A stretch of DNA of 64,000 bases from Micromonospora sp. CCTCC AA 2012012 (lineage in GTDB: Bacteria; Actinomycetota; Actinomycetes; Mycobacteriales; Micromonosporaceae). Of the stretch, positions 1 to 64,000 are shown piece by piece. The stretch lies in the NCBI RefSeq assembly GCF_040499845.1, contig NZ_CP159342.1:4340001-4404000 (forward strand), in the 5' to 3' direction. Position numbers and translations under genes: made by a program. The notes under the pieces were generated by a model that had not been told where the DNA came from, searched no databases, and saw nothing but the letters and a program-made list of their open reading frames with translations. Numbering within the stretch: the first letter of the stretch is position 1; the number at the start of each line of letters is the position of its first letter.

Positions 1-70
1 TGAGGGGTCGCCGCCGACCGGGGTGGTCACGCTCCGCACCGATGGCCCCGAGGGTCGTCGCAACCCTCGA

Positions 71-200
71 CGCCCTTTGCTCTGCCGCAGCCCACGCAAC
101 AGCAACGGTCAGTCACGGTCTCGGCGCGGCCGGTCCGGCCCGCCGCTGGCTAGACCGCAGCTCAACGGGGTGTTGCGTGGAGTGCAGCAGAGCAAAGGCG
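71..200. repeat. Long imperfect inverted repeat
   Basis: The left arm (71-103) and right arm (168-200) are reverse complements at about 27 of 31 positions with one single-base gap; the shared core reads TTTGCTCTGC and CCACGCAACA. As RNA they could form a stem of about 30 bp with a loop of roughly 65 nt. No convincing gene covers 1-236. The pair could equally be two oppositely oriented protein-binding sites. No family is recognised. Confidence 0.6.
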
Positions 201-236
201 ACGGCACCCTTCGAGCGACACCGGTAGAAGGTCACG

Positions 237-302
237 ATGCGTCACTCATCTCACGCGGTGACCGAGAGCGACGTGTTCGTGCGGAAGCGCAGGGGTCAGT
301 AG
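237..302 (+). CDS. Possible 21-residue peptide, unknown
   Basis: An ATG is preceded at a good distance by AGAAGG (225-230) and opens 21 codons ending in TAG. The product starts MRHSSHAVTES and ends with the basic stretch RKRRGQ. It lies just after the inverted repeat at 71-200, so the repeat could be its leader. Its last codons overlap by 7 nt the end of the convergent S66 gene. I do not recognise the peptide. It could be a genuine small protein or leader peptide, or a chance frame in GC-rich DNA; only the ribosome binding site and the position support it. Confidence 0.3.
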   Translation: MRHSSHAVTESDVFVRKRRGQ

Positions 303-1335
303 CGGACGGCGATCCGGCGCTCGACCGCGTCGACCCGGACCTCGCCGCCGTACGGGACGATCAGCTGCGGGTCGGTGTGGCCCAGGTCGACGTCGAAGAC
401 CACCACCGGGTCGTCGGCGTACTCCGCCAGCGCCCGGGTGACCGCCGCCCGCTGGTCGTCGGCCCACGTCCGCCGCTCGGGCACCGTGTGCGGCCGGTCG
501 AAGTCCCACGCCTTGGCCCGGCCGACCAGCACCGCCGGGAAGCCGGCGAGCAGGCCCCGCTCACCCATGTTCCGCAGGATCCGGTACACCTCCCGGGCGG
601 AGGGCAGCTCGTTGGAGGTCTCGAAGACCAGCACCGAGCCGGCCAGCTCGGCCGCCGTCGGCACCCGGTCGGTGGCCATCAGCCAGTGCAGGATCTCCAG
701 GCAGCCGCCCCAGGTCCGGCCCTGCACCACCCTCGACGGCCCCTGCCAGCGCCAGCCCTCGCCGGGGAGCATCTCCGGCTCGTCCGCCAGGGTCTCCGGC
801 CGGTCCCACGGATTCGGTCGGTCGCCCCACTCGGGGGCGGGGGTCAGCTCGTACCAGCCGGTGCTGAAGAGGGCGGCGCGCAGCGAGTCGAAGGTCAGCG
901 GGTGCGGCCTCCCCGGCCGGCCGAGGTGCACCAGCACCGACCCGCCGTGGTAGGCGACCTGACCCAGCCGGTACAGGTGGTTGAGGACGTTGGTGTTGTC
1001 CGAGTAGCCGAAGTAGGGCTTCGGGTTGGCGCGCAGCACCGCGTCGTCCAGGTGCGGGGTGACGGTGATCAGGTCGTCCCCGCCCACGGTGGCGAGCACG
1101 GCGGTGATCGTCGGGTCGGCGAAGGCGGCGGTGAGGTCGCGGGCCCGGTCCCGGGGGTCGGCGCCATCACCCGGGTGGTCGGGTACTCCACCGGCTCGAG
1201 GCCGAACGCCTCGCGCAGCCGGCGCAGTCCCAGCTCGTGCACGTGGGGGAAGAGGCCGGGCAGCCCGCGCGAGGGCGACACGACGGCGACCCGGTCACCG
1301 GGGCGGGGCTTCGGCGGATAGCGCGGCAGGTCCAT
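296..1335 (-). pseudogene. S66 LD-carboxypeptidase/MccF-like protein, frameshifted
   Basis: Members of this family are serine peptidases that cleave LD peptide bonds in muropeptides or detoxify microcin C-type compounds. The first 54 or so codons from ATG 1335 read MDLPRYPPKPRPGDRVAVVS and on to EYPTTRVM. The rest of the family homology, from ADPRDRA through LATVGGDDLI, is in another frame; one missing G in the reading direction near 1170-1174 explains the shift. The catalytic residues are intact after the break: Ser in FGYSDNT, Glu in GGCLEIL and His in DLGHTDPQ. A leaderless -10 (TAGCGT, 1342-1347) sits 6 nt before the ATG. It is either a recent pseudogene or an assembly error. The gene is divergent from the membrane protein at 1420. 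Confidence 0.8.
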
Positions 1336-1419
1336 GTCCGGACGCTATCGGGGCGGGCCAGCGAATTCCGCCCGGCGAAACCGCAGAGTCCGGGCATACC
1401 CGCACAATAGGCTGGGCCC

Positions 1420-2475
1420 GTGGACGAGGAGGAGCAGGAGCTTTCCGTACGCGACTGGCTGCCGCGCACCGCGGCGCTGCTGGTCGGCACGCTGGCCCTG
1501 GCCACCGCGTTCATCGCGGCCTACGTGGGGGCGCTGCACCAGCCCACGCCGCGTGACGTGCCGGTCGGGGTGGTCCTCGGCGACCAGCGCGCCCAGGCGG
1601 TGATGGCCGCCGTGCGCGGCCAGACCGACAAGATCAAACCTGTCGGGTACGACAACCCCGGCGCCGCCGCCGACGGCCTCACCGCCCGTGAGGTGTACGG
1701 GGTGCTCACCAGCGGGCCCGACAACGGGTTGCGCCTCACCACCGCCAGCGCCTCCGCCCCCGCCGCCGCCGAACTGGTGACCCAGGTGCTCACCCAGGCG
1801 GCCCGCCAGGCCAACCTGCCGCTCCAGGTCACCGACGAGGTGCCGGTGGAGCGGAGCGACCCGCGCGGCCTCGTCCCGTTCTATCTGGCCGTCGGCCTGG
1901 TGCTCGGCGGCTATCTCGCCTCCACCGCCCTGGGCCTGAAGACCGGCACCAGCCCGGTCAGCCTGCCCCGGGCCGGGCTGCGGGTGGCCGCGCTCGCCGT
2001 CTACTCGGTGGTGCTCGGCATCATCGGCGCGACCATCGTCGGCCCGATCCTCGACGTCTGGCACCACGACGTACCCGCCGTCGCGGCGGTCGGCGCGCTG
2101 GCGGTCTTCGCCGCCGCGATGGTCGCCGCCGCCGTACAGGCCTGGCTCGGGCTGCTCGGCACCGGCCTGGTGATCCTGCTGCTGGTGGTGCTCGGCAACC
2201 CCGGCTCCGGCGGGATCTACGCCCCGGAGTTCCTGCCGACGTGGATGCGCGGCATGCACCGGTGGAACGTCCCCGGACTGGCCACCGACCTGATCAAGTC
2301 GGCGGTCTACTTCGACCGCAGGTCGATGGGCTGGACCCTGTCCGGGCTGGTCATCTGGACGCTGCTCGGCGCGCTCGGCCTGCTCACCGCCACGATCTTC
2401 CACGCTCGTCGGCGCGCTGTCCGCGCCGCCCGGACCAGCACCGGAGCGCCGCCACCGATGGCTGAGCCGTCCTGA
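1420..2475 (+). CDS. ABC-2/YhgE-like membrane protein
   Basis: This 351-residue protein has one N-terminal membrane segment (about residues 18-38), an extracytoplasmic region of about 110 residues, then a block of five or so hydrophobic segments beginning near [15 protein letters not shown]. This is the arrangement of ABC-2-type or YhgE/Pip/DUF3533-like membrane proteins, whose substrate is usually unknown. No ATPase gene is adjacent. GTG 1420 is supported by TAGGCT at 1408-1413, 6 nt upstream, suggesting a leaderless mRNA. It is divergent from the broken S66 gene, whose promoter has the mirror arrangement. The family assignment is by topology rather than by a signature motif. Confidence 0.65.
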
Positions 2476-2590
2476 TCCGTCCCAGAGTGCAGATCATCAC
2501 GGAATCCGGCTGCTCCCATCCGCCCCGGCGCGGATACGATCCAGGGAGTCGGACAGCGCTGTCCTTCGTACTCACGTAAGGAGCGCACCC

Positions 2591-5377
2591 GTGACCGACC
2601 AGCACGACCACGACGGCCCGGACGCCGCGCTGCGGGCCGACATCCGCCGCCTCGGAACGCTTCTCGGGCAGACCCTCGCCCGCCAGGAGGGCCGCCCGCT
2701 GCTCGACCTGGTCGAGGAGATCCGCGCCGAGGTCCGCTCCGACGCCCCCGCCGCCGCCCAGCGGCTCGGCGGCCTCGACGTCAGCACCGGCACCAAGCTG
2801 GCCCGGGCCTTCTCCACCTACTTCCACCTCGCCAACATCACCGAGCAGGTGCACCGGGCCCGGGACCTGCGCCGCCGCCGGGCCACCCACGGCGGCTGGC
2901 TGGACCAGGCCGCCAAGATGATCGCCGAGCGCGGGGTGCCGGCCGAGGAGATCGCCGCCGCCGCCCGCCGCCTGGCGGTACGCCCGGTCTTCACCGCGCA
3001 CCCGACCGAGGCGGCCCGCCGCTCGATCCTGTCCAAGCTGCGCGCGATCGCCGACGAGCTGGACACCGAGACGGCCAACGCGATCCTCTACGGCGCCAGC
3101 GACGAGGGCCCGGCCAACCGGCGGCTGGCCGAGCTGCTGGACCTGATGTGGCAGACCGACGAGCTGCGGCTGGACCGGCCGGACCCGACGGACGAGGCCC
3201 GCAACGCCATCTACTACCTGCGCGACCTGTACGCCGAGGCCGCCCCGCAGGTCCTCGACGACCTCGCCGACACGCTGCGCACCCTCGGCGTGGAGACCTC
3301 ACCGACCGCCCGCCCGCTGACCTTCGGCACCTGGATCGGCGGCGACCGGGACGGCAATCCCTTCGTCACCCCGGCGGTCACCCGCGAGGTGCTGCGCATC
3401 CAGCACGAGCACGGCATCGCGGCCACCGAGAAGGCGATGGACCAGCTCATCAACGAGGTATCGGTGTCCCGCCGGCTGCGCGCGGTGTCGCTGGACCTCT
3501 CCGCCAGCCTCGCCGCCGACCTCGACGCACTGCCCGAGGTGGCGCCCCGGTTCCGCCGGGTCAACGCCGAGGAGCCGTACCGGCTCAAGGCGCGCTGCGT
3601 GAAGGCGAAGCTGGCCAACACCCGCGAGCGGCTGCGCACCGGCACCGCGCACGCCCCCGGGCGGGACTACCGGGGCTCGGCCGAGCTGATCGCCGACCTG
3701 GAGCTGCTGCGTGCCTCCCTCGCCCGCAACTCCGGGCAGCTCACCGCCGTCGGCCGGCTCGCCTCCACCATCCGTACGGTCTCCGCGTTCGGCCTGCACC
3801 TGGCGACGATGGACGTCCGGGAGCACGCCGAGAAGCACCACGAGGTGCTCGCCCAGCTCTACGAGGCGGTCGGCGAGGTGCCGGACTACCCGTCGCTGAC
3901 CCGGCTGGAGCGGACCAAGCTCCTCGCCGACGAGCTGACCGGCCGCCGGCCGCTCTCCACCCTGGACACCCCGCTGACCGAGTCGGCGCGCAAGACGTTC
4001 GACGTCTTCGCCACCATCCGCGAGGCGCAGGACCGGTTCGGCGCCGAGGTGATCGAGTCGTACATCATCTCGATGACCCTGGGCGTCGACGACGTGCTCG
4101 CCGCGGTGCTGCTGGCCCGCGAGGCCGGCCTGCTGGACGTGCACTCCGGTCGGGCCCGGATCGGCATCGTGCCGCTGCTGGAGACCCCGGCCGAGCTGAA
4201 CGCCGGCGGTGAGCTGCTCGACGAGCTGCTCTCCCTGCCGGCCTACCGGGCGCTCGTCGCGGCCCGGGGCGACGTGCAGGAGGTGATGCTGGGCTACTCC
4301 GACTCCAACAAGGAGGCGGGCATCACCACCAGCCAGTGGTCCATCCACCGGGCCCAGCGCGCGCTGCGCGACGTGGCCGCCCGGCACGGCGTACACCTGC
4401 GGCTCTTCCACGGTCGGGGCGGCACGGTCGGTCGGGGTGGCGGCCCCACCCACGACGCGATCCTGGCCCAGCCGTACGGCACGCTGGACGGCGCGATCAA
4501 GGTGACCGAGCAGGGCGAGGTCATCTCCGACAAGTACACGCTGCCCGCGCTGGCCCGGGAGAACCTGGAGCTGACGGTGGCCGCGGTGCTCCAGGCGACG
4601 CTGCTGCACACCGCCCCCCGGCAGCCGGCCGAGCAGCTGGAACGCTGGGACGCGGCGATGGACGTGGTCTCCGACTCGGCCTTCCGGTGCTACCGGTCGC
4701 TGGTCGAGGACCCGGACCTGCCGGCGTACTTCTGGGCGTCCACCCCGACCGAGCTGCTCGGCGCGCTGAACATCGGCTCCCGGCCGGCGAAGCGGCCGAA
4801 CACCGGGGCCGGCCTGAGCGGCCTGCGGGCCATCCCGTGGGTGTTCGGCTGGACGCAGACCCGGCAGATCGTGCCGGGCTGGTTCGGGGTCGGCTCCGGG
4901 TTGGCCGCCGCGCGGGCGGCCGGGCTGGAGGACGTGCTCGCCGAGATGAACCGGAACTGGCACTTCTTCCGCACGTTCCTGTCGAACGTCGAGATGATGC
5001 TGACCAAGACCGACCTCAGCATCGCCCGCCGGTACGTGGAGACGCTGGTCCCGAAGAAGCTGCACCCGATCTTCGACAAGATCGAGCAGGAGTACGAGCT
5101 GACCAAGCAGGAGGTGCTGGCGATCACCGGTTCGCCGGCCCTGCTGGAGAACTCGCCGGTGCTCCAGCGCACCCTGGCCGTCCGGGACACCTACCTGGAG
5201 CCGCTGCACCACCTCCAGGTGGCGCTGCTGCGGCAGTACCGGGACTCGGGCGCCGCCGGCCGGGCCGTCGCCACGGCACCGGGCGGCCGCCGGGCCCCGA
5301 GCGACGGCACCGCCCTGGAGCGGGCACTGCTGACCACGGTCAACGGCATCGCCGCCGGCATGCGCAACACCGGCTGA
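2591..5377 (+). CDS. ppc: Phosphoenolpyruvate carboxylase
   Basis: The enzyme carboxylates PEP with bicarbonate to oxaloacetate, the anaplerotic feed of the TCA cycle. At 928 residues it has the usual length. Visible signatures are [12 protein letters not shown] with the catalytic His at 137, [11 protein letters not shown] at 568-578, and the glycine-rich [15 protein letters not shown] at 606-620, which carries the active-site arginines. It ends in the typical GMRNTG. GTG 2591 is preceded by AAGGAG. A strong hairpin terminator follows at once. pckG, coding for the reverse-direction enzyme, lies at 31-33 kb. Confidence 0.98.
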
Positions 5378-5385
5378 CCCACGCG

Positions 5386-5416
5386 AAAGGGCCCCCTGCC
5401 CGGCAGGGGGCCCTTT
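5386..5416. terminator. Bidirectional intrinsic terminator
   Basis: A perfect 15-bp stem (arms 5386-5400 and 5402-5416) contains GGGCCCCC and ends in TTTT on the top strand and in A-rich sequence on the other. It lies 8 nt after the ppc stop and before the stop of the convergent gene at 5443, so it can serve both. Confidence 0.9.
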
Positions 5417-5442
5417 TCACGCCCGTACGCGCGGGCGGCGCG

Positions 5443-6312
5443 TCACCAGTCGCCGCCGCCGAAGTCCCCACCGCCGAAGTCCCCGCCACCGAAGTCGCCA
5501 CCGCCGAAACCGCCGAAGTCGCCCCCGCCGCTGGCGTAGTCGCCGCCGCCGGAGAAGTCGCCGGCGTAGTCGCCGCCGCCCTGGTCGCCGGCGAACTGGT
5601 CCCCGCCACCCTGGTCGCCGTAGTCGCCGCCGCCGTCGTTGTTGTCGCCGTAGTCGGCGCCGTCCTGGAAGCCCTCCTGGTAGCCCTCGTCGTAGCCGTA
5701 GCCCGGGTCGGCGAAGGCCGGCGAGAAGAGCGCGTCGGCGATCAGCATGCCGCCGAGCACGCCCGCGCCGGTGCCCAGCGCCGTCTTCCACCACGGCGTC
5801 GAGTACCAGCCGGCCGGCACCGACCGACCCTGGTAGCGCCCGCCCGGGTAGTAGTAGGGCGTCCCCTGGCCCGGCTGCGGGCCGGCCCGGAAGGTCTGCC
5901 CCTGCACGTTGACCTCACGCTCCCGGGTGAGCTGGCCCGAACCCCGGGCGGCGGCCAGCGGCGGCAGCTCGGGACCGGGGTCGATACCCATCGCGGTCCG
6001 GGCCGCCCGGATGTACGCCAGCCCCTCCAGCGCCGTCTCCCGGGCCAGCGCGAGCTGGTGCGGGGTCCGCGCCTGCTCCAGCTGGGAGCCGGCCGCGTTG
6101 TACCGCTCACCCGCGTCGGCCAGCGCCTGGCGTACCGCCGGGGCGTCGCCGTGCAGGTTCATCAACTGCCCGCCCAGCCGCTCGTACCACCGCTGCGCCT
6201 CGGCGCGCGCGTCGGCCAGCTCGGTCGCCCGCCGGGACCTGCTCCCCCACCGCCAGAACACGAACGCACCTCCGAGCATCAGCACCAGGATCACCCACAG
6301 GGCACCTTCCAT
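5443..6312 (-). CDS. Membrane-anchored protein with Gly/Asp repeat tail
   Basis: This 289-residue protein starts MEGALWVILVLMLGGAFVFW, giving an N-terminal membrane segment, followed by an Arg-rich stop-transfer and a helical region (about 30-120) with many Ala, Glu and Arg. A second hydrophobic stretch (ALGTGAGVLGGMLIADALF) precedes a tail of about 90 residues made of GGGD, GDQ and GGGDFGGGDF repeats ending in GGGDW. The tail resembles the Gly-rich ends of TPM-domain and related actinobacterial membrane proteins, but I recognise no catalytic domain. ATG 6312 is chosen because homology to a membrane protein would start there. It is divergent from rmuC. Confidence 0.8.
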   Translation of the reverse strand: MEGALWVILVLMLGGAFVFWRWGSRSRRATELADARAEAQRWYERLGGQLMNLHGDAPAVRQALADAGERYNAAGSQLEQARTPHQLALARETALEGLAYIRAARTAMGIDPGPELPPLAAARGSGQLTREREVNVQGQTFRAGPQPGQGTPYYYPGGRYQGRSVPAGWYSTPWWKTALGTGAGVLGGMLIADALFSPAFADPGYGYDEGYQEGFQDGADYGDNNDGGGDYGDQGGGDQFAGDQGGGDYAGDFSGGGDYASGGGDFGGFGGGDFGGGDFGGGDFGGGDW

Positions 6313-6367
6313 GACCTCGAACGTACCCAGCGGGCGCTCGTCGTACCCGTTTGGCAAGCTCTCTGCC

Positions 6368-7558
6368 ATGAGCTTCTCGACGCTGGCCGTGGTGGTGCTC
6401 TGCCTCGCCGCGGGCGGCGCGGTCGGCTGGCTGGCCGCCCGGTCCCGCGCGGCGGCCGACATCGCCCGGCTGGAGGCGACCCTGGAGGCCACCCGGGCGG
6501 GCGAGGGGCGGCTGGAGCAGTCGATGCGGGCGCTGAGCTACGAGGCGACCGCGCAGTCGCAGGAGGCGGTCGCCCGGGCGGTGGCGCCGCTGCACGACAC
6601 GCTGCGCCGCTACGAGGCGCGGGTGGCCGAGCTGGAGCACGACCGGGTCGACGCGTACGCCGAGCTGCGCGAGCAGGTGCGGGCGATGGGCGCGGTCTCC
6701 GGCGAGCTGCGCACCGAGACCAAGCAGCTGGTGGCCGCGCTGCGCGCGCCGCAGGTGCGCGGCCGGTGGGGTGAGCACCAGCTCCGCCGGATCGTCGAGG
6801 CCGCCGGCATGCTGGAGCACTGCGACTTCAGCGAGCAGGTCACCGCCGCGACCGACCACCAGGGGGTACGCCCCGACCTGGTGGTCCGGCTGCACGGCGG
6901 CCGGACGGTGGTGGTCGACGCCAAGGCGCCCTTCGACGCCTACCTGACGGCGATGGAGGCGCGCGACGAGCGGGGCCGCGACACCCACCTGGACGCGCAC
7001 GCCCGGCACCTGCGGGCGCATGTGGACGCCCTGGCCGCCAAGTCCTACTGGGCGGCGTTCGACTCGACACCCGAGTTCGTGGTGCTCTTCGTGCCGGCCG
7101 ACCCGTTCCTCGACGTGGCGTTGCAGCGCGACCCGACGCTGCTGGAGCACGCGTTCGCCCGCAACGTGGTGCTGGCGACGCCGGCCACGCTGGTGGCGCT
7201 GCTGCGCACGGTGGCCTACTCGTGGCGGCAGGAGGTGCTGGCCCGCAACGCGGTGGCGGTCCACTCCCTGGCCCGCGAGCTGTACGGCCGACTCTCCACG
7301 TTGGGCGAACACGTCGGCAAGCTCGGCTCGTCGCTCGGCGGTGCGGTCACGGCGTACAACCGGGCGGTCGGGTCGCTGGAGGCGCGGGTGCTGGTGAGCG
7401 CCCGCAAGCTGGCCGAGCTGGGCGTCTCCGACCAGGAGCTGGTCACCCCGGCGCAGGTCGAGCTGGCACCCCGCCAGCCGCAGGCCCCGGAGCTGCTGGA
7501 AGGCGGCCTGAGCAGCCCGTCCACATCGGCCGAACGGCCAGCGAACATCGACGTTTAA
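6368..7558 (+). CDS. rmuC: DNA recombination protein RmuC
   Basis: RmuC proteins resemble restriction-type nucleases and limit recombination at inverted repeats; their biochemical activity is not established. The 396-residue product has a membrane anchor at residues 4-24, a coiled-coil region (about 30-130), and the RmuC domain with RGRWGEHQLRRIVEAAGM, the nuclease-like VVVDAKAPFDAYL, and FVPADPFLDVAL. All are as expected for the family. ATG 6368 opens the anchor and is preferred over longer in-frame extensions, which run into the divergent neighbour. Confidence 0.93.
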   Translation: MSFSTLAVVVLCLAAGGAVGWLAARSRAAADIARLEATLEATRAGEGRLEQSMRALSYEATAQSQEAVARAVAPLHDTLRRYEARVAELEHDRVDAYAELREQVRAMGAVSGELRTETKQLVAALRAPQVRGRWGEHQLRRIVEAAGMLEHCDFSEQVTAATDHQGVRPDLVVRLHGGRTVVVDAKAPFDAYLTAMEARDERGRDTHLDAHARHLRAHVDALAAKSYWAAFDSTPEFVVLFVPADPFLDVALQRDPTLLEHAFARNVVLATPATLVALLRTVAYSWRQEVLARNAVAVHSLARELYGRLSTLGEHVGKLGSSLGGAVTAYNRAVGSLEARVLVSARKLAELGVSDQELVTPAQVELAPRQPQAPELLEGGLSSPSTSAERPANIDV

Positions 7559-7609
7559 CACGACCGACGTGACGATGAAGGCCGATCGGTGTCACGGACC
7601 GGTCACAAC

Positions 7610-7623
7610 CTACTCCGGAGTAG
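7610..7623. promoter_or_regulatory. 14-bp palindrome upstream of subtilase
   Basis: CTACTCCGGAGTAG is a perfect palindrome, flanked by GTCAC on the left and GTGAC on the right, in the 148-bp gap before the subtilase. It could be a repressor or activator site. No cognate regulator is nearby. Confidence 0.35.
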
Positions 7624-7706
7624 TGACACCAGTTCGGACACCACGACAGGATCACGCTCACGCGTGCCCTGTTTCTGAAGGGCCCTGTTCTCTGGAGGAA
7701 GAGAAC

Positions 7707-10700
7707 GTGAGTCAACCCCGCAACCGGAGCCGGCGTACCTCTGCCGCGCTCTTCGCCTCGGTCCTGGCGGCCGGCGCCATGACCGTCGGGGGAGGCGCCG
7801 CCACCGCGAGCGCAGCCCCCGCCACCACCCCCGACGCCTCACAGCCGACCGCCGTCGAGGCGCTGGGCGCGCACGACGCCAAGCTCCTCGACGAGGCGGA
7901 GGCCAAGCACGCCCCGACCGTCACGCTGATCATCGCCGCCCGGAAGGGTTCGGCCAAGAAGGTCGCGGACGGGCTCAAGGGCCTCGGCGCCTCGGTCAGC
8001 CAGCGCTACGACCAGGTCGGCTACCTGCTGGCCAAGGTCCCCACGGCCAAGGTCCTCAAGGCCGCCATGCTGCCCGGCGTCTCGGCGGTCGACCTCGACG
8101 AGACGATCAAGCTCCCCGACCCGGCCCCGGAGGCCGCGCCGGCCGGCGCGAAGACCGCCGAGCAGGGCGAGACCCTGGCCGGTCCGGGTACGGACACCGG
8201 TGCGGTCAACCCGTACATGCCGACCAACGAGACGGGCGCGGAGTCCTTCAAGGCCGCCCACCCGGAGTGGGACGGCCGCGGCGTCACCATCGGCATCATG
8301 GACTCGGGCATCGACCTGGACCAGCCGGCGCTGCAGACCACCACCACCGGTGAGCGCAAGATCGTCGACTGGGTCACCGCCACCGACCCGCTCGAGGACG
8401 CCACCTGGCGCGCGATGATCACCCAGGTCACCGGCCCGTCCTTCACGGTCGGTACGACCACCTGGACCGCGCCGGCCGGCACCTACCGGTTCAACACCTT
8501 CCGCGAGTCGATCACCGCCGGCAGCGACCCGGCCGGTGACGTCAACCGCGACGGCGACACCACTGACTCCTGGGGCATCCTCTACGACCCGGTGACGCAC
8601 GACATCAGGGTCGACGTGAACCAGAACCGCGACTTCACCGACGACGCGGTGATGCGGCCGTACAAGGAGAAGTTCCAGGTCGGCCACTTCGGCACGGACA
8701 ACCCCGACACGGCGGTGCGCGAGCAGATGCCGTTCGTCGTGGAATACCGCGAGAAGGTCGACACCACCCCGGTCGGCGGCCCCGGCCTGGTCGACTACGT
8801 GAACATCGGCATCATCGAGGCGACCCACGGCACGCACGTCGCCGGCATCACCGCCGCCAACGGCATGCTCGGCAACAGCGCCTTCAACGGCGCGGCCCCC
8901 GGCGCCAAGCTGGTCTCCGCCCGGGCCTGCTCCTGGGGTGGCGGCTGCACCGCCGCGGCGCTCACCACCGGCATGGTCGACCTGGTGGTCAACCGCAAGG
9001 TCGACGTGGTCAACATGTCGATCGGTGGCCTCCCGGCGCTGAACGACGGTGCGAACGCCCGCGCCAACCTCTACAACACGCTGATCAACACGTACGGCGT
9101 GCAGATGTTCATCTCCGCCGGCAACTCCGGCCCGGGCCTGAACACCGTCGGCGACCCCTCCGTCGCCACCGACGTGGTCAGCGTCGCCGCGAGCGTCAGC
9201 AAGGACACCTGGCTGGCCAACTACGGCTCGGTGGTCCGCAAGGACAACGCCCTGTTCAACTTCTCCTCGCGCGGCCCGCGTGAGGACGGCGGCTTCAAGC
9301 CGAGCATCACCGCCCCCGGCTCGGCGATCTCCACCGCGCCGACCTGGCAGCCGGGCGGCCCGGTCGCCGAGGCCGGCTACCCGCTGCCTCCGGGCTACCA
9401 GATGCTGAACGGCACCTCGATGGCCTCCCCGCAGGCCACCGGTGCCGCCGCGCTGCTGCTCTCGGCCGGCAAGGCCAAGGGCCAGGCCGTCACCCCGGCC
9501 GCGCTGCGCCGGGCCATCTACACCGCCGCGAAGCCGATCGCGGGCGTTCCGACGTATGCCCAGGGCTACGGCATGTTCGACGTGAACGGCGCGTGGAACC
9601 TGCTGGACGCGGGCGTGCAGACCCGGACCTACACCTCCGAGGCGCCGGTCTGCACCGAGCTGTCGCAGAACCTGACGAAGTACAACCCGGCCTCGGGTGC
9701 CTTCGAGCCGAACCCGAACGTGGGCACCGGCATCTACAACCGCTGCGCCGCCGACCGGGGTGGACAGAAGGTCAAGGAGAGCCGCTACTACGAGGTCAAG
9801 CTGACCCGTACCAGCGGCCCGAACAAGGGCATCGCGCACAACGTGGCCTTCCGGGGCAACGACGGCACCTACAGCGCCCCGGCCGTCGTCTGGCTGCCGC
9901 TGAACAAGACCGTCACCGTCAAGGTCAAGGCCAAGCCGCTGACCACCGGCGCGCACGGCGCGATCATGACCGTCGACGACCCGGCCACCTCGACGGTCGA
10001 CTTCGAGGTCGCCACCGTCGTGGTCGCCTCCAACCCGGTCACCGCCCCGGACTTCGCCTTCTCCGCCGAGGGCTCGGTCGACCGGAACAGCTTCACCTCG
10101 TACTTCGTCACCGTGCCGCAGGGCGCGGGCGCGCTCCAGGTGAACCTGTCGGGGATCGCCACCGGTTCGCAGACCCGGTTCATCGCCTTCAACCCGTACG
10201 GCGTCCCGGTGGAGAGCACCGCGAGCACCGGCTGCTACACCAACTTCTCCGACGCCGCCGTCTGCAAGCCGCAGGAGCGGGACTACCAGAACCCGATCCC
10301 GGGTGTCTGGGAGATCGAGGTCGAGTCCCGCCGGACCTCGCCGACGCTGGACAACCCGTTCCAGCTCCAGGCGCGGGTGCAGGGCGTCACGGTCGAGCCG
10401 GCCGTGGTCGAGCTGCCGTCGGTGACCGCCGGTACGCCCAGCGAGGTGAGCTGGGGCCTGACCAACACCTTCGGCCCGGTCCAGGTGACCGGCGTCGGCG
10501 GCCCGCTGGCCAGCGTGCGCACCGAGCGGCCGACCATCGCCGAGGGCGCGAGCCAGGAATACCTGGTGGACGTTCCGGCGGGGGCGACCTCGTTCACCGC
10601 GCGGATCGGTAACACCGCCGACCTGGGCGCCGACCTGGACCTGTTCGTCTTCCTCGGCACCACCGAGGTCGGGCGTTCGGCCGACGGCGACTCGGAGGAG

Positions 10701-11009
10701 GCGGTCACCCTGAAGAACCCGGCCGCCGGCACCTACCGGGTGCGGATCGACGGCTACGCCGTCAACGGTCCGGGCACCAGCACCGCGTACGACTACCGGG
10801 ACTCGTTCTCGGCGGCGGCGCTGGGCTCGCTCTCCGCGCCGGCCACCCCGCTGGCCCTGGCCAACGGTGCCACCGCCACCCTCACCGGTACGGTGACCGC
10901 CCTGTCGGCGCCGGCCGCCGGCCGGGAGCTCTACGGCGACCTGGCCGTCACCACCGTCGAGGGCGCGGTCGTCGGCCGCGGCTCCGTCGCGATCGGCGCG
11001 GTCAACTGA
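7707..11009 (+). CDS. Large secreted S8 subtilisin-like protease
   Basis: This 1100-residue extracellular serine protease has a Sec signal peptide (RRTSAALFASVLAAGAMTVG, cleavage probably after ATASA), an inhibitor-like propeptide to about residue 140, then an S8 domain. The catalytic triad is Asp199 (IGIMDSGIDLD), His374 (ATHGTHVAGI) and Ser571 (NGTSMASPQATGAAA). About 175 residues separate Asp and His, much more than in subtilisin, indicating an inserted domain. The remaining 500 residues look like beta-sandwich and PPC-type domains (for example DLDLFVFLG and GTYRVRIDGYAV). GTG 7707 follows GGAGGAA at 7694-7700. A strong terminator follows. Confidence 0.95.
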   Translation: MSQPRNRSRRTSAALFASVLAAGAMTVGGGAATASAAPATTPDASQPTAVEALGAHDAKLLDEAEAKHAPTVTLIIAARKGSAKKVADGLKGLGASVSQRYDQVGYLLAKVPTAKVLKAAMLPGVSAVDLDETIKLPDPAPEAAPAGAKTAEQGETLAGPGTDTGAVNPYMPTNETGAESFKAAHPEWDGRGVTIGIMDSGIDLDQPALQTTTTGERKIVDWVTATDPLEDATWRAMITQVTGPSFTVGTTTWTAPAGTYRFNTFRESITAGSDPAGDVNRDGDTTDSWGILYDPVTHDIRVDVNQNRDFTDDAVMRPYKEKFQVGHFGTDNPDTAVREQMPFVVEYREKVDTTPVGGPGLVDYVNIGIIEATHGTHVAGITAANGMLGNSAFNGAAPGAKLVSARACSWGGGCTAAALTTGMVDLVVNRKVDVVNMSIGGLPALNDGANARANLYNTLINTYGVQMFISAGNSGPGLNTVGDPSVATDVVSVAASVSKDTWLANYGSVVRKDNALFNFSSRGPREDGGFKPSITAPGSAISTAPTWQPGGPVAEAGYPLPPGYQMLNGTSMASPQATGAAALLLSAGKAKGQAVTPAALRRAIYTAAKPIAGVPTYAQGYGMFDVNGAWNLLDAGVQTRTYTSEAPVCTELSQNLTKYNPASGAFEPNPNVGTGIYNRCAADRGGQKVKESRYYEVKLTRTSGPNKGIAHNVAFRGNDGTYSAPAVVWLPLNKTVTVKVKAKPLTTGAHGAIMTVDDPATSTVDFEVATVVVASNPVTAPDFAFSAEGSVDRNSFTSYFVTVPQGAGALQVNLSGIATGSQTRFIAFNPYGVPVESTASTGCYTNFSDAAVCKPQERDYQNPIPGVWEIEVESRRTSPTLDNPFQLQARVQGVTVEPAVVELPSVTAGTPSEVSWGLTNTFGPVQVTGVGGPLASVRTERPTIAEGASQEYLVDVPAGATSFTARIGNTADLGADLDLFVFLGTTEVGRSADGDSEEAVTLKNPAAGTYRVRIDGYAVNGPGTSTAYDYRDSFSAAALGSLSAPATPLALANGATATLTGTVTALSAPAAGRELYGDLAVTTVEGAVVGRGSVAIGAVN

Positions 11010-11028
11010 GCTGACCCACCACCACCCG

Positions 11029-11061
11029 GAGCCCCGCCCCCACCCAGTGGGGGCGGGGCTC
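11029..11061 (+). terminator. Hairpin terminator after subtilase
   Basis: The arms GAGCCCCGCCCCC and its exact complement flank a 7-nt loop, followed by CCCCCTTT. It starts about 20 nt after the subtilase stop codon. Confidence 0.85.
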
Positions 11062-11114
11062 CCCCTTTCCCACCCTCTCTCCCCCTGACCCCGCCCCACT
11101 CGCCCACCTCGCCT

Positions 11115-11177
11115 GGTTGATCATGAAGTTCTGGTCGCGACACGCCTACCTGCGTGACGCAAACCTCATGATCAACC
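11115..11177. repeat. GATC-type palindromic intergenic element, copy 1
   Basis: A 63-bp element begins GGTTGATCATGAAGTT and ends with AACCTCATGATCAACC, giving terminal arms of about 16 bp that pair with one mismatch. It shares its ends and internal TTGCGTCA-like stretch with the element at 30120-30181. It resembles REP-type intergenic repeats; no transposase is nearby. Confidence 0.75.
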
Positions 11178-11204
11178 GACTGGAGGGGCGGGGTGGGAGG
11201 GGGG

Positions 11205-11651
11205 TCAGGCGGGGTGGGCGGATTCGACGACGAAGGGGGTGCCCTGCTGGCAGGTGGTCATCATGTCCGGCTGGGGACGGCCGGTGACGGTGACCTTGGC
11301 GCCGGGCTTGAGCAGGTCGCGGGGGCCGCCGATCAGCAGGTTGCCGTCGAGCAGCAGGCAGTTGGGCTCGACGCCGCCCTGGACGGTGCCGGTGAGCGTG
11401 GTGCCACCGGGGCCGGGCGGCTTCGAGGGACCGCCCTTCGACGGCACGATCGGCGCCGAGGGGGCCGGCGCACCCGGGGCGCTCGGGGTGCCGGGTGCGC
11501 TCGGGCTGGCGCTGGGCTCGGGGCTGGCGGAGCTGGTCACCGGGGCGGCTCCCGTCGTACCGGGGCTGGCGGGGCCGTCACCCTGGCCGCCGCAGGCGCT
11601 CAGCGCCGCGCACACGACCAGGGCGGCGAGCGCCGTCCGAGGAGTCTTCAT
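11205..11651 (-). CDS. Secreted lipoprotein with DUF5818-like domain
   Basis: A 148-residue lipoprotein has the lipobox LSAC at about residues 17-20, so the mature protein is anchored by its first Cys. A linker of about 60 residues is rich in Pro, Ser and Ala. The small folded C-terminal domain runs from TTLTGTVQGGVEPNCLLLDG to GTPFVVESAHPA and looks like an OB-type domain of the kind often found in actinobacterial lipoproteins; the name DUF5818 is a tentative recollection. It contains two Cys (ENC and TTCQ) that could form a disulfide. Function unknown. It lies downstream of ispH on the same strand, with 35 bp between, and could be cotranscribed. Confidence 0.8.
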   Translation of the reverse strand: MKTPRTALAALVVCAALSACGGQGDGPASPGTTGAAPVTSSASPEPSASPSAPGTPSAPGAPAPSAPIVPSKGGPSKPPGPGGTTLTGTVQGGVEPNCLLLDGNLLIGGPRDLLKPGAKVTVTGRPQPDMMTTCQQGTPFVVESAHPA

Positions 11652-11686
11652 GACGGGTTGGACGTACCCGATCGGGGTGCGGTTCC

Positions 11687-12676
11687 TCAGCCGCGCGCGG
11701 ACGCGGCGGCCTTCATGTCCCGCTTGAGTTCCTGCGGCAGCGAGAAGGTGAGCCGCTCGTTGGCGGTGGTGATCTCCTCGACGCCGGTGAAGCCCCGCTC
11801 GGCGAGGTGGGCGAGCACGTCCTGGACCAGCTCGTCGGGGACGCTGGCGCCGGAGGTGACGCCCACCGTGTCAGCGCCGGTCAGCCACTCGTCCTGGATC
11901 TCGTGGGCGAAGTCGACCAGGTGCCCGGCGCGGGCCCCCGCGTCGAGGGCCACCTCGACCAGCCGGACCGAGTTGGAGGAGTTCCGGGAGCCGACGACGA
12001 TCACCACGTCGCACTCCGGGGCGATCTCCTTGACCACGTGCTGCCGGTTGGAGGTGGCATAGCAGATGTCATCGCTGGGCGGCGACTGGAGCAGCGGCAG
12101 CCGCGTCTTGAGCCGGGCCACCGTCTCCAGCGTCTCGTCGACCGACAGGGTGGTCTGGGAGAGCCAGACGACCTTGTTCGGGTCGCGCACGGTGACCTTG
12201 TCGACGCCGTCGGGCCCGTCGACCAGCTGGATGTGCGCGGGGGCCTCACCGGCGGTGCCGATGACCTCCTCGTGCCCCTCGTGGCCGATCAGCAGGATGT
12301 CGTAGTCCTCGGCGGCGAACCGCTTGGCCTCCTGGTGCACCTTGGTGACCAGCGGACAGGTGGCGTCGATCGCCCGGAGCGAGCGCTCCCTGGCCTGCTC
12401 GTAGACCTCGGGGGCGACGCCGTGCGCGGAGAAGATGACGGTGGCGCCCTCGGGCACCTCCTCGTTCTCCTCCACGAAGATCGCGCCCTTGGCCTCCAGG
12501 GTCTGCACGACGTGCTTGTTGTGCACGATCTGCTTGCGGACGTAGATCGGGGCACCGTAGAGCTTCAACGCCTCCTCGACGGTCTGCACCGCCCGGTCCA
12601 CGCCCGCGCAGTAGCCGCGGGGCTTGGCCAGGAGCACGCGCTTGCCGGTCCGGGGAGTCGCCTGAGCCTCAGTCAC
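11687..12676 (-). CDS. ispH: 4-hydroxy-3-methylbut-2-enyl diphosphate reductase
   Basis: IspH is the last enzyme of the MEP pathway, making IPP and DMAPP with a [4Fe-4S] cluster. The three cluster Cys are visible at 23 ([10 protein letters not shown]), 107 (IDATCPLV) and 205 ([10 protein letters not shown]). [13 protein letters not shown] and the SRNSSNS motif are also present. The 329-residue form starts at GTG 12676, chosen because TAGGAT (12684-12689) stands 7 nt upstream as a leaderless -10. An in-frame ATG at 12685 lies inside that hexamer and is less likely. It is divergent from xseA, with a palindromic element between them. Confidence 0.97.
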
Positions 12677-12727
12677 GCACCCCATCCTACGTCCCCCCTC
12701 TTCCCCCACTCCCGAGCGCCGACCTCG

Positions 12728-12786
12728 GTGATCATGGGGTCGGCGGCGGTTCCCGAGATCGACACCGCCGCCGACCTCATGGTCAC
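12728..12786. repeat. GGTCGGCGGCGG palindromic element
   Basis: Two 22-bp arms (12728-12749 and 12765-12786) match at 20 of 22 positions around a 15-bp centre. The ends contain GTGATCATG, recalling the element at 11115, but the internal arms are different. It lies between the divergent ispH and xseA starts, so it could influence either promoter. Confidence 0.7.
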
Positions 12787-12820
12787 GGGGGTCGCCGGGG
12801 GTGGGCCGTAGGGTGGGCGG

Positions 12821-14044
12821 GTGAGTGAGGCGGGGCAGGGCGGGCGGAGCACGTCGGAAGAGCCGTGGCCGGTGCGGGTGGTCAGCCAGAAGGTGGGGGC
12901 CTGGATCGCGCGGCTGGGCTGGGTGTGGGTCGACGGGCAGGTGGCGCAGATCAGCCGGCGGCCCGGTGCCAGCACCGTCTTCCTCACCCTGCGCGACCCG
13001 TCGGCCGACCTGAGCCTCACCGTCACCACCAACCGGGACGTGCTCGACGCCGGCGCGCCGGAGCTGCGCGAGGGTGCCCGCGTGGTGCTGCACGCCAAGC
13101 CCGAGTTCTATGCGGCCCGGGGCACGCTGAGCCTGCGCGCCGACGAGATCCGCCAGGTCGGCCTCGGTGAGCTGCTCGCCCGGTTGGAGAAGCTCAAGAA
13201 GCTGCTCGCCGCCGAGGGACTCTTCGACCGGTCCCGCAAGCGTCGCCCACCCTTCCTGCCGGGCCGGGTCGGGCTGATCACCGGCCGCGCCTCGGCCGCC
13301 GAGCGGGACGTGCTGACCAACGCCCGGCGACGCTGGCCGGCGGTGGAGTTCCGGACGGTCAACGTCGCGGTGCAGGGGCCGAGCGCCGTACCGCAGATCG
13401 TCGACGCGCTGAAGGTGCTCGACGCGGACCCGACCATCGACGTGATCGTCCTGGCCCGGGGCGGCGGGAGCATCGAGGACCTGCTGCCCTTCTCCGACGA
13501 GGCGCTCTGCCGGACGGTCTTCGCCTGTCGTACGCCGGTGGTCAGCGCGATCGGTCACGAGACGGACGCGCCGCTGGTCGACTACGTCGCCGACGTACGC
13601 GCCTCCACCCCGACCGACGCGGCGAAGCGGATCGTCCCCGACCTCACCGAGGAGGTCCGCCTGATCGGTCAGGCCCGGTCCCGGCTGGAGCGGGCCGTCC
13701 GCAACCTGGTCGACCGGGAGTCGCACCGTCTCGACCTGCTCCGCTCCCGGCCGGTGCTGGCCCGCCCGCAGGTGATGGTCGACCAGCGGGCCGCGGAGGT
13801 GACCGCGCTGCGCGACCGGGCCGGCCGCTGCCTCGACCACCGGCTCGGCGCCGCGGCCGACGACCTGCGGCACACGCTGGCCCGGCTGCGGGCCCTCTCC
13901 CCCGCCGCCACCCTCGACCGGGGCTACGCGATCGTCCAGCGCGCCGACGGTCACGTGGTCCGCGCGGCGTCCGAGGTCACCGGCGGCGACCCGCTGCGGG
14001 TACGCCTCGCCGAGGGTGAGCTCTCCGCCACCGTCGACGGCTGA
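12821..14044 (+). CDS. xseA: Exodeoxyribonuclease VII large subunit
   Basis: XseA with XseB forms the nuclease that degrades single-stranded DNA from both ends. The 407-residue protein has the N-terminal OB-fold (about residues 20-110, with [11 protein letters not shown] and [11 protein letters not shown]), then the catalytic domain with [38 protein letters not shown] and [16 protein letters not shown], followed by a long coiled coil and a C-terminal DRGYAIVQ segment. The start GTG 12821 has TAGGGT at 12809-12814, 6 nt upstream. xseB follows 45 bp later. Confidence 0.97.
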
Positions 14045-14089
14045 CCGGCCGGTGAGGGCGGGCGGGCGACGTCGCAGGAGTGTGGTGGG

Positions 14090-14311
14090 ATGGCAGCGAT
14101 GACTGACGAGAAGAAGGACGAACGGCTCAGCTACGAGCAGGCCCGCGCCGAGCTGGCCTCGGTGGTGGAGCGGCTGGAGGCCGGCGGCACGTCGCTGGAG
14201 GAGTCGCTGGCGCTCTGGGAGCGCGGCGAGCAGCTGGCGGCGATCTGCCAGCGTTGGCTCGACGGCGCCCGGGCCCGGATCGACGCCGCCCGCCAGCGCG
14301 CCGAGGAGTGA
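14090..14311 (+). CDS. xseB: Exodeoxyribonuclease VII small subunit
   Basis: This 73-residue partner of XseA is all-helical and has the family core [20 protein letters not shown] and [16 protein letters not shown]. It forms a dimer that binds the coiled coil of XseA. GGAG at 14077-14080 precedes ATG 14090; an in-frame ATG at 14099 is the other possible start and would remove only three residues. It is the last gene of the xseAB unit, closed by the hairpin at 14339. Confidence 0.95.
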
Positions 14312-14338
14312 CCGCCGCGGGCAGCGGCGGGAACGCGG

Positions 14339-14362
14339 GCGGGGCGGCCGGAGCCGCCCCGC
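14339..14362. terminator. GC hairpin between convergent genes
   Basis: The arms GCGGGGCGGC and GCCGCCCCGC flank the 4-nt loop CGGA. It lies 27 nt after the xseB stop and 16 nt beyond the stop of the convergent lipoprotein gene, and can serve both. There is no T-tract. Confidence 0.75.
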
Positions 14363-14378
14363 GTCTGCGCGTACCGCC

Positions 14379-15239
14379 TCAGTTGAACAGGTTGTAGAGC
14401 TCCGGCGGCGCCTCGACGACCTGGTCGGCCGGGGGCTTCTGGGCCGCGGTGGCGGCGCCGTAGTCGGAGTACGTCATCTTGATCTCCTGGGCCGCGTTCT
14501 GGCCGGCGGCCGGGACCTGGAGCACCAGCTCGCTCAGCCGGCCCTGCGGGTCCACCTTGGCGGTGAACGGGACCGTCTGGGCCTGCGCCCCGAGGGCGGT
14601 GATCAGGGTGGGGTCGACGGAGCCGGCCTGGGCCGCCTTCGACACGTCGACGGTGCCGGCGTACGTGCCGTCGCCGGTCTTCCGGACCTCGGTGATGCCC
14701 TGGGTGATGACCGCGCTGCCGGACGGGTCGAAGGTGTCGAAGTCGAAGCCGAGCGCCCGGTTGCCCTTGATCCGGGTCTGGTCGAGGTGCTGGTACTTGC
14801 CGGTGTTGATCTTCTGAATCGCCGGCACGCTGCTGGCCGTCTTGCCGCCCACCTCCAGCTTCACCCAGCTGTCCGGCTTGAAGTGGATCACGTCCAGCTT
14901 CAGCATCAGGTCCGAGGACTGGTCGCCGATGGTCATCTTCATCTCGGCGCTCTGACTGGGCTCGTGCACCTGCCCCTCGGCGCTGGACCCCACGCCGGAC
15001 ATGGTGAACCGGAAGTTGCCGTTCTTGATCTCGTTCGTCGAGTCGAGCAGGGCCTGCTTGGCGGCGGGGTCACCGGCGCCGGGGGTCGCGCCGCTCGGGG
15101 CGATGCTGCCGGAGACGGCCGGGGACGCGGAGGTCGTCCCCGCCGCGCCGGTGCCGGTGCCGGTGCTGTTGCAGGCGGCCAGACCGGGAGTGAGCAACGC
15201 TGCGGCGAAGGCCGCCGCGCTGAAGCGTCGAATCATCAC
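14379..15239 (-). CDS. LppX/LprAFG-type lipoprotein
   Basis: This 286-residue lipoprotein has the lipobox LAAC in the first 25 residues and a Gly/Ser/Thr linker. The mature domain has the features of the LppX/LprAFG fold, including a regular run of beta strands such as [23 protein letters not shown] and [12 protein letters not shown], and ends with a hydrophobic-ligand-binding type cradle. Mycobacterial relatives carry lipids or glycolipids to the cell surface. The usual companion exporter gene is not adjacent. The start ATG 15239 gives the expected signal peptide. Confidence 0.85.
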
Positions 15240-15418
15240 GTGAACCTCTCCAGGTGGTCGTCCGGCCCACGGAAGGCGCCGGAGGCGTCGCGCCGCAGCC
15301 CTGACGCCGGCTCCGGCGCACGACCCGCCCGATCGAGGTGTCCGGCGGACGAGGTCGTACGCCTTCTGTTCCCTGAAGCGGTCTTCGGCAATCCCTGTCC
15401 GGTCCGGTGTCCGACCGC

Positions 15419-16174
15419 TCAGCGCAGTGAGCCGGCGAGCCGACGCAGCTCGGCCTCCCCCGCGTCGCCGATCACGATCACCGTGCGGTTCGGTTCGAGG
15501 AGCACGAGGGCCTGCTCGTTGCCGCGGGCGGTGTACCGCTGCCAGCTCCCCCCGGGCAGGGCGGCCGGGCCCTGCGGCTGCCCGCCGCTCAGCTCGGTCT
15601 TCAGCAGCCGGTCGGCGGGCACGTTGCTCTGCACGAGCTGGGCACCGCGCCCCTCGGGCGTCACGTAGCCGATCCGCAGCGTCGCGCCGCCGTCGGCGGT
15701 CTGGTAGCGGGCGCTGACGGTGCGCCAGTCGGAGCCGAGGCCGTCGGGCTGGCTGACCGGGAAGGCGTTGGCCGACCGGGCCTCGGCGACCGCCGGCGCC
15801 GGGTCGACGGTGGTGGGTTCGTCACCGCCGAGGAAGCCCCGGTAGAAGGCGAGCAGCAGCGCGATCGGGACCAGCAGGACCAGCAGCGACAGCGCCATGT
15901 CCTTGGGTGACCGCTCGGCGCGCCCCTTCTCCCGCCGGGCGGGCGGCGCGGGCTGGTCGCCGGAGACGGCCGGGTGGGTGCTGGCCCCACCCCGGGCCGG
16001 GCCGTCGACGGGTTCGACGAGCGCCGGGTCCCCGGCGTCGGCGAGGCGCGCGGGGGTCGGCTCGACCAGGGCCGGTTCGCCGGGGTCCGGCCCGGCGGTC
16101 GGCGGGACCGGCGGCTGGCCGTCCGGCGGGGTCGCGTCCGCGGGTACGCGGTCGGCTGGCTGTGCGGGTTCCAC
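15419..16174 (-). CDS. DUF4245-type single-pass membrane protein
   Basis: This 251-residue protein has a Pro-rich cytoplasmic N-terminus of about 95 residues, one membrane segment ([19 protein letters not shown]), and an external domain with [20 protein letters not shown] and [19 protein letters not shown]. These are the marks of DUF4245, a family of unknown role often found next to glpX in actinobacteria, as here, where it is divergent from glpX. GTG 16174 is chosen because GAGAAT (16181-16186) stands 6 nt upstream as a leaderless -10; longer frames are possible. Confidence 0.85.
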
Positions 16175-16487
16175 CCGCCCATTCTCGCAGCCGCCGGATC
16201 GGTGTCCCCCGGCCACCGTCGCCGAGCCGCCCGCCACGGCGAACGGCCGGCCCGGCGCAGCGCCGCGACCACGGCGAGCGAACTTTCTCACAGCCCGTCC
16301 GCGCCGCGCCCCGGCCGGCTGCCGATCGGCCAGGTCAGGTGCCGTTGTGCCGGTTGAGCGGAAGCGGGTCCGGCGCGACCCGCCCCGGCGTTACGTTGGC
16401 CACCGTGTGAGGATCAGCGACAAACCGGCAGCGGCGACGGCCGCATCCTGCCGGTCCACCCCGCAACGTCGCGAGGAGGAAGCCGTC

Positions 16488-17519
16488 ATGACGAACACCA
16501 GGACGCGGATCCCCCAGGATCTCGACCGCAACCTTGCCCTCGATCTGGTCCGGGTCACCGAGGCCGCGGCGATGGCCGCCGGCCGGTGGGTCGGCCGGGG
16601 CGACAAGGAGGGCGGCGACGGGGCAGCCGTCGACGCCATGCGCAAGCTGATCAACTCGATCCCGATGCGGGGCGTCGTGGTGATCGGCGAGGGCGAGAAG
16701 GACAACGCCCCGATGCTCTTCAACGGGGAGGAGGTCGGTGACGGCACCGGTCCCGAGGTGGACGTGGCGGTGGACCCGGTCGACGGCACGACCCTGATGA
16801 GCAAGGGCATGCCGAACGCCCTCGCGGTGCTCGCGGTCTCCGAGCGGGGCGCGATGTTCGACCCGAGCGCGGTCTTCTACATGGAGAAGCTCGCCGTCGG
16901 CCCGATGTACGCCGACGTGGTCGACATCAACGCGGGCGTGACCGAGAACATCCGGCGGATCGCCAAGGTGAAGGGGACCGACGTCTCGGAGGTCACCGTC
17001 TGCGTGCTGGACCGGTCCCGCCACGACGACCTGGTCAAGGAGGTCCGGCGTACGGGGGCGGGCATCCGGTTCATCTCCGACGGCGACATCGCCGGCTCGA
17101 TCGCCGCCGCCCGGGGTGAGTCCGACGTCGACGTGCTGATGGGCATCGGCGGCACGCCCGAGGGGATCATCTCCGCGTGCGCGCTCAAGTGCATGGGCGG
17201 GGCGATGCAGGCCAAGCTTTGGCCGCGGGACGCGCAGGAGCGGGAGAAGGCGCTCGCCGCCGGGCACGACCTGGACCGGGTGCTGCTCACCGACGACCTG
17301 GTCACCGGGGACAACTGCTTCTTCGTGGCGACCGGGGTGACCTCCGGCGACCTGCTGCGCGGGGTGCGGTACCGGGCCGGTGGGGCGTACACCCAGTCGA
17401 TCGTGATGCGCTCCAAGAGCGGCACGATCCGGGTGATCGACTCGTACCACCGGTTGGAGAAGCTGGCGCTCTATTCGGCGGTCGACTTCGACGGCCGTCC
17501 CCTGGCCGAGCAGGAGTGA
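16488..17519 (+). CDS. glpX: Class II fructose-1,6-bisphosphatase
   Basis: The enzyme hydrolyses fructose 1,6-bisphosphate to fructose 6-phosphate, the committed gluconeogenic step. The 343-residue protein has the Li-sensitive phosphatase signature [13 protein letters not shown] with Asp96 and Asp99, [15 protein letters not shown] with the metal-binding Glu, and the C-terminal half with [17 protein letters not shown]. In actinobacteria GlpX is usually the only such enzyme. ATG 16488 follows GAGGAGGA at 16473-16480. The next gene overlaps by 4 nt. Confidence 0.97.
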
Positions 17520-18481
17520 CCGCGACCGGGACGACGGCTCCCCCCACGCTGTCGACCTCGCGGCGGATCGCCGGCGTCGGGCTGGCCACCGCCTCCGGGG
17601 TCGCGGTGGCCGTGCAGTCCCGGATCAACGGCGAACTGGGCGTACGACTGGCCGACGGGATCGCCGCCGCGGTGGTCTCGTTCGGGCTGGGCCTGCTGGT
17701 GCTACTGGTGCTGGTGCCCGCCACCCCGGGTGGCCGGCGGGGGCTGGCCACGCTGCGGACCGCCCTGCGCGCGGGGTCGCTGCGCCCGTGGCAGTGCCTG
17801 GGCGGGGTGTGCGGCGCCTTCCTGGTGGCCACCCAGGGGCTGACCATCGGCACGCTGGGCGTGGCCGTCTTCACGGTGGCGGTGGTGGCCGGGCAGTCCG
17901 GCAGCAGCCTGCTCGTCGACCGGGCCGGCGTGGGCCCGCTGGGTCGGCAGCCGGTCACCCCGGCCCGGCTGACCGGCGCGGTGCTGACCGTGCTGGCGGT
18001 GCTGCTGGCGGTCGGTGACCGGCTCGGTGACCCGGGTGCCCTGGCGCTGGCCGTGCTGCCGTTGCTGGCGGGGGTGGGCATCGCCTGGCAGCAGGCGGTG
18101 AACGGGCGGGTCCGGGGGGCCGCCGGTAGCGCGCTCACCGCCACGCTGGTCAACTTCGCCGTCGGCACCCTGGCGCTGCTGGTCACCTTCGCGGTCGATT
18201 TGGCGGTGCGTGGCCGCCCGGCCGGCGCGTTCCCGTCCGAACCGTGGCTCTATCTGGGCGGTCCCATCGGCATCGCCTTCATCGCGCTGGCCGCCGCCAT
18301 CGTCCGTTTCACCGGGGTGTTGCTGCTCGGCCTGGCCACCATCGCCGGTCAGGTCGTCGGTGCCGTGCTGCTGGATCTGGTGCTGCCGACGGCGGCCTCC
18401 CACCCCGGTCCGGCGACCCTGGCCGGGGCGGCGCTGACCATGGTCGCGGTGCTCGTCGCCGCCCTCGGCTCCCGTCGGTAG
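17516..18481 (+). CDS. DMT-type (YdcZ/DUF606) membrane protein
   Basis: This 321-residue integral membrane protein consists of two repeats, each with about five hydrophobic segments. Each repeat opens in the same way ([20 protein letters not shown] and [21 protein letters not shown]), the mark of DUF606/YdcZ-type members of the drug/metabolite transporter superfamily. The substrate is not known. Its GTG overlaps the glpX stop in GTGA, so translation is coupled. It ends 12 bp before the stop of the convergent epimerase-like gene. Confidence 0.9.
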
Positions 18482-18492
18482 CAGCGGCCCGG

Positions 18493-19428
18493 TCAGCGTC
18501 CGGCCGCGACCGGCGTCCGCAGGCCGGCGATCACCTCGGTCAGGGCGTCGTCGAGCGGGGTGGGCGCGACGCCGAAGGTGGCGGTGAAGGCGGTCGAGTC
18601 CAGCAGGAAGGGCCGGTCGAACTGGTAGGCGGTCTCCCGCAGTTCGCGCGCCATCGGGTTGACCAGCCCGGCGAGCCAGACCGCGGCGTAGGGCAGCCGG
18701 CTCAGCTTCGGCGCGGGCGCGCCGGCCAGGGCCGCCGTCCGCGCCGCCAGCTCCCGCACGGAGACGGCCGGCGCGCTGGGCACGTGCCAGGCCCGTCCCC
18801 AGGCCCGCTCGTCCGTGGCGGCCGTGACGAGGGTACGGGCGACGTCCGGCACGTACGTGAAGCTGTGCGGCGCGGCCAGGTCGACCGGTACGACCGCCCG
18901 CCGCCCGGCGAGCACCCGGGGGATGATCATGCTGGTCAGCGAGTTGGCCCCGGTGCCGAGGTAGTCGGAGCCGCGCACCTCGGTGACCCGGGCCCGACCG
19001 GCCCGGTGGGCGGCCAGCGCGTCGGTCCACATCCGGTTGCGCACCTGCCCCTTGGTGCCGGTGGAGGCGAGCGGGGTGGCCTCGGTCATCGGGCCGTCGA
19101 CCGGGCCGTACCCGTAGAGGTTGCCGACGGTGGCGAGCACGGCGCCGGTCCGCTCGGCGGCGGTGAGCAGCGCGGCGGCGAGCGGCGGCCAGTCGGTCGG
19201 CCAGCGGTGGTACGCCGGGTTCGCGCAGTTGTACAGCGCCGCCGCGCCCTCGGTCAGCGTGGCGAGCCGGTCGGCGTCCGCGGCGTCGGCGGCGACCCGC
19301 TCGACGCCGGGGTGGGCGAGGCCGGTGCCGCGCCGGGTGACCACCCGGACCCGGTCGCCCCGGTCGGCGAGCAGGCGGGCGGTGGCGGTGCCGACGGGGC
19401 CGGCGCCGACGATCACGTGCAGCGACAT
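18493..19428 (-). CDS. NAD-dependent epimerase/dehydratase-type protein
   Basis: This 311-residue Rossmann protein opens with HVIVGAGPVGTATARLLADRG, the dinucleotide-binding loop. It has the short-chain extended-type features LYNCANPAYHRW, a Tyr-containing GNLYGYGPV and GAP-rich later part. The usual YxxxK is not clear, so the reductase activity is uncertain; it may be an NAD(P)-binding or ether-cleaving relative. It is divergent from the TetR gene at 19573, and the gap holds two palindromes that both genes could share, so TetR probably represses it. Confidence 0.8.
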   Translation of the reverse strand: MSLHVIVGAGPVGTATARLLADRGDRVRVVTRRGTGLAHPGVERVAADAADADRLATLTEGAAALYNCANPAYHRWPTDWPPLAAALLTAAERTGAVLATVGNLYGYGPVDGPMTEATPLASTGTKGQVRNRMWTDALAAHRAGRARVTEVRGSDYLGTGANSLTSMIIPRVLAGRRAVVPVDLAAPHSFTYVPDVARTLVTAATDERAWGRAWHVPSAPAVSVRELAARTAALAGAPAPKLSRLPYAAVWLAGLVNPMARELRETAYQFDRPFLLDSTAFTATFGVAPTPLDDALTEVIAGLRTPVAAGR

Positions 19429-19461
19429 CAGGGGTCACCTTTCGAAGCAGGGATCCGATCG

Positions 19462-19533
19462 GAGAGCACTGCTCTCTCGACGGCGACACCAGCATGGCGT
19501 GCCGACAGCCCTCCCGTCAAGAGCACTGCTCTC
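19462..19533. promoter_or_regulatory. Paired TetR operators
   Basis: The perfect palindrome GAGAGCACTGCTCTC lies at 19462-19476, and a second site with the same core AGAGCACTGCTCT at 19520-19532. A half-site GCTGCTCTC follows at 19544. All lie in the divergent gap between the epimerase-like and TetR genes, with the second about 40 bp before the TetR start. Confidence 0.75.
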
Positions 19534-19572
19534 GGTTTTGATGGCTGCTCTCATCCGTGGCAGAGTGGGGGC

Positions 19573-20268
19573 ATGGTCGCCCACACGATCCGCGCCCGCG
19601 TCCGCGCCGGAATGATGGACGAGATCAAGGCCGTCGCCCGCCGCCACCTGGCCACCGACGGCGCCAACCTCTCCCTGCGGGCGGTCGCCCGGGACATGGG
19701 CATGGTCTCCTCGGCCATCTACCGCTACTTCCCCAGCCGGGATGACCTGCTCACCGCGCTGATCCTCGAGGCGTACGCGGCGTTGGGTGACGCGGTGGAG
19801 ACGGCCGACACCGGTGTCGACCGCGCCGACCTGCGCGGACGCTGGCACGCGGTGTGCGGCGCGGCCCGGCGCTGGGCGCTCGACCACCCGGCGGAGTACG
19901 CCCTGATCTACGGCAGCCCGGTCCCCGGCTACGCCGCCCCCGACGACACCGTCGCGCCGGCCCAACGCCCCCCGGAGGTGCTGATCGGCATCCTCCGCGA
20001 CGGCCTCGCCACCGGCCGGCTCACCCCGCCCGACGAGGAACTGCCCGAGCCGGTCCGCGCCGACCTGGCCGAGATCGCCGACGGCCTCTTCCCCGGCCTG
20101 GCCGAGTCGCTGCTGGCCCGGGGCATGGCCGGCTGGACCCAGCTCTTCGGGCTGATCAGCTTCGAGCTGTTCGGCCGGCTGAACCGGGCCGTCCCGCACC
20201 GCGACGAGTACTTCGACCACCAGACCGGCCTGATGGCCGACCTGATCGGCCTCCCCCGGGACGCCTGA
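19573..20268 (+). CDS. TetR-family repressor
   Basis: This 231-residue regulator has an N-terminal helix-turn-helix with LSLRAVARDMGMVSSAIYRYF, the standard TetR DNA-reading region, at about residues 35-60. Its C-terminal ligand domain has WALDHPAEYALIYGSPVPGY, a feature of the TetR_C_13-like group. It probably represses itself and the divergent epimerase-like gene through the AGAGCA palindromes. CAGAGT at 19561-19566 stands 6 nt before ATG 19573 and may be the -10 of a leaderless mRNA. The ligand is unknown. Confidence 0.9.
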   Translation: MVAHTIRARVRAGMMDEIKAVARRHLATDGANLSLRAVARDMGMVSSAIYRYFPSRDDLLTALILEAYAALGDAVETADTGVDRADLRGRWHAVCGAARRWALDHPAEYALIYGSPVPGYAAPDDTVAPAQRPPEVLIGILRDGLATGRLTPPDEELPEPVRADLAEIADGLFPGLAESLLARGMAGWTQLFGLISFELFGRLNRAVPHRDEYFDHQTGLMADLIGLPRDA

Positions 20269-20301
20269 GCGGCCTTCCGGGACGCCTGACCCCGGCCGCC
20301 G

Positions 20302-21270
20302 TCAGGTGCCGTCGGAGGAGTGCCCGGGGAAGAGGTGCGCGGCCGGGTCGATCGCCACCGCCGCGTTGTTCACCGCCGTCGCGGCCTCGCCGAAGCCGGT
20401 GGCGATCAGCCGCACCTTGCCCGGATATTCGGTGATGTCACCGGCGGCGAAGACCCGGGGCAGGTTGGTGGCCATCGCGCTGTCCACCACGATGTGCCGG
20501 CGGTCCAGCCGCAGCCCCCACTCGGCGAGCGGGCCCAGGTCGGCGGTGAAGCCGAGCGCGGCCACCACGGTGTCCACCGGCAGCTCCTCCGGCGCCGCGC
20601 CGCGTGCGGTGATCTCCGCACCGGTCACCCGCTCCTCGCCGAAGAGCCGGGTGACCTCGGCGTTCACGATCACGCGGATCGGCAGGCCCAGTGCCCGGGC
20701 GACGGTCGCGGCGTGGGCGCGGAACTTCTCCCGGCGGTGGACCAGGGTCACCGACCGCGCGAGGGGCTGGAGCGTCACCGCCCAGTCGAAGGCCGAGTCG
20801 CCCCCACCGACGATGAGCACGTCCCGGCCGGCCAGCTCGGTCGGCTGCGGCACGAAATAGACGATCCCCGACCCGACGAAGCTCTCCGCCACCGGCAACG
20901 GCCGGGGGGTGAAGCTGCCCAGCCCGCCCGTGACGATCACCGCCCCGCAGCGCAGCTGCTCGCCGCCGGCGAGACCGAGCACCGGCCGCCCGTCGGGGTG
21001 GGAGAGCTTCTCGGCCCGGACGCCGAGCAGATAGTCCGGGCGGAAGGGCGCGGCCTGCGCGACCAGGTTCGCCACCAGGTCCCGCCCCTTGATCGCGGGA
21101 AAGCCGGCGACGTCGAGGATCAGCTTCTCCGGATAGAGCGCGGTCACCTGGCCACCCGGCTCCGGCAGCGCGTCGACGACCGCGACGGAGAGCCCCCGGA
21201 ACCCGGCGTAGTACGCGGCGAAGAGCCCGGTCGGGCCGGCCCCGATCACGGCGACATCGACCTCGCGCAT
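20302..21270 (-). CDS. Ferredoxin/flavodoxin-NADP reductase, TrxR-like
   Basis: This 322-residue FAD protein has VAVIGAGPTGLFAAYYAGFRG (FAD-binding loop, residues 6-26), VLIVGGGDSAFDWAV (NADPH-binding) and NLPRVFAAGDITEYPGKVRL, which contacts FAD. The order matches the thioredoxin-reductase-like type 2 ferredoxin-NADP reductases. The CxxC redox pair of thioredoxin reductase is absent, which supports the FNR assignment. It transfers electrons between NADPH and ferredoxin in the cytosol. The start ATG 21270 puts the FAD loop at the N-terminus. It is convergent with the TetR gene. Confidence 0.92.
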   Translation of the reverse strand: MREVDVAVIGAGPTGLFAAYYAGFRGLSVAVVDALPEPGGQVTALYPEKLILDVAGFPAIKGRDLVANLVAQAAPFRPDYLLGVRAEKLSHPDGRPVLGLAGGEQLRCGAVIVTGGLGSFTPRPLPVAESFVGSGIVYFVPQPTELAGRDVLIVGGGDSAFDWAVTLQPLARSVTLVHRREKFRAHAATVARALGLPIRVIVNAEVTRLFGEERVTGAEITARGAAPEELPVDTVVAALGFTADLGPLAEWGLRLDRRHIVVDSAMATNLPRVFAAGDITEYPGKVRLIATGFGEAATAVNNAAVAIDPAAHLFPGHSSDGT

Positions 21271-21386
21271 CGGCGTACCGTCACTTTCGCCTCACGGATC
21301 AACGCGTGCTGCTGCCGACGGTAGGTGGACGGGCACCCCCGGGCAAGCACGTCCCAGGACCGTGTCCCGGCGGTGGCGTCGGCCGG

Positions 21387-22043
21387 TCAGGGGAGGGTGA
21401 GCGGTGGCTCCGAGGGCAGCGGCGGGTGCAGCTCGGCGCGACGGCGACGGAACAGGACCGCCGCGACGATCCCGCCGAGCAGCCCGAACAGGTGCCCCTG
21501 CCAGGAGATCCGCTCGTCGGTCGGGAGGATGCCGAGCAGCTGCCACCCGTAGAGCAGGCCGACCAGCAGGACCACCGCGAAGTTCCACCAGCTCCGCTCG
21601 ACGATGCCGCGGGTGAGCAGGATGCCGAGATAGCCGAAGATGACCCCGCTGGCACCCACCACGACCGAGTTCGGCGAGCCGGTGAACCAGACCCCGAGCC
21701 CGCTGACCAGGATGATCACCAGGGTCGACCAGAGGAACCGGCGGGTGCCGGCGGCGAGCACGAAGGTGCCGAGCAGGATCAGCGGCACGCTGTTGCTGTA
21801 GAGGTGGTTGAAGTTGGCGTGCAGGAACGGCGAGAAGAAGACGCCGTCCAGCCCCTGGATGCGGTGCGGGATGATCCCGGCGGCGACGTCCAGATTGGCG
21901 TGCAGCCCGACGTCGAGCGCCTCGATGAGGAAGAGCACCGGCACCACCGCGCACATGGCGACGAAGGCCCGGCCGAGCGAGGCGTAGAACGCCTCGGTGC
22001 CGAACCGGTGGGGATCGCCGCCCGCGGGGCCTCGCCAGCTCAC
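21387..22043 (-). CDS. Rhomboid family intramembrane serine protease
   Basis: This 218-residue membrane protein has the rhomboid core. HANFNHLYSNSVPL holds the conserved His and Asn, VGASGVIFGYLG carries the catalytic Ser, and ISWQGHLFGLLGG carries the catalytic His in a later membrane helix. About six membrane segments are visible. It cleaves substrates within or near the membrane; targets are unknown. The start is uncertain: GTG 22043 is chosen, and earlier in-frame starts would run through the terminator of the gene upstream. Confidence 0.9.
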   Translation of the reverse strand: MSWRGPAGGDPHRFGTEAFYASLGRAFVAMCAVVPVLFLIEALDVGLHANLDVAAGIIPHRIQGLDGVFFSPFLHANFNHLYSNSVPLILLGTFVLAAGTRRFLWSTLVIILVSGLGVWFTGSPNSVVVGASGVIFGYLGILLTRGIVERSWWNFAVVLLVGLLYGWQLLGILPTDERISWQGHLFGLLGGIVAAVLFRRRRAELHPPLPSEPPLTLP

Positions 22044-22105
22044 GCACCAAGAGCTACCAGCAATCGCCCCGGACCGCCACCGGAGGGGCCCGCCACGCCG
22101 GAACA

Positions 22106-22151
22106 CGACGACGGCGGGGTGTGCGAGTCACCGCACGCCCCGCCGTCGTCG
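22106..22151 (-). terminator. Strong hairpin after transglycosylase gene
   Basis: Two perfect 20-bp arms of CGACGACGGCGGGGTGTGCG type flank a 6-nt loop. It starts 9 nt after the transglycosylase stop and ends about 60 bp before the rhomboid start. There is no T-tract, as is usual in this kind of genome. Confidence 0.85.
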
Positions 22152-22159
22152 ACGTCGGA

Positions 22160-22855
22160 TCAGTACCAGCCGCTGCTCTCCGAGTGCGCCCAGGCGCCGC
22201 ACGGGTCGTCGTACCGGCCCTCGATGTAGCCGAGGCCCCACTTGATCTGGGTGGCCGGGTTGGTCTTCCAGTCGTCGGCGACCGAGCCCATCTTGCTGCC
22301 GGGGAGCGCCTGCGGAATCCCGTACGCGCCGGAGCCGGCGTTGTACGCCTTGTGGTTCCAGCCGCTCTCCCGGGTCCAGAGCTTGTCCAGGCACGGGAAC
22401 TGGTCGATGCCGAAGCCCTCCTGGAGCATCAACGCGCAGCCGATCGCCCGGTTGCCGCTGTACTCCGAGCAGGAGGCCGGGATCGGGCCGGCGTACGGCT
22501 TGGCGGTCGCCTCGGCCTTGGCCTTCGCCTCCGCCGCGGTCCGCTCCTTCTTCCGCGACGCCGCCGCGGCCTCGGCCTCCCGGGCCCGCTCGGCCGCCTC
22601 CTGCGCCGCCGCGGCGGCCCGCAGCCGGGCCTGGTACTCGGCGGCCCGCTGCTTGGCGGAGGCGATCCGGTGGTCGGCCTGCCGGTCGCGCTGGTACGCG
22701 TACTCCGCCTGGTCGACCTCGAGGCCGACCTGCGCGGTCAGGCCCTGTTGCTGGGTCTGTCGGTCTTCGCCCAGATAGAAGCCACCGGCGACGCCCACGG
22801 AGAGCAGTGCGACAGCAGCCGTACGGGCGCCGAACCGGCTCCACAGCCGACTCAC
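22160..22855 (-). CDS. Secreted transglycosylase/resuscitation-type wall enzyme
   Basis: This 231-residue protein has a signal-anchor near residues 8-27 (ARTAAVALLSVGVAGGFYLG), a coiled coil of about 90 residues rich in Ala, Arg and Glu, and a C-terminal SLT-like domain. The domain has LWTRESGWNHKAYNAGSGAY with the catalytic Glu in RESGW, then GIPQALPGSKM, as in aggregation-promoting or Rpf-related transglycosylases that cleave peptidoglycan. Four Cys in the domain may form disulfides. GTG 22855 has GAAGGGA upstream. A long structured 5' leader seems possible. Confidence 0.9.
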   Translation of the reverse strand: MSRLWSRFGARTAAVALLSVGVAGGFYLGEDRQTQQQGLTAQVGLEVDQAEYAYQRDRQADHRIASAKQRAAEYQARLRAAAAAQEAAERAREAEAAAASRKKERTAAEAKAKAEATAKPYAGPIPASCSEYSGNRAIGCALMLQEGFGIDQFPCLDKLWTRESGWNHKAYNAGSGAYGIPQALPGSKMGSVADDWKTNPATQIKWGLGYIEGRYDDPCGAWAHSESSGWY

Positions 22856-23010
22856 GAAGTGGTCCCTTCGTCGGGGGCAATGACACGGCGACGGCCGGCC
22901 CTCGATGGCCTGCTGCCCCGCCGTGAGCGCCCCGACCTCGCGGGTCGCAGCCGACGCCTCCGATGTCCGTCGGGCTCCGTCACGGGCGTGACGAATGATG
23001 CTCGACGATC
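22856..23010 (-). promoter_or_regulatory. Possible structured leader of the transglycosylase gene
   Basis: Reading leftward into the transglycosylase gene, at least four short stems can be drawn: CGTCAC/GTGACG near 22980, CCGACG/CGTCGG, GACC/GGTC, and GGGGCA/TGCCCC just before the ribosome binding site. Wall-enzyme genes of actinobacteria often have c-di-AMP (ydaO) riboswitches, but I cannot match the conserved ydaO motifs here. It may simply be GC-rich sequence with chance stems. Confidence 0.25.
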
Positions 23011-23084
23011 TTTCCGGGGCGTGGGCGCTCGTTGGACACCATCGCGCACAGTGAGACGGTTGGGAAACCAAGGAGGACAAATGT

Positions 23085-23126
23085 GATCTGCGCCACTTTC
23101 AGAAGGTGCAGAAAATGGCGCAGATC
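23085..23126 (-). terminator. Inverted repeat after PhoH gene
   Basis: GATCTGCGCCACTTT (23085-23099) and AAAATGGCGCAGATC (23112-23126) pair at 14 of 15 positions around a 12-nt loop. It starts 16 nt beyond the PhoH stop, so a terminator is the simplest reading. It could equally be the operator of some regulator, because it lacks a T-tract. Confidence 0.6.
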
Positions 23127-23142
23127 GGACGGCCGACACGGC

Positions 23143-24558
23143 TCAGAGCGGAACATCCTCCAACAGATCCGTGACCATCGCGGCGATCGGAGAACGCTCC
23201 GAACGGCTGAGGGTGACGTGCGCGAAGAGCGGATGCCCCTTCAGCGCCTCGATGACCGCGGTCACCCCGTCGTGCCGTCCCACCCGCAGGTTGTCCCGCT
23301 GGGCGACGTCGTGGGTGAGCACCACCCGCGACCCCTGGCCGATCCGGGACAGCACGGTCAGCAGCACGCCGCGCTCCAGGGACTGGGCCTCGTCGACGAT
23401 CACGAAGGCGTCGTGCAGGCTCCGGCCACGGATGTGGGTCAGCGGCAGCACCTCGAGGATCCCCCGCGAGGTGACCTCCTCCAGCACGTTCTCGTGCACC
23501 ACCGCGCCGAGCGTGTCGAAGACCGCCTGGGCCCAGGGCGACATCTTCTCCGACTCCGAGCCGGGCAGGTAGCCCAGCTCCTGGCCGCCGACGGCGTAGA
23601 GCGGACGGAACACGATCACCTTCTTGTGCCGGCGCCGCTCCATCACCGCCTCCAACCCCGCGCAGAGCGCGAGGGCGGACTTGCCGGTGCCGGCCCGGCC
23701 ACCGAGCGAGACGATGCCGATCGACTCGTCCAGCAGCAGGTCGAGGGCCACCCGCTGCTCCGCCGAGCGGCCGTGCACGCCGAACGCCTCCCGGTCGCCA
23801 CGGACCAGCCGGACGGTCTTGTCGGGCAGCACCCGGCCGAGCGCCGAGCCCCGGCCGGAGTGCAGCACCAGCCCGGTGTGGCAGGGCAGCCCGGCCGCCT
23901 CGTCCAGGTCGAGCGTCTCGCCCGCATAGAGCTGCCCGATCTGCTCCTCGGTCAGCTCCAGCTCCGCCATGCCCGTCCAGGTCGGGTCGCTGGCCTGGCC
24001 GTGCCGGTACTCGTCGGCCCGCAGCCCCACCGAGGCGGCCTTCACCCGCAGCGGCATGTCCTTGCTGACCAGGGTGACGTCACGCCCCTCGGCGGCCAGG
24101 TTGAGCGCCACCGAGAGGATCCGGGCGTCGTTCGACTCGTTCCGGAAGCCGGGCGGCAGCACCCCGTCGTCGGTGTGGTTGAGCTCGACCCGGAGCGTCC
24201 CGCCCTGGTCGTTCGCGGGCACCGGCCGGTCGAGCCGGCCGTGCGCGACGCGCAACTCGTCCAGCATGCGCAGCGACTGCCGGGCGAACCAGCCCAGCTC
24301 GGGGTGGTGGCGCTTCCCCTCCAGCTCGGAGATCACCACCAGCGGCAGCACCACCTCGTGCTCGGCGAAGCGGTGGAACGCCGCAGGATCGGAGAGAAGG
24401 ACCGAGGTGTCCAGGACGAAGGCCTGGCCGGCTGGTCGGGGCTCCTCTGCGCCGGCCGGCGGCGCGGCCGGCGCACGGCGGCTCCGGGTGGCCCGGCGGG
24501 TCGTGGCAGTCGCGGCCGGGGTCTGGTCGGCACCGGCGGGGGTACGGCGAGTCGTCAC
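23143..24558 (-). CDS. PIN-PhoH-type ATPase/RNase
   Basis: This 471-residue protein joins a basic Pro/Ala-rich N-terminus (about 45 residues), a PIN domain ([20 protein letters not shown] with the conserved Asp pair, and [13 protein letters not shown]), and a PhoH ATPase. The ATPase has the P-loop [13 protein letters not shown] and the Walker [10 protein letters not shown]. Such PhoH2-type proteins in mycobacteria unwind and cut RNA. GTG 24558 follows GGAG. It has its own hairpin terminator. Confidence 0.93.
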
Positions 24559-24785
24559 AGGCCTGCTCCGCGGATGGGCACCCGGCCACCCGTGTTCCGC
24601 CTCGTCCGGTGCCCGGTGGACACGGGGTCGGATGCGGGCCCCGTGCGCGAGGTCGCAGGTCCGGGCTGGCCGGCTGGCCCGGGAGAACCCCGTGCCATGA
24701 CTAGACGCTAGCCGCGCGGACGCGCCTCGGCTAGTGGTCGCCGCCGGATCCCCTCCCATCGGGGGCGGGCCGGCACGCGGCGGAA

Positions 24786-24887
24786 CCGGCCGGGATGCAT
24801 GCCCCCTGCGCGCATCCCGGCCGGCGGGGCCAGGTCACCGGTCTGACCTGGCCCGACGGTGCGTGTCCGCCGCGGACGACGCACCGT
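24786..24887 (-). terminator. Array of three tandem hairpins
   Basis: Three stems follow each other beyond the stop of the gene at 24901. Going leftward they are GGTGCGT/ACGCACC with an inner GTCCG/CGGAC (24857-24886), GGGCCAGGTCA/TGACCTGGCCC (24827-24854, perfect), and CCGGCCGGGATGC/GCATCCCGGCCGG (24786-24824, perfect). None has a T-tract. The rest of the gap up to 24558 shows nothing else. Confidence 0.65.
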
Positions 24888-24900
24888 GTCGAGGCGGATC

Positions 24901-25329
24901 TCAGCCCTGCCGGCGGAGCAGCATCCCGGTGGAATGCGGCCCGGTGGCCGTACCGGCCGCGGCGAAGGAGGATCCGGTGTAGGTGGTGCCCTGTCGGGTG
25001 GCGACCGTGCCGAACGAAGCGCCCGCGCCACCGCTGGCCAGCACGCCGGCGGTGGCCCGACCGACGAGCGGCACGGCCCCCGACGTCGTCGCCCCGCTGA
25101 CCGGCGTGGCGGCCGGAGGGACGGAGACCGGGCGGCTCAGGGCGGAGGCGATGGCCGCCTGGGCGTCCCGGCGTCGCCGGTGCCAGGCGCCCCGGTCCCC
25201 GTCGAAGTAGCCCTGGCGGTAGCCGAAGCGGTAGCCGATCCGATAGCTGAGCTGGCCGTGCAACCGGCCCGCCGCATAGCTGGTGGAGCCGAGCACGAGG
25301 ACGAGGACGACGGCGAGGAACGGGCTCAT
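24901..25329 (-). CDS. Small membrane protein with YRxGY repeats
   Basis: This 142-residue protein has an N-terminal membrane segment (AVVLVLVLGSTSYAAGRL). It is followed by a tightly repeated motif in which Tyr-Arg-x-Gly recurs every four residues (YRIGYRFGYRQGYFDG), then a basic stretch WHRRRR. The C-terminal 80 residues are rich in Ser, Thr, Gly and Ala and have no known fold. ATG 25329 follows GGGAG. It is probably cotranscribed with the gene at 25711, since only 37 bp separate them. The function is not known to me. Confidence 0.7.
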   Translation of the reverse strand: MSPFLAVVLVLVLGSTSYAAGRLHGQLSYRIGYRFGYRQGYFDGDRGAWHRRRRDAQAAIASALSRPVSVPPAATPVSGATTSGAVPLVGRATAGVLASGGAGASFGTVATRQGTTYTGSSFAAAGTATGPHSTGMLLRRQG

Positions 25330-25366
25330 CCGGCGGCTCCCGTCGGCGTACCGGTGCGGGGCCGGG

Positions 25367-25711
25367 TCATCGCTCCTCCGGCTCGGTCGAGCTGGGGTCG
25401 GCGAGCAGCAGCCGTTCCAGGTCGGCGGTGCTGACCTCCTCGACCAGTTCCACGCTGATCCGGCAGCCGTCCAAAATGACCTCGGCCACCGAGGACCGGC
25501 GGATCTCGCCGCCGGCGTCGTAGACCCGGACGCTCAGCTCGGGGCAGCCGAGGTGGGTACGCCAGCCGTCCCACTCGTCCCGGTCCCCGACGCTCAGGGA
25601 CAGGTAGCGGCAGCCCCGGGCGAGATAGAGGCGCCACGGGGCGCTCAGCCCGGCGGCCACCCCCTCCGCGATCAGACCGAAGGCCTGGGCGCGGGTCGCG
25701 AGCTCGGTCAC
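25367..25711 (-). CDS. Small soluble protein, unknown
   Basis: This 114-residue cytosolic protein starts MTELATRAQAFGLIAEGVAA, followed by hydrophobic-polar alternation (RYLSLSVGDRDEWDGWRTHLG) and an acidic end (STADLERLLLADPSSTEPEER). I know no family. It has no signal peptide or membrane segment. It heads a two-gene unit with the YRxGY protein and is divergent from the XRE regulator. The gap holds repeated CATGCRCGTGACA boxes, so the regulator may control it. The start GTG 25711 is preceded by GAGGGGG. Confidence 0.65.
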   Translation of the reverse strand: MTELATRAQAFGLIAEGVAAGLSAPWRLYLARGCRYLSLSVGDRDEWDGWRTHLGCPELSVRVYDAGGEIRRSSVAEVILDGCRISVELVEEVSTADLERLLLADPSSTEPEER

Positions 25712-25735
25712 GAGACCCCCTCGGCACCCGCGGAG

Positions 25736-25801
25736 TGACGCATGTGAGCACTAGTCGTCTCATGCACGTGACACACCGTAAGTTGTCTCATGCGCGTGAC
25801 A
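25736..25801. promoter_or_regulatory. Repeated CTCATGCRCGTGACA boxes
   Basis: Two direct copies of GTCTCATGCRCGTGACA lie at 25757-25773 and 25785-25801, 28 bp apart. An oppositely oriented partial copy (TGACGCATGTGAG) lies at 25736-25748, and a looser GCGTGACAG recurs near 25920. They are in the divergent gap between the unknown gene at 25711 and the XRE gene at 25976, as expected of operators. The 28-bp period puts the pair on nearly the same helix face. Confidence 0.6.
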
Positions 25802-25975
25802 GTATCAGCTTTTCGTCCGTACACCGCCGTACCGGCGGTCATCTATTCTGCCCGGGTGACACCCCTCAAGAGCACCACTGAATCGTTGAACACAAATCCG
25901 AACCAGCCGTCACGTTCGCGTGACAGCAGCGTGCCGGGCGTCCCCGGCGCGGCCGACTGGTCGTACCGTCACGGG

Positions 25976-26416
25976 GTGACCGAGACGACCAACGCCCGGA
26001 AGATCGCCTTCGCCACCTTCGTCCGCCGGGCCCTCGACGACGCCCGCGCCATGCGGGCCTGGAGCGGCACCGAGGTCTCCCGGCGCACCGGCGTCTCCCG
26101 CCAGACCATCAACCGGTGGGTCCGGGGCGACTGGGCCAGCGACCCGGAGGTCGAGCGGGTGGTCGCCTTCTGCGAAGGGCTCGGGCTCAACCCGACCACC
26201 GCCTTCGCCGCCCTCGGCTGGGACCGGGCCGCCCCGCAGCCCGCCAACCCGACCCCGCCGCCGATGGACCCCGACGTCGAGGCCCTGCTGCGCCGCCTGG
26301 TCGACCCGAACGTGTCGGACGCGGAGAAGTTCCACATCCGGGAGACGATCCGCTACCTCGCCTACCGCCCCACGATGCCGGTTGACGTGGGAAAACGAGA
26401 CAGACAGGCCGGCTGA
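25976..26416 (+). CDS. XRE/Cro-type DNA-binding regulator
   Basis: This 146-residue protein has a helix-turn-helix in residues 10-60 (SGTEVSRRTGVSRQTINRWVRG), then a region with VAFCEGLGLNPTTAFAALGW typical of actinobacterial XRE regulators, and a tail with a DPDVEALLRRL helix. It probably controls the divergent pair at 25.7-24.9 kb through the repeated boxes. GTG 25976 is favoured by TACCGT at 25964-25969, 6 nt upstream. The upstream GTG at 25856 would add 40 residues of no known domain. What it senses is unknown. Confidence 0.85.
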   Translation: MTETTNARKIAFATFVRRALDDARAMRAWSGTEVSRRTGVSRQTINRWVRGDWASDPEVERVVAFCEGLGLNPTTAFAALGWDRAAPQPANPTPPPMDPDVEALLRRLVDPNVSDAEKFHIRETIRYLAYRPTMPVDVGKRDRQAG

Positions 26417-26592
26417 CCCCAGACCCGGCGGTTTGCTCAGATGGCGAAAGAACGGTCGGCCGGACCCGATCGTTTCCCCACCGGGCGGAAACGAGCACGC
26501 TAGCGTCCACTCGTACTGCTTGGGCTCGTCATCGGCGGGGGGACGGGACAAGGCCGAACCCAGCCCTGCGGGACAGAAGGAGGGGTCTGTCC

Positions 26593-26946
26593 ATGACCCT
26601 GAAATGGTTGGCAGTCGTGGTCGCGGTGGTCTCGGTGACATCGTGCGTGACCGGCAACGTGGTGGTCGGCGTCATCAACGGCGGTCAGCTTCCCCTGGTC
26701 GTCAATCTCTTCACGCTCACCACCGCCGGCACCGCGGTCGTCCTGGCCGTCGTCGCCGAGTTGCACGACCGGCTCAACGACCGGGTCAGCGCGCTCACCG
26801 AGTTCCTGGTGGCGCGGCTCAACGAGATCGAGGCGCACACCGGCGACCGGAACACCGGGTTCGTGGAGGGCTACCTGCTCAGCCACGGCCAGGAGGCGGA
26901 GGTCGTGCCGTTCGGACGGCGCGGACGGGGAGCCGCCGAACGCTGA
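26593..26946 (+). CDS. Small two-helix membrane protein
   Basis: This 117-residue protein has two hydrophobic segments, residues 4-27 and 35-58, then a soluble amphipathic region (LHDRLNDRVSALTEFLVARLN) and a basic end (FGRRGRGAAER). I recognise no family and can name no function. ATG 26593 follows AAGGAGG. It lies between the XRE regulator and otsB, about 175 bp and 70 bp away respectively. Confidence 0.7.
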   Translation: MTLKWLAVVVAVVSVTSCVTGNVVVGVINGGQLPLVVNLFTLTTAGTAVVLAVVAELHDRLNDRVSALTEFLVARLNEIEAHTGDRNTGFVEGYLLSHGQEAEVVPFGRRGRGAAER

Positions 26947-27015
26947 CCTTCCCGCTTGCCGAACGTCACATCACGGCCACGAATGAGCGCCCCCGCGCGG
27001 GGTACGCTGTCGCGC

Positions 27016-27840
27016 GTGCCGCCGTTGAATCTGGGCAACCAGCAGCCGAAGACCCCGTTGGACGCCGCACACGCGTGGCGCCGGACCGCCGAGCGGGCGG
27101 GCGACACCGTGCTCTTCTTCGACTTCGACGGGACACTGGCGCCGGTCGACGACGACCCGACCGCGGTCCAGCCCGCGCCGAAGGTGCTCGCCGCCCTGAC
27201 CGCGCTCGCCCCGGTCGTACGCCGGATCGCCATCGTCTCCGCGCGCCCGGTGGAGTTCCTCCGCGACCACCTCGGTGGCCTCGCCGGTGTCGACCTCTAC
27301 GGGCTCTACGGCCTGGAGCACAGTCACTCCGGCGGCGAGACGGTCACCGAGCCGGCCGCCCTGCCGTGGGTGCCGACCATGGCCGAGCTGGCCGACCAGG
27401 CCCGGGCCGAGCTGCCGCCGGGCGCCCTGGTCGAGTTCAAGCGGCTCTCCGTCGCCCTGCACTGGCGCACCGCGCCCCAGCTCGGCGAGATCGTGCAGGA
27501 GTGGGGCCGGGTCCGGGCCGAGCAGCTCGGGCTGCGCTGCCAGGCCGGCCGGATGGTGCTGGAGCTGAAGCCCCCGGTCGACCGGGACAAGGGCCTGGTC
27601 ATCGGCGAGATCGTCCGGGACGCCGGGGGTGCCTGGTATTTCGGCGACGACGTCTCCGACATCAAGGCCTTCGCCGCGCTGCGCGCCCGCGCCGCCGCCG
27701 ATCCGGACTTCGTCGGCGTCTGCGTGGCGGTGGCGAACCCGGAGACGGGTCACGAGGTGGCCGACGCCGCCGACCTCACCCTCGACTCCCCCGCCGCCCT
27801 CGGCGACTTCCTCACCGAGGCCCTCCCCCACCTCACCTGA
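27016..27840 (+). CDS. otsB: Trehalose-phosphatase
   Basis: The enzyme removes phosphate from trehalose 6-phosphate to make trehalose, an osmolyte and spore component. The 274-residue HAD protein has FFDFDGTLAPVDDDP (nucleophile Asp in DFDGT), IVSARPVEFLR, ALHWRT, RMVLELKPPVDRDKG and YFGDDVSDIKAF, the metal-binding motif. No otsA is next to it. GTG 27016 is chosen because TACGCT (27003-27008) lies 7 nt upstream; ATG 26983 is an alternative. A hairpin overlaps its stop codon. Confidence 0.95.
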   Translation: MPPLNLGNQQPKTPLDAAHAWRRTAERAGDTVLFFDFDGTLAPVDDDPTAVQPAPKVLAALTALAPVVRRIAIVSARPVEFLRDHLGGLAGVDLYGLYGLEHSHSGGETVTEPAALPWVPTMAELADQARAELPPGALVEFKRLSVALHWRTAPQLGEIVQEWGRVRAEQLGLRCQAGRMVLELKPPVDRDKGLVIGEIVRDAGGAWYFGDDVSDIKAFAALRARAAADPDFVGVCVAVANPETGHEVADAADLTLDSPAALGDFLTEALPHLT

Positions 27841-27847
27841 GGTGGGG
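27826..27847. terminator. Hairpin overlapping the otsB stop
   Basis: CCCCACCTCA and TGAGGTGGGG form a perfect 10-bp stem with a 2-nt loop and include the otsB stop codon TGA. The convergent prenyltransferase gene stops at 27853, so one short element probably separates both. A 2-nt loop is tight; the end pairs may open. Confidence 0.6.
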
Positions 27848-27852
27848 CCGGG

Positions 27853-28626
27853 TCAGCTGCCGAAGCGGCGCTGGCGAGTGGCGTAGGAGCGCAGGGCGCG
27901 GAGGAAGTCGACGCGGCGGAAGTCCGGCCAGTTGAGTTCGCAGAAATAGAACTCGGAGTGCGCGCTCTGCCAGAGCATGAAGCCGGACAGCCGCTGCTCG
28001 CCGCTGGTCCGGATGATCAGATCCGGGTCCGGCAGGCCCTTGGTGTAGAGGTGCTCGGAGATGTGGTCGACGTCGATCGAGTTGGCCAGCTCCTCGACGG
28101 TGCCGCCGTTCGCCGCGTGCTCCAGCAGCAGTGAGCGGACGGCGTCGGCGATCTCGCGCCGGCCGCCGTACCCGACCGCGATGTTGACCTGGGCGCCGCC
28201 GCTGCGGTCGCGGGTGCGCTCCTCGGCGGCCTTGAGCGCGGCGGCGTGCTGCGCGGGCAACACGTCCAGCGCGCCCACCATCCGCAGCCGCCAGGGGTTG
28301 CCCTCCTCGGCCAGCTCGGTGGTGAGGTCCTCGATGATCTGGAGCAGCGGGTCCAGCTCGGCCGCCGGCCGGGACAGGTTGTCGGTGGAGAGCAGCCAGA
28401 GCGTCACGTGGCCCACGCCGGCGGCGTCGCACCAGCGCAGCAGCTCCTTGATCCGCTCGGCGCCCATCCGGTGGCCGTCGTTCGGGTCGACGAAGCCCAT
28501 CTCCCGGGCCCACCTGCGGTTGCCGTCGCACATCACACCGACGTGCCGGGGCACCGGCTTACCCGCGAGCCTGGCCGTCAGCCGGCGCTCGTAGACGGAG
28601 TAGAGGAGGTTCCGCAGAGTCATCAC
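27853..28626 (-). CDS. Cis-prenyltransferase (isoprenyl transferase)
   Basis: These enzymes condense isopentenyl diphosphate onto allylic diphosphates with Z geometry. The 257-residue protein has VGVMCDGNRRWAREMGF with the Mg-binding Asp, then STDNLSRP, GYGGRREIADAV and DLIIRTSGEQRLSGFMLW. MCDGN rather than MDGN resembles the short-chain Z-farnesyl diphosphate synthase branch (Rv1086-like), but it could also be an UppS. TACCCT (28632-28637) is a -10 for either GTG 28626 or ATG 28623. Confidence 0.93.
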   Translation of the reverse strand: MMTLRNLLYSVYERRLTARLAGKPVPRHVGVMCDGNRRWAREMGFVDPNDGHRMGAERIKELLRWCDAAGVGHVTLWLLSTDNLSRPAAELDPLLQIIEDLTTELAEEGNPWRLRMVGALDVLPAQHAAALKAAEERTRDRSGGAQVNIAVGYGGRREIADAVRSLLLEHAANGGTVEELANSIDVDHISEHLYTKGLPDPDLIIRTSGEQRLSGFMLWQSAHSEFYFCELNWPDFRRVDFLRALRSYATRQRRFGS

Positions 28627-28654
28627 CTTGCAGGGTAGCGACCCGGATGGAAGA

Positions 28655-29797
28655 TCAGTGCCGCGGTGGGTGATCCCCGGCCGGGAGACCGATGCCGATC
28701 ATGGCAAGGGTACGCGCGTCGAGCCGTCCGTCGCCCAACCCCAGCTCCACGACCGTCCGGTAGACCCGGTCGTCCCGCCGGGCAGCCCGGACGGCCGCGT
28801 CGACCACCCGTCGGTGCCGGGCCAGCCAGGCGGCGACCGAGCTGTGCCGCAGGTGCGTGCCGAGCCGTCGGCGCAGCGCGTCGGCGTACCGGTGGGCGGC
28901 CCGCTCGGGGGACGTCGCCGCCGCCGCGCCCGCGAGGGCCCCGGAGCGCAGCGCGTAGAAGATCCCCTCCCCGGTGAACGGGTTGATCAACGAGAGCGCG
29001 TCGCCGGCCAGCAGCACCCGGTCCCGCCCCGGCGCCGGCCGGTGGGTGGAGAGCGGCAGGTGGTGGGCGCGCAGCCCGGTCACCGTGGCGGGGTCGGTGA
29101 CCGGCAGCAGCGCGGCGAGCCGGTCCAGCAGGTGCGCCCGGGTCAGCGGCTCACCGCGCAGCACCTCCCCGTACCCGACGTTCGCCCGACCGTCGCCGAT
29201 CGGGAAGGACCAGGCGTACGCCGGCCAGCGGGCCGCCGAGGTGACGATGAGCTGCTCCGGCGGGCCGGGCAGGGCGGGCGCGTAGCCCCGGATGGCCAGC
29301 GCCAGGTGGCGGTCCGGGTTCACCGGGTGGCCGAGCGCCCGGCGGAGCACCGAACCGGCCCCGTCCGCCCCGACCACCGCCCGCCCGGACAGCTTCCCGT
29401 CCAGCACCACCCGGTCGGCGCGCAGCTCCACCCGGCGTACGGTGTGCCGGCGCAGCTCCGCCCCGGCCGCGACCGCCGCCGCCACGAGCCGGGCGTCGAA
29501 CACCTCCCGGGGCACCGTGTACGCGGGCCGGGGCAGCGCCCGGGCCACCGCCCCGCCGCCGGGGGCGACCAGCCGCAGGGCGGGCAGCGGCGCGTACCCG
29601 TCGACCGCCCCGGTGACCCCCAGTTCGGCGAGGACGTCCAACGCGTGCGCGGCGATCCCGTCCCCGCACGCCTTGTCCCGGGGGAAGTCGGACCGGTCCA
29701 GCAGCAGCACCCGCGCCCCCGCCCGGGTGGCGCCCAACGCGGCAGCCGCCCCCGCGGGCCCCGCCCCCACCACCACCACATCGAACTCGTCCCCCAC
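28655..29797 (-). CDS. Geranylgeranyl-reductase-type FAD oxidoreductase
   Basis: This 380-residue protein of the digeranylgeranyl-phospholipid/menaquinone-side-chain reductase group has the FAD loop FDVVVVGAGPAGAAAALGAT, the motif DRSDFPRDKACGDGIAAHAL, and RVLLAGDALSLINPFTGEGI. Relatives saturate prenyl double bonds, such as those of menaquinone. The adjacent cis-prenyltransferase makes an isoprenoid link plausible. GTG 29797 follows GGAGGAGG; longer in-frame starts exist at 29836. It is separated from the prenyltransferase by only 28 bp and may share its transcript. Confidence 0.88.
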   Translation of the reverse strand: MGDEFDVVVVGAGPAGAAAALGATRAGARVLLLDRSDFPRDKACGDGIAAHALDVLAELGVTGAVDGYAPLPALRLVAPGGGAVARALPRPAYTVPREVFDARLVAAAVAAGAELRRHTVRRVELRADRVVLDGKLSGRAVVGADGAGSVLRRALGHPVNPDRHLALAIRGYAPALPGPPEQLIVTSAARWPAYAWSFPIGDGRANVGYGEVLRGEPLTRAHLLDRLAALLPVTDPATVTGLRAHHLPLSTHRPAPGRDRVLLAGDALSLINPFTGEGIFYALRSGALAGAAAATSPERAAHRYADALRRRLGTHLRHSSVAAWLARHRRVVDAAVRAARRDDRVYRTVVELGLGDGRLDARTLAMIGIGLPAGDHPPRH

Positions 29798-29992
29798 CCC
29801 GCCTCCTCCTCTACCTCTCCGCACCCCCATCCTCATCGCCCCCGCCCACCACAGGAAGCGCCCACGCCACACCCACCGCGACCGGCCCAAGGACGCGCCG
29901 CCACAGGGCCCCCAGCCGCCCAACCCGCGCCCGCTCCACCGTGCTGGCCGTCAGCGTCCAGCCCGGTTGCCCGGCACCTCTACATCCCTTTC

Positions 29993-30038
29993 CGCGATAT
30001 GCCTCAGAGGCATGAATATGACTCTCAGGCATATCGCG
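29993..30038. repeat. ATATGCC palindromic element, copy 1
   Basis: CGCGATATGCCTCAGA and its nearly exact complement (15 of 16) flank a 14-bp centre, GGCATGAATATGAC. The sequence closely matches the element at 55804-55847: both have GATATGCCTCAG, GGCAT, AATATGACT and GGCATATCGC in the same order. It lies about 200 bp upstream of the geranylgeranyl-reductase-type gene. No transposase is present. It might be a mobile palindrome or a conserved regulator site. Confidence 0.8.
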
Positions 30039-30119
30039 ACAAGGGCACCAGTCTCCGGGCCCCACCCGCCCCCACCCGCTCCGCCCCGACCCCGGTCCGA
30101 CCCCGGTCCGACCTGACCA

Positions 30120-30181
30120 GGTCGATCAAGAAGTTTGCGTCAGAGACTCGGGCCAGGGTGACCGAAACCTCTTGATCAACC
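30120..30181. repeat. GATC-type palindromic intergenic element, copy 2
   Basis: GGTCGATCAAGAAGTTTGCG begins this 62-bp element and CGAAACCTCTTGATCAACC ends it, with terminal arms matching at 12 of 13 positions. Length, position of the arms and the internal TTGCGTCA are the same kind as in the element at 11115. It sits 80 bp from the ATATGCC element in a gap of 550 bp without genes. Confidence 0.7.
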
Positions 30182-30212
30182 AGCCGAGCGCGGGCCGAGG
30201 TGAGCGCGGGCC

Positions 30213-30287
30213 GTTGAGCGGGCGCGGGGTGTGGAGCGGGCGCGGGGCCGTGGAGCGGGCGCGGGGCCGTGGAGCGGGCGCGGGGCG
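30213..30287. repeat. Four tandem 19-bp repeats
   Basis: The unit GTGGAGCGGGCGCGGGGCC is repeated, with a degenerate first unit (18 bp), then two perfect copies and a fourth with one change. It ends 60 bp before the stop of the membrane protein gene at 30348. No function is apparent. Confidence 0.7.
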
Positions 30288-30347
30288 GGGCGGCGCGGGG
30301 GGCGGGTAGGCAGGTGGCCGGGCGGAAGGGGGCAGGAGCAAGAGGGG

Positions 30348-31199
30348 TCAGGTGGGGTCGGGGCGGGTGGCGCGGTGGAGGGCGTAGAGGGCGAGGAGGG
30401 CGGCGGTGAGGAGGGGGCCGCCGTCGCGGATCAGGCCGTCGAGGCCGAGGAGCCACCAGCAGAGCGGGAGGTCGACGGCGAGCACGCCGAGGGTGATCAT
30501 CACCAGCAGTCGGCGGGCCCAGGGGCGGCCACGCATCAGAAAGGCGGTGCAGAAGAGGACCAGGTAGCTGACCGCGATGCCGGCGACGAACCAGAAGAGC
30601 ACTGCCGGCACCGCGCTGAGCTGCCCGTCCAGGATGGAACCGCCGGCGATCAGGGCGGGCACCAGCATCAGCGGGCTGTAGGTGAACGCGGCGACCCGGC
30701 TGGTCAGCAGCCAGCCGGTGACCGGCGGACGCTTCGGCGCGACCTCCCGCCAGGAGATCGTTCCGCCCTCGACGACCAGTGACTTGCGGTGCCGGACCAG
30801 ATGCCCGCCGACCGCCTCGGAGCGGTAGAGCAGCGTGACCACGGCGACGCAGAGCGCGGTGAGCAGCCCGAACCCGAGCAGGCCGGGCAGCGCCGGCACC
30901 CCTTCCCGGGGCACGACCAGCCGACCGACCGCGAAGACGGTGGTCACCGCGAGGATCAGCCCGAACGGCTTCGCCACGGTACGACCGCGGTTCACGTGCC
31001 CGATCAGCACCAGGAAGCCCAGCGACCGGAGCATCGCCCAGCCGGTGCGTACGGCGAGACCGAACTCCTGCTCCGGGGCGTACCAGTAGTTGAGCAGCTC
31101 GACCACGACGGTGGCCGCCGCCGTGACGGCGAGCAGCGTGGTCAGGGCCCGGACGGCGGACGGCCGCCGGACCTCGGTGGTCTCGGCGGCCGTCCTCAT
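30348..31199 (-). CDS. Polytopic membrane protein, unknown
   Basis: This 283-residue protein has about eight hydrophobic segments, the first near residues 17-38 and others around LLRSLGFLVLIGHV, LLTALCVAVVTLLY and TAALLALYALHRA. Some conserved-looking loops are VRHRKSLVVEGG and MRGRPWARR. I recognise no family and no transport or enzyme motif. It is on the same strand as, and 37 bp downstream of, pckG, so it may be read from the same transcript. Confidence 0.75.
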   Translation of the reverse strand: MRTAAETTEVRRPSAVRALTTLLAVTAAATVVVELLNYWYAPEQEFGLAVRTGWAMLRSLGFLVLIGHVNRGRTVAKPFGLILAVTTVFAVGRLVVPREGVPALPGLLGFGLLTALCVAVVTLLYRSEAVGGHLVRHRKSLVVEGGTISWREVAPKRPPVTGWLLTSRVAAFTYSPLMLVPALIAGGSILDGQLSAVPAVLFWFVAGIAVSYLVLFCTAFLMRGRPWARRLLVMITLGVLAVDLPLCWWLLGLDGLIRDGGPLLTAALLALYALHRATRPDPT

Positions 31200-31236
31200 G
31201 GCATGCGATGTTGCCCGGTACGGGCGACGCTCACAC

Positions 31237-33081
31237 CTACCGCTGCGGCTGCTCCGCGTCGAGCCGGGCGCGCAGCGCGTCCAGCTCGGCCCAGAGGACG
31301 CCGGGGAGCTTGTCCCCGAACTTCTCGAACCACTCGGTGACCAGCGGGAGCTCCTTGCGCCACTCCTCCGGGTCGACCTTGAGCGCGATCCGCACGTCCT
31401 CCGGGGTCATGTCCAGGCCCTCGACGTCCAGCGCGTCCTGGGCGGGGACCATGCCGATCGGGGTCTCCACCGCGTCGGCGGTGCCCTCGATCCGCTCGAT
31501 GACCCACTTCAGCACCCGCGAGTTCTCGCCGAAGCCCGGCCAGAGGAAGCTGCCCTCGGCGTCCTTGCGGAACCAGTTCACGTAGTAGATCTTGGGCAGC
31601 TTGGCCGCGTCGCCGTCGGCGCCCTTGCCCATCTCGATCCAGTGCCGGAAGTAGTCACCGGCGTTGTAGCCGATGAACGGCAGCATGGCCATCGGGTCGC
31701 GGCGGACCACGCCGACGGCGCCGGAGGCGGCGGCGGTGGTCTCCGAGGAGAGGGTCGCGCCCATGTAGACGCCGTGCACCCAGTCCCGGGCCTCGGTGAC
31801 CAGCGGGATGGTGTCCCGACGACGACCGCCGAAGAGGATGGCGTCGATCGGCACGCCGTTCGGGTCGTAGTAGTCCTCGGCGAGGATCGGGCACTGGGTG
31901 ATCGGGGTGCAGAACCGGCTGTTCGCGTGCGAGGAGAGCTGGTCGCTCTCCGGCGTCCAGTCGTTGCCCTTCCAGTCGATCAGGTGCGCCGGCGGCTCAC
32001 CCATGCCCTCCCACCAGATGTCGCCGTCGTCGGTGAGCGCGACGTTGGTGAAGATGGAGTTGCCGCGGTCGAGCGTCCGCATGGCGTTGGCGTTGGTCTT
32101 CCAGTCGGTGCCCGGCGCGACGCCGAAGAGGCCGTACTCCGGGTTGACCGCGTAGAGGCGACCGTCCTGGCCGAAGCGCATCCAGGCGATGTCGTCGCCG
32201 ATGGTCTCGACCTTCCAGCCCGGGATGGTCGGCTCCAGCATGGCGAGGTTGGTCTTGCCGCAGGCCGACGGGAAGGCGCCGGCGACGTGGTAGACCTTGC
32301 CCTCCGGCGAGGTGATCTTGAGGATCAGCATGTGCTCGGCGAGCCAGCCCTCGTCGCGCCCCATCACGCTGGCGATCCGCAGCGAGTAGCACTTCTTGCC
32401 GAGCAGCGAGTTGCCGCCGTAGCCGGAGCCGTACGACCAGATCTCCCGGCTCTCCGGGAAGTGCGAGATGTACTTCGTCTCGTTGCACGGCCACGCCACG
32501 TCCTGCTGGCCGGGCGCCAGCGGGGCGCCGATGGAGTGCAGCGCGTGCACGAAGTCCGCGTCGTCGCCCATGGCCTCCAGGACCTTGGCGCCCATCCGCG
32601 TCATGATCCGCATCGAGGCGACCACGTACGGGCTGTCGGTGATCTCGACGCCGAACATGGGGCTCTCGGCCTCGACCGGGCCCATGCAGAACGGGATGAC
32701 GTACATGGTGCGTCCGCGCATCGAACCGCGGTACAGCTCCGTCATCGTCCGCTTCATCTCGGCCGGCGCCATCCAGTTGTTGGTGGGGCCGGCGTCCGCC
32801 TCGTCGACGGAGCAGATGAAGGTGCGCTCCTCGACCCGGGCGACGTCCGTCGGGTCGGTCCGCGCGTAGAAGGAGTTCGGCTTCTTCTCGGGATTCAGCC
32901 GGATCAGGGTGCCGTTGTCGACTAGCTCGTCGGTGAGGCGGCGCCACTCCTCATCGGACCCGTCCACCCAGACCACCCGCTCGGGGGTGGTCAGTTCGGC
33001 GACCTCACGGACCCAGGCGAGCAGCTTGGGGTGGGACGTCGGGGCCTGATCGATACCCCGAACAGTAGCCGGAGCAACCAT
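31237..33081 (-). CDS. pckG: Phosphoenolpyruvate carboxykinase (GTP)
   Basis: The enzyme converts oxaloacetate and GTP to PEP, CO2 and GDP, the first step of gluconeogenesis. The 614-residue protein has [38 protein letters not shown] (the kinase-1a P-loop, Cys being the active-site residue), DDIAWMRFG and [11 protein letters not shown]. The length is normal. ATG 33081 follows AAGGAG at good spacing. Its promoter is probably the one at 33177-33205. Confidence 0.98.
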
Positions 33082-33176
33082 GTCACATCTCCTTGTGGTC
33101 GACGCTGACCGATCTATGGGATGCACGAGTTCTGGCGAGCGAGGCGTCGCCTTCGTGGAAACCTGGGATTGGGCTC

Positions 33177-33205
33177 AGCGTAAACCGGGCTGCCTCGCGA
33201 GTCAG
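33177..33205 (-). promoter_or_regulatory. Likely pckG promoter
   Basis: On the minus strand CTGACT (33205-33200) and TACGCT (33182-33177) are separated by exactly 17 nt. The transcript would start about 90 nt before the pckG ATG. The rest of the gap, up to 33551, is less GC-rich than its surroundings and shows no gene. Confidence 0.55.
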
Positions 33206-33563
33206 TGGGACTGGTTGTGAAGAACTGCACAAGGTACGGCCACGCTGCGGCATCGCGAGCTAATACCCGCTTTCGCGCGCAGTTTCACGCAAATCCTGCG
33301 GTGAACCTTCGCCGGCCACCGCCCCGACGGGCCACCCCGCAGTACGCGATGAGTGGAAGTACGCGCCGGGACCGGGCGAGACGATTCGGCGATCCGATCC
33401 GCAATTCCGCCGTATCCGGTTACGCTGCGTTCATCGGGCGCACCGGGCCCGCCGTGGCGCGCCGTCACGGCCCGGCGACCCTGCGGCACCCGGGCGTCGA
33501 CCCGGCGTCGGCGGGTCGTCGTTGCTACCCGTCGCGCGCGCGGATACCCGGTAGGCTCGGCGG

Positions 33564-34112
33564 GTGGCCGCGACGATGACCGGTGACCCACCGGGCACTC
33601 CACAGACCCGGCCGGGTCTGGTCCGCTCCCTGGTGGAGCGTTTCGGCCATCTGGTGCGGGAACTCAGCAAGTTCGCCACGGTGGGCGGGCTCGCCTTCCT
33701 CGTCGACTTCGCGCTCTTCAACTACCTCGCCAGCGGGCGGGGCATGCCGCCGGTCGCCGCGAAGACCATCTCCACGGTGATCGCCGCGACCCTGGCGTTC
33801 CTGGGCAACCGGTTCTGGACCTGGCGGCACCGCCAGCGCTCCCACCCCGCCCGTGAGTACGCACTGTTCTTCTTCTTCAACGGCGTCGGCCTCGGCATCG
33901 CGGTGGGCTGCCTCGCAGTCAGCCGCTACGGGCTGGGGGCCGTCTGGCCGTCGGTCTTCCAGACGCCGCTGGCCGACAACATCGCCAGTTTCATCGTCGG
34001 CACCGGCCTGGGGACGCTGTTCCGATTCTGGTCGTACCGACGGTTCGTCTTCGTGGAAGCGGGAACTCCCGCCGTTCCGGCACCGGGCCACGACCCCGGG
34101 TCCGGGGCGTGA
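33564..34112 (+). CDS. GtrA-family membrane protein A
   Basis: This 182-residue protein has four membrane segments and the GtrA core: a first helix FATVGGLAFLVDFALFNYLA, then FLGNRFWTWRHR, FFFFNGVGLGI and LFRFWSYRRFVFVE. GtrA-type proteins pass undecaprenyl- or dolichyl-linked sugars across the membrane for cell-wall or polysaccharide decoration. GTG 33564 has TAGGCT at 33552-33557, 6 nt upstream. A second GtrA protein follows immediately in the same orientation. Confidence 0.92.
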   Translation: MAATMTGDPPGTPQTRPGLVRSLVERFGHLVRELSKFATVGGLAFLVDFALFNYLASGRGMPPVAAKTISTVIAATLAFLGNRFWTWRHRQRSHPAREYALFFFFNGVGLGIAVGCLAVSRYGLGAVWPSVFQTPLADNIASFIVGTGLGTLFRFWSYRRFVFVEAGTPAVPAPGHDPGSGA

Positions 34113-34175
34113 CCCACCGCCCACCCCGTCCAGCCGGGCCGAGCCGGCCCTGCCCACTGCCCTAAGGTGTTCCGC

Positions 34176-34898
34176 ATGCGTCTTGTCCGTCTGCTACCCG
34201 AGCGCTGGCAGAAGTTCATCCACGAGGCGCTCAAATTCGGCATCGTCGGGGGCATCAACACCGCGATCAATTACGCGGTGTTCAATGCGCTGGCACTGAC
34301 GGTTTTCGAGGACGGTCAGCTCAAGGCGACCGTGATCGCGACCATTGTGGCCACGATCACGTCGTATCTGATGAATCGGCACTGGACGTACCGGGATCGC
34401 CCGAAATCCGCCATGCGGCGAGAGTACGTCCTTTTCTTTGTCTTCAACGCCACCGGTCTGGTCATCGAACTCGGTGTCCTCGCCGCGGCGAAGTACGGCC
34501 TCGGCGTCAACAGCCTGCTCGCGCTGAACGTGGCGAAGACCGGCGGCGTGCTGCTGGCGACGATGTTCCGCTTCTGGTCCTACCGGACCTTCGTCTTCCA
34601 GCCGGTGCCCCAGCACGCGGCCGAGACGTGGCACACCATCCCGCGCGACGAGTGGGACACCATGGCCGAGATGGACCCGGTCGCCGAACTGGCCGAGTCC
34701 GTCAGCGAGCTGGAGGAGACCGAGCCGCGCCCCGGCGACCAGCCCGAACGCGGCAGGGCCGAGGCGTCGTACGGCACCCCGGCCCAGGCCCGGCCCGCTG
34801 CGGCGGACGCCGCGCTCGGCCGTACCCTCGATGCCGATCTGGACGCGGAGCTGGCCGCCGAGTTCCACGCCGGCACCCGGCGCTCCCCGCGCCGCTGA
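34176..34898 (+). CDS. GtrA-family membrane protein B with acidic tail
   Basis: This 240-residue protein repeats the GtrA core of its neighbour (FGIVGGINTAINYAVFNALA, YLMNRHWTYRDR, LFFVFNATGLVIEL and MFRFWSYRTFVFQP). It then adds an acidic, probably disordered tail of about 95 residues with repeated Glu and Ala (AELAESVSELEETEPRPGD). ATG 34176 has TAAGGT at 34163-34168, 7 nt upstream. The two genes are a tandem pair that may form a heterodimer or act on different substrates. Confidence 0.92.
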   Translation: MRLVRLLPERWQKFIHEALKFGIVGGINTAINYAVFNALALTVFEDGQLKATVIATIVATITSYLMNRHWTYRDRPKSAMRREYVLFFVFNATGLVIELGVLAAAKYGLGVNSLLALNVAKTGGVLLATMFRFWSYRTFVFQPVPQHAAETWHTIPRDEWDTMAEMDPVAELAESVSELEETEPRPGDQPERGRAEASYGTPAQARPAAADAALGRTLDADLDAELAAEFHAGTRRSPRR

Positions 34899-34932
34899 CC
34901 CACCGCGTTCCGGTGGGGCAGCGGCGGACGGG

Positions 34933-35505
34933 TCAGGCCGACGGGTCGCGCAGCGGCTTGCCGTCCTGCATGTCCGCCATGATCTCGCGCATCTCGCCGT
35001 CACCGAGGCTGTGCTTGTCGTGCTGCGCCTCGACCAGCTCGTAGAGCGTGGTCTGCACCCGGTCGACCCGGGGCACGTCGCGCAGCACCGACTGGCCGCG
35101 CTCGCCCGCCGACTCGATGGTCAGGGTGCCGCAGCCGAGCAGCCGCTCCAGGAACTTCTGGTGCATCGAGTGGTCGTTGATCCGGGTCAGCGGCAGGTCC
35201 CGCCGGTTACGGGAGAAGATGCCCTCCTGGAGCAGCACCCGCTCGTTGGTGAAGAGGTAGTGCGTGGTGCGCCAGACCAGGAACGGCCGCAGACCCAGCC
35301 AGACCACCAGCACCAGACCGACCACGGCGATCGCGTAGAGCGCGATCGTGCCGCCGTCGCCCTCGGGCAGCAGGACCCAACCGGCCACCACCGCCGCGAC
35401 GGTGAGCACCAGCGCCAGGATCGGCGCGATCAGGGCCTTCCAGTGCGGGTGCAGGTGCAGCACGACGTGCTCGTCCTCGGTGAGCACGTCTTCGGGAAAC
35501 GCCAC
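34933..35505 (-). CDS. PH-domain (bPH2/DUF304) membrane protein
   Basis: This 190-residue protein has two close membrane segments (ALIAPILALVLTVAAVVAGW and IALYAIAVVGLVLVVWLGL), then the bacterial PH2 domain with TTHYLFTNERVLLQEGIFSR, NDHSMHQKFLERLLGCGTL and a C-terminal basic/acidic tail. The role of this domain in bacteria is not defined. GTG 35505 follows GAGGAGG. It is convergent with the GtrA pair and lies 89 bp downstream of birA on the same strand. Confidence 0.88.
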   Translation of the reverse strand: MAFPEDVLTEDEHVVLHLHPHWKALIAPILALVLTVAAVVAGWVLLPEGDGGTIALYAIAVVGLVLVVWLGLRPFLVWRTTHYLFTNERVLLQEGIFSRNRRDLPLTRINDHSMHQKFLERLLGCGTLTIESAGERGQSVLRDVPRVDRVQTTLYELVEAQHDKHSLGDGEMREIMADMQDGKPLRDPSA

Positions 35506-35593
35506 AGGAACCTCCTCGCAGAACGGACGCGCTGACCGTAACCGGTCTGCGCTCCCCCGGGGATCGGCCGCGCGGCGGGAAACCCGGTCGCGT

Positions 35594-36469
35594 TCAGCGC
35601 AGGTGCAGGACGTCGCCGGCGGCCAGCGAGAGGCGGCCGGTGGGGGTGTCGACCTGGAGCTGGCCGTCGGGGTCCACGCCGGTGGCGGTGCCCCGGACGT
35701 CCCGACCGTCGGGCAGCAGCACCCGGACCTGGCGGCCGACGGTGCCGCAGCCGGCCAGGTAGGCGTCGCGCAGGCCGCTGGCCACCGCGTCGCCGCCGGC
35801 CGCGCGCCAGCGGTCGTACCAGTCGGCGAGGGAGCGGAGCAGGGCGCGCAGCAGCGGATCCCGGTCGGTCGCCACCGCGCCGGCCAGTTGCAGCGAGGTG
35901 GCCGGCAGGCCGGTCGGATTCTCCGGCAGCTCGTCGGCGCGGAGCGTGACGTTGAGACCGATGCCGACCACGATCGCCGGCGGCTGGCCGGGGTGCTCGC
36001 CGGGCACCGCCTCGGCGAGCACCCCGGCGACCTTCGCGCCGTCGATCAGCAGGTCGTTGGGCCACTTGAGGGCGGCGTCCAGCTCGGCCAGCCGGGCCAC
36101 CGCCTCGACCAGCGCCACCCCGGCCAGCAGCGGCAGCCAGCCGTACCCGGCCGGCGGGACCGGCGACCAGTCGCGCTCCGGGACGGCCTCGCCGGGGCGC
36201 AGCAGCACGCTCGCCGCGATGCCGGCGCGCGGCGGCGACTGCCAGACCCGGCCGCGCCGGCCCCGGCCGGCGGTCTGCCGCTCGGCGACCACGACGAGCC
36301 CTTCCGGCTCGCCGTCCCGGGCGGCGGCGACCACGTCCGCGTTGGTGGAGCCGGTCTCCGCGCGCAGCTCCAACCGGCGCCACGGGCCGTGCGGGGCGAG
36401 CAACGCACGCCGCAGCCGGACCGCCGACAGCGGCGGTCGATCCAGATCGGTGTACGGCGAGCCGGGCAT
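35594..36469 (-). CDS. birA: Biotin-[acetyl-CoA-carboxylase] ligase
   Basis: BirA activates biotin with ATP and attaches it to the target Lys of the carboxylase alpha subunit. The 291-residue protein has RAETGSTNADVVAAA, AERQTAGRGRRGRVW (biotinyl-AMP loop) and LKWPNDLLIDGAKVAGVLAE, then a C-terminal SH3-like domain with GRDVRGTATGVDPDG. It lacks an N-terminal DNA-binding domain, so it is not a repressor. ATG 36469 has TAGGCT at 36476-36481, 6 nt upstream. It is divergent from the carboxylase beta gene, its functional partner. Confidence 0.95.
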   Translation of the reverse strand: MPGSPYTDLDRPPLSAVRLRRALLAPHGPWRRLELRAETGSTNADVVAAARDGEPEGLVVVAERQTAGRGRRGRVWQSPPRAGIAASVLLRPGEAVPERDWSPVPPAGYGWLPLLAGVALVEAVARLAELDAALKWPNDLLIDGAKVAGVLAEAVPGEHPGQPPAIVVGIGLNVTLRADELPENPTGLPATSLQLAGAVATDRDPLLRALLRSLADWYDRWRAAGGDAVASGLRDAYLAGCGTVGRQVRVLLPDGRDVRGTATGVDPDGQLQVDTPTGRLSLAAGDVLHLR

Positions 36470-36574
36470 CCCGCCAGCCTACGGCCCCGGCCACCGGCGC
36501 GACCGCACCCCGGCGCACCGTACTGAGGCGCACTGCACAGCGGCACCCGCCTGAACCATCGTTATATTCCCTGG

Positions 36575-38158
36575 GTGACTACCGAGACCGGGATCAACAT
36601 CCACAGCACCGCGGGCAAGCTGGCGGACCTGGACCGTCGGGTCGACGAGGCGGTGCACGCCGGGTCGGCGCGCGCGGTCGAGAAGCAGCACGCGCGGGGC
36701 AAGAAGACCGCGCGGGAACGCATCGAGATGCTGCTCGACGAGGGTTCCTTCGTCGAGCTGGACGAACTGGCCCGGCACCGGTCGACGGCCTTCGGGCTGG
36801 AGCGCAACCGCCCGTACGGCGACGGCGTGGTGACCGGCTACGGCACCGTGGACGGTCGGCAGGTCTGCGTCTTCGCGCAGGACTTCACGGTCTTCGGCGG
36901 CTCCCTCGGCGAGGTCTTCGGCGAGAAGATCGTCAAGGTGATGGACCTGGCCATGAAGATCGGCTGCCCGGTGATCGGCATCAACGACTCCGGTGGCGCC
37001 CGGATCCAGGAGGGCGTCGCCTCGCTGGGCCTCTACGGCGAGATCTTCTTCCGCAACGTCCGGGCCAGCGGTGTCATCCCGCAGATCTCGCTGATCATGG
37101 GTCCGTGCGCGGGCGGGGCGGTCTACTCCCCGGCGGTCACCGACTTCACCGTGATGGTCGACCAGACCTCGCACATGTTCATCACCGGCCCCGACGTGAT
37201 CAAGACGGTCACCGGTGAGGACGTCGGGATGGAGGAGCTGGGCGGCGCGCGCACCCACAACGCGCGCAGCGGCAACGCGCACTACCTCGGCAGCGACGAG
37301 GAGGACGCCGTCGAGTACGTCAAGGCGCTGCTGTCGTACCTGCCGTCGAACAACCTGGACGAGCCGGTCGTCTACTCCGCTGATGTGGATCTTGAGATCA
37401 GCGACGAGGACCGGGAGCTGGACACGCTGATCCCGGACTCGGCGAACCAGCCGTACGACATCCACCGGGTCATCGAGCACGTCGTCGACGACGGCGAGTT
37501 CCTGGAGGTCCAGCCCCTCTATGCGCAGAACATCGTGATCGGCTTCGGCCGGGTCGAGGGCCGCCCGGTCGGCGTGGTGGCCAACCAGCCGATGCACTTC
37601 GCCGGCACGCTGGACATCGCCGCCTCGGAGAAGGCCGCCCGCTTCGTGCGTACCTGCGACGCGTTCAACATCCCGGTGCTGACCTTCGTGGACGTCCCCG
37701 GCTTCCTCCCCGGCACCGGGCAGGAGTGGGACGGCATCATCCGCCGTGGCGCGAAGCTCATCTACGCGTACGCCGAGGCGACCGTCCCGAAGGTCACCGT
37801 GATCACCCGCAAGGCCTACGGCGGCGCGTACGACGTGATGGGCTCCAAGCACCTCGGCGCGGACCTCAACTTCGCCTGGCCGACCGCGCAGATCGCGGTG
37901 ATGGGCGCGCAGGGCGCGGTGAACATCCTCTACCGCTCGGAGCTGGCGAACGCCGACGACCCGGCCGCCGTCCGGGCCGAGAAGATCGCCGAGTACGAGG
38001 ACACCCTCGCCAACCCGTACATCGCGGCGGAGCGGGGCTACGTCGACTCGGTGATCCCGCCGCACGAGACGCGTACCCAGGTCGTGCGGGCGCTGCGGGT
38101 GCTGCGCACCAAGCGCGAGACCCTGCCCCCGAAGAAGCACGGCAACATCCCGCTGTAG
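36575..38158 (+). CDS. Acyl-CoA carboxylase carboxyltransferase (beta) subunit
   Basis: The protein transfers carboxyl groups from carboxybiotin to acyl-CoA, making malonyl-CoA or methylmalonyl-CoA. The 527-residue sequence is a PccB/AccD-type carboxyltransferase: [20 protein letters not shown], a second oxyanion site with [21 protein letters not shown], and the C-terminal [19 protein letters not shown] 36575 has TATATT at 36563-36568, 6 nt before it. The epsilon and alpha subunits are 7 and 15 kb away. A strong terminator follows. Confidence 0.96.
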
Positions 38159-38167
38159 CGGGTTGTC

Positions 38168-38207
38168 GCCGAGGGCCCCCGCCGGACGTCCGGCGGGGGC
38201 CCTCGGC
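38168..38207. terminator. Perfect palindromic terminator
   Basis: A 40-bp perfect palindrome has 20-bp arms and no spacer (GCCGAGGGCCCCCGCCGGAC and its complement); the central bases would form the loop. It lies 9 bp after the beta-subunit stop and before the stop of the convergent gene at 38211. Confidence 0.9.
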
Positions 38208-38210
38208 GGG

Positions 38211-39128
38211 TCAGCAGCCGGGGTTGGCGGCCGGGCAGAGGCTGGCGGCGGCCCGTCGGCCGATCGCCTCCAGGTCGGGATAGCCGAGCCCCGGGCCGGT
38301 GCCGTCGACCCGGTCGGCGATCATCCCCGGCCCCGGCACGAGCACGGTCACCAGGTCGCCGACCCGGATCACCAGCGTCACGTCGACGGACGCGGCCGGG
38401 CCGGCCGGCCCGTCGCCGGCCAGGTCGGCTGGCTCGCCCACCGCGTGCCGCAGCAGCACCGACTGGTCACCGGCGAAGTCGGTCATCGCCGTCTCCCAGC
38501 GGTCCACCAGCTGTCCGGACCCGGCGCGGCCGGTCAGCGAGCGGGCCGCGGTGGTCCGCCACTCCGGGCAGGCCTGCACCATCCGGTCGATGTCCCCGAA
38601 GAGCCCGAGACCCCACGGCGGGTCGACCCGGTAGACGTCCTGGCTGAGCGCCGGGACACCGCCCGGCGATCGCAGCACCGTGCGGGAACGGGAGTAGCGG
38701 GAGACCGTCGGCTTCAGGTAGATCTGCCGCTCGCGGGCGCAGGTCTCCAGCCGGGCGTCGACGCGTACCGGCTCACCGAGGCCGCTGTCGCCGAGGCGTC
38801 CGGCTGTCTTGACGGGCAGGTCGCCCGCTTCCAGCAGCGCCGAGTCGGGGATCTCGGCCCGACCCGACGGCGTCGGCGTCGGCGTGGCCGGAGCGGCCAC
38901 GGTGCCCGTCGGGCCGCCGGCCGCGACCGGGCCGACCGGACCACCGGCGCGGTCGGCCGCGACCGCGGTGGCGGCCGACGCGACGAGCAGCACGGCGACC
39001 GCCGCCACCAGCGTCGTGCGTCGGGTACGCCGGCGGGCCCGGGCCCGCAGCTCGGCCGGCTCCGCCCAGCGGACGCTCCGCAGCTCCTGCTGCACCAGTC
39101 CGACGAAGGTGAGGTCGTCGTCACGCAT
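38211..39128 (-). CDS. Single-pass membrane protein paired with ECF sigma factor
   Basis: This 305-residue protein has a cytosolic N-terminus of about 37 residues (MRDDDLTFVGLVQQELRSVR), one membrane segment (TTLVAAVAVLLVASAATAVAA), and a large external part. The external part has several Cys (CARERQIYL and CPEWRTT) and a Pro/Thr linker. The layout, a short cytosolic domain then membrane anchor and an outside domain, is that of an anti-sigma factor or sensor. The start overlaps the sigma gene stop by 8 nt, so the two are translationally coupled. It is a probable regulator of that sigma factor; direct homology is not evident. Confidence 0.8.
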   Translation of the reverse strand: MRDDDLTFVGLVQQELRSVRWAEPAELRARARRRTRRTTLVAAVAVLLVASAATAVAADRAGGPVGPVAAGGPTGTVAAPATPTPTPSGRAEIPDSALLEAGDLPVKTAGRLGDSGLGEPVRVDARLETCARERQIYLKPTVSRYSRSRTVLRSPGGVPALSQDVYRVDPPWGLGLFGDIDRMVQACPEWRTTAARSLTGRAGSGQLVDRWETAMTDFAGDQSVLLRHAVGEPADLAGDGPAGPAASVDVTLVIRVGDLVTVLVPGPGMIADRVDGTGPGLGYPDLEAIGRRAAASLCPAANPGC

Positions 39129-39621
39129 CGGTGGCCTCCTCCAGGTCCACGACGGTGAGCAGCCCGGCGAGCGCGGTCCGCCCCCGGGACAGTCGTGCCT
39201 TGACGGTGCCGACCGGGGCCGCGGTCTCCCGGGCCACCTCGGCGACCGGCATGCCGACCAGGTAGTGGAGCGCGAGGGCGATCCGCTGCTCCTCCGGCAG
39301 TTGACGCAGCGCCGCCACCACCTCGACGGTGTCGGTGCCCGGGCCCGGGATGCTCTCCTGCGCCCCGTGCCGCAGATAGGCCCGGGCCCGGCTGCGCAGG
39401 CTGCGCCAGCGGCTCACCGCGATCCGGCTGGCCACCACCCGCACCCATGCCTCCGGGTCGTCGTAGTCGCGCACCGTCGACCAGCGTTGCCACGCCCGGA
39501 TGTACGCCTCCTGCACCGCGTCCTGGGCCTCGGCCCGGTTGCCGGTCAGGACGTAGACGAAGCCGAGCAGCCGTTGTCGGCTCCCCCGGTAGAACTCGTC
39601 GAACCCGTCGACGTCCGGCAC
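39121..39621 (-). CDS. ECF sigma factor, SigE-family type
   Basis: This 166-residue protein is an RNA polymerase sigma-70 factor with region 2 at about residues 10-75 (FYRGSRQRLLGFVYVLTGNR and QDAVQEAYIRAWQRW) and region 4 at about 100-150 (ALRQLPEEQRIALALHYLVG and VARETAAPVGTVKARLSRGR). It matches the actinobacterial SigE-type ECF group. GTG 39621 follows GGGAGG. It overlaps by 8 nt the membrane protein gene that follows, probably its partner or anti-sigma. No target promoter motif is evident here. Confidence 0.92.
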   Translation of the reverse strand: MPDVDGFDEFYRGSRQRLLGFVYVLTGNRAEAQDAVQEAYIRAWQRWSTVRDYDDPEAWVRVVASRIAVSRWRSLRSRARAYLRHGAQESIPGPGTDTVEVVAALRQLPEEQRIALALHYLVGMPVAEVARETAAPVGTVKARLSRGRTALAGLLTVVDLEEATDA

Positions 39622-39683
39622 CTGCTACCTCCCCCGTGGCGGTCGCAGGGGACACGCCTGGCGTGGCGCCGCCGGTTGCCGGT

Positions 39684-40667
39684 TCAGCCGATCATTTTCT
39701 CCAGCTCCGCGACCGGGAAGCCGCCCGCCGGGATCCGCTCCCGCACCGCCCGCCGGACGGCGCCCTGCACCGCGGCGTTCACCGGCGTCGGTACGCCGTG
39801 CAGCCGGCCGAGCAGCACGATCTCCCCGTTGAGGTGGTCGGCCTCGGCGGAGCCGGCGCCCCGGGCCAGGCTCTGCCAGGTGGAGCCGCCGGCCCGCTCC
39901 TCACCGTCGACCGGTCGGTGCCGCACCCGGTCGCCGCGTGCGGCCGCCTCCTCCTCGGGCGAGGTGTGGGCGATTCCGGCGGCGGCGAGCGCCGCGACAC
40001 CCTCGGCCCGGACCCGCTCGGCGAGGCCGTCGGGGATGTCCCGCCCGAGCAGCGCCTGGAGGCCGTTGCCGAGGTTGCTCAGCAGCTTGCCGTACTTCCA
40101 TCGCAGCACGTCGTCGTGGACCGGCGCGACGAACCCGGCCGAGGTCAGGTCGGCGGCGACCGCCCGGGCGGTGTCGTCCGATCCGGACGGGTAGCGGCCG
40201 AGGTGCAGCATCCCCGAGTGCGGGTGGCCGTTGGCGACCACCACGCCGGGCTCCAGGTGGGTGGCGGGCAGCCAGACGCAGACCGGGTGCACCCGGGCGA
40301 AGAACCGCAGCGCCGTCCGCTCGTTGGCCACCCCGTTCTGCGCGGTGAACAGCGGCAGCCGCTCGCCGGCCGTGCCGCCGCCCGCCACCGGGGCGTCCAC
40401 CCAGGCGGCCAGCGCGGCGGCGGTGTCCTGGGACTTGACGGTGAGTACCAGCGCGGTGTCGGCCGCCAGCGGCCGGTCGTCGGGCCCGGCCGTGGCGGGC
40501 AGCCGGAGGGTCGCCGTTCCGTCGGGCGTACGCAGGGTCAGTCCCCGGTCCCGCAGGGCATTCAGGTGTGCGCCCCGGGCGACCAGGGTCACCTCGTGGC
40601 CGGCCTGCGCGAGCCGTCCGCCGATGGTGCCGCCGACCGCGCCCGCGCCGATGATGACGTATCGCAT
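39684..40667 (-). CDS. Ketopantoate reductase family protein
   Basis: This 327-residue NADPH-dependent reductase has RYVIIGAGAVGGTIGGRLAQAG (Rossmann loop) and LTVKSQDTAAAL, with KYGKLLSNLGNGLQALLGRD holding the catalytic Lys. Members reduce 2-dehydropantoate to pantoate in coenzyme A synthesis, but several relatives have other keto substrates, so the symbol panE is not assigned. ATG 40667 begins the Rossmann loop and follows GGAGGAG. It is a lone gene on this strand, 61 bp after the start-side of the M50 protein gene's stop. Confidence 0.88.
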   Translation of the reverse strand: MRYVIIGAGAVGGTIGGRLAQAGHEVTLVARGAHLNALRDRGLTLRTPDGTATLRLPATAGPDDRPLAADTALVLTVKSQDTAAALAAWVDAPVAGGGTAGERLPLFTAQNGVANERTALRFFARVHPVCVWLPATHLEPGVVVANGHPHSGMLHLGRYPSGSDDTARAVAADLTSAGFVAPVHDDVLRWKYGKLLSNLGNGLQALLGRDIPDGLAERVRAEGVAALAAAGIAHTSPEEEAAARGDRVRHRPVDGEERAGGSTWQSLARGAGSAEADHLNGEIVLLGRLHGVPTPVNAAVQGAVRRAVRERIPAGGFPVAELEKMIG

Positions 40668-40728
40668 CCTGCCGATTCTCCTCCCGCACCGCTGCCTGTC
40701 CACGGTCCGGTGGCCCGAGCGGGTGGCG

Positions 40729-41472
40729 TCAGAGCGTGAGGCCGGCGTCGGTGAGGAGCTGGCCGGCGAGCAGCAGCCCGCCGACGCCCAGTGCGGCGAG
40801 GCTGACCAGGGCGAAGACGGTCACCCAGAACAGCGCCGGGAACGGGGTGAGCCGGGCGAGCTGGTCCGCGTCGGACTCCGGCATCCGACCCCGGCTGCGC
40901 TGCCGTTGCAGCTCCACCACCGGGCGTACGCCGCCGAGGAGCAGGAACCAGACCGAGGTCCAGGCGAACGCGGCCTGCACCTGCGGCGACGCGTACCAGG
41001 AGACGGCCAGCACGACGCCGCCGGTGACCAGCAGCGACAGCACCCCGAACACGTTGCGGATCATGACCAGCATGGCCAGCAGCAGCGCCACGGCCACCCA
41101 GAGCAGCAGGGTGATCCGGTTGCCGGCGAGCAGCCAGGCACCGGCGAGGCCGACCAGCGACGGGGCGACGTACCCGGCCAGCAGGGTGAGGATCATCCCC
41201 GGTCCGGTGGGACGGCCGGCGGAGAGCGTGAGCCCGGAGGTGTCCGAGTGCAGCCGGATACCGCGCAGTTTCCGGCCGGTCAGCAGGGCCGTCAGGGCGT
41301 GCCCGCCCTCGTGCGCGATGGTGACGGCGTTCCGGGCGATCCGCCACGGTGTCCGGATCGCCACGACCAGCAACGCCACGACAGCGGTGAGCAGCACCAG
41401 CAGCGGCGGCGGGTCGGGCTGCGCGCTGAGCAGCGTGTCCCAGATGGTGGTGAGGCCGTCGATCAGGGGCAT
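40729..41472 (-). CDS. M50-type membrane metallopeptidase
   Basis: This 247-residue integral membrane protein has the zinc-binding motif HEGGHALTALLTGRKL in the second membrane region (AHEGGH, i.e. HExxH), with two more His and an Asp later not clearly visible. Four to six hydrophobic segments follow, including LLLWVAVALLLAMLVMI and SVWFLLLGGVRPVVEL. It is similar to the actinobacterial M50 family (a small relative of site-2 protease). Its targets are unknown. ATG 41472 stands 8 nt from TAGGCT on its strand. The short gap to 41573 contains no gene. Confidence 0.85.
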   Translation of the reverse strand: MPLIDGLTTIWDTLLSAQPDPPPLLVLLTAVVALLVVAIRTPWRIARNAVTIAHEGGHALTALLTGRKLRGIRLHSDTSGLTLSAGRPTGPGMILTLLAGYVAPSLVGLAGAWLLAGNRITLLLWVAVALLLAMLVMIRNVFGVLSLLVTGGVVLAVSWYASPQVQAAFAWTSVWFLLLGGVRPVVELQRQRSRGRMPESDADQLARLTPFPALFWVTVFALVSLAALGVGGLLLAGQLLTDAGLTL

Positions 41473-41572
41473 GGGCGGGGAGCCTACCGCCACCACCTGT
41501 GTCGTGCCGTCGGTGCCGACTCGTATCGGGTGAGACCCAGCAGGTGACGGCGGCAGCGGGAGGTGAGGGCCG

Positions 41573-41736
41573 ATGAGTGCCGAGCCACTGGAATCACACG
41601 TCGGCCTCTGGACCGAGGCCGGCCGTACCGGTCGGACGGGGCGCACTACGTCGAGGATCGGGTGGCGAAGGCCGGCGAGACGTTGACGATCATCGAGCCG
41701 TTCCGCTGGGTGCTCGACCCCACTACGCTCCGCTGA
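41573..41736 (+). pseudogene. Remnant of a Uma2-family endonuclease gene
   Basis: Uma2 proteins are PD-(D/E)xK-type nuclease-like proteins, abundant in actinobacteria. The N-terminal MSAEPLESHVGLWTEA (41573-41620) matches the usual start of the family, with GGAGG upstream. The C-terminal part (PYRSDGAHYVEDRVAKAGET and IIEPFRWVLDPTTLR, ending TGA 41736) is in another frame, about 10 bp later. The nuclease core of about 130 residues is missing, so a deletion joined the two ends with a frameshift. The first frame runs to a stop at 41686 (37 codons). Confidence 0.7.
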
Positions 41737-41860
41737 CCAACACCGATCAGCCAGCACGCCGTCGACCGACGTCTATGAAGAATTCTTTAGTTTCCCTTGC
41801 GCTGGTGGGCATTTACCTCCAAAGATTGTCGTCAATCGATTGGCGTCCCTGGAGGCATCA

Positions 41861-42613
41861 ATGACCCGTACCCGATTCTCGCTGCGCCGGCTGCTGGCCG
41901 CCGGCCTCACCGTCGCCGCCACCGCCGCGGCGGCCCTGGTCGCCACCGCCGGACCGGCGGCCGCGGCCACCACGCCCGGCATCGACGTCTCGCGCTACCA
42001 GGGCACCATCAACTGGACCAGCGTGCACAACGCCGGCATCCAGTTCGCCTTCATCAAGGCCACCGAGGGCACCAGCTACAAGGACTCGAACTTCAACACG
42101 AACTACACCAACTCGTACTACGCGGGCGTCATCCGCGGGGCGTACCACTTCGCCCGGCCGAACCTCTCCGGCGGCGCGACGCAGGCCGACTACCTGGCCA
42201 GCAACGGCGGCGCCTGGTCGGCCGACAGCCGTACGCTCCCCGCCGCGCTGGACATCGAGGCCAACCCCTACAGCGGTGGCTACTGCTACGGCAAGACCAC
42301 CTCGGGCATGCGCACCTGGATCAGCGACTTCCTGAGCCGCTACAAGTCCCGCACCGGCCGGTACGCGGTCATCTACACCACCACCAGCTGGTGGAACCAG
42401 TGCACGGGCAGCTGGACGGCGCCGTGGGCCAACCACCCGCTCTGGCTGGCCCGCTGGTCGAGCACCCCGGGCAGCCTGCCGGCCGGCGCGCCGGTCTGGA
42501 GCTTCTGGCAGTACACCTCCAGCGGCAGCGTCTCCGGGATCAGCGGCAACGTGGACCGCAACTACTGGAACGGTGACCGGACCCGCCTGGTGGCGCTGGC
42601 CAACAACACCTGA
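41861..42613 (+). CDS. Secreted GH25 lysozyme (muramidase)
   Basis: This 250-residue enzyme hydrolyses peptidoglycan between N-acetylmuramic acid and N-acetylglucosamine. It has a signal peptide (RRLLAAGLTVAATAAAALVA, cleavage after AAA), then the GH25 domain with PGIDVSRYQGTINW, FIKATEGTSYKDSNF, GAYHFARP, ALDIEANPYSGG (catalytic Asp and Glu in DIEA) and WSFWQYTSSG. Two Cys may form a disulfide. ATG 41861 follows GGAGG. It has a run of AT-rich sequence upstream (41776-41850), which probably holds the promoter. Confidence 0.93.
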   Translation: MTRTRFSLRRLLAAGLTVAATAAAALVATAGPAAAATTPGIDVSRYQGTINWTSVHNAGIQFAFIKATEGTSYKDSNFNTNYTNSYYAGVIRGAYHFARPNLSGGATQADYLASNGGAWSADSRTLPAALDIEANPYSGGYCYGKTTSGMRTWISDFLSRYKSRTGRYAVIYTTTSWWNQCTGSWTAPWANHPLWLARWSSTPGSLPAGAPVWSFWQYTSSGSVSGISGNVDRNYWNGDRTRLVALANNT

Positions 42614-42706
42614 TCGTCCGCAGACAGGTCGGCGGCAGCGGGATCGACTGTCACCCCTCGGGGTGCCCAGTTGGTCCGGCTGCCGCCACCGTCGTACGTA
42701 CCCGGG

Positions 42707-42937
42707 TCAGGCCCTCCGCCTCGCGGCGACCGGTACGGGCAGCGCGCCCCGCCCGGCCACGGTGGCCCGGCGGCTCAGCCGCCAACCCTCCACCGCCGCG
42801 ACGGTGAGGGCCACGACACCGATCACCGCGGCCGGCGCGGAGACGCCCGCACTCACCAGCAGCAGGACGATGTCCCCCAGCGCGACCAGCATCCACAGCG
42901 CCAGCCGGGGCGTGGTGTCCTTGCGTCGGTAACCCAT
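42707..42937 (-). CDS. Small two-helix membrane protein
   Basis: This 76-residue protein starts MGYRRKDTTPRLALWMLVAL and has two membrane segments (LALWMLVALGDIVLLLVSAG and AVIGVVALTVAAVEGW) joined by a short Pro/Ala loop, then a basic tail with Arg-rich ARRRA. ATG 42937 follows AAGGAGG at 7 nt. No family is recognised. Its left edge is 93 bp from the lysozyme stop, with no recognisable terminator between. Confidence 0.7.
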   Translation of the reverse strand: MGYRRKDTTPRLALWMLVALGDIVLLLVSAGVSAPAAVIGVVALTVAAVEGWRLSRRATVAGRGALPVPVAARRRA

Positions 42938-43025
42938 GTCGCACCTCCTTCCGTCGTCGCGGATCAAGTACCCCGTTCGACGGAAAGCCATGCGAGCAAG
43001 TTTCGCAGTGGCGGGATTCCCCGGA

Positions 43026-45020
43026 TCAGTTCACCCGGTCCGGCTTGAAGCCCTTGGTGATGGCCTCCCAGTTGGGCAGGTTGGCGGCCCACTGCGCGTC
43101 GGCCACCTCCCACCGCAGCGCGTAGCCCCGGTTGCTGGCGGTGGCCACCCCGCGATTCCGCACGTGTGTCTTGACCCCGTTCGAGGTCTGGTACCAGTCC
43201 CAGTCCGCGCAGGTGCGGTAGTAGTCGCAGGGCTTGATCCCGATGAGCTGGTAGTTGTTCACGTAGTCACGGCGGTTGGGCTCCTGCTCCCGCCAGTCCG
43301 CGTAGGCGTCCTTCTTCGGGCTGTCGGTCCACTGCATGTAGAGCCGTCGCCCGCCGGCAGGGTCCGTGAAGGTCACCGAGTTCCTGCCGTTGCTGCTGCG
43401 CCAGCCGTCCGGCAGCGGGACCTGGAAGCCGTTCGGACCCTTGTAGTAGCGCCAACCGGTGGGCAGCGTGAAGCCAGCGGCCGACGGCGTCGCCGAGGGG
43501 CTCGCCGACGGGGTCGGGCTGGCGGCGGCGTTGGTGGGCGGCGGTGCCGCGGGCTGCGAGGTGGGCCCGGCGGCCGACGACTGAGTCGGGGCGGCGGTGG
43601 TGGCGCCACCGGCCTGCTGGCCGCCGTCGCCCTTCGAGTCGCCGCCACCCCGGTTCAACAACGGCACGATCACCACGACGCCGAGCAGCAGCAGCGCGAC
43701 CAGCACGCCGATCAGCACGTTGCGTCGCTTGTGGTCCGGCTTCGTGCCGGGCACCACGACCGCCCGGCCCGTCGACTGCGCCGGGCTGACCGGGGCCGGC
43801 ATGACCGACGTCGGATTCGTCGGCCGGGCCGGCGGCGGCGCGTCGACCGAGGTGTCGTCGGCGGCGACCGGCGAGCCGTCGAGTCGGGTGTCGTCGAGGG
43901 CGGCCTCCGGCACGTCGACCGTGGCCGACGTGGGAAGTCCGAGCTTGGCGGTGGGGCCCGCGTCCGCGCCGGCCGGCACCTTGGCGGTGGCGTCGTCGGC
44001 GGCCATGGCACCGGCCGCGGCGGCACCGGCGACAGCGGCGGAGGCACTCACCTCGGGCTGGCGCGGCGCCGGGGCGACGGACTGCTGGTCAGAGCGGTCG
44101 TCGGCCGGCCGCGGCGCCGGCACCAGCGGCGGGCGCGGCTCGCGCGGACCGTTCGGCCCCGGCCGGCGTACGCCGTCCAGCAGCGAGATGCTCTTGGCCC
44201 GCTTGCCGCCGGCCTTACGCAGCAGGCGTTCCGCCACGTCGGCGGTGATCCGCTCGGCCGGGTCCTTGCGGAGCAGGCCGTTGAGGACCGGCTTGAGCGG
44301 CCCGGCGTTCTTCGGCGGCGGCATCGGCTCGGTGGCCAGCGCCGCCAGGGTGGCGATCGCCGACGGCCGGGCGTACGGCGACTTGCCCTCCACCGCCGCG
44401 TAGAGGGTCGCGCCGAGCGACCAGAGGTCGGCCTCCGGCCCGGCCGTGCCGTCCTTGGCCCGCTCGGGGGCGATGTACGCCGGGGAGCCCAGCACCATGC
44501 CGGTCCGGGTCACGTTCGGGTCGCCGGGAATGGTCGCCAGACCGAAATCGGTCAGCACCACCCGACCGTCGTCGCCGAGCAGCACGTTGCCCGGCTTGAC
44601 GTCACGGTGCATCACGCCGGCCTTGTGGGCGGCCTTCAGCGCACCCAGCACACCGAGCCCGATCTCCACCGCCTTGGCGGGCGACACCGGCCCGTCCTCG
44701 GCGAGGGTGTCCTGCAACGACTTTGACGGGACGTACTCCATGACGATCCACGGGTCGCCGTCGGTACGCAGCACGTCGAAGATGCGGACCACGTTGATGT
44801 TGTTCAGCCGGGCGATGGCCCGCGCCTCGCGCAGCGAGCGTTCCCGCATCTCGCGGCGCTCCTCCGGGGTGAGGCTGGGCGGCGGGACGAGCTCCTTGAT
44901 GGCGACGTCCCGGTGCAGCACCTCGTCGCGCGCCTTCCACACCCGGCCCATGCCGCCCTGGCCGAGCGGCGAAATGAGCCGGTATCGGTCAGCGACGAGT
45001 TGGGGAAGCGCGTTCGACAT
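43026..45020 (-). CDS. Transmembrane Ser/Thr protein kinase
   Basis: This 664-residue Hanks-type kinase is membrane-anchored. The N-terminal kinase domain has the glycine loop LGQGGMGRVWKARD, Lys42 in VAIKEL, HRDVKPGN with Asp140, and DFG at 158-160. A Pro/Ala-rich cytosolic linker with several Thr and Ser follows. One membrane segment (434-455) leads to a Ser/Pro linker and an external domain (about 515-664) with three Cys, looking like a sensor for an unknown signal. ATG 45020 has TACCGT (45028-45033) 7 nt upstream, opposite to the epsilon subunit gene. Confidence 0.93.
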   Translation of the reverse strand: MSNALPQLVADRYRLISPLGQGGMGRVWKARDEVLHRDVAIKELVPPPSLTPEERREMRERSLREARAIARLNNINVVRIFDVLRTDGDPWIVMEYVPSKSLQDTLAEDGPVSPAKAVEIGLGVLGALKAAHKAGVMHRDVKPGNVLLGDDGRVVLTDFGLATIPGDPNVTRTGMVLGSPAYIAPERAKDGTAGPEADLWSLGATLYAAVEGKSPYARPSAIATLAALATEPMPPPKNAGPLKPVLNGLLRKDPAERITADVAERLLRKAGGKRAKSISLLDGVRRPGPNGPREPRPPLVPAPRPADDRSDQQSVAPAPRQPEVSASAAVAGAAAAGAMAADDATAKVPAGADAGPTAKLGLPTSATVDVPEAALDDTRLDGSPVAADDTSVDAPPPARPTNPTSVMPAPVSPAQSTGRAVVVPGTKPDHKRRNVLIGVLVALLLLGVVVIVPLLNRGGGDSKGDGGQQAGGATTAAPTQSSAAGPTSQPAAPPPTNAAASPTPSASPSATPSAAGFTLPTGWRYYKGPNGFQVPLPDGWRSSNGRNSVTFTDPAGGRRLYMQWTDSPKKDAYADWREQEPNRRDYVNNYQLIGIKPCDYYRTCADWDWYQTSNGVKTHVRNRGVATASNRGYALRWEVADAQWAANLPNWEAITKGFKPDRVN

Positions 45021-45111
45021 CGGCAAGACGGTACCCGGCGGGCACGACCCTCACACCGTCGGCACGCCACTGTGCGGGAAAGGTCAAGTTCTGGACGCGT
45101 ACCCTGTCGTC

Positions 45112-45324
45112 ATGTCTGCCGAAGAGCCGCTGTTCCGGGTCGTGCGCGGCGTGCCCACCGCCGAGGAACTGGCCGCCCTGGTGGGCGCCATCATGGTCCG
45201 GACCCGACCCGCCGCCGCGCCCGCGCCGACCCCCCGGTCGCACTGGACACGCAGCGCCCGACCCGCCGCCGCGACGCTCGCCGCCGGTCACGGCGCGTGG
45301 CGCGCCTCGGGCCTGCCCCGCTGA
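45112..45324 (+). CDS. Acyl-CoA carboxylase epsilon subunit
   Basis: This 70-residue polypeptide begins MSAEEPLFRVVRGVPTAEEL, and that FRVVRG-x-PTAEELAAL signature marks the small epsilon subunit of actinobacterial acyl-CoA carboxylases, which bridges and stabilises the alpha-beta complex. The tail is rich in Arg and Ala, with SHWTRSARP. ATG 45112 has TACCCT at 45100-45105, 6 nt upstream. In most relatives it follows the beta gene directly; here it stands 7 kb away. It is divergent from the kinase. Confidence 0.9.
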   Translation: MSAEEPLFRVVRGVPTAEELAALVGAIMVRTRPAAAPAPTPRSHWTRSARPAAATLAAGHGAWRASGLPR

Positions 45325-45425
45325 CCCCGTCCCACCGGTACGCCTGATCCTTGGGGCTGCCGGTATCGGCGCGCAGCCATTAACCTCACTCAGGGAAACG
45401 GCTCCGTGACGGGTAGGGAGGATCG

Positions 45426-45875
45426 ATGATCCCCGAGGAGGACCGCCCAGCTTCCTGGCTGCGCGACTACGCCGGCATCGAGGCCGACATCCGCCAGATG
45501 CGCGAGTTCGCCGACCGGCTCCAGGCCGAGGTCGAACGGAACTACACGCCGCACCTGTCCTACATCGCGGACGACATGAAGGCCCCGGTCCCCAACCCCG
45601 CCGACGCGTTCGTGGAGCTGGTCCAGTTCCTCCACGCGCACAACGAGACCCAGCAGGCCACCGTCAACATGGTGTGGGACGTCGCCCGGGCCACCGGCTT
45701 CCTGGCCGGCGCGGCCGGGAAGATCGCCAGCAGCCACGCCCACACCGACGCGTTCGTCTCCGCCCGCGTCACCGACGTCGAGAACGCCCTCGCCCAGGCC
45801 CACGGCACCTCCCGGCCCCTGCCCGCGCTCCCCGATCCGACAGCACCCGAGGAGGCCCGGGTGATCCTGCCGTGA
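45426..45875 (+). CDS. Mycosin-operon protein 1 (unknown, helical)
   Basis: This 149-residue protein is predominantly helical (DYAGIEADIRQMREFADRL, and AFVELVQFLHAHNETQQATV), resembling WXG100/ESX-secreted-type proteins in size and style but lacking an obvious WxG motif. It ends in a Pro/Ala-rich tail. Its stop overlaps the start of the next gene in GTGA, so translation is coupled. It is the first of a three-gene unit with a mycosin, hence a possible ESX-like substrate or chaperone. No core secretion genes are near. Its composition is like the rest of the window. Confidence 0.75.
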   Translation: MIPEEDRPASWLRDYAGIEADIRQMREFADRLQAEVERNYTPHLSYIADDMKAPVPNPADAFVELVQFLHAHNETQQATVNMVWDVARATGFLAGAAGKIASSHAHTDAFVSARVTDVENALAQAHGTSRPLPALPDPTAPEEARVILP

Positions 45876-47275
45876 TCAAACGCGACGGCGGCCGCACCTC
45901 CGGCCTCACCGACTGGCAGCTCATGGACGTGCTCAGCATGTGGGCCTGCCTCCAGGACCAGGAGACCACCGGCCACTGGAAGCAGGTCGCCGGCTGGCGC
46001 AAGGTCTGCGACCTCGCCCAGACCCACCTCGGCCGCCTCCGCGAATACCGTCGCGGGCTCGCCGAGGCGTGGCCCCCGGAGACGAACGCCGCCGCGCGGA
46101 CGTACATCGCCGAGTTGGACCAGCTCGTCGACAAGGTGCAACGCACCCACGACGCCGCCGCTGCGAACCACGACGCGCTGTCGGCCGCCGCCCGCGCCCT
46201 CGGCAGCGCCCGCGCCAGCCTGGAGCCGATCTACCAGGAGTACGCCACCAAGCTCCAGCAGAAGCAGGCGTACGAGGCTACGGTCGCCGATCCGAAGGCG
46301 CTGGCGGGCAGCCGGCTGCCGGACAAGCCGGTGACGACGGCGGACCTGGAGCGGCTCAACGTGCAGGCGCGGAGCGTGATGACCGGCCTCAGCGGAGAAC
46401 TCCAACAAGCCCAAGCAATGCTCCAGAAGCCGCCTCCGGCAGGGAGGCTAGGACCGAGGGTTGATGAAAAGTCGGTCGACCCCTACAAAAACACTGGCGG
46501 CTCGGCACCGATTATCCCGCCAGTAGTTGCAGTGCCAATCAGCTCCTCGCCCGCAACACCGAACCGTCCCACAACGGCAGATAAAGCCCGCCTCCCCAGC
46601 ATCACTGGCCCGAGCGTCGGGCCGGTTCTAGGAAGCGGTCCGGTCCTCGGCGGAGCAGGCACGGGAATAGCTCATCCACCAGCCTCCCCCGGCCTGTCCA
46701 GCCCATCCCCCACTCCCGCTTCACCAGGGAATTCGATGGGGCTCACGCCGGGCCTGCCAGTGGCTCCTAGCGCTGGCAGAGGAAGCCCATTGGATGGATT
46801 TCGCCGGAGCGGATCGGGTCCGACAGGCCGCTCAATCTCTAGCCCAGAGGGCCCACACCATACGCCTCCTCGATCAATGGCTCCGGGCGGCATAATCGGC
46901 AGTTCCCCTGGCGCGGGAATCGGGCAGGGATTTAATTCACCGCGTCGAGTTAACCCTATCGGAGGAGTGATTGGCGGCGGAGGCGCGGGAACCGCACCTA
47001 CAGGCTCCGCCGGGTCCCGTCCTGGAAGCGGTCGCATGCCACAGTTCGGCACCCAGGGTACCGCCCCGCTTGGAGGCGCACCGGGCATGCATGGGCCATC
47101 CGGGATGAGTGGTGCGCGTGGCCGGCTTGGGCAGACCGAGGAGAAGGATGGCCAGCAGCGACGCTGGGACCCTGACAATCCTTGGGAAGTCGACTCCGGG
47201 GTAGACCCCATCGTTCGCCCTCCTGAGGACGAAGGGCCCATAAACCCCGGTCCTGCCATCGGCTTTGATCGGTGA
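45872..47275 (+). CDS. Mycosin-operon protein 2 with Pro/Gly-rich tail
   Basis: This 467-residue protein has a helical N-terminal part (about 1-190, LTDWQLMDVLSMWACLQDQE, YIAELDQLVDKVQRTHDAAA) of the kind seen in WXG/PPE-like secreted proteins. A low-complexity tail of about 270 residues follows, dominated by Gly, Pro and Ser (GSGPVLGGAGTG, GAPGMHGPSGMSGARG), ending in a Trp/Asp-rich RWDPDNPWEVDSGVDPI. From about codon 190 (46440) the DNA is clearly less GC-rich, with codons such as ATA and AAT rare elsewhere here. The two genes around it overlap by 4 nt. Function unknown. Confidence 0.75.
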   Translation: MIKRDGGRTSGLTDWQLMDVLSMWACLQDQETTGHWKQVAGWRKVCDLAQTHLGRLREYRRGLAEAWPPETNAAARTYIAELDQLVDKVQRTHDAAAANHDALSAAARALGSARASLEPIYQEYATKLQQKQAYEATVADPKALAGSRLPDKPVTTADLERLNVQARSVMTGLSGELQQAQAMLQKPPPAGRLGPRVDEKSVDPYKNTGGSAPIIPPVVAVPISSSPATPNRPTTADKARLPSITGPSVGPVLGSGPVLGGAGTGIAHPPASPGLSSPSPTPASPGNSMGLTPGLPVAPSAGRGSPLDGFRRSGSGPTGRSISSPEGPHHTPPRSMAPGGIIGSSPGAGIGQGFNSPRRVNPIGGVIGGGGAGTAPTGSAGSRPGSGRMPQFGTQGTAPLGGAPGMHGPSGMSGARGRLGQTEEKDGQQRRWDPDNPWEVDSGVDPIVRPPEDEGPINPGPAIGFDR

Positions 47276-48438
47276 AGTGGTCGGGCTTGTGGCTCCGCTT
47301 CGTCATCTACGCCACGTCAACTGCCCTAGCGTCCAGCCTTAACATATCGCCTGTGACCGCCCCCGCGTTTGCGGCCATGCTGAACAATCCCTCCAACCGG
47401 ATCCGAGCCGATCAGTGGCACCTTCAGTATTTGAAGACGAGCGAAGCGCAGGCCATTAGTCAAGGCGAGGGAGTCACGGTCGCAGTGCCAGACACTGGAG
47501 TTGCTCCACATCCGGACCTGCAGCGTAACCTACTTGCGGGTGTGGACATCATTCCGGGAGGGAGCGGCGACGGCCGGCAAGATAACAACAGCCACGGCAC
47601 TGGGATGGCCGGGCTTATTGCCGCTCACGGCCAAGGCAACGGCAGAGGAGCACTCGGCATTGCCCCTAAAGCGAAGATTTTACCCCTGTTCGACACTCCT
47701 GCGGATGGACTTGGAGACCCAGACGACCTCGCGAAAAGCATAGAAATTGCAATATCCCGTAGGGTTGAAGTAATTAGCATCTCAGCGGCTAGTTCACCCA
47801 CTCCCCGCCTTCAACACGCAATACGTGAGGCCATCGGCGCCAATATTGTTGTTGTGGCAGCGGTCGGGAATGCGCCCCGCGAGACTGAAGCCGCTTACCC
47901 TGCCTCCGAGAAGGGGGTGATTGCAGTTGGTGGCATTGATCGCTCGGGCAAGCGGGCGAGAGCTTCCGTCACCGACCCACAGGTCGACGTAGTGGCGCCG
48001 GCCGTAGACATTTACAGCACGGGCCTCAGGGGAAGCTACCGCAGGAGCACGGGCACCTCGGATGCCACCGCCATCGTTGCTGGGGCGGCTGCGCTGATCC
48101 GGTCGAAGTATCCCGACCTGCCTGCTCAGGAGGTGGCGCACCGCTTGACCGCCACCGCCATCGACAAGGGCCCACCCGGCCGGGACGACGAGTACGGCTA
48201 CGGCGTCATCGACCTTGTCGCTGCGCTGACGGCAGACGTACCCCCGCTGGGTTTTGAGTCGTCGGCGGTGACCGCGCCGGCCACCCCGACCGTCGCGGAG
48301 CCGGCGTCGGACGGCGACGACGACGGCGCGACGGCGCGTGGGCTGGCGACGTTGGGGGTGCTGGTGGCGGCCGGGGGCGGCTACCTGCTGTGGCGTCGTC
48401 GTCGTGCCGGCGACCCGCCGCCGCGGATCAGCCGGTAG
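47272..48438 (+). CDS. Mycosin-type S8 membrane-anchored serine protease
   Basis: This 388-residue subtilisin has an N-terminal signal sequence, catalytic Asp74 (VAVPDTGVAPHPDL), His108 (NNSHGTGMAGL) and Ser263 (TGTSDATAIVAGAAAL), and a C-terminal membrane helix (GLATLGVLVAAGGGYLLW) followed by a basic tail, the layout of type VII secretion mycosins. GTSDAT replaces the usual GTSFAA. Codon 137 (47680-47682) is TTA, rare in such genomes and a possible bldA-type control. The composition is foreign-looking up to about 48090 and normal afterwards. Confidence 0.88.
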   Translation: MKWSGLWLRFVIYATSTALASSLNISPVTAPAFAAMLNNPSNRIRADQWHLQYLKTSEAQAISQGEGVTVAVPDTGVAPHPDLQRNLLAGVDIIPGGSGDGRQDNNSHGTGMAGLIAAHGQGNGRGALGIAPKAKILPLFDTPADGLGDPDDLAKSIEIAISRRVEVISISAASSPTPRLQHAIREAIGANIVVVAAVGNAPRETEAAYPASEKGVIAVGGIDRSGKRARASVTDPQVDVVAPAVDIYSTGLRGSYRRSTGTSDATAIVAGAAALIRSKYPDLPAQEVAHRLTATAIDKGPPGRDDEYGYGVIDLVAALTADVPPLGFESSAVTAPATPTVAEPASDGDDDGATARGLATLGVLVAAGGGYLLWRRRRAGDPPPRISR

Positions 48439-48448
48439 CGTCGGCGGG

Positions 48449-49105
48449 GTGTCGAATCCGGTACCGCTGCGCCTCGTGCTCGCCTCCCAGAGTCCCGCCC
48501 GCCGCAAGCTGCTCCACGCTGCGGGGATCGAACCCGACGTGCTGGTCAGCGGGGTGGACGAGTCGCAGGTGGTCAGCGACCGGGCCGAGGAGCTGTGCCT
48601 GGAGCTGGCGCGGTTGAAGGCGCAGGCGGTGGCCGGTCGGCTGCGGGCCACGCCGGACGAGCGGACGCTGGTGCTGGGCTGCGATTCAGTGCTCGGGTTC
48701 GACGGCGAGATCTTCGGCAAGCCGACCGATGCGGCGGACGCCACCCGGCGGTGGGAGCGGATGCGGGGGCGCAGCGGGGTGCTGCACACCGGGCACTGCC
48801 TGATCGACGTGACGCACGAGGCGCGGGCGGAGGCGGTCGCGTCGACGACCGTGCACTTCGCGGACGTCAGTGACGAGGAGATCGCCGCGTACGTGGCGAC
48901 GGGTGAGCCGTTGGCGGTGGCCGGGGCGTTCACCATCGACGGGCTGGGTGGGGCGTTCCTGACCGGCATCGAGGGCGACCCGGGGACGGTGGTCGGGTTG
49001 AGCCTGCCGCTGCTGCGGTCGCTGCTCACCGAGTTGGAGCTGAGCGTCACCGATCTGTGGACGAAGGTCGCGCCGGGGGGCCAGGAGGTGGAGCATCTCG
49101 GTTAG
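48449..49105 (+). CDS. maf: Maf-family nucleotide pyrophosphatase
   Basis: Maf proteins hydrolyse dTTP/UTP and modified nucleotides and can inhibit septation in excess. The 218-residue protein has the signature LRLVLASQSPARRKLLHAAG near its N-terminus, VLGCDSVLGFDGEIFGKP with the catalytic Asp, and AFTIDGLGGAFLTGIEGDP. GTG 48449 has TAGCGT at 48436-48441, 7 nt upstream. Maf often sits between the epsilon and alpha genes of the carboxylase cluster; here it follows the mycosin operon instead. Confidence 0.95.
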   Translation: MSNPVPLRLVLASQSPARRKLLHAAGIEPDVLVSGVDESQVVSDRAEELCLELARLKAQAVAGRLRATPDERTLVLGCDSVLGFDGEIFGKPTDAADATRRWERMRGRSGVLHTGHCLIDVTHEARAEAVASTTVHFADVSDEEIAAYVATGEPLAVAGAFTIDGLGGAFLTGIEGDPGTVVGLSLPLLRSLLTELELSVTDLWTKVAPGGQEVEHLG

Positions 49106-49114
49106 CGTCCGGTC

Positions 49115-49768
49115 ATGAGTTCGAAGCCGCTGCCCCTGACGCCGGAACTGCACGCCTATCTCGTCGCGCACGGGTCCGCTCCCGACGAGGTCGTCCGTGA
49201 GCTGGAGGAGGAGACCCGGGCGGTGCTGCCGGATCGGGCGGTCATGCAGGTCGCCCCGGAGCAGGCCGCGTTCCTGACGTTCCTCACCCGGCTGCTCGAC
49301 GTGCGGCAGGCGGTGGAGGTGGGCACCTTCACCGGCCTGTCGTCGCTGGCGATCGCCCGGGGTCTGGCCGACGGCGGCCGGTTGACCTGCTTCGACATCT
49401 CCGAGGAGTACACGGACATCGCCCGTCGGTACTGGGCCCGGGCCGGCGTCGCGGACCGGATCGAGCTGCGGATCGGGCCGGCCGCGGAGACGCTGCGGGC
49501 GCTGCCCCGGGAGCGCTACCTGGACCTCGCGTTCATCGACGCGGACAAGGTCGGCTACCCGGTCTACTGGGACGAGCTGGTGCCGCGGATGCGGCCGGGC
49601 GGCCTGGTCGCGGTGGACAACACGCTGCGCGCCGGTCGCGTCCTCGCGCCGGAGAACGCCGACGATCGGGCGGTCGCCGCGTTCAACGACCAGATCATGG
49701 CCGACGTCCGGGTCGACGTGGTGATGCTCCCCCTCGCCGACGGGGTCACCCTCGCGCGGGTCCGCTAG
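49115..49768 (+). CDS. Class I SAM-dependent O-methyltransferase
   Basis: This 217-residue methyltransferase is of the small caffeoyl-CoA/catechol type. VEVGTFTGLSSLAIARGLAD is the SAM-binding motif I, RLTCFDISEEYTDIARRYWA motif II, LDLAFIDADKVGYPVYWDEL holds the metal-binding Asp pair, and GGLVAVDNTLRAGRV completes the set. The substrate is unknown, typically a small phenol. ATG 49115 has a -10 of TAGCGT (49103-49108), and the first three bases of it are the maf stop codon, so its promoter overlaps the end of maf. Confidence 0.9.
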   Translation: MSSKPLPLTPELHAYLVAHGSAPDEVVRELEEETRAVLPDRAVMQVAPEQAAFLTFLTRLLDVRQAVEVGTFTGLSSLAIARGLADGGRLTCFDISEEYTDIARRYWARAGVADRIELRIGPAAETLRALPRERYLDLAFIDADKVGYPVYWDELVPRMRPGGLVAVDNTLRAGRVLAPENADDRAVAAFNDQIMADVRVDVVMLPLADGVTLARVR

Positions 49769-49772
49769 GCCC

Positions 49773-49836
49773 GACTCGACGGCGCCGACGTGGCGGTGTC
49801 CAGAGCCCGGCACCGCGACGTCGGCGCCGTGGAGTC
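49773..49836. terminator. Long bidirectional hairpin
   Basis: Two 26-bp arms (49773-49798 and 49811-49836; GACTCGACGGCGCCGACG in the left one) pair at 24 of 26 positions around a 12-nt loop. It lies between the convergent methyltransferase and MFS genes, whose stops it separates by only a few bases. Confidence 0.85.
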
Positions 49837-49838
49837 GA

Positions 49839-51119
49839 TCAGAAGGCGGTGACCGGCTCGGGGTCGCGGGTCGGCTCGGCGGCGCGTAGCGCGCGGCCGA
49901 GCCGCACGGCGAGCAGCACCGCCGCCGCGATGAAGCCGGGCAGCAGCAGGAAGGCCAGGTGCGGCCCCACCCCGTCGGCCACCCACCCCAGCACCACCGG
50001 CGCGATCCCGAAACCCACCCCCATCGAGTACGACGACCAGCCGGCCGCCTTGTCGGCGGCCGGTCCGGCGACGGCCAACGCGATGGAGATCACCAGGGGG
50101 TAGTGCAGCGCGTTGCCCAGGCCGAGCACGACCAGCCCGGCGACGGCGAGCCAACCGGTCGACGCGACCCAGAAGAGCGTGAACCCGGCCAGTGACACGG
50201 TCAGCGCTCCCAGCAGCAGCGGCACCGGCGGCCAGCGCAGCGCGAACCGGCCACCGACGAGGCGGCCGACGAACATGCCGCAGACGATCGCGGCCACCGC
50301 GGCGGACGCCCCGCCGGCGCTGAGCCCGGCGTGGGTGCGCAGCACGTCGGCGGTCCAGAGCGACAGGCACACCTCGATCGAGCCGGTCACCGCCATCAGC
50401 ACCCAGGCGATCCAGTACGAGCGGGGCAGCCGGTCGGACCGGTCGACGGGAGCGGGAGCGGGGCGGACGGCGACACGGGTCGGCTGGACGGCGGGTTCCG
50501 CCGCGGCGGCGGTCACCCCGACGGGGTCGGCGGGAGCCGCGACAGCGGGGGCGGTGGCCGGCAGGCGTACCCGGAAGGTCAGGGCGGCGAGGGCGACCAG
50601 CGTGATCAGCCCGACCTCGACGGCCATCACCGGCCGCCAGCCGAGGCCCGCGTCCACGGATCCACCGATCACCAGCGGGGCGAGGATGCCCATGCCGGCG
50701 CAGGCGGCGTTGGCCTCGGTGACCGCGGCGGGCGCCGCCGGACCGTGCCGGTCGGTGAGCACCACGGACACCCCGCTGATCACCATCATGCCGAAGGTGG
50801 CGATGACGGCGACCGCGGTGATGGTGGCGGGCAGCGGACGCAGCAGCCCCAGCGCGGCGGCACCGACGGCCACCCCGGCGAGGCCGAGCCAGGTGGCGGG
50901 GCCGCGACCGAAGCGGCGGGCGGTCGGCGCGAAGAGCGCGCCGCCGAGCATCGCGCCGACCGCGATGCCGGTGCTGTGCAGGCCGGCGACGGCGGCGCTG
51001 GTGCCCTGTTCGTCGCGGAGCAGGGGTACGACGGGACCGAAGCCGTAGAGGAAGAAGCCCCAGAGCCCCAGCTGGGCGTAGGTCAGCCAGGTGAGCTTGT
51101 CACGGGTGAGGCGGGGCAC
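49839..51119 (-). CDS. MFS transporter
   Basis: This 426-residue transporter has about 12 hydrophobic segments, with a central cytosolic loop rich in Ala, Pro and Val (about residues 205-235). The first helix is LTYAQLGLWGFFLYGFGPVV, the motif GAMLGGALFAPTARRFGRGP looks like the MFS loop 2-3 signature, and the C-terminal half has AVAAIVCGMFVGRLVGGRFA. The substrate is unknown; the closest group would be sugar/drug MFS proteins. GTG 51119 has TAGCGT (51127-51132, minus strand), 7 nt upstream. Confidence 0.9.
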   Translation of the reverse strand: MPRLTRDKLTWLTYAQLGLWGFFLYGFGPVVPLLRDEQGTSAAVAGLHSTGIAVGAMLGGALFAPTARRFGRGPATWLGLAGVAVGAAALGLLRPLPATITAVAVIATFGMMVISGVSVVLTDRHGPAAPAAVTEANAACAGMGILAPLVIGGSVDAGLGWRPVMAVEVGLITLVALAALTFRVRLPATAPAVAAPADPVGVTAAAAEPAVQPTRVAVRPAPAPVDRSDRLPRSYWIAWVLMAVTGSIEVCLSLWTADVLRTHAGLSAGGASAAVAAIVCGMFVGRLVGGRFALRWPPVPLLLGALTVSLAGFTLFWVASTGWLAVAGLVVLGLGNALHYPLVISIALAVAGPAADKAAGWSSYSMGVGFGIAPVVLGWVADGVGPHLAFLLLPGFIAAAVLLAVRLGRALRAAEPTRDPEPVTAF

Positions 51120-51189
51120 CGGCCTTACGCTACAAGCGTCCGACCGGTGCCCCGCCCCCGATGAGAGGCAGCTCTCCCGCCCCTCCCGC

Positions 51190-51945
51190 TCACCGGACGC
51201 TGCGGGCGAACTGGCGGGCGGCCCAGACGACGGCGGCGACGGCGAGGACGGCGATGATGGTCAGGCCCTGCCAGACCTTGTCGTTGCTCAGGTCGCCGGC
51301 GAAGAGCGCGCGGGTGCCGTCGACCGCCCAGGAGAACGGGTTCCACTTCGCGACGCCCTGGAGCCAGCCGGGCGCGAAGGTCAGCGGCAGCAGGATGCCG
51401 GAGAGCAGCAGCACCGGCTGGGCGACGGTGTTCATCAGCGGGGCGAGCGCGTCCTCGCTCTTCACCTTGAGCGCGACACCGTACGAGACCGCCGAGGTCA
51501 TCAGCGCGATCAACGCCAGCATCAGGTACGCCAGCAGCAGGTGGCCGAGGGTGACGCGCAGGTCGAACAGGAGCGCCAGCAGGGTGATGATGACCGCCTG
51601 CACGATCAGCGAGACGACGTCCCGCAGGGCGCGGCCGAGCAGCAGGGCGAGCCGGCTGACCGGGGTGACCCGGGAGCGTTCGATGACTCCGGCGCGCAGC
51701 TCGGCGATGAGGCCGAAGCCCTGGAAGAGGCCGCCGAAGATGGCGAGCAGCACCAGCAGGCCCGGTACGAAGATCTTGTAGGCCGCCGCCTGGCTGGGCG
51801 CGTTCAGGGCGGGCTTGAGCAGGGGGGCGAAGAGCAGCAGGTACATCACCGGCTGGAAGACGCCGACGAAGACCCAGACCGGGTTGCGCAGCAGCAGCAG
51901 GATCTGGCGCTGAAAGACCAGCCAGGTGTCACGGAGGAGTTTCAT
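51190..51945 (-). CDS. ABC-2-type exporter permease (DrrB-like)
   Basis: This 251-residue protein has six membrane segments, and the conserved parts are LLRNPVWVFVGVFQPVMYLL near the start and GVIERSRVTPVSRLALLLGR in the loop, followed by SGILLPLTFAPGWLQGVAKW. This is the DrrB/ABC-2 permease family that exports drugs such as daunorubicin. It follows the ATPase gene with a 17-bp gap. ATG 51945 follows GGAGGAG. The exported molecule is unknown. Confidence 0.93.
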   Translation of the reverse strand: MKLLRDTWLVFQRQILLLLRNPVWVFVGVFQPVMYLLLFAPLLKPALNAPSQAAAYKIFVPGLLVLLAIFGGLFQGFGLIAELRAGVIERSRVTPVSRLALLLGRALRDVVSLIVQAVIITLLALLFDLRVTLGHLLLAYLMLALIALMTSAVSYGVALKVKSEDALAPLMNTVAQPVLLLSGILLPLTFAPGWLQGVAKWNPFSWAVDGTRALFAGDLSNDKVWQGLTIIAVLAVAAVVWAARQFARSVR

Positions 51946-51962
51946 GATGGGGTCTCCGGTTC

Positions 51963-52922
<960 letters not shown>

Positions 52923-53030
52923 GTCTGCTCCTGGTCGTCCGGGCCGGAGGGGACCGGCCGCCGATCGTCCGCGACGGAGACACACGACTCCCTCACGTTC
53001 GGGTCGAGGCTAACGCGATATAGCTCTTGT

Positions 53031-53044
53031 GGTCAACGTTGATT
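53031..53044. promoter_or_regulatory. PadR operator before drrAB
   Basis: TCAACGTTGA is a perfect 10-bp palindrome at 53033-53042. Its core, CAANNTTG, also occurs before padR (53683-53698). On the minus strand TTGACC, within the site, stands 17 nt upstream of TTAGCC, so it may overlap the -35 of the drrAB promoter. It also touches the padR stop codon. Confidence 0.55.
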
Positions 53045-53669
53045 ATTTCGCGTCAGCCGTCCGGCCCGGCTCCCCGTCGGACCAGCCGGGCCACCCCTCG
53101 CCCCGCGCCGGCCCCGCCGGCAGGTACGACACGCCGGAGTCGATCCGGTCGGCGACCCGTTCGCACCATGCCATCTCGGCCTCCGCCCGGGCGGACCACA
53201 GCTCGAACATCCACCCGACGTGCACCGGCTTGCTGGTGCGGATCCAGTCGGACTCCAGCGAGGCGCGCATCGACTCGATCCCGGCGCGCAGCAGGTTGGC
53301 CCGGTTCCGCAGGGCGGCCGCCGCCTCGTCACGGGGCAGCGCGGGCAGGAACGAGAACGCGGCGGTGAACGGGTCGGGCCGCTCCTGGACCTGCCACCAC
53401 TGCGCCCGCAGCAGGCCCTCGAACTCGTCCTCGCCCTTCGGCGTCACCTCGTACGTGGTCCGCGCCGGCCGGGCGCCCACCTGCTCGGTGGAGACCGCCC
53501 GCAGCAGTCCCTCCTCGGTGAGCTTGCGCAGCGCGTGGTAGATCGAGCCGGGCTGCACGTTGGCCCACCGGTCGGCACCCCAACTGAGCAGTTCGCGCCG
53601 CACGTCGTAGCCGTGCACCGGCTGCATCCACTTCACCAGGCCGAGAATCATCATCCGGGTAGCCGACAT
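53043..53669 (-). CDS. PadR-family repressor
   Basis: This 208-residue regulator has a winged helix (residues 1-90: MMILGLVKWMQPVHGYDVRR, QPGSIYHALRKLTEEGLLRA, RTTYEVTPKGEDEF) and a long C-terminal helix region for dimerisation (AAALRNRANLLRAGIESMR). PadR proteins respond to phenols or drugs, and often sit, as here, upstream of the exporter they control. ATG 53669 has TACGCT (53676-53681) 6 nt upstream. The drrA start is 120 bp downstream on the same strand. Confidence 0.93.
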   Translation of the reverse strand: MSATRMMILGLVKWMQPVHGYDVRRELLSWGADRWANVQPGSIYHALRKLTEEGLLRAVSTEQVGARPARTTYEVTPKGEDEFEGLLRAQWWQVQERPDPFTAAFSFLPALPRDEAAAALRNRANLLRAGIESMRASLESDWIRTSKPVHVGWMFELWSARAEAEMAWCERVADRIDSGVSYLPAGPARGEGWPGWSDGEPGRTADAK

Positions 53670-53675
53670 CGGACA

Positions 53676-53698
53676 AGCGTAATAGACAAGTTTGACTA
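53676..53698 (-). promoter_or_regulatory. padR -10 box and palindromic operator
   Basis: The leaderless -10 TACGCT (53676-53681, minus strand) is followed after 1 bp by TAGACAAGTTTGACTA (53683-53698), a palindrome of the form TAGNCAANNTTGNCTA. PadR is expected to bind here and block its own transcription. Confidence 0.65.
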
Positions 53699-53800
53699 GG
53701 GGTTGGGCCGACAGTGCGGCATCCCACACTGAGCGATCGTTAGGGCGACGAGGACGGCCGATACACTCCCGGCAACGACCTCCCGGGAGGAGCCACCAAG

Positions 53801-55552
53801 GTGCGCAAGGTACTCATCGCCAACCGCGGCGAGATCGCCGTCCGCGTCATCCGCGCCTGCCGCGACGCCGGTCTGGGCAGCGTCGCCGTCTATGCGGACT
53901 CGGACCGGGACGCCCTGCACGCCACCCTGGCAGACGAGGCGTACGCCCTCGGCGGCGACACCGCGGCCGAGAGCTACCTGCGGATCGACAAGCTGATCGA
54001 CGTGGCCCGCAAGGCCGACGCCGACGCCGTCCACCCCGGCTACGGCTTCCTCTCCGAGAACGCCGACTTCGCCCAGGCCGTCATCGACGCCGGGCTCACC
54101 TGGATCGGCCCGACCCCGCAGGCGATCCGCGACCTCGGCGACAAGGTGACCGCCCGGCACATCGCCCAGCGCGCCGGCGCGCCCCTGGTGCCCGGCACCC
54201 CCGACCCGGTCAACAACGCCGACGAGGTGATGGCCTTCGCCGTCGACCACGGCCTGCCGGTCGCCATCAAGGCAGCCTTCGGTGGCGGCGGTCGCGGCCT
54301 CAAGGTGGCCCGCACCATGGAGGAGATCCCCCAGCTGTTCGAGTCGGCCACCCGCGAGGCGGTCGCCGCGTTCGGCCGGGGCGAGTGCTTCGTCGAGCGC
54401 TACCTCGACAAGCCCCGCCACGTCGAGGCGCAGGTGCTGGCCGACCAGCACGGCAACGTGATCGTGGTGGGCACCCGGGACTGCTCGCTCCAGCGGCGGC
54501 ACCAGAAGCTGGTCGAGGAGGCCCCCGCGCCGTTCCTCACCGACGCCCAGCGGGCGCAGATCCACGACAGCGCGAAGGCGATCTGCCGGGAGGCCGGCTA
54601 CCACGGCGCCGGCACGGTCGAATACCTGGTCGGGGTCGACGGGACCATCTCCTTCCTGGAGGTGAACACCCGCCTGCAGGTGGAGCACCCGGTCACCGAG
54701 GAGACCGCCGGCATCGACCTGGTCCGCGAGCAGTTCCGCATCGCCGACGGCGAGAAGCTGCGCCTCACCGAGGACCCGACCCCGCGCGGGCACGCCATCG
54801 AGTTCCGGATCAACGGCGAGGACCCGGGCCGCAGCTTCCTGCCCGCCCCGGGCACCGTCACCGCGCTGCGGCTGCCCAGCGGCCCGGGCGTCCGGGTCGA
54901 CACCGGCATCTCGGCCGGCGACGTGATCGGCGGCAACTTCGACTCGCTGCTGGCCAAGGTGATCATCGTCGGCGAGACGCGTACCGAGGCCATCGAGCGG
55001 GCCCGCCGGGCGCTGGACGAGATGGTCGTCGACGGGATGGCCACCGCGCTGCCGTTCCACCGGCTGGTCGTCCGCGACGAGGCGTTCACCGCCGAGCCGT
55101 TCACCGTGCACACCCGGTGGATCGAGACCGAGTTCGACAACACCGTGCCGCCCTTCACCGCCGCCGCCGGGCCCGCCGAGGCGCCGGCCGAGCGCGAGAC
55201 CGTCGTGGTCGAGGTGAGCGGCAAGCGGCTGGAGGTCGTCCTCCCCGCCGGCCTCGGCGGGGGTACGGCAGCCGCCGCGCCCGCCGCGAAGAAGCCGGCC
55301 CGCCGGGGTGGCGGGGCCAAGGCCGGCGCCACGGTCAGCGGCGACGCGCTCGCCTCCCCCATGCAGGGCACCATCGTCAAGATCGCCGTCGCGGACGGTG
55401 ACACCGTCGCCGAGGGCGACCTGGTCGTCGTCCTCGAGGCGATGAAGATGGAGCAGCCGCTGCACGCCCACAAGGCCGGCACGATCAGCGGCCTCTCCGC
55501 CGAGGTCGGCGCGGTGATCACCGCCGGCGCCGCGATCTGCACCATCGCCTGA
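53801..55552 (+). CDS. Acyl-CoA carboxylase alpha subunit (biotin carboxylase-BCCP)
   Basis: This 583-residue protein carries out the ATP-dependent carboxylation of biotin and holds the biotin. It has [20 protein letters not shown], an ATP-grasp domain with [16 protein letters not shown] and the catalytic [20 protein letters not shown], then a linker rich in Ala. The C-terminal BCCP domain has [10 protein letters not shown] with the biotinylated Lys. Partner subunits beta and epsilon are at 36.6 and 45.1 kb, and BirA at 36.4 kb. GTG 53801 follows GGGAGGAG. Confidence 0.97.
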
Positions 55553-55649
55553 TCCTGCGCTTCGTACCCGCCGGGCTCGGTCCACACCGGCCCGGCGGGG
55601 CCCGGGCCTGGCCCGGCGTACCAGTCTGAGCCGGCGTGCCCGACCTGGC

Positions 55650-55723
55650 CCGGCATGCCGGTGTGGGCTGGCGTGCCCGTCCTGGTCCGGCGTGCCGGTG
55701 TGGGCTGGCGTGCCCGGTCTGGC
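55650..55723. repeat. Two 37-bp direct repeats
   Basis: Adjacent copies at 55650-55686 and 55687-55723 differ at three or four positions; both contain GCCGGTGTGGGCTGGCGTGC. A partial copy precedes them. They lie in the 550-bp gap between the alpha-subunit gene and guaB1, along with the ATATGCC element and another tandem repeat. No function is apparent. Confidence 0.65.
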
Positions 55724-55803
55724 CCTCCGCCCTGGCTGCGGCGGCACCCCCGACCGCCGCCCTCCGCCCGCCGTGTCGTGGCGAACCGGCACCTGCCTGT
55801 TGA

Positions 55804-57544
<1,741 letters not shown>

Positions 57545-57551
57545 CCCCGGA

Positions 57552-57581
57552 CGGGGCCCCCGCTTCACGGCGAGGGCCCCG
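57552..57581. terminator. Hairpin between convergent genes
   Basis: CGGGGCCC (57552-57559) and GGGCCCCG (57574-57581) form a stem around a 14-nt loop. It follows the guaB1 stop and lies just beyond the stop of the convergent TetR gene. Confidence 0.65.
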
Positions 57582-57585
57582 ACGG

Positions 57586-58134
57586 TCAGGGGAACAACCG
57601 GCCGACGACCGTACGGGCGGCCGTCTCCGGATCGGGGCCGACCCGGTCCGGCAGGGCGCCGGCGAGCCAGAGCGTGGCGAAGCCGTGCACGATCGACCAG
57701 GCCGCGAGCGCGTCGACGTCGGGGCCCCGACCGGTGTGCCGGGCCACCCCGAGGCGCAGCAGCTCCCCGGCCCGCTCGCGGGCCGCCGTCAGCCCCGGAT
57801 CGTCCGCCCGGTGCAGGTCGGGGCGGAACATCACCTCGAAGTGCGCCCGGTGTCGGACGGCGAAGCACACGTACGCGACCCCGCTCTCCCGGAAGTCGTC
57901 GCCGGCCCGCCGCAGCGCCTCGGCCAGCAGCTCGAAGCCCTGCGTGGCGAGGGCGGTGAGCAGCCCCGCCTTGTCCCCGAAGTGGTGCGCGGGGGCCGCG
58001 TGCGAGACGCCGGCGCGACGGGCCAGGTCGCGCAGGCTCAGCGCGGCCGGCCCGGACTCGGCCATCGCCTCCGCCGCCGCCGCGAGCAGGGCGCGACGTA
58101 GGTCTCCGTGGTGGTACGACTGCGACGAGGTCAT
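57586..58134 (-). CDS. TetR-family repressor
   Basis: This 182-residue regulator has the N-terminal helix-turn-helix LSLRDLARRAGVSHAAPAHHFGDKAGLLTA (in two parts: LSLRDLARRAGVSHAAPAHH) and a TetR_C ligand domain (VCFAVRHRAHFEVMFRPDLH). It probably represses itself and the divergent DoxX gene through two CTTGTC palindromes. ATG 58134 has TAGAGT (58142-58147, minus strand) 7 nt upstream, directly next to one operator. The ligand is unknown. Confidence 0.92.
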   Translation of the reverse strand: MTSSQSYHHGDLRRALLAAAAEAMAESGPAALSLRDLARRAGVSHAAPAHHFGDKAGLLTALATQGFELLAEALRRAGDDFRESGVAYVCFAVRHRAHFEVMFRPDLHRADDPGLTAARERAGELLRLGVARHTGRGPDVDALAAWSIVHGFATLWLAGALPDRVGPDPETAARTVVGRLFP

Positions 58135-58148
58135 GCCCGCAACTCTAA

Positions 58149-58201
58149 CTTGTCATTGACAAGATGACGCCCACCGGGGCAATCTTGTCGGCGACAAGAT
58201 T
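58149..58201. promoter_or_regulatory. Two TetR operators between tetR and doxX
   Basis: CTTGTCATTGACAAG (58149-58163) and AATCTTGTCGGCGACAAGATT (58181-58201) are perfect palindromes with the common half-site CTTGTC and a 3-bp centre, spaced 32 bp centre-to-centre or about three helical turns. The first adjoins the TetR -10 and the second lies 20 bp before the DoxX start. Confidence 0.85.
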
Positions 58202-58221
58202 GCCCTTCGGAGGGATGACGC

Positions 58222-58665
58222 ATGGCACCCCTGATCGCCCTTCTCGCCGGCACCGCCCTGGCCCGGATCGCCGGCCTGCTCGGCGTCGACGCCCTCGACG
58301 GATGGCACCCCGCCCTGCGGATCGGCCTGGCGTCGATGTTCGTGCTGACCGGCCTGGCCCACTTCCGGTCCCGGCGCCGGGACCTGATCGCCATGGTCCC
58401 GCCCGCCCTGCCCCGGCCGGACCTGCTGGTCACCCTCACCGGCGTGCTGGAACTCGGCGGTGCGCTCGCCCTGCTGGCGCCGGCCACGGCACGGTGGGCG
58501 GCAGCCGGCCTGGCGCTGCTCATGCTGGCGATGTTCCCGGCCAACGTCTCGGCCGCACGACGCCGGCTGACCCTCGCCGGCCGGCCGGTGACCCCGTTGG
58601 GCGTCCGGACGGTGCTCCAGATCGTCTTCGTGGCCGCCGCGGTCGCGGTCGCTCTCGGCGGCTGA
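58222..58665 (+). CDS. DoxX-family membrane protein
   Basis: This 147-residue protein has four hydrophobic segments and DoxX-type features: LRIGLASMFVLTGLAHFRSR at the start of the second, LLVTLTGVLELGGALALLAP in the third, and LQIVFVAAAVAVALGG at the end. Members are linked to thiol or redox stress; function is loosely known. ATG 58222 follows GGAGGG. It is divergent from the TetR gene and most likely under its control. Confidence 0.88.
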   Translation: MAPLIALLAGTALARIAGLLGVDALDGWHPALRIGLASMFVLTGLAHFRSRRRDLIAMVPPALPRPDLLVTLTGVLELGGALALLAPATARWAAAGLALLMLAMFPANVSAARRRLTLAGRPVTPLGVRTVLQIVFVAAAVAVALGG

Positions 58666-58672
58666 TCCACGG

Positions 58673-58705
58673 GGAGAGCCCCGGCCACTCCGGCCGGGGC
58701 TCTCC
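58673..58705. terminator. GC hairpin after doxX
   Basis: GGAGAGCCCCGGCC and GGCCGGGGCTCTCC form a perfect 14-bp stem around a 5-nt loop. It lies 8 nt after the DoxX stop and before the stop of the convergent exporter gene at 58711. Confidence 0.9.
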
Positions 58706-58710
58706 TCCTG

Positions 58711-60333
58711 TCAGACCTGGGCCGGTTCGGCGTCGGCCGGTGGCGCGACGGTGGCTTCGGGGCGTACCCGGGGCAGGCGCAGGCAGGCGATCAGGCCGAG
58801 CAGCAGGAACCCGGCGGCGGAGAAGGCCGCGTACCGGGTGGCGTCGGAGAAGGCGACCTTCGCCGCGTCGGCGATCGGCGCGGTACGCGGGTCCGCGGCC
58901 AGTCCGGTGATCGCCGCGCCGGCGCTCTCCTTCACCGCGGTCACCAACTGCTCGCGCTGGGCGGGAGCCACCCCGGGCTGGTCGGCGAGGCGGTCGGTGA
59001 GGATGCCGCCGAGGCTGGCGAAGAGCACGGTGCCGAGCACCGCGATGCCGAGCGCGGAGCCGACCTGACGGGCGGTGCTCTGCAGGCCGGAGCCCTGGCC
59101 GCTGCGCTGCACCGGCACCTCGGAGAGGGAGACGCCGGTGAGCTGCGCGGTGGCCAGGCCGACGCCCACGCCGTACGCGAAGAGGAAGCCCACCGGGGCC
59201 CACCAGGCGGTGTCGGGCGCGACGACGAAGCCGAGGCCGGCCACGCCGACCAGCTCGGCGGCGACGCCGAGCTGGACCACCCGGGCCGGTCCCCAGCGCT
59301 GGGTGAGCGGCGCGCCGAGCCCGCTGGCCAGGAAGCTACCGACGGCCAGCGGCAGCAGCGCCAGGCCGGTACGGAAGGCGCTGTAGCCGAGCACGTTCTG
59401 GAACCACAGCGGCAGGGCGAAGAGCAGGCCGAACTCGCCGAGGCTGACGATCGCGGCGGCCAGGATGCCGTTGCGGAAGGAGCCGATGCCGAAGAGCGAC
59501 ACGTCGAGCAGGGCGGGGCGGCCGGCCCGGTTGCGACGCAGCTGCTGGGCGAGGAAGACGCCGAGGGCGGCGAGGCCGAGCAGACCGGCGACCGGCACCG
59601 GGGAGATCGCGGCGGTCCAGTCGATCCCGAAGAGGCTGAACGGCTTCTCCCGCTGCCACCAGCCGTAGGTGCGCCCCTCGATGAGGGCGAAGACGACGCC
59701 GGTCATGCCGACCACGGAGAGCAGCGCGCCGAGCAGGTCGACCCCGCGTTCGGCCCGGTCGTCCCGGGACTCGGCGACCAGCAGGAGGGTGGCGGCGACG
59801 ACGGCGATCCCGACCGGGATGTTGATGCCGAACGCCCAGCGCCACGAGTACGTGGTGGTGAGCCAGCCGCCGAGCAGCGGGCCGAGGGCGGCGGCCCCGC
59901 CGATGGTGGAGCCCCAGATGGCGAAGGCGATGCCCTTCTCCCGGCCGGTGAAGTTGGCGTTGAGCAGGGAGAGCGAGGTGGGCAGCATCATCGCGCCGCC
60001 GATGCCCTGGAGCACCCGGGAGGCGATCAGCGTCTCGCCGGAGCCGGCGAGCGCCGCCAGCACGCTGGCCAGCACGAAGACGGTCACCCCGGCGACGAAC
60101 ATCCGCCGGCGTCCGGACCGGTCGGCGAAGCGCCCGGCGACCAGCAGCAACGCCGCGAAGACCAGGGTGTACGCCTCCTGCACCCACTGCGCGTCGGTGG
60201 AGGTGATCTTCAGGTCGCGGATGATCTGCGGTACGGCGACGTTCACGATCGTGGCGTCCACGATGATCATCGCCACGCCGAGGCTGATGGCGAGCAGCCC
60301 CCACCAGCGTCCGCGTCCGTCGCTGCGCATCAC
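58711..60333 (-). CDS. DHA2-type (EmrB/QacA) multidrug MFS exporter
   Basis: This 540-residue protein has 14 predicted membrane segments. It shows the DHA2 marks: VAMIIVDATIVNVAVPQIIR in helix 1, WVQEAYTLVFAALLLVAGRF and DRSGRRRMFVAGV (MFS motif A), and RVLQGIGGAMMLPTSLSLL with helix 4-5 motif. It probably expels drugs or dyes by proton antiport. It is divergent from a MarR gene with a TAGCTAGA palindrome between them. The start is GTG 60333, or ATG 60330, after GAGGAGG. Confidence 0.95.
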   Translation of the reverse strand: MMRSDGRGRWWGLLAISLGVAMIIVDATIVNVAVPQIIRDLKITSTDAQWVQEAYTLVFAALLLVAGRFADRSGRRRMFVAGVTVFVLASVLAALAGSGETLIASRVLQGIGGAMMLPTSLSLLNANFTGREKGIAFAIWGSTIGGAAALGPLLGGWLTTTYSWRWAFGINIPVGIAVVAATLLLVAESRDDRAERGVDLLGALLSVVGMTGVVFALIEGRTYGWWQREKPFSLFGIDWTAAISPVPVAGLLGLAALGVFLAQQLRRNRAGRPALLDVSLFGIGSFRNGILAAAIVSLGEFGLLFALPLWFQNVLGYSAFRTGLALLPLAVGSFLASGLGAPLTQRWGPARVVQLGVAAELVGVAGLGFVVAPDTAWWAPVGFLFAYGVGVGLATAQLTGVSLSEVPVQRSGQGSGLQSTARQVGSALGIAVLGTVLFASLGGILTDRLADQPGVAPAQREQLVTAVKESAGAAITGLAADPRTAPIADAAKVAFSDATRYAAFSAAGFLLLGLIACLRLPRVRPEATVAPPADAEPAQV

Positions 60334-60347
60334 GGCCTCCTCATCGT

Positions 60348-60382
60348 TAGCTAGATTTTCTAGCTACCCGGCCTGCTAGCTT
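60348..60382. promoter_or_regulatory. MarR operator and -10 box
   Basis: TAGCTAGATTTTCTAGCTA (60348-60366) is a perfect palindrome in the gap between the exporter and MarR starts. A second CTAGC lies at 60376-60380, overlapping TAGCTT (60377-60382), which is 6 nt before the MarR ATG and looks like its -10 box. Confidence 0.75.
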
Positions 60383-60388
60383 TTACCC

Positions 60389-60916
60389 ATGGAGGGGGTT
60401 TCGTCAACCGCAGGATCGGCACCGGCCGGTGGACCACCGACGACCAGCGAAGCGGCCCGGGCGCTGCGCGAAGTGCTCCGCGTCGCCGGGGACACCCGGT
60501 CGGCACTGGCCCGGCGGCTCGGCATCGGCGCGACCGACGCCGCCGCCATCGACCACCTCATCTCCAGCGCCGAGCCGCTCGGGCCGGTGGAGCTGGGCAA
60601 CCGGCTCGGGATCCGCTCCGCCTCGGCCACCACGCTGGTCGACCGCCTGGTGCAGGCCGGCCACGTCGAGCGGGCACCGCACCCGAGCGACCGACGTCGC
60701 CTCTCGCTCCAGGTCACCGAGCACGCCTTCACCGAGGTGCTGGCGGCGCTGCGGCCGATGCTGGCCGGGGTCGAACAGGCGGTCGCCCGGCTCACCCCCG
60801 AGCAGGCGGAGGCGACCACGGCGTTCCTGCGGGAGGTCGCCGACGTGATGCGCGACTACGTCGCCACCGCCCCGGACGACGCCGCCACCCCGCGCCGCCC
60901 GGCACCCCGCGACTGA
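60389..60916 (+). CDS. MarR-family regulator
   Basis: This 175-residue winged-helix regulator has the MarR recognition region LGPVELGNRLGIRSASATTL, wing VERAPHPSDRRRLSLQVTEH and dimerising C-terminal helices (MLAGVEQAVARLTPEQAEAT). It is divergent from the DHA2 exporter, which it probably represses, and ligand binding would release it. The TAGCTAGA palindrome fits as its operator. ATG 60389 has a -10 of TAGCTT 6 nt upstream. Confidence 0.93.
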   Translation: MEGVSSTAGSAPAGGPPTTSEAARALREVLRVAGDTRSALARRLGIGATDAAAIDHLISSAEPLGPVELGNRLGIRSASATTLVDRLVQAGHVERAPHPSDRRRLSLQVTEHAFTEVLAALRPMLAGVEQAVARLTPEQAEATTAFLREVADVMRDYVATAPDDAATPRRPAPRD

Positions 60917-60979
60917 CCCGGGCCACCCCTCCGGGAAATTAGTTTGGGGCCTTACGGTCCGGGAGCTAATCTGACGGGC

Positions 60980-61513
60980 GTGAAGATGGAACCACTCGTC
61001 CGCTTCCCCGACATCCTGCATCAGGCGCCGATCGGACGACTCCTCTCGATCGCCGGCCACGTGGTCGAGCAGGGCTGGGGGCGCTACCTGGCCGAGCACC
61101 ACGGGCTCACCCCGGCCGGCATGCGGGTGCTGCTGATCCTCGGCCGGGTCGGCGACAGCACCCACCGGGAGATGGCCGAACGCTGCTTCGTCCGTCCCGC
61201 CACCCTCACCGGGATCGTCGACACCCTGGAACGTGACGGCTTCGTCGAGCGCCGCCGGGACAGCGCCGACCGGCGCACCGTGCAGCTCACCCTCACCGAC
61301 AAGGGGCGCGAGCACACCCGCACCCTCATCGACCTGATCCACAGCGACCGCCCGCTCACCTCCGTCGACGCCGACCCGGCGAAGAAGGAGGTGATCCGGG
61401 AGTTCCTGATCGAACTGATCACGACCATGTCCGACGGGGACCTCGTCAGGTTGAACAGGGACAGCGACCGGGATTCCACCACCGACTCCACACCGGGGGG
61501 CTGTCCATGCTGA
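60980..61513 (+). CDS. MarR-family regulator preceding ABC exporter
   Basis: This 177-residue MarR protein has the recognition region HREMAERCFVRPATLTGIVD, the wing VERRRDSADRRTVQLTLTDK, and dimerising N- and C-terminal helices. It has GTG 60980 with TAATCT (60967-60972) 7 nt upstream, in a gap containing ATTAG and CTAAT in inverted orientation (about 60940-60970), a likely autoregulatory site. Its stop overlaps the ABC exporter start by 7 nt, so it is the first gene of that operon. Confidence 0.9.
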   Translation: MKMEPLVRFPDILHQAPIGRLLSIAGHVVEQGWGRYLAEHHGLTPAGMRVLLILGRVGDSTHREMAERCFVRPATLTGIVDTLERDGFVERRRDSADRRTVQLTLTDKGREHTRTLIDLIHSDRPLTSVDADPAKKEVIREFLIELITTMSDGDLVRLNRDSDRDSTTDSTPGGCPC

Positions 61514-63240
61514 TCCGCCTGCTCCGCGCCCGGCTACGCCCGTACCGGCGGGCGCTGGCGGGGGTGATGTTGCTCCAGTTCGTCGGCACGATCGCCTCGC
61601 TCTACCTGCCGACCCTCAACGCCGACATCATCGACCGGGGCATCGCCCGCGGCGACACCGACTACATCGTGCGTACGGGCGGGTGGATGCTGCTGGTCAG
61701 CCTGCTCCAGATCGCCTGCTCCGTGGCCGCGGTCTACCTCGGCGCGAAGACCGCCATGGGCTTCGGGCGGGACGTCCGCGCCGCCGTCTTCGGGCACGTC
61801 AACCGGTTCTCCGCCCGCGAGGTCAACCGCTTCGGCGCGCCCTCGCTGATCACCCGGAACACCAACGACGTCCAGCAGGTGCAGATGCTGGTCCTGCTGA
61901 CCTGCACCATGCTGGTCGCCGCGCCGATCATGAGCGTCGGCGGGGTGGTGATGGCACTCCGCACCGACCTCGGGCTCTCCCGGCTGATGCTGGTCAGCGT
62001 GCCGGTCCTGGCGATCGCGCTGGGCCTGGTGATCCGGCGGATGATGCCGGGCTTCCGGCTCATGCAGACCCGGATCGACACCGTCAACCGGGTGCTGCGC
62101 GAGCAGATCAGCGGCATCCGGGTGGTCCGCGCCTTCGTCCGCGAGCCGTACGAGACGCGACGCTTCGGTGCCGCGAACGCCGACCTGACCGCGACCGCCC
62201 TGCGGATCGGTCGCCTCCAGGCGCTGATCTTCCCGATCGTGATGCTGGTGCTCAACGCCTCCAGCGTCGCGGTGCTCTGGTTCGGGGCGGCCCGGGTGGA
62301 CGCCGGTCAGATCCAGGTCGGCGCGCTCACCGCGTTCCTGCAGTATCTGATGCAGATCCTGATGGCGGTCATGATGGCCACCTTCATGCTGATGATGGTG
62401 CCCCGCGCGGCGGTCTGCGCCGAACGCATCGTCGAGGTGCTGGAGACCGAGTCGTCGGTGGTGCCGGCGGCCGAGCCGATGATGGTGGTGACCCGGCGCG
62501 CCGAGCTGGAGCTGCGCCGCGTCACCTTCCAGTACCCGGGGGCGAGCGCGCCGGTGCTGCACGACATCTCGTTCCGGACCGGTCCCGGCCGCACCACCGC
62601 GATCATCGGCTCCACCGGTGCGGGAAAGACCACCCTGCTCACGCTGATCCCCCGACTGGTCGACCCGACCGCCGGCGCGGTGCTGGTCGACGGGGTGGAC
62701 GTCCGGCTGCTGGAACCGGACGAGGTGTGGCGCCGGATCGGGTTGGTGCCGCAACGGCCGTACCTGTTCAGCGGCACGGTCGCCAGCAACCTCCGGTACG
62801 GCGACCCGGACGCGACCGACGAGCAGCTCTGGCGGGCGTTGGAGATCGCCCAGGCGCGGGACTTCGTGAGCCAGTTGCCCGGCGGGCTGGCGGCCCCGAT
62901 CGCGCAGGGCGGCACGAACGTCTCCGGCGGCCAGCGGCAGCGGCTCGCCATCGCCCGGGCGCTGGTCCGGCAGCCGGAGATCTATCTCTTCGACGACTCG
63001 TTCTCGGCGCTCGACCTGAGCACCGACGCCCGGCTGCGCGCGGCGTTGCGGCCGGTCACCGCGGACGCGGCGGTGGTGATCGTGGCCCAACGGGTCTCCA
63101 CGATCGTGGACGCCGACCAGATCATCGTGCTGGAGGACGGAAGCGTGGTCGGCATCGGTCGACACGCCGAGCTGCTGGAGAGCTGCCCGACGTACGCCGA
63201 GATCGTGGCGTCCCAGCAGACGGCGGAGGTGCCGGCATGA
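61507..63240 (+). CDS. ABC exporter half (fused permease-ATPase) A
   Basis: This 577-residue protein has six membrane segments (1-310), then an ATPase domain with Walker A GSTGAGKTTLLTLIP, signature VSGGQRQRLAIARALV and Walker B IYLFDDSFSALDLSTDARL. In this canonical position the Walker B is FDDSFSA; the catalytic Glu is replaced by Asp-Ser (LFDDSFSALD), so this half may be the degenerate nucleotide-binding site of a heterodimer. It overlaps the MarR gene by 7 nt and the next half by 4 nt. Confidence 0.95.
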   Translation: MLIRLLRARLRPYRRALAGVMLLQFVGTIASLYLPTLNADIIDRGIARGDTDYIVRTGGWMLLVSLLQIACSVAAVYLGAKTAMGFGRDVRAAVFGHVNRFSAREVNRFGAPSLITRNTNDVQQVQMLVLLTCTMLVAAPIMSVGGVVMALRTDLGLSRLMLVSVPVLAIALGLVIRRMMPGFRLMQTRIDTVNRVLREQISGIRVVRAFVREPYETRRFGAANADLTATALRIGRLQALIFPIVMLVLNASSVAVLWFGAARVDAGQIQVGALTAFLQYLMQILMAVMMATFMLMMVPRAAVCAERIVEVLETESSVVPAAEPMMVVTRRAELELRRVTFQYPGASAPVLHDISFRTGPGRTTAIIGSTGAGKTTLLTLIPRLVDPTAGAVLVDGVDVRLLEPDEVWRRIGLVPQRPYLFSGTVASNLRYGDPDATDEQLWRALEIAQARDFVSQLPGGLAAPIAQGGTNVSGGQRQRLAIARALVRQPEIYLFDDSFSALDLSTDARLRAALRPVTADAAVVIVAQRVSTIVDADQIIVLEDGSVVGIGRHAELLESCPTYAEIVASQQTAEVPA

Positions 63241-64000
63241 GCGGCGCGACGGGACGGCCCGGGCCGTGGGACGGCGTACCGGGGCAGAAGCAGGGCGCGG
63301 AGGCGGCGACGCCGAAGCGGCTGCCGCCGGCCGGGCGGCGGACCGGTGGGCCGCCGTGGATGGGTGCCGCGATGCCCGCCGAGAAGTCGATGAACTTCGG
63401 GCCGTCGGCCCGCCGGCTGCTCGGCCGGCTGCGGCCGCACCGGTTCCAGCTCGCCGCCGTGGTCGCGCTGGCGGTGCTGAGCGTCGGGCTCAGCGTCGCC
63501 GGGCCGAAGCTCCTCGGTAAGGCCACCGACCTGATCTTCAGTGGGGTGATCGGCCGGCAACTGCCCGCCGGGACGACCACGGAGCAGGCCGCGGCGGCGG
63601 CCCGGGCGGCCGGCAACGACAACTTCGCCGACCTGCTGACCCGGATGGACGTGGTGCCCGGCGCCGGGATCGACTTCGCCGCGCTCGGCCGGGTGCTGGC
63701 CCTGGCCCTCGCGCTCTACGCGGCGGCCAGCCTGCTGATGTTCTGGCAGGGCTGGCTGCTCAACGGGGTGGTGCAGCGGACCGTGCTGCGGCTGCGCGCA
63801 GAGGTGCAGGAGAAGCTCAACCGGCTGCCGCTGCCCTACTTCGACCGCCAGCCGCGCGGCGAACTGCTCAGCCGGGTCACCAACGACATCGACAACATCT
63901 CGCAGACCCTCTCGCAGACCCTCAGCCAGCTGCTCACCTCGCTGCTGACCCTGGTCGGCGTACTGGCGATGATGTTCTGGATCTCGCCGCTGCTGGCCCT
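63237..64000 (+). CDS. ABC exporter half B, cut by window end
   Basis: The first 254 codons are in the window. The ATG overlaps the preceding stop in ATGA. The N-terminus has a Gly/Pro/Arg-rich cytosolic region of about 50 residues (GPWDGVPGQKQGAEAATPKR), then ABC-type membrane segments, the first being LAAVVALAVLSVGLSVAGPK. The coupling helix region is RLPLPYFDRQPRGELLSRVT, followed by NDIDNISQTLSQ. It is the partner of half A; its ATPase domain lies beyond the window. Confidence 0.93.
   Translation, partial: MSGATGRPGPWDGVPGQKQGAEAATPKRLPPAGRRTGGPPWMGAAMPAEKSMNFGPSARRLLGRLRPHRFQLAAVVALAVLSVGLSVAGPKLLGKATDLIFSGVIGRQLPAGTTTEQAAAAARAAGNDNFADLLTRMDVVPGAGIDFAALGRVLALALALYAAASLLMFWQGWLLNGVVQRTVLRLRAEVQEKLNRLPLPYFDRQPRGELLSRVTNDIDNISQTLSQTLSQLLTSLLTLVGVLAMMFWISPLLA

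Follow-up and report, generated by a model that had tools for sequence, protein, structure and literature searches.

Why should the base composition of a small bacterial operon change inside its second gene, and change back inside its third? The operon that raises this question lies on the + strand of a 64-kb stretch of DNA (the window, positions 4340001-4404000 of a source genome that is one 6.73-Mb contig), and its nearest named orthologues are Micromonospora. It has three genes, at window positions 45426-45875, 45872-47275 and 47272-48438, which code for a PE-like hairpin, a PPE-like protein with a disordered tail, and a mycosin-like subtilase. The coordinates of the open reading frames confirm what an initial annotation of this DNA had read, that the three genes are joined by two GTGA overlaps.

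The same annotation had placed a region of lower GC at about 46440-48090, with a normal first gene and a normal mycosin end, and this is what a sliding-window calculation gives. The GC content of 46440-48089 is 0.629, where the mean for 1650-bp windows across the 64 kb is 0.725 (sd 0.024). Composition is not uniform: this segment holds the minimum for such windows within the 64 kb, and the 15 windows with the lowest GC all start between 46101 and 46801. The GC content of third codon positions (GC3) is 0.96 in gene 1, 0.93 in the front of gene 2, 0.59 in its rear, 0.63 in the front of gene 3, and 0.87 at the gene 3 end.

Is this centre compositionally foreign, as the annotation went on to say? 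That part does not hold. We examined 154 loci, and after removing 2 with no match, 16 that did not have all three genes in plausible, intact form (five of them from other genera) and 32 duplicates, we were left with 104 intact and distinct Micromonospora loci. Mean GC3 in these is 0.92 for gene 1, 0.91 and 0.59 for the front and rear of gene 2, and 0.58 and 0.80 for the front and end of gene 3. The drop from gene 2 front to gene 2 rear is seen in all 104 (by 0.11-0.43), and so is the rise at the end of gene 3 (by 0.09-0.37). Beyond Micromonospora, 22 loci from ten other genera of the family Micromonosporaceae match all three genes, and in them GC3 falls after the gene 2 front by about 0.10-0.33. 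A single recent import of foreign, AT-richer DNA by this strain would produce a GC drop with sharp edges such as the window has, but the same drop in the same place throughout the 104 loci and in ten other genera refutes it, and we give it next to no credence. The synonymous sites of the block are saturated and its codon usage is near-flat; at such sites the composition of any donor would be erased, so that the low GC is the block's own state. A weaker drop is shown by L057/L133, left out of the 104 for its abnormal gene 3 ORF: GC3 is 0.64-0.85 for the rear of gene 2 and 0.68-0.92 for the front of gene 3. Here gene 3 reads on to 610 aa, and the assembly is fragmented.

The sequence of the middle also differs sharply between strains. 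When the window is compared with the genome of a close relative (G050), long matches are 90-94% identical, about 93% over the window. In 1-kb bins, aligned identity is 0.846-0.985 everywhere except 47001-48000 (0.647), and in 150-bp steps the middle, from 46,436 to about 47,890-48,080, drops to 0.43-0.66 and then recovers. Most of the sequence in some bins of this comparison, 40001-41000 and 58001-59000 among them, does not align, and window positions 39723-40702, 55553-56049 and 57545-58714 have no long match in the syntenic region of G050. Over the 5356 pairs that the 104 loci form, median nucleotide identity is 0.76 at the 5′ end, 0.50 in the gene 2 tail, 0.36 in the signal region of gene 3, 0.58 in the protease core, and 0.73 at the 3′ end. 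The corresponding medians at four-fold sites are 0.61, 0.29, 0.25, 0.29, and 0.44, and the identity expected by chance at four-fold sites in the block is 0.26 (62 loci). Single linkage at a nucleotide identity of 0.62 divides the 104 loci into 55 allele classes.

Evidence for exchange comes from close relatives. Among the 104 loci, 69 pairs (not mutually independent) have 5′ ends at least 94% identical; 61 of these carry a different tail and a different core, 7 have both in common, and the single mixed pair shares the tail alone. For instance, L081 has 97% identity with L041 over the 5′ end and 55% over the middle, and with L049 it has 95% over the 5′ end and 86% over the middle. Trees of the ends and of the middle, built from 28 rows, conflict. 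For clades chosen after the identities were known, L041+L081 is a clade in the ends (98/98) that the middle rejects (AU p 1.6e-46), the middle groups L041+L042 (99/98), a clade that the ends reject (p 4.5e-106), and L049+L065+L081 is likewise rejected by the ends (p 8e-8); in the end tree L061+L070, L082+L140 and L020+L025 are not rejected (p 0.18-0.23), and L049+L081 is borderline (p 0.05). The same is seen within named species. In 16 of 18 same-name pairs, hand-picked by locus title or by name in a list of 120, the fronts of gene 2 are 89-100% identical and the tails 47-58%; the other two share tails (0.80, 0.91). Sixteen pairs with longer flanks show the same sharp loss of identity at the block, and its recovery. 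A middle that is sharply divergent in related strains, conserved ends, and conflict between their trees are the signs of allelic exchange at loci of the comQXP or agr type. The close pairs, the tree conflict and the differences within species thus bear out the proposal of the initial annotation that a variable middle had been exchanged between conserved ends, and we consider the exchange of old allele classes between conserved ends to be well supported.

Could each lineage instead have mutated its own block in place? Local hypermutation would agree with the synonymous saturation and the near-flat codon usage, and also with ten same-allele pairs in which dS is some three- to fourfold higher in the block than in the 5′ end. 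But it does not lead less related strains to share a block that is absent from nearer relatives, as in L041+L042 against L041+L081, and same-allele pairs are still 79-91% identical in the block; we find this explanation very hard to believe. As for where the block of the window came from, pieces of it match in 136 of 159 other genus genomes, and among the matches listed, at 63-83% identity, there is no near copy that could be the donor allele. Its own genome has no second copy of the variable block elsewhere and no second match to a gene 2 profile, and silent cassettes are rejected as a source on these grounds.

The edges of the block can be measured from the 61 close pairs with different alleles. 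The 5′ edge falls in gene 2 codons 184-193 (median 189, position 46436), and the 3′ edge in gene 3 codons 207-270 (median 265, about 47890-48080). The annotation had put them at 46440 and 48090, inside genes 2 and 3, and the two sets agree. The variable block thus runs over 46436..48064 (+), the rear of gene 2 and the front of gene 3. In the same 61 pairs, median dS is 0.13 in gene 1 plus the gene 2 front and 0.29 in the 3′ end; in the block, where it can be computed, it is 2.4 for the tail (43 of 61 pairs) and 2.3 for the protease core (23 of 61). Within alleles, dN/dS over the ten same-allele pairs is 0.25 in the tail, 0.47 in the signal region, and 0.11 in the core, which is purifying selection. 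The polymorphic module of a probable substrate and a protease that the annotation had suggested is, as a polymorphism, supported by the close pairs, the tree conflict, and these edges.

The edges also correspond to the predicted architecture of the two proteins. The 5′ edge coincides with the end of a modelled PPE-like fold, and the 3′ edge is at or before the catalytic serine. Gene 2 (45872..47275, +, 467 aa) has a conserved PPE-like helical region at residues 13-184 (45908..46423, +), modelled with confidence, and a long Pro/Gly/Ser-rich tail at residues 188-467 (46433..47272, +), where pLDDT is mostly below 50. Since the modelled fold ends at about residue 184 and predicted disorder follows after about 190, exchange appears to start where the fold ends. 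The six best matches in a structural search with gene 2 are all PPE, and the model has the helical bundle of that family. Sequence profiles do not find it: gene 2 of the window has no Pfam family up to an E-value of 1, PPE is absent among the best 25 of 28 Pfam families found for 42 gene 2 relatives, and a sequence search of the PDB gives no relative. The tail keeps conserved islands, NPxGGVIGGG...AGSRPG and WDPDxPW...PGPAIG. Gene 2 is probably a secreted protein with a loose tail.

Gene 1 (45426..45875, +, 149 aa), at the conserved end of the locus, is modelled by AF2 as a PE-like hairpin with helices at 17-50 and 63-103 (mean pLDDT 71). Its best PE fold match (PE25) is weak and non-significant, with an E-value of 1.8 and a TM of 0.52 by target; the gene of the window has no Pfam match, and the PDB sequence search gave one chance hit only (E 0.19). 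The predicted hairpin is followed by YxxxD, with Y in 102 of 104 loci and D in all 104, so that a helix-turn-helix and then YxxxD/E, as in PE and Esx partners, is found in 102 of the 104 loci, and HxxxD in the window and L002. The motif Tyr, residue 104 (45735-45737), is His only in the window and L002 (G050) of the 104 loci.

Gene 3 (47272..48438, +, 388 aa) matches Peptidase_S8 (PF00082) with 160 bits (E-value 9.6e-47), and the T7SS_mycosin profile TIGR03921 over positions 2-333 of 353 with 270.8 bits, just below the curated cut-off of 278.75. Its Asp74 (47491..47493, +) and His108 (47593..47595, +), both inside the block, and Ser263 (48058..48060, +), at the 3′ edge of the block, align with subtilisin D32, H64 and S221; these three and the oxyanion N200, which also aligns, are kept in all 104 loci. 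A signal peptide and a C-terminal membrane anchor were read by eye from the translation. The signal-peptide region with an N-terminal extension (47272..47406, +) is the most variable part of the protein, with a median amino acid identity of 0.20, and the conserved end (48064..48438, +) holds the putative hydrophobic anchor and a basic tail. In the core, the S2-S4 loop is highly variable, with a mean of 2.3 bits versus 1.3 for non-contact residues. Putative substrate-contact residues, as a set, are not significantly more variable (p=0.50), and extra variability at these residues was rejected as a signal.

Do the tail and the protease core vary together? Once the 5′ end is allowed for, distances in the tail and in the core are correlated, with a partial r of 0.19-0.23 that none of 300 permutations reaches, and the tail against the constant end of the same protease gives -0.13 to -0.12. 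Matching of tail and core beyond linkage does not stand as established, since the matrix of segment correlations mostly decays with distance; the tail goes with the core more than with the constant end, but given that decay and one mixed allele (L169/L170) we regard functional matching of tail and protease as no more than plausible. A matched receptor of the comQXP or agr type is not found in the block, which is made of the gene 2 rear and the gene 3 front alone. A neighbouring Ser/Thr kinase was rejected as the matched receptor, with medians of 0.79-0.82 for its C-terminal part and 0.75 for another flank bin, neither of them block-like. This C-terminal part (window 43026-43626) diverges faster than most of the flank in 16 pairs.

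The annotation was right that the window lacks EccB and EccC genes. A profile search of the genome gave 11 FtsK/SpoIIIE and 2 EccB matches, none within the window; the EccC-type matches are at 3.47 and 5.61 Mb, and EccB at 1.24 and 3.48 Mb. Gene 2 is matched in 100 of 101 Micromonospora genomes (a few weak or fragmentary), in 83 of 121 genomes and 31 of 44 genera across the family Micromonosporaceae, and class-wide in 4 of 296 genomes (three Micromonospora, plus one with a weak partial match). EccB is present in 21 of 22 genomes tried, and absent in G084, where the operon is fragmentary. Since G015, G016, G043 and G062 keep EccB despite a weak or missing gene 2 match, EccB does not track the operon. 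Loci L171-L174 come from Micromonospora genomes of 5.2-5.9 Mb (G084, G043, G062, G015) in which the operon has only weak or partial matches.

The same gene order is found next to type VII secretion genes in other Micromonospora loci. In L237, eccC is followed by a gene 1 relative, a PPE-like gene, and a mycosin; by eye and similarity, L236 and L238 have the same order. The gene 1 relatives of the three loci have E-values of 4e-19 to 8e-19 against the gene 1 profile. Against the gene 2 profile, the L237 PPE-like gene gives 2e-12 and its L236 counterpart a weak match; that of L238 is not among the matches listed, and is 83% identical to its L237 counterpart. In contrast to our operon, GC3 is higher in these ESX triads, the two pairs compared show no block with sharp edges, and their mycosin diverges evenly. 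The mycosins L237:13564-14841 and L238:15076-16368 are only 68% identical, with eccC 93% identical and no GC drop. In the source genome, a distant gene 1 relative (E-value 4e-8) near 3.497 Mb (L239:9588-12837) is followed by a 691-aa gene and is about 17 kb from eccB.

What could such a block be for? Polymorphism this strong within and across species usually marks recognition, signalling, or evasion, and the block looks like an old exchangeable identity-type polymorphism. We infer that genes 1 and 2 form a PE/PPE-like pair whose export would depend on a type VII system with its genes at another place in the genome, and that gene 3 would be a membrane-anchored mycosin-like protease trimming the disordered tail of gene 2 outside the cell. 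The tail and the protease core would be exchanged as one allele block. Its constant flanks would be, upstream, the export domain of gene 2 and, downstream, the catalytic-serine segment and anchor of gene 3, and recombination within these flanks would carry blocks between strains and species. An advantage of rare alleles, or of matching ones, could keep many old allele classes in being, as it does at recognition or pherotype loci, for which PMC6461992 discusses negative frequency dependence. We put even chances on the general proposal, that the tail is a type VII-exported substrate and is inherited with its own protease as a specificity block on which rare-allele or recognition selection acts. 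We hold more tentatively the specific form of a self/non-self or pherotype system, in which an allele-specific exported PPE-like tail would be processed only by the mycosin core inherited with it, dozens of alleles would enjoy rare-allele advantage, and low GC would be a side effect of the absence of recombination.

The main rival to recognition or rare-allele selection, which we prefer, is evasion of phages, predators or bacteriocins by a surface polymorphism, in which these agents would target the exported tail, rare tails would escape, and the protease core would only hitch-hike. The very many allele classes, the disorder of the gene 2 tail, the lack of a receptor in the block, and a core under stronger purifying selection than the tail are all in its favour. 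However, the core is as synonymously saturated as the tail, the S2-S4 loop is among its most variable stretches, and hitch-hiking alone needs recombination inside the block to be near-absent; evasion seems to us rather unlikely. A polymorphic toxin would also have a constant export domain and a variable C-terminus; in this reading type VII secretion would export it and the mycosin would set it free. T7SS-linked toxins, sometimes with a mycosin-like protease nearby, are described in PMC3482391. In contrast to those toxins, the tail here has no confident fold, window gene 2 no Pfam family, and the block no immunity gene, and the alleles keep the same islands, all of which make a toxin highly improbable.

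Returning to selection for recognition or rare alleles, how would it lower the GC content? Because the allele classes are too unlike to recombine, the block would lose the upkeep of GC-rich codons that comes with recombination, and GC3 would settle near 0.6. Absent recombination between unlike alleles best explains the low GC of the block, and the proposed link to GC is either weak codon selection or repair biased towards GC. At the 3′ end both GC3 and synonymous identity are intermediate, which would suit an effect that fades out there. In this sense the operon offers a natural experiment on why GC-rich codons are kept in GC-rich genomes, with GC3 falling from 0.91 to 0.58 in one operon where alleles cease being alike.

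The comQXPA locus of Bacillus and agr of Staphylococcus likewise combine a polymorphic secreted factor with a processing enzyme. These loci hold a receptor, whereas in the operon block we see a protease core and a disordered tail and no receptor. PMC4408185 gives comQ clusters as only 65-70% identical in nucleotides among B. subtilis isolates with about 99% identical gyrA. The operon differs from mycobacterial PE/PPE pairs and from EspB with MycP1 in that gene 2 of the window has no Pfam match, the window has no EccB or EccC-type match, and the tail is swapped together with the protease core as one allele block, a feature mentioned in no title or abstract among the matches listed. In the wider literature on mycosins, type VII secretion, PPE and Micromonospora hypervariability, an allele-block operon of this kind is likewise not mentioned in the titles and beginnings of abstracts among the matches listed. 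A 2016 paper (PMC5082899) knew a single substrate for the mycosin protease family, so alleles on a T7SS-type substrate and its mycosin could reveal what orphan mycosins do. Two mycP genes in one T7SS cluster of M. lupini are described in PMC4182475. Another orphan mycosin (320 bits), with normal GC3, lies near 4.938 Mb of the source genome itself (L180:2874-4448), next to a 97-aa gene that by eye is WXG100-like.
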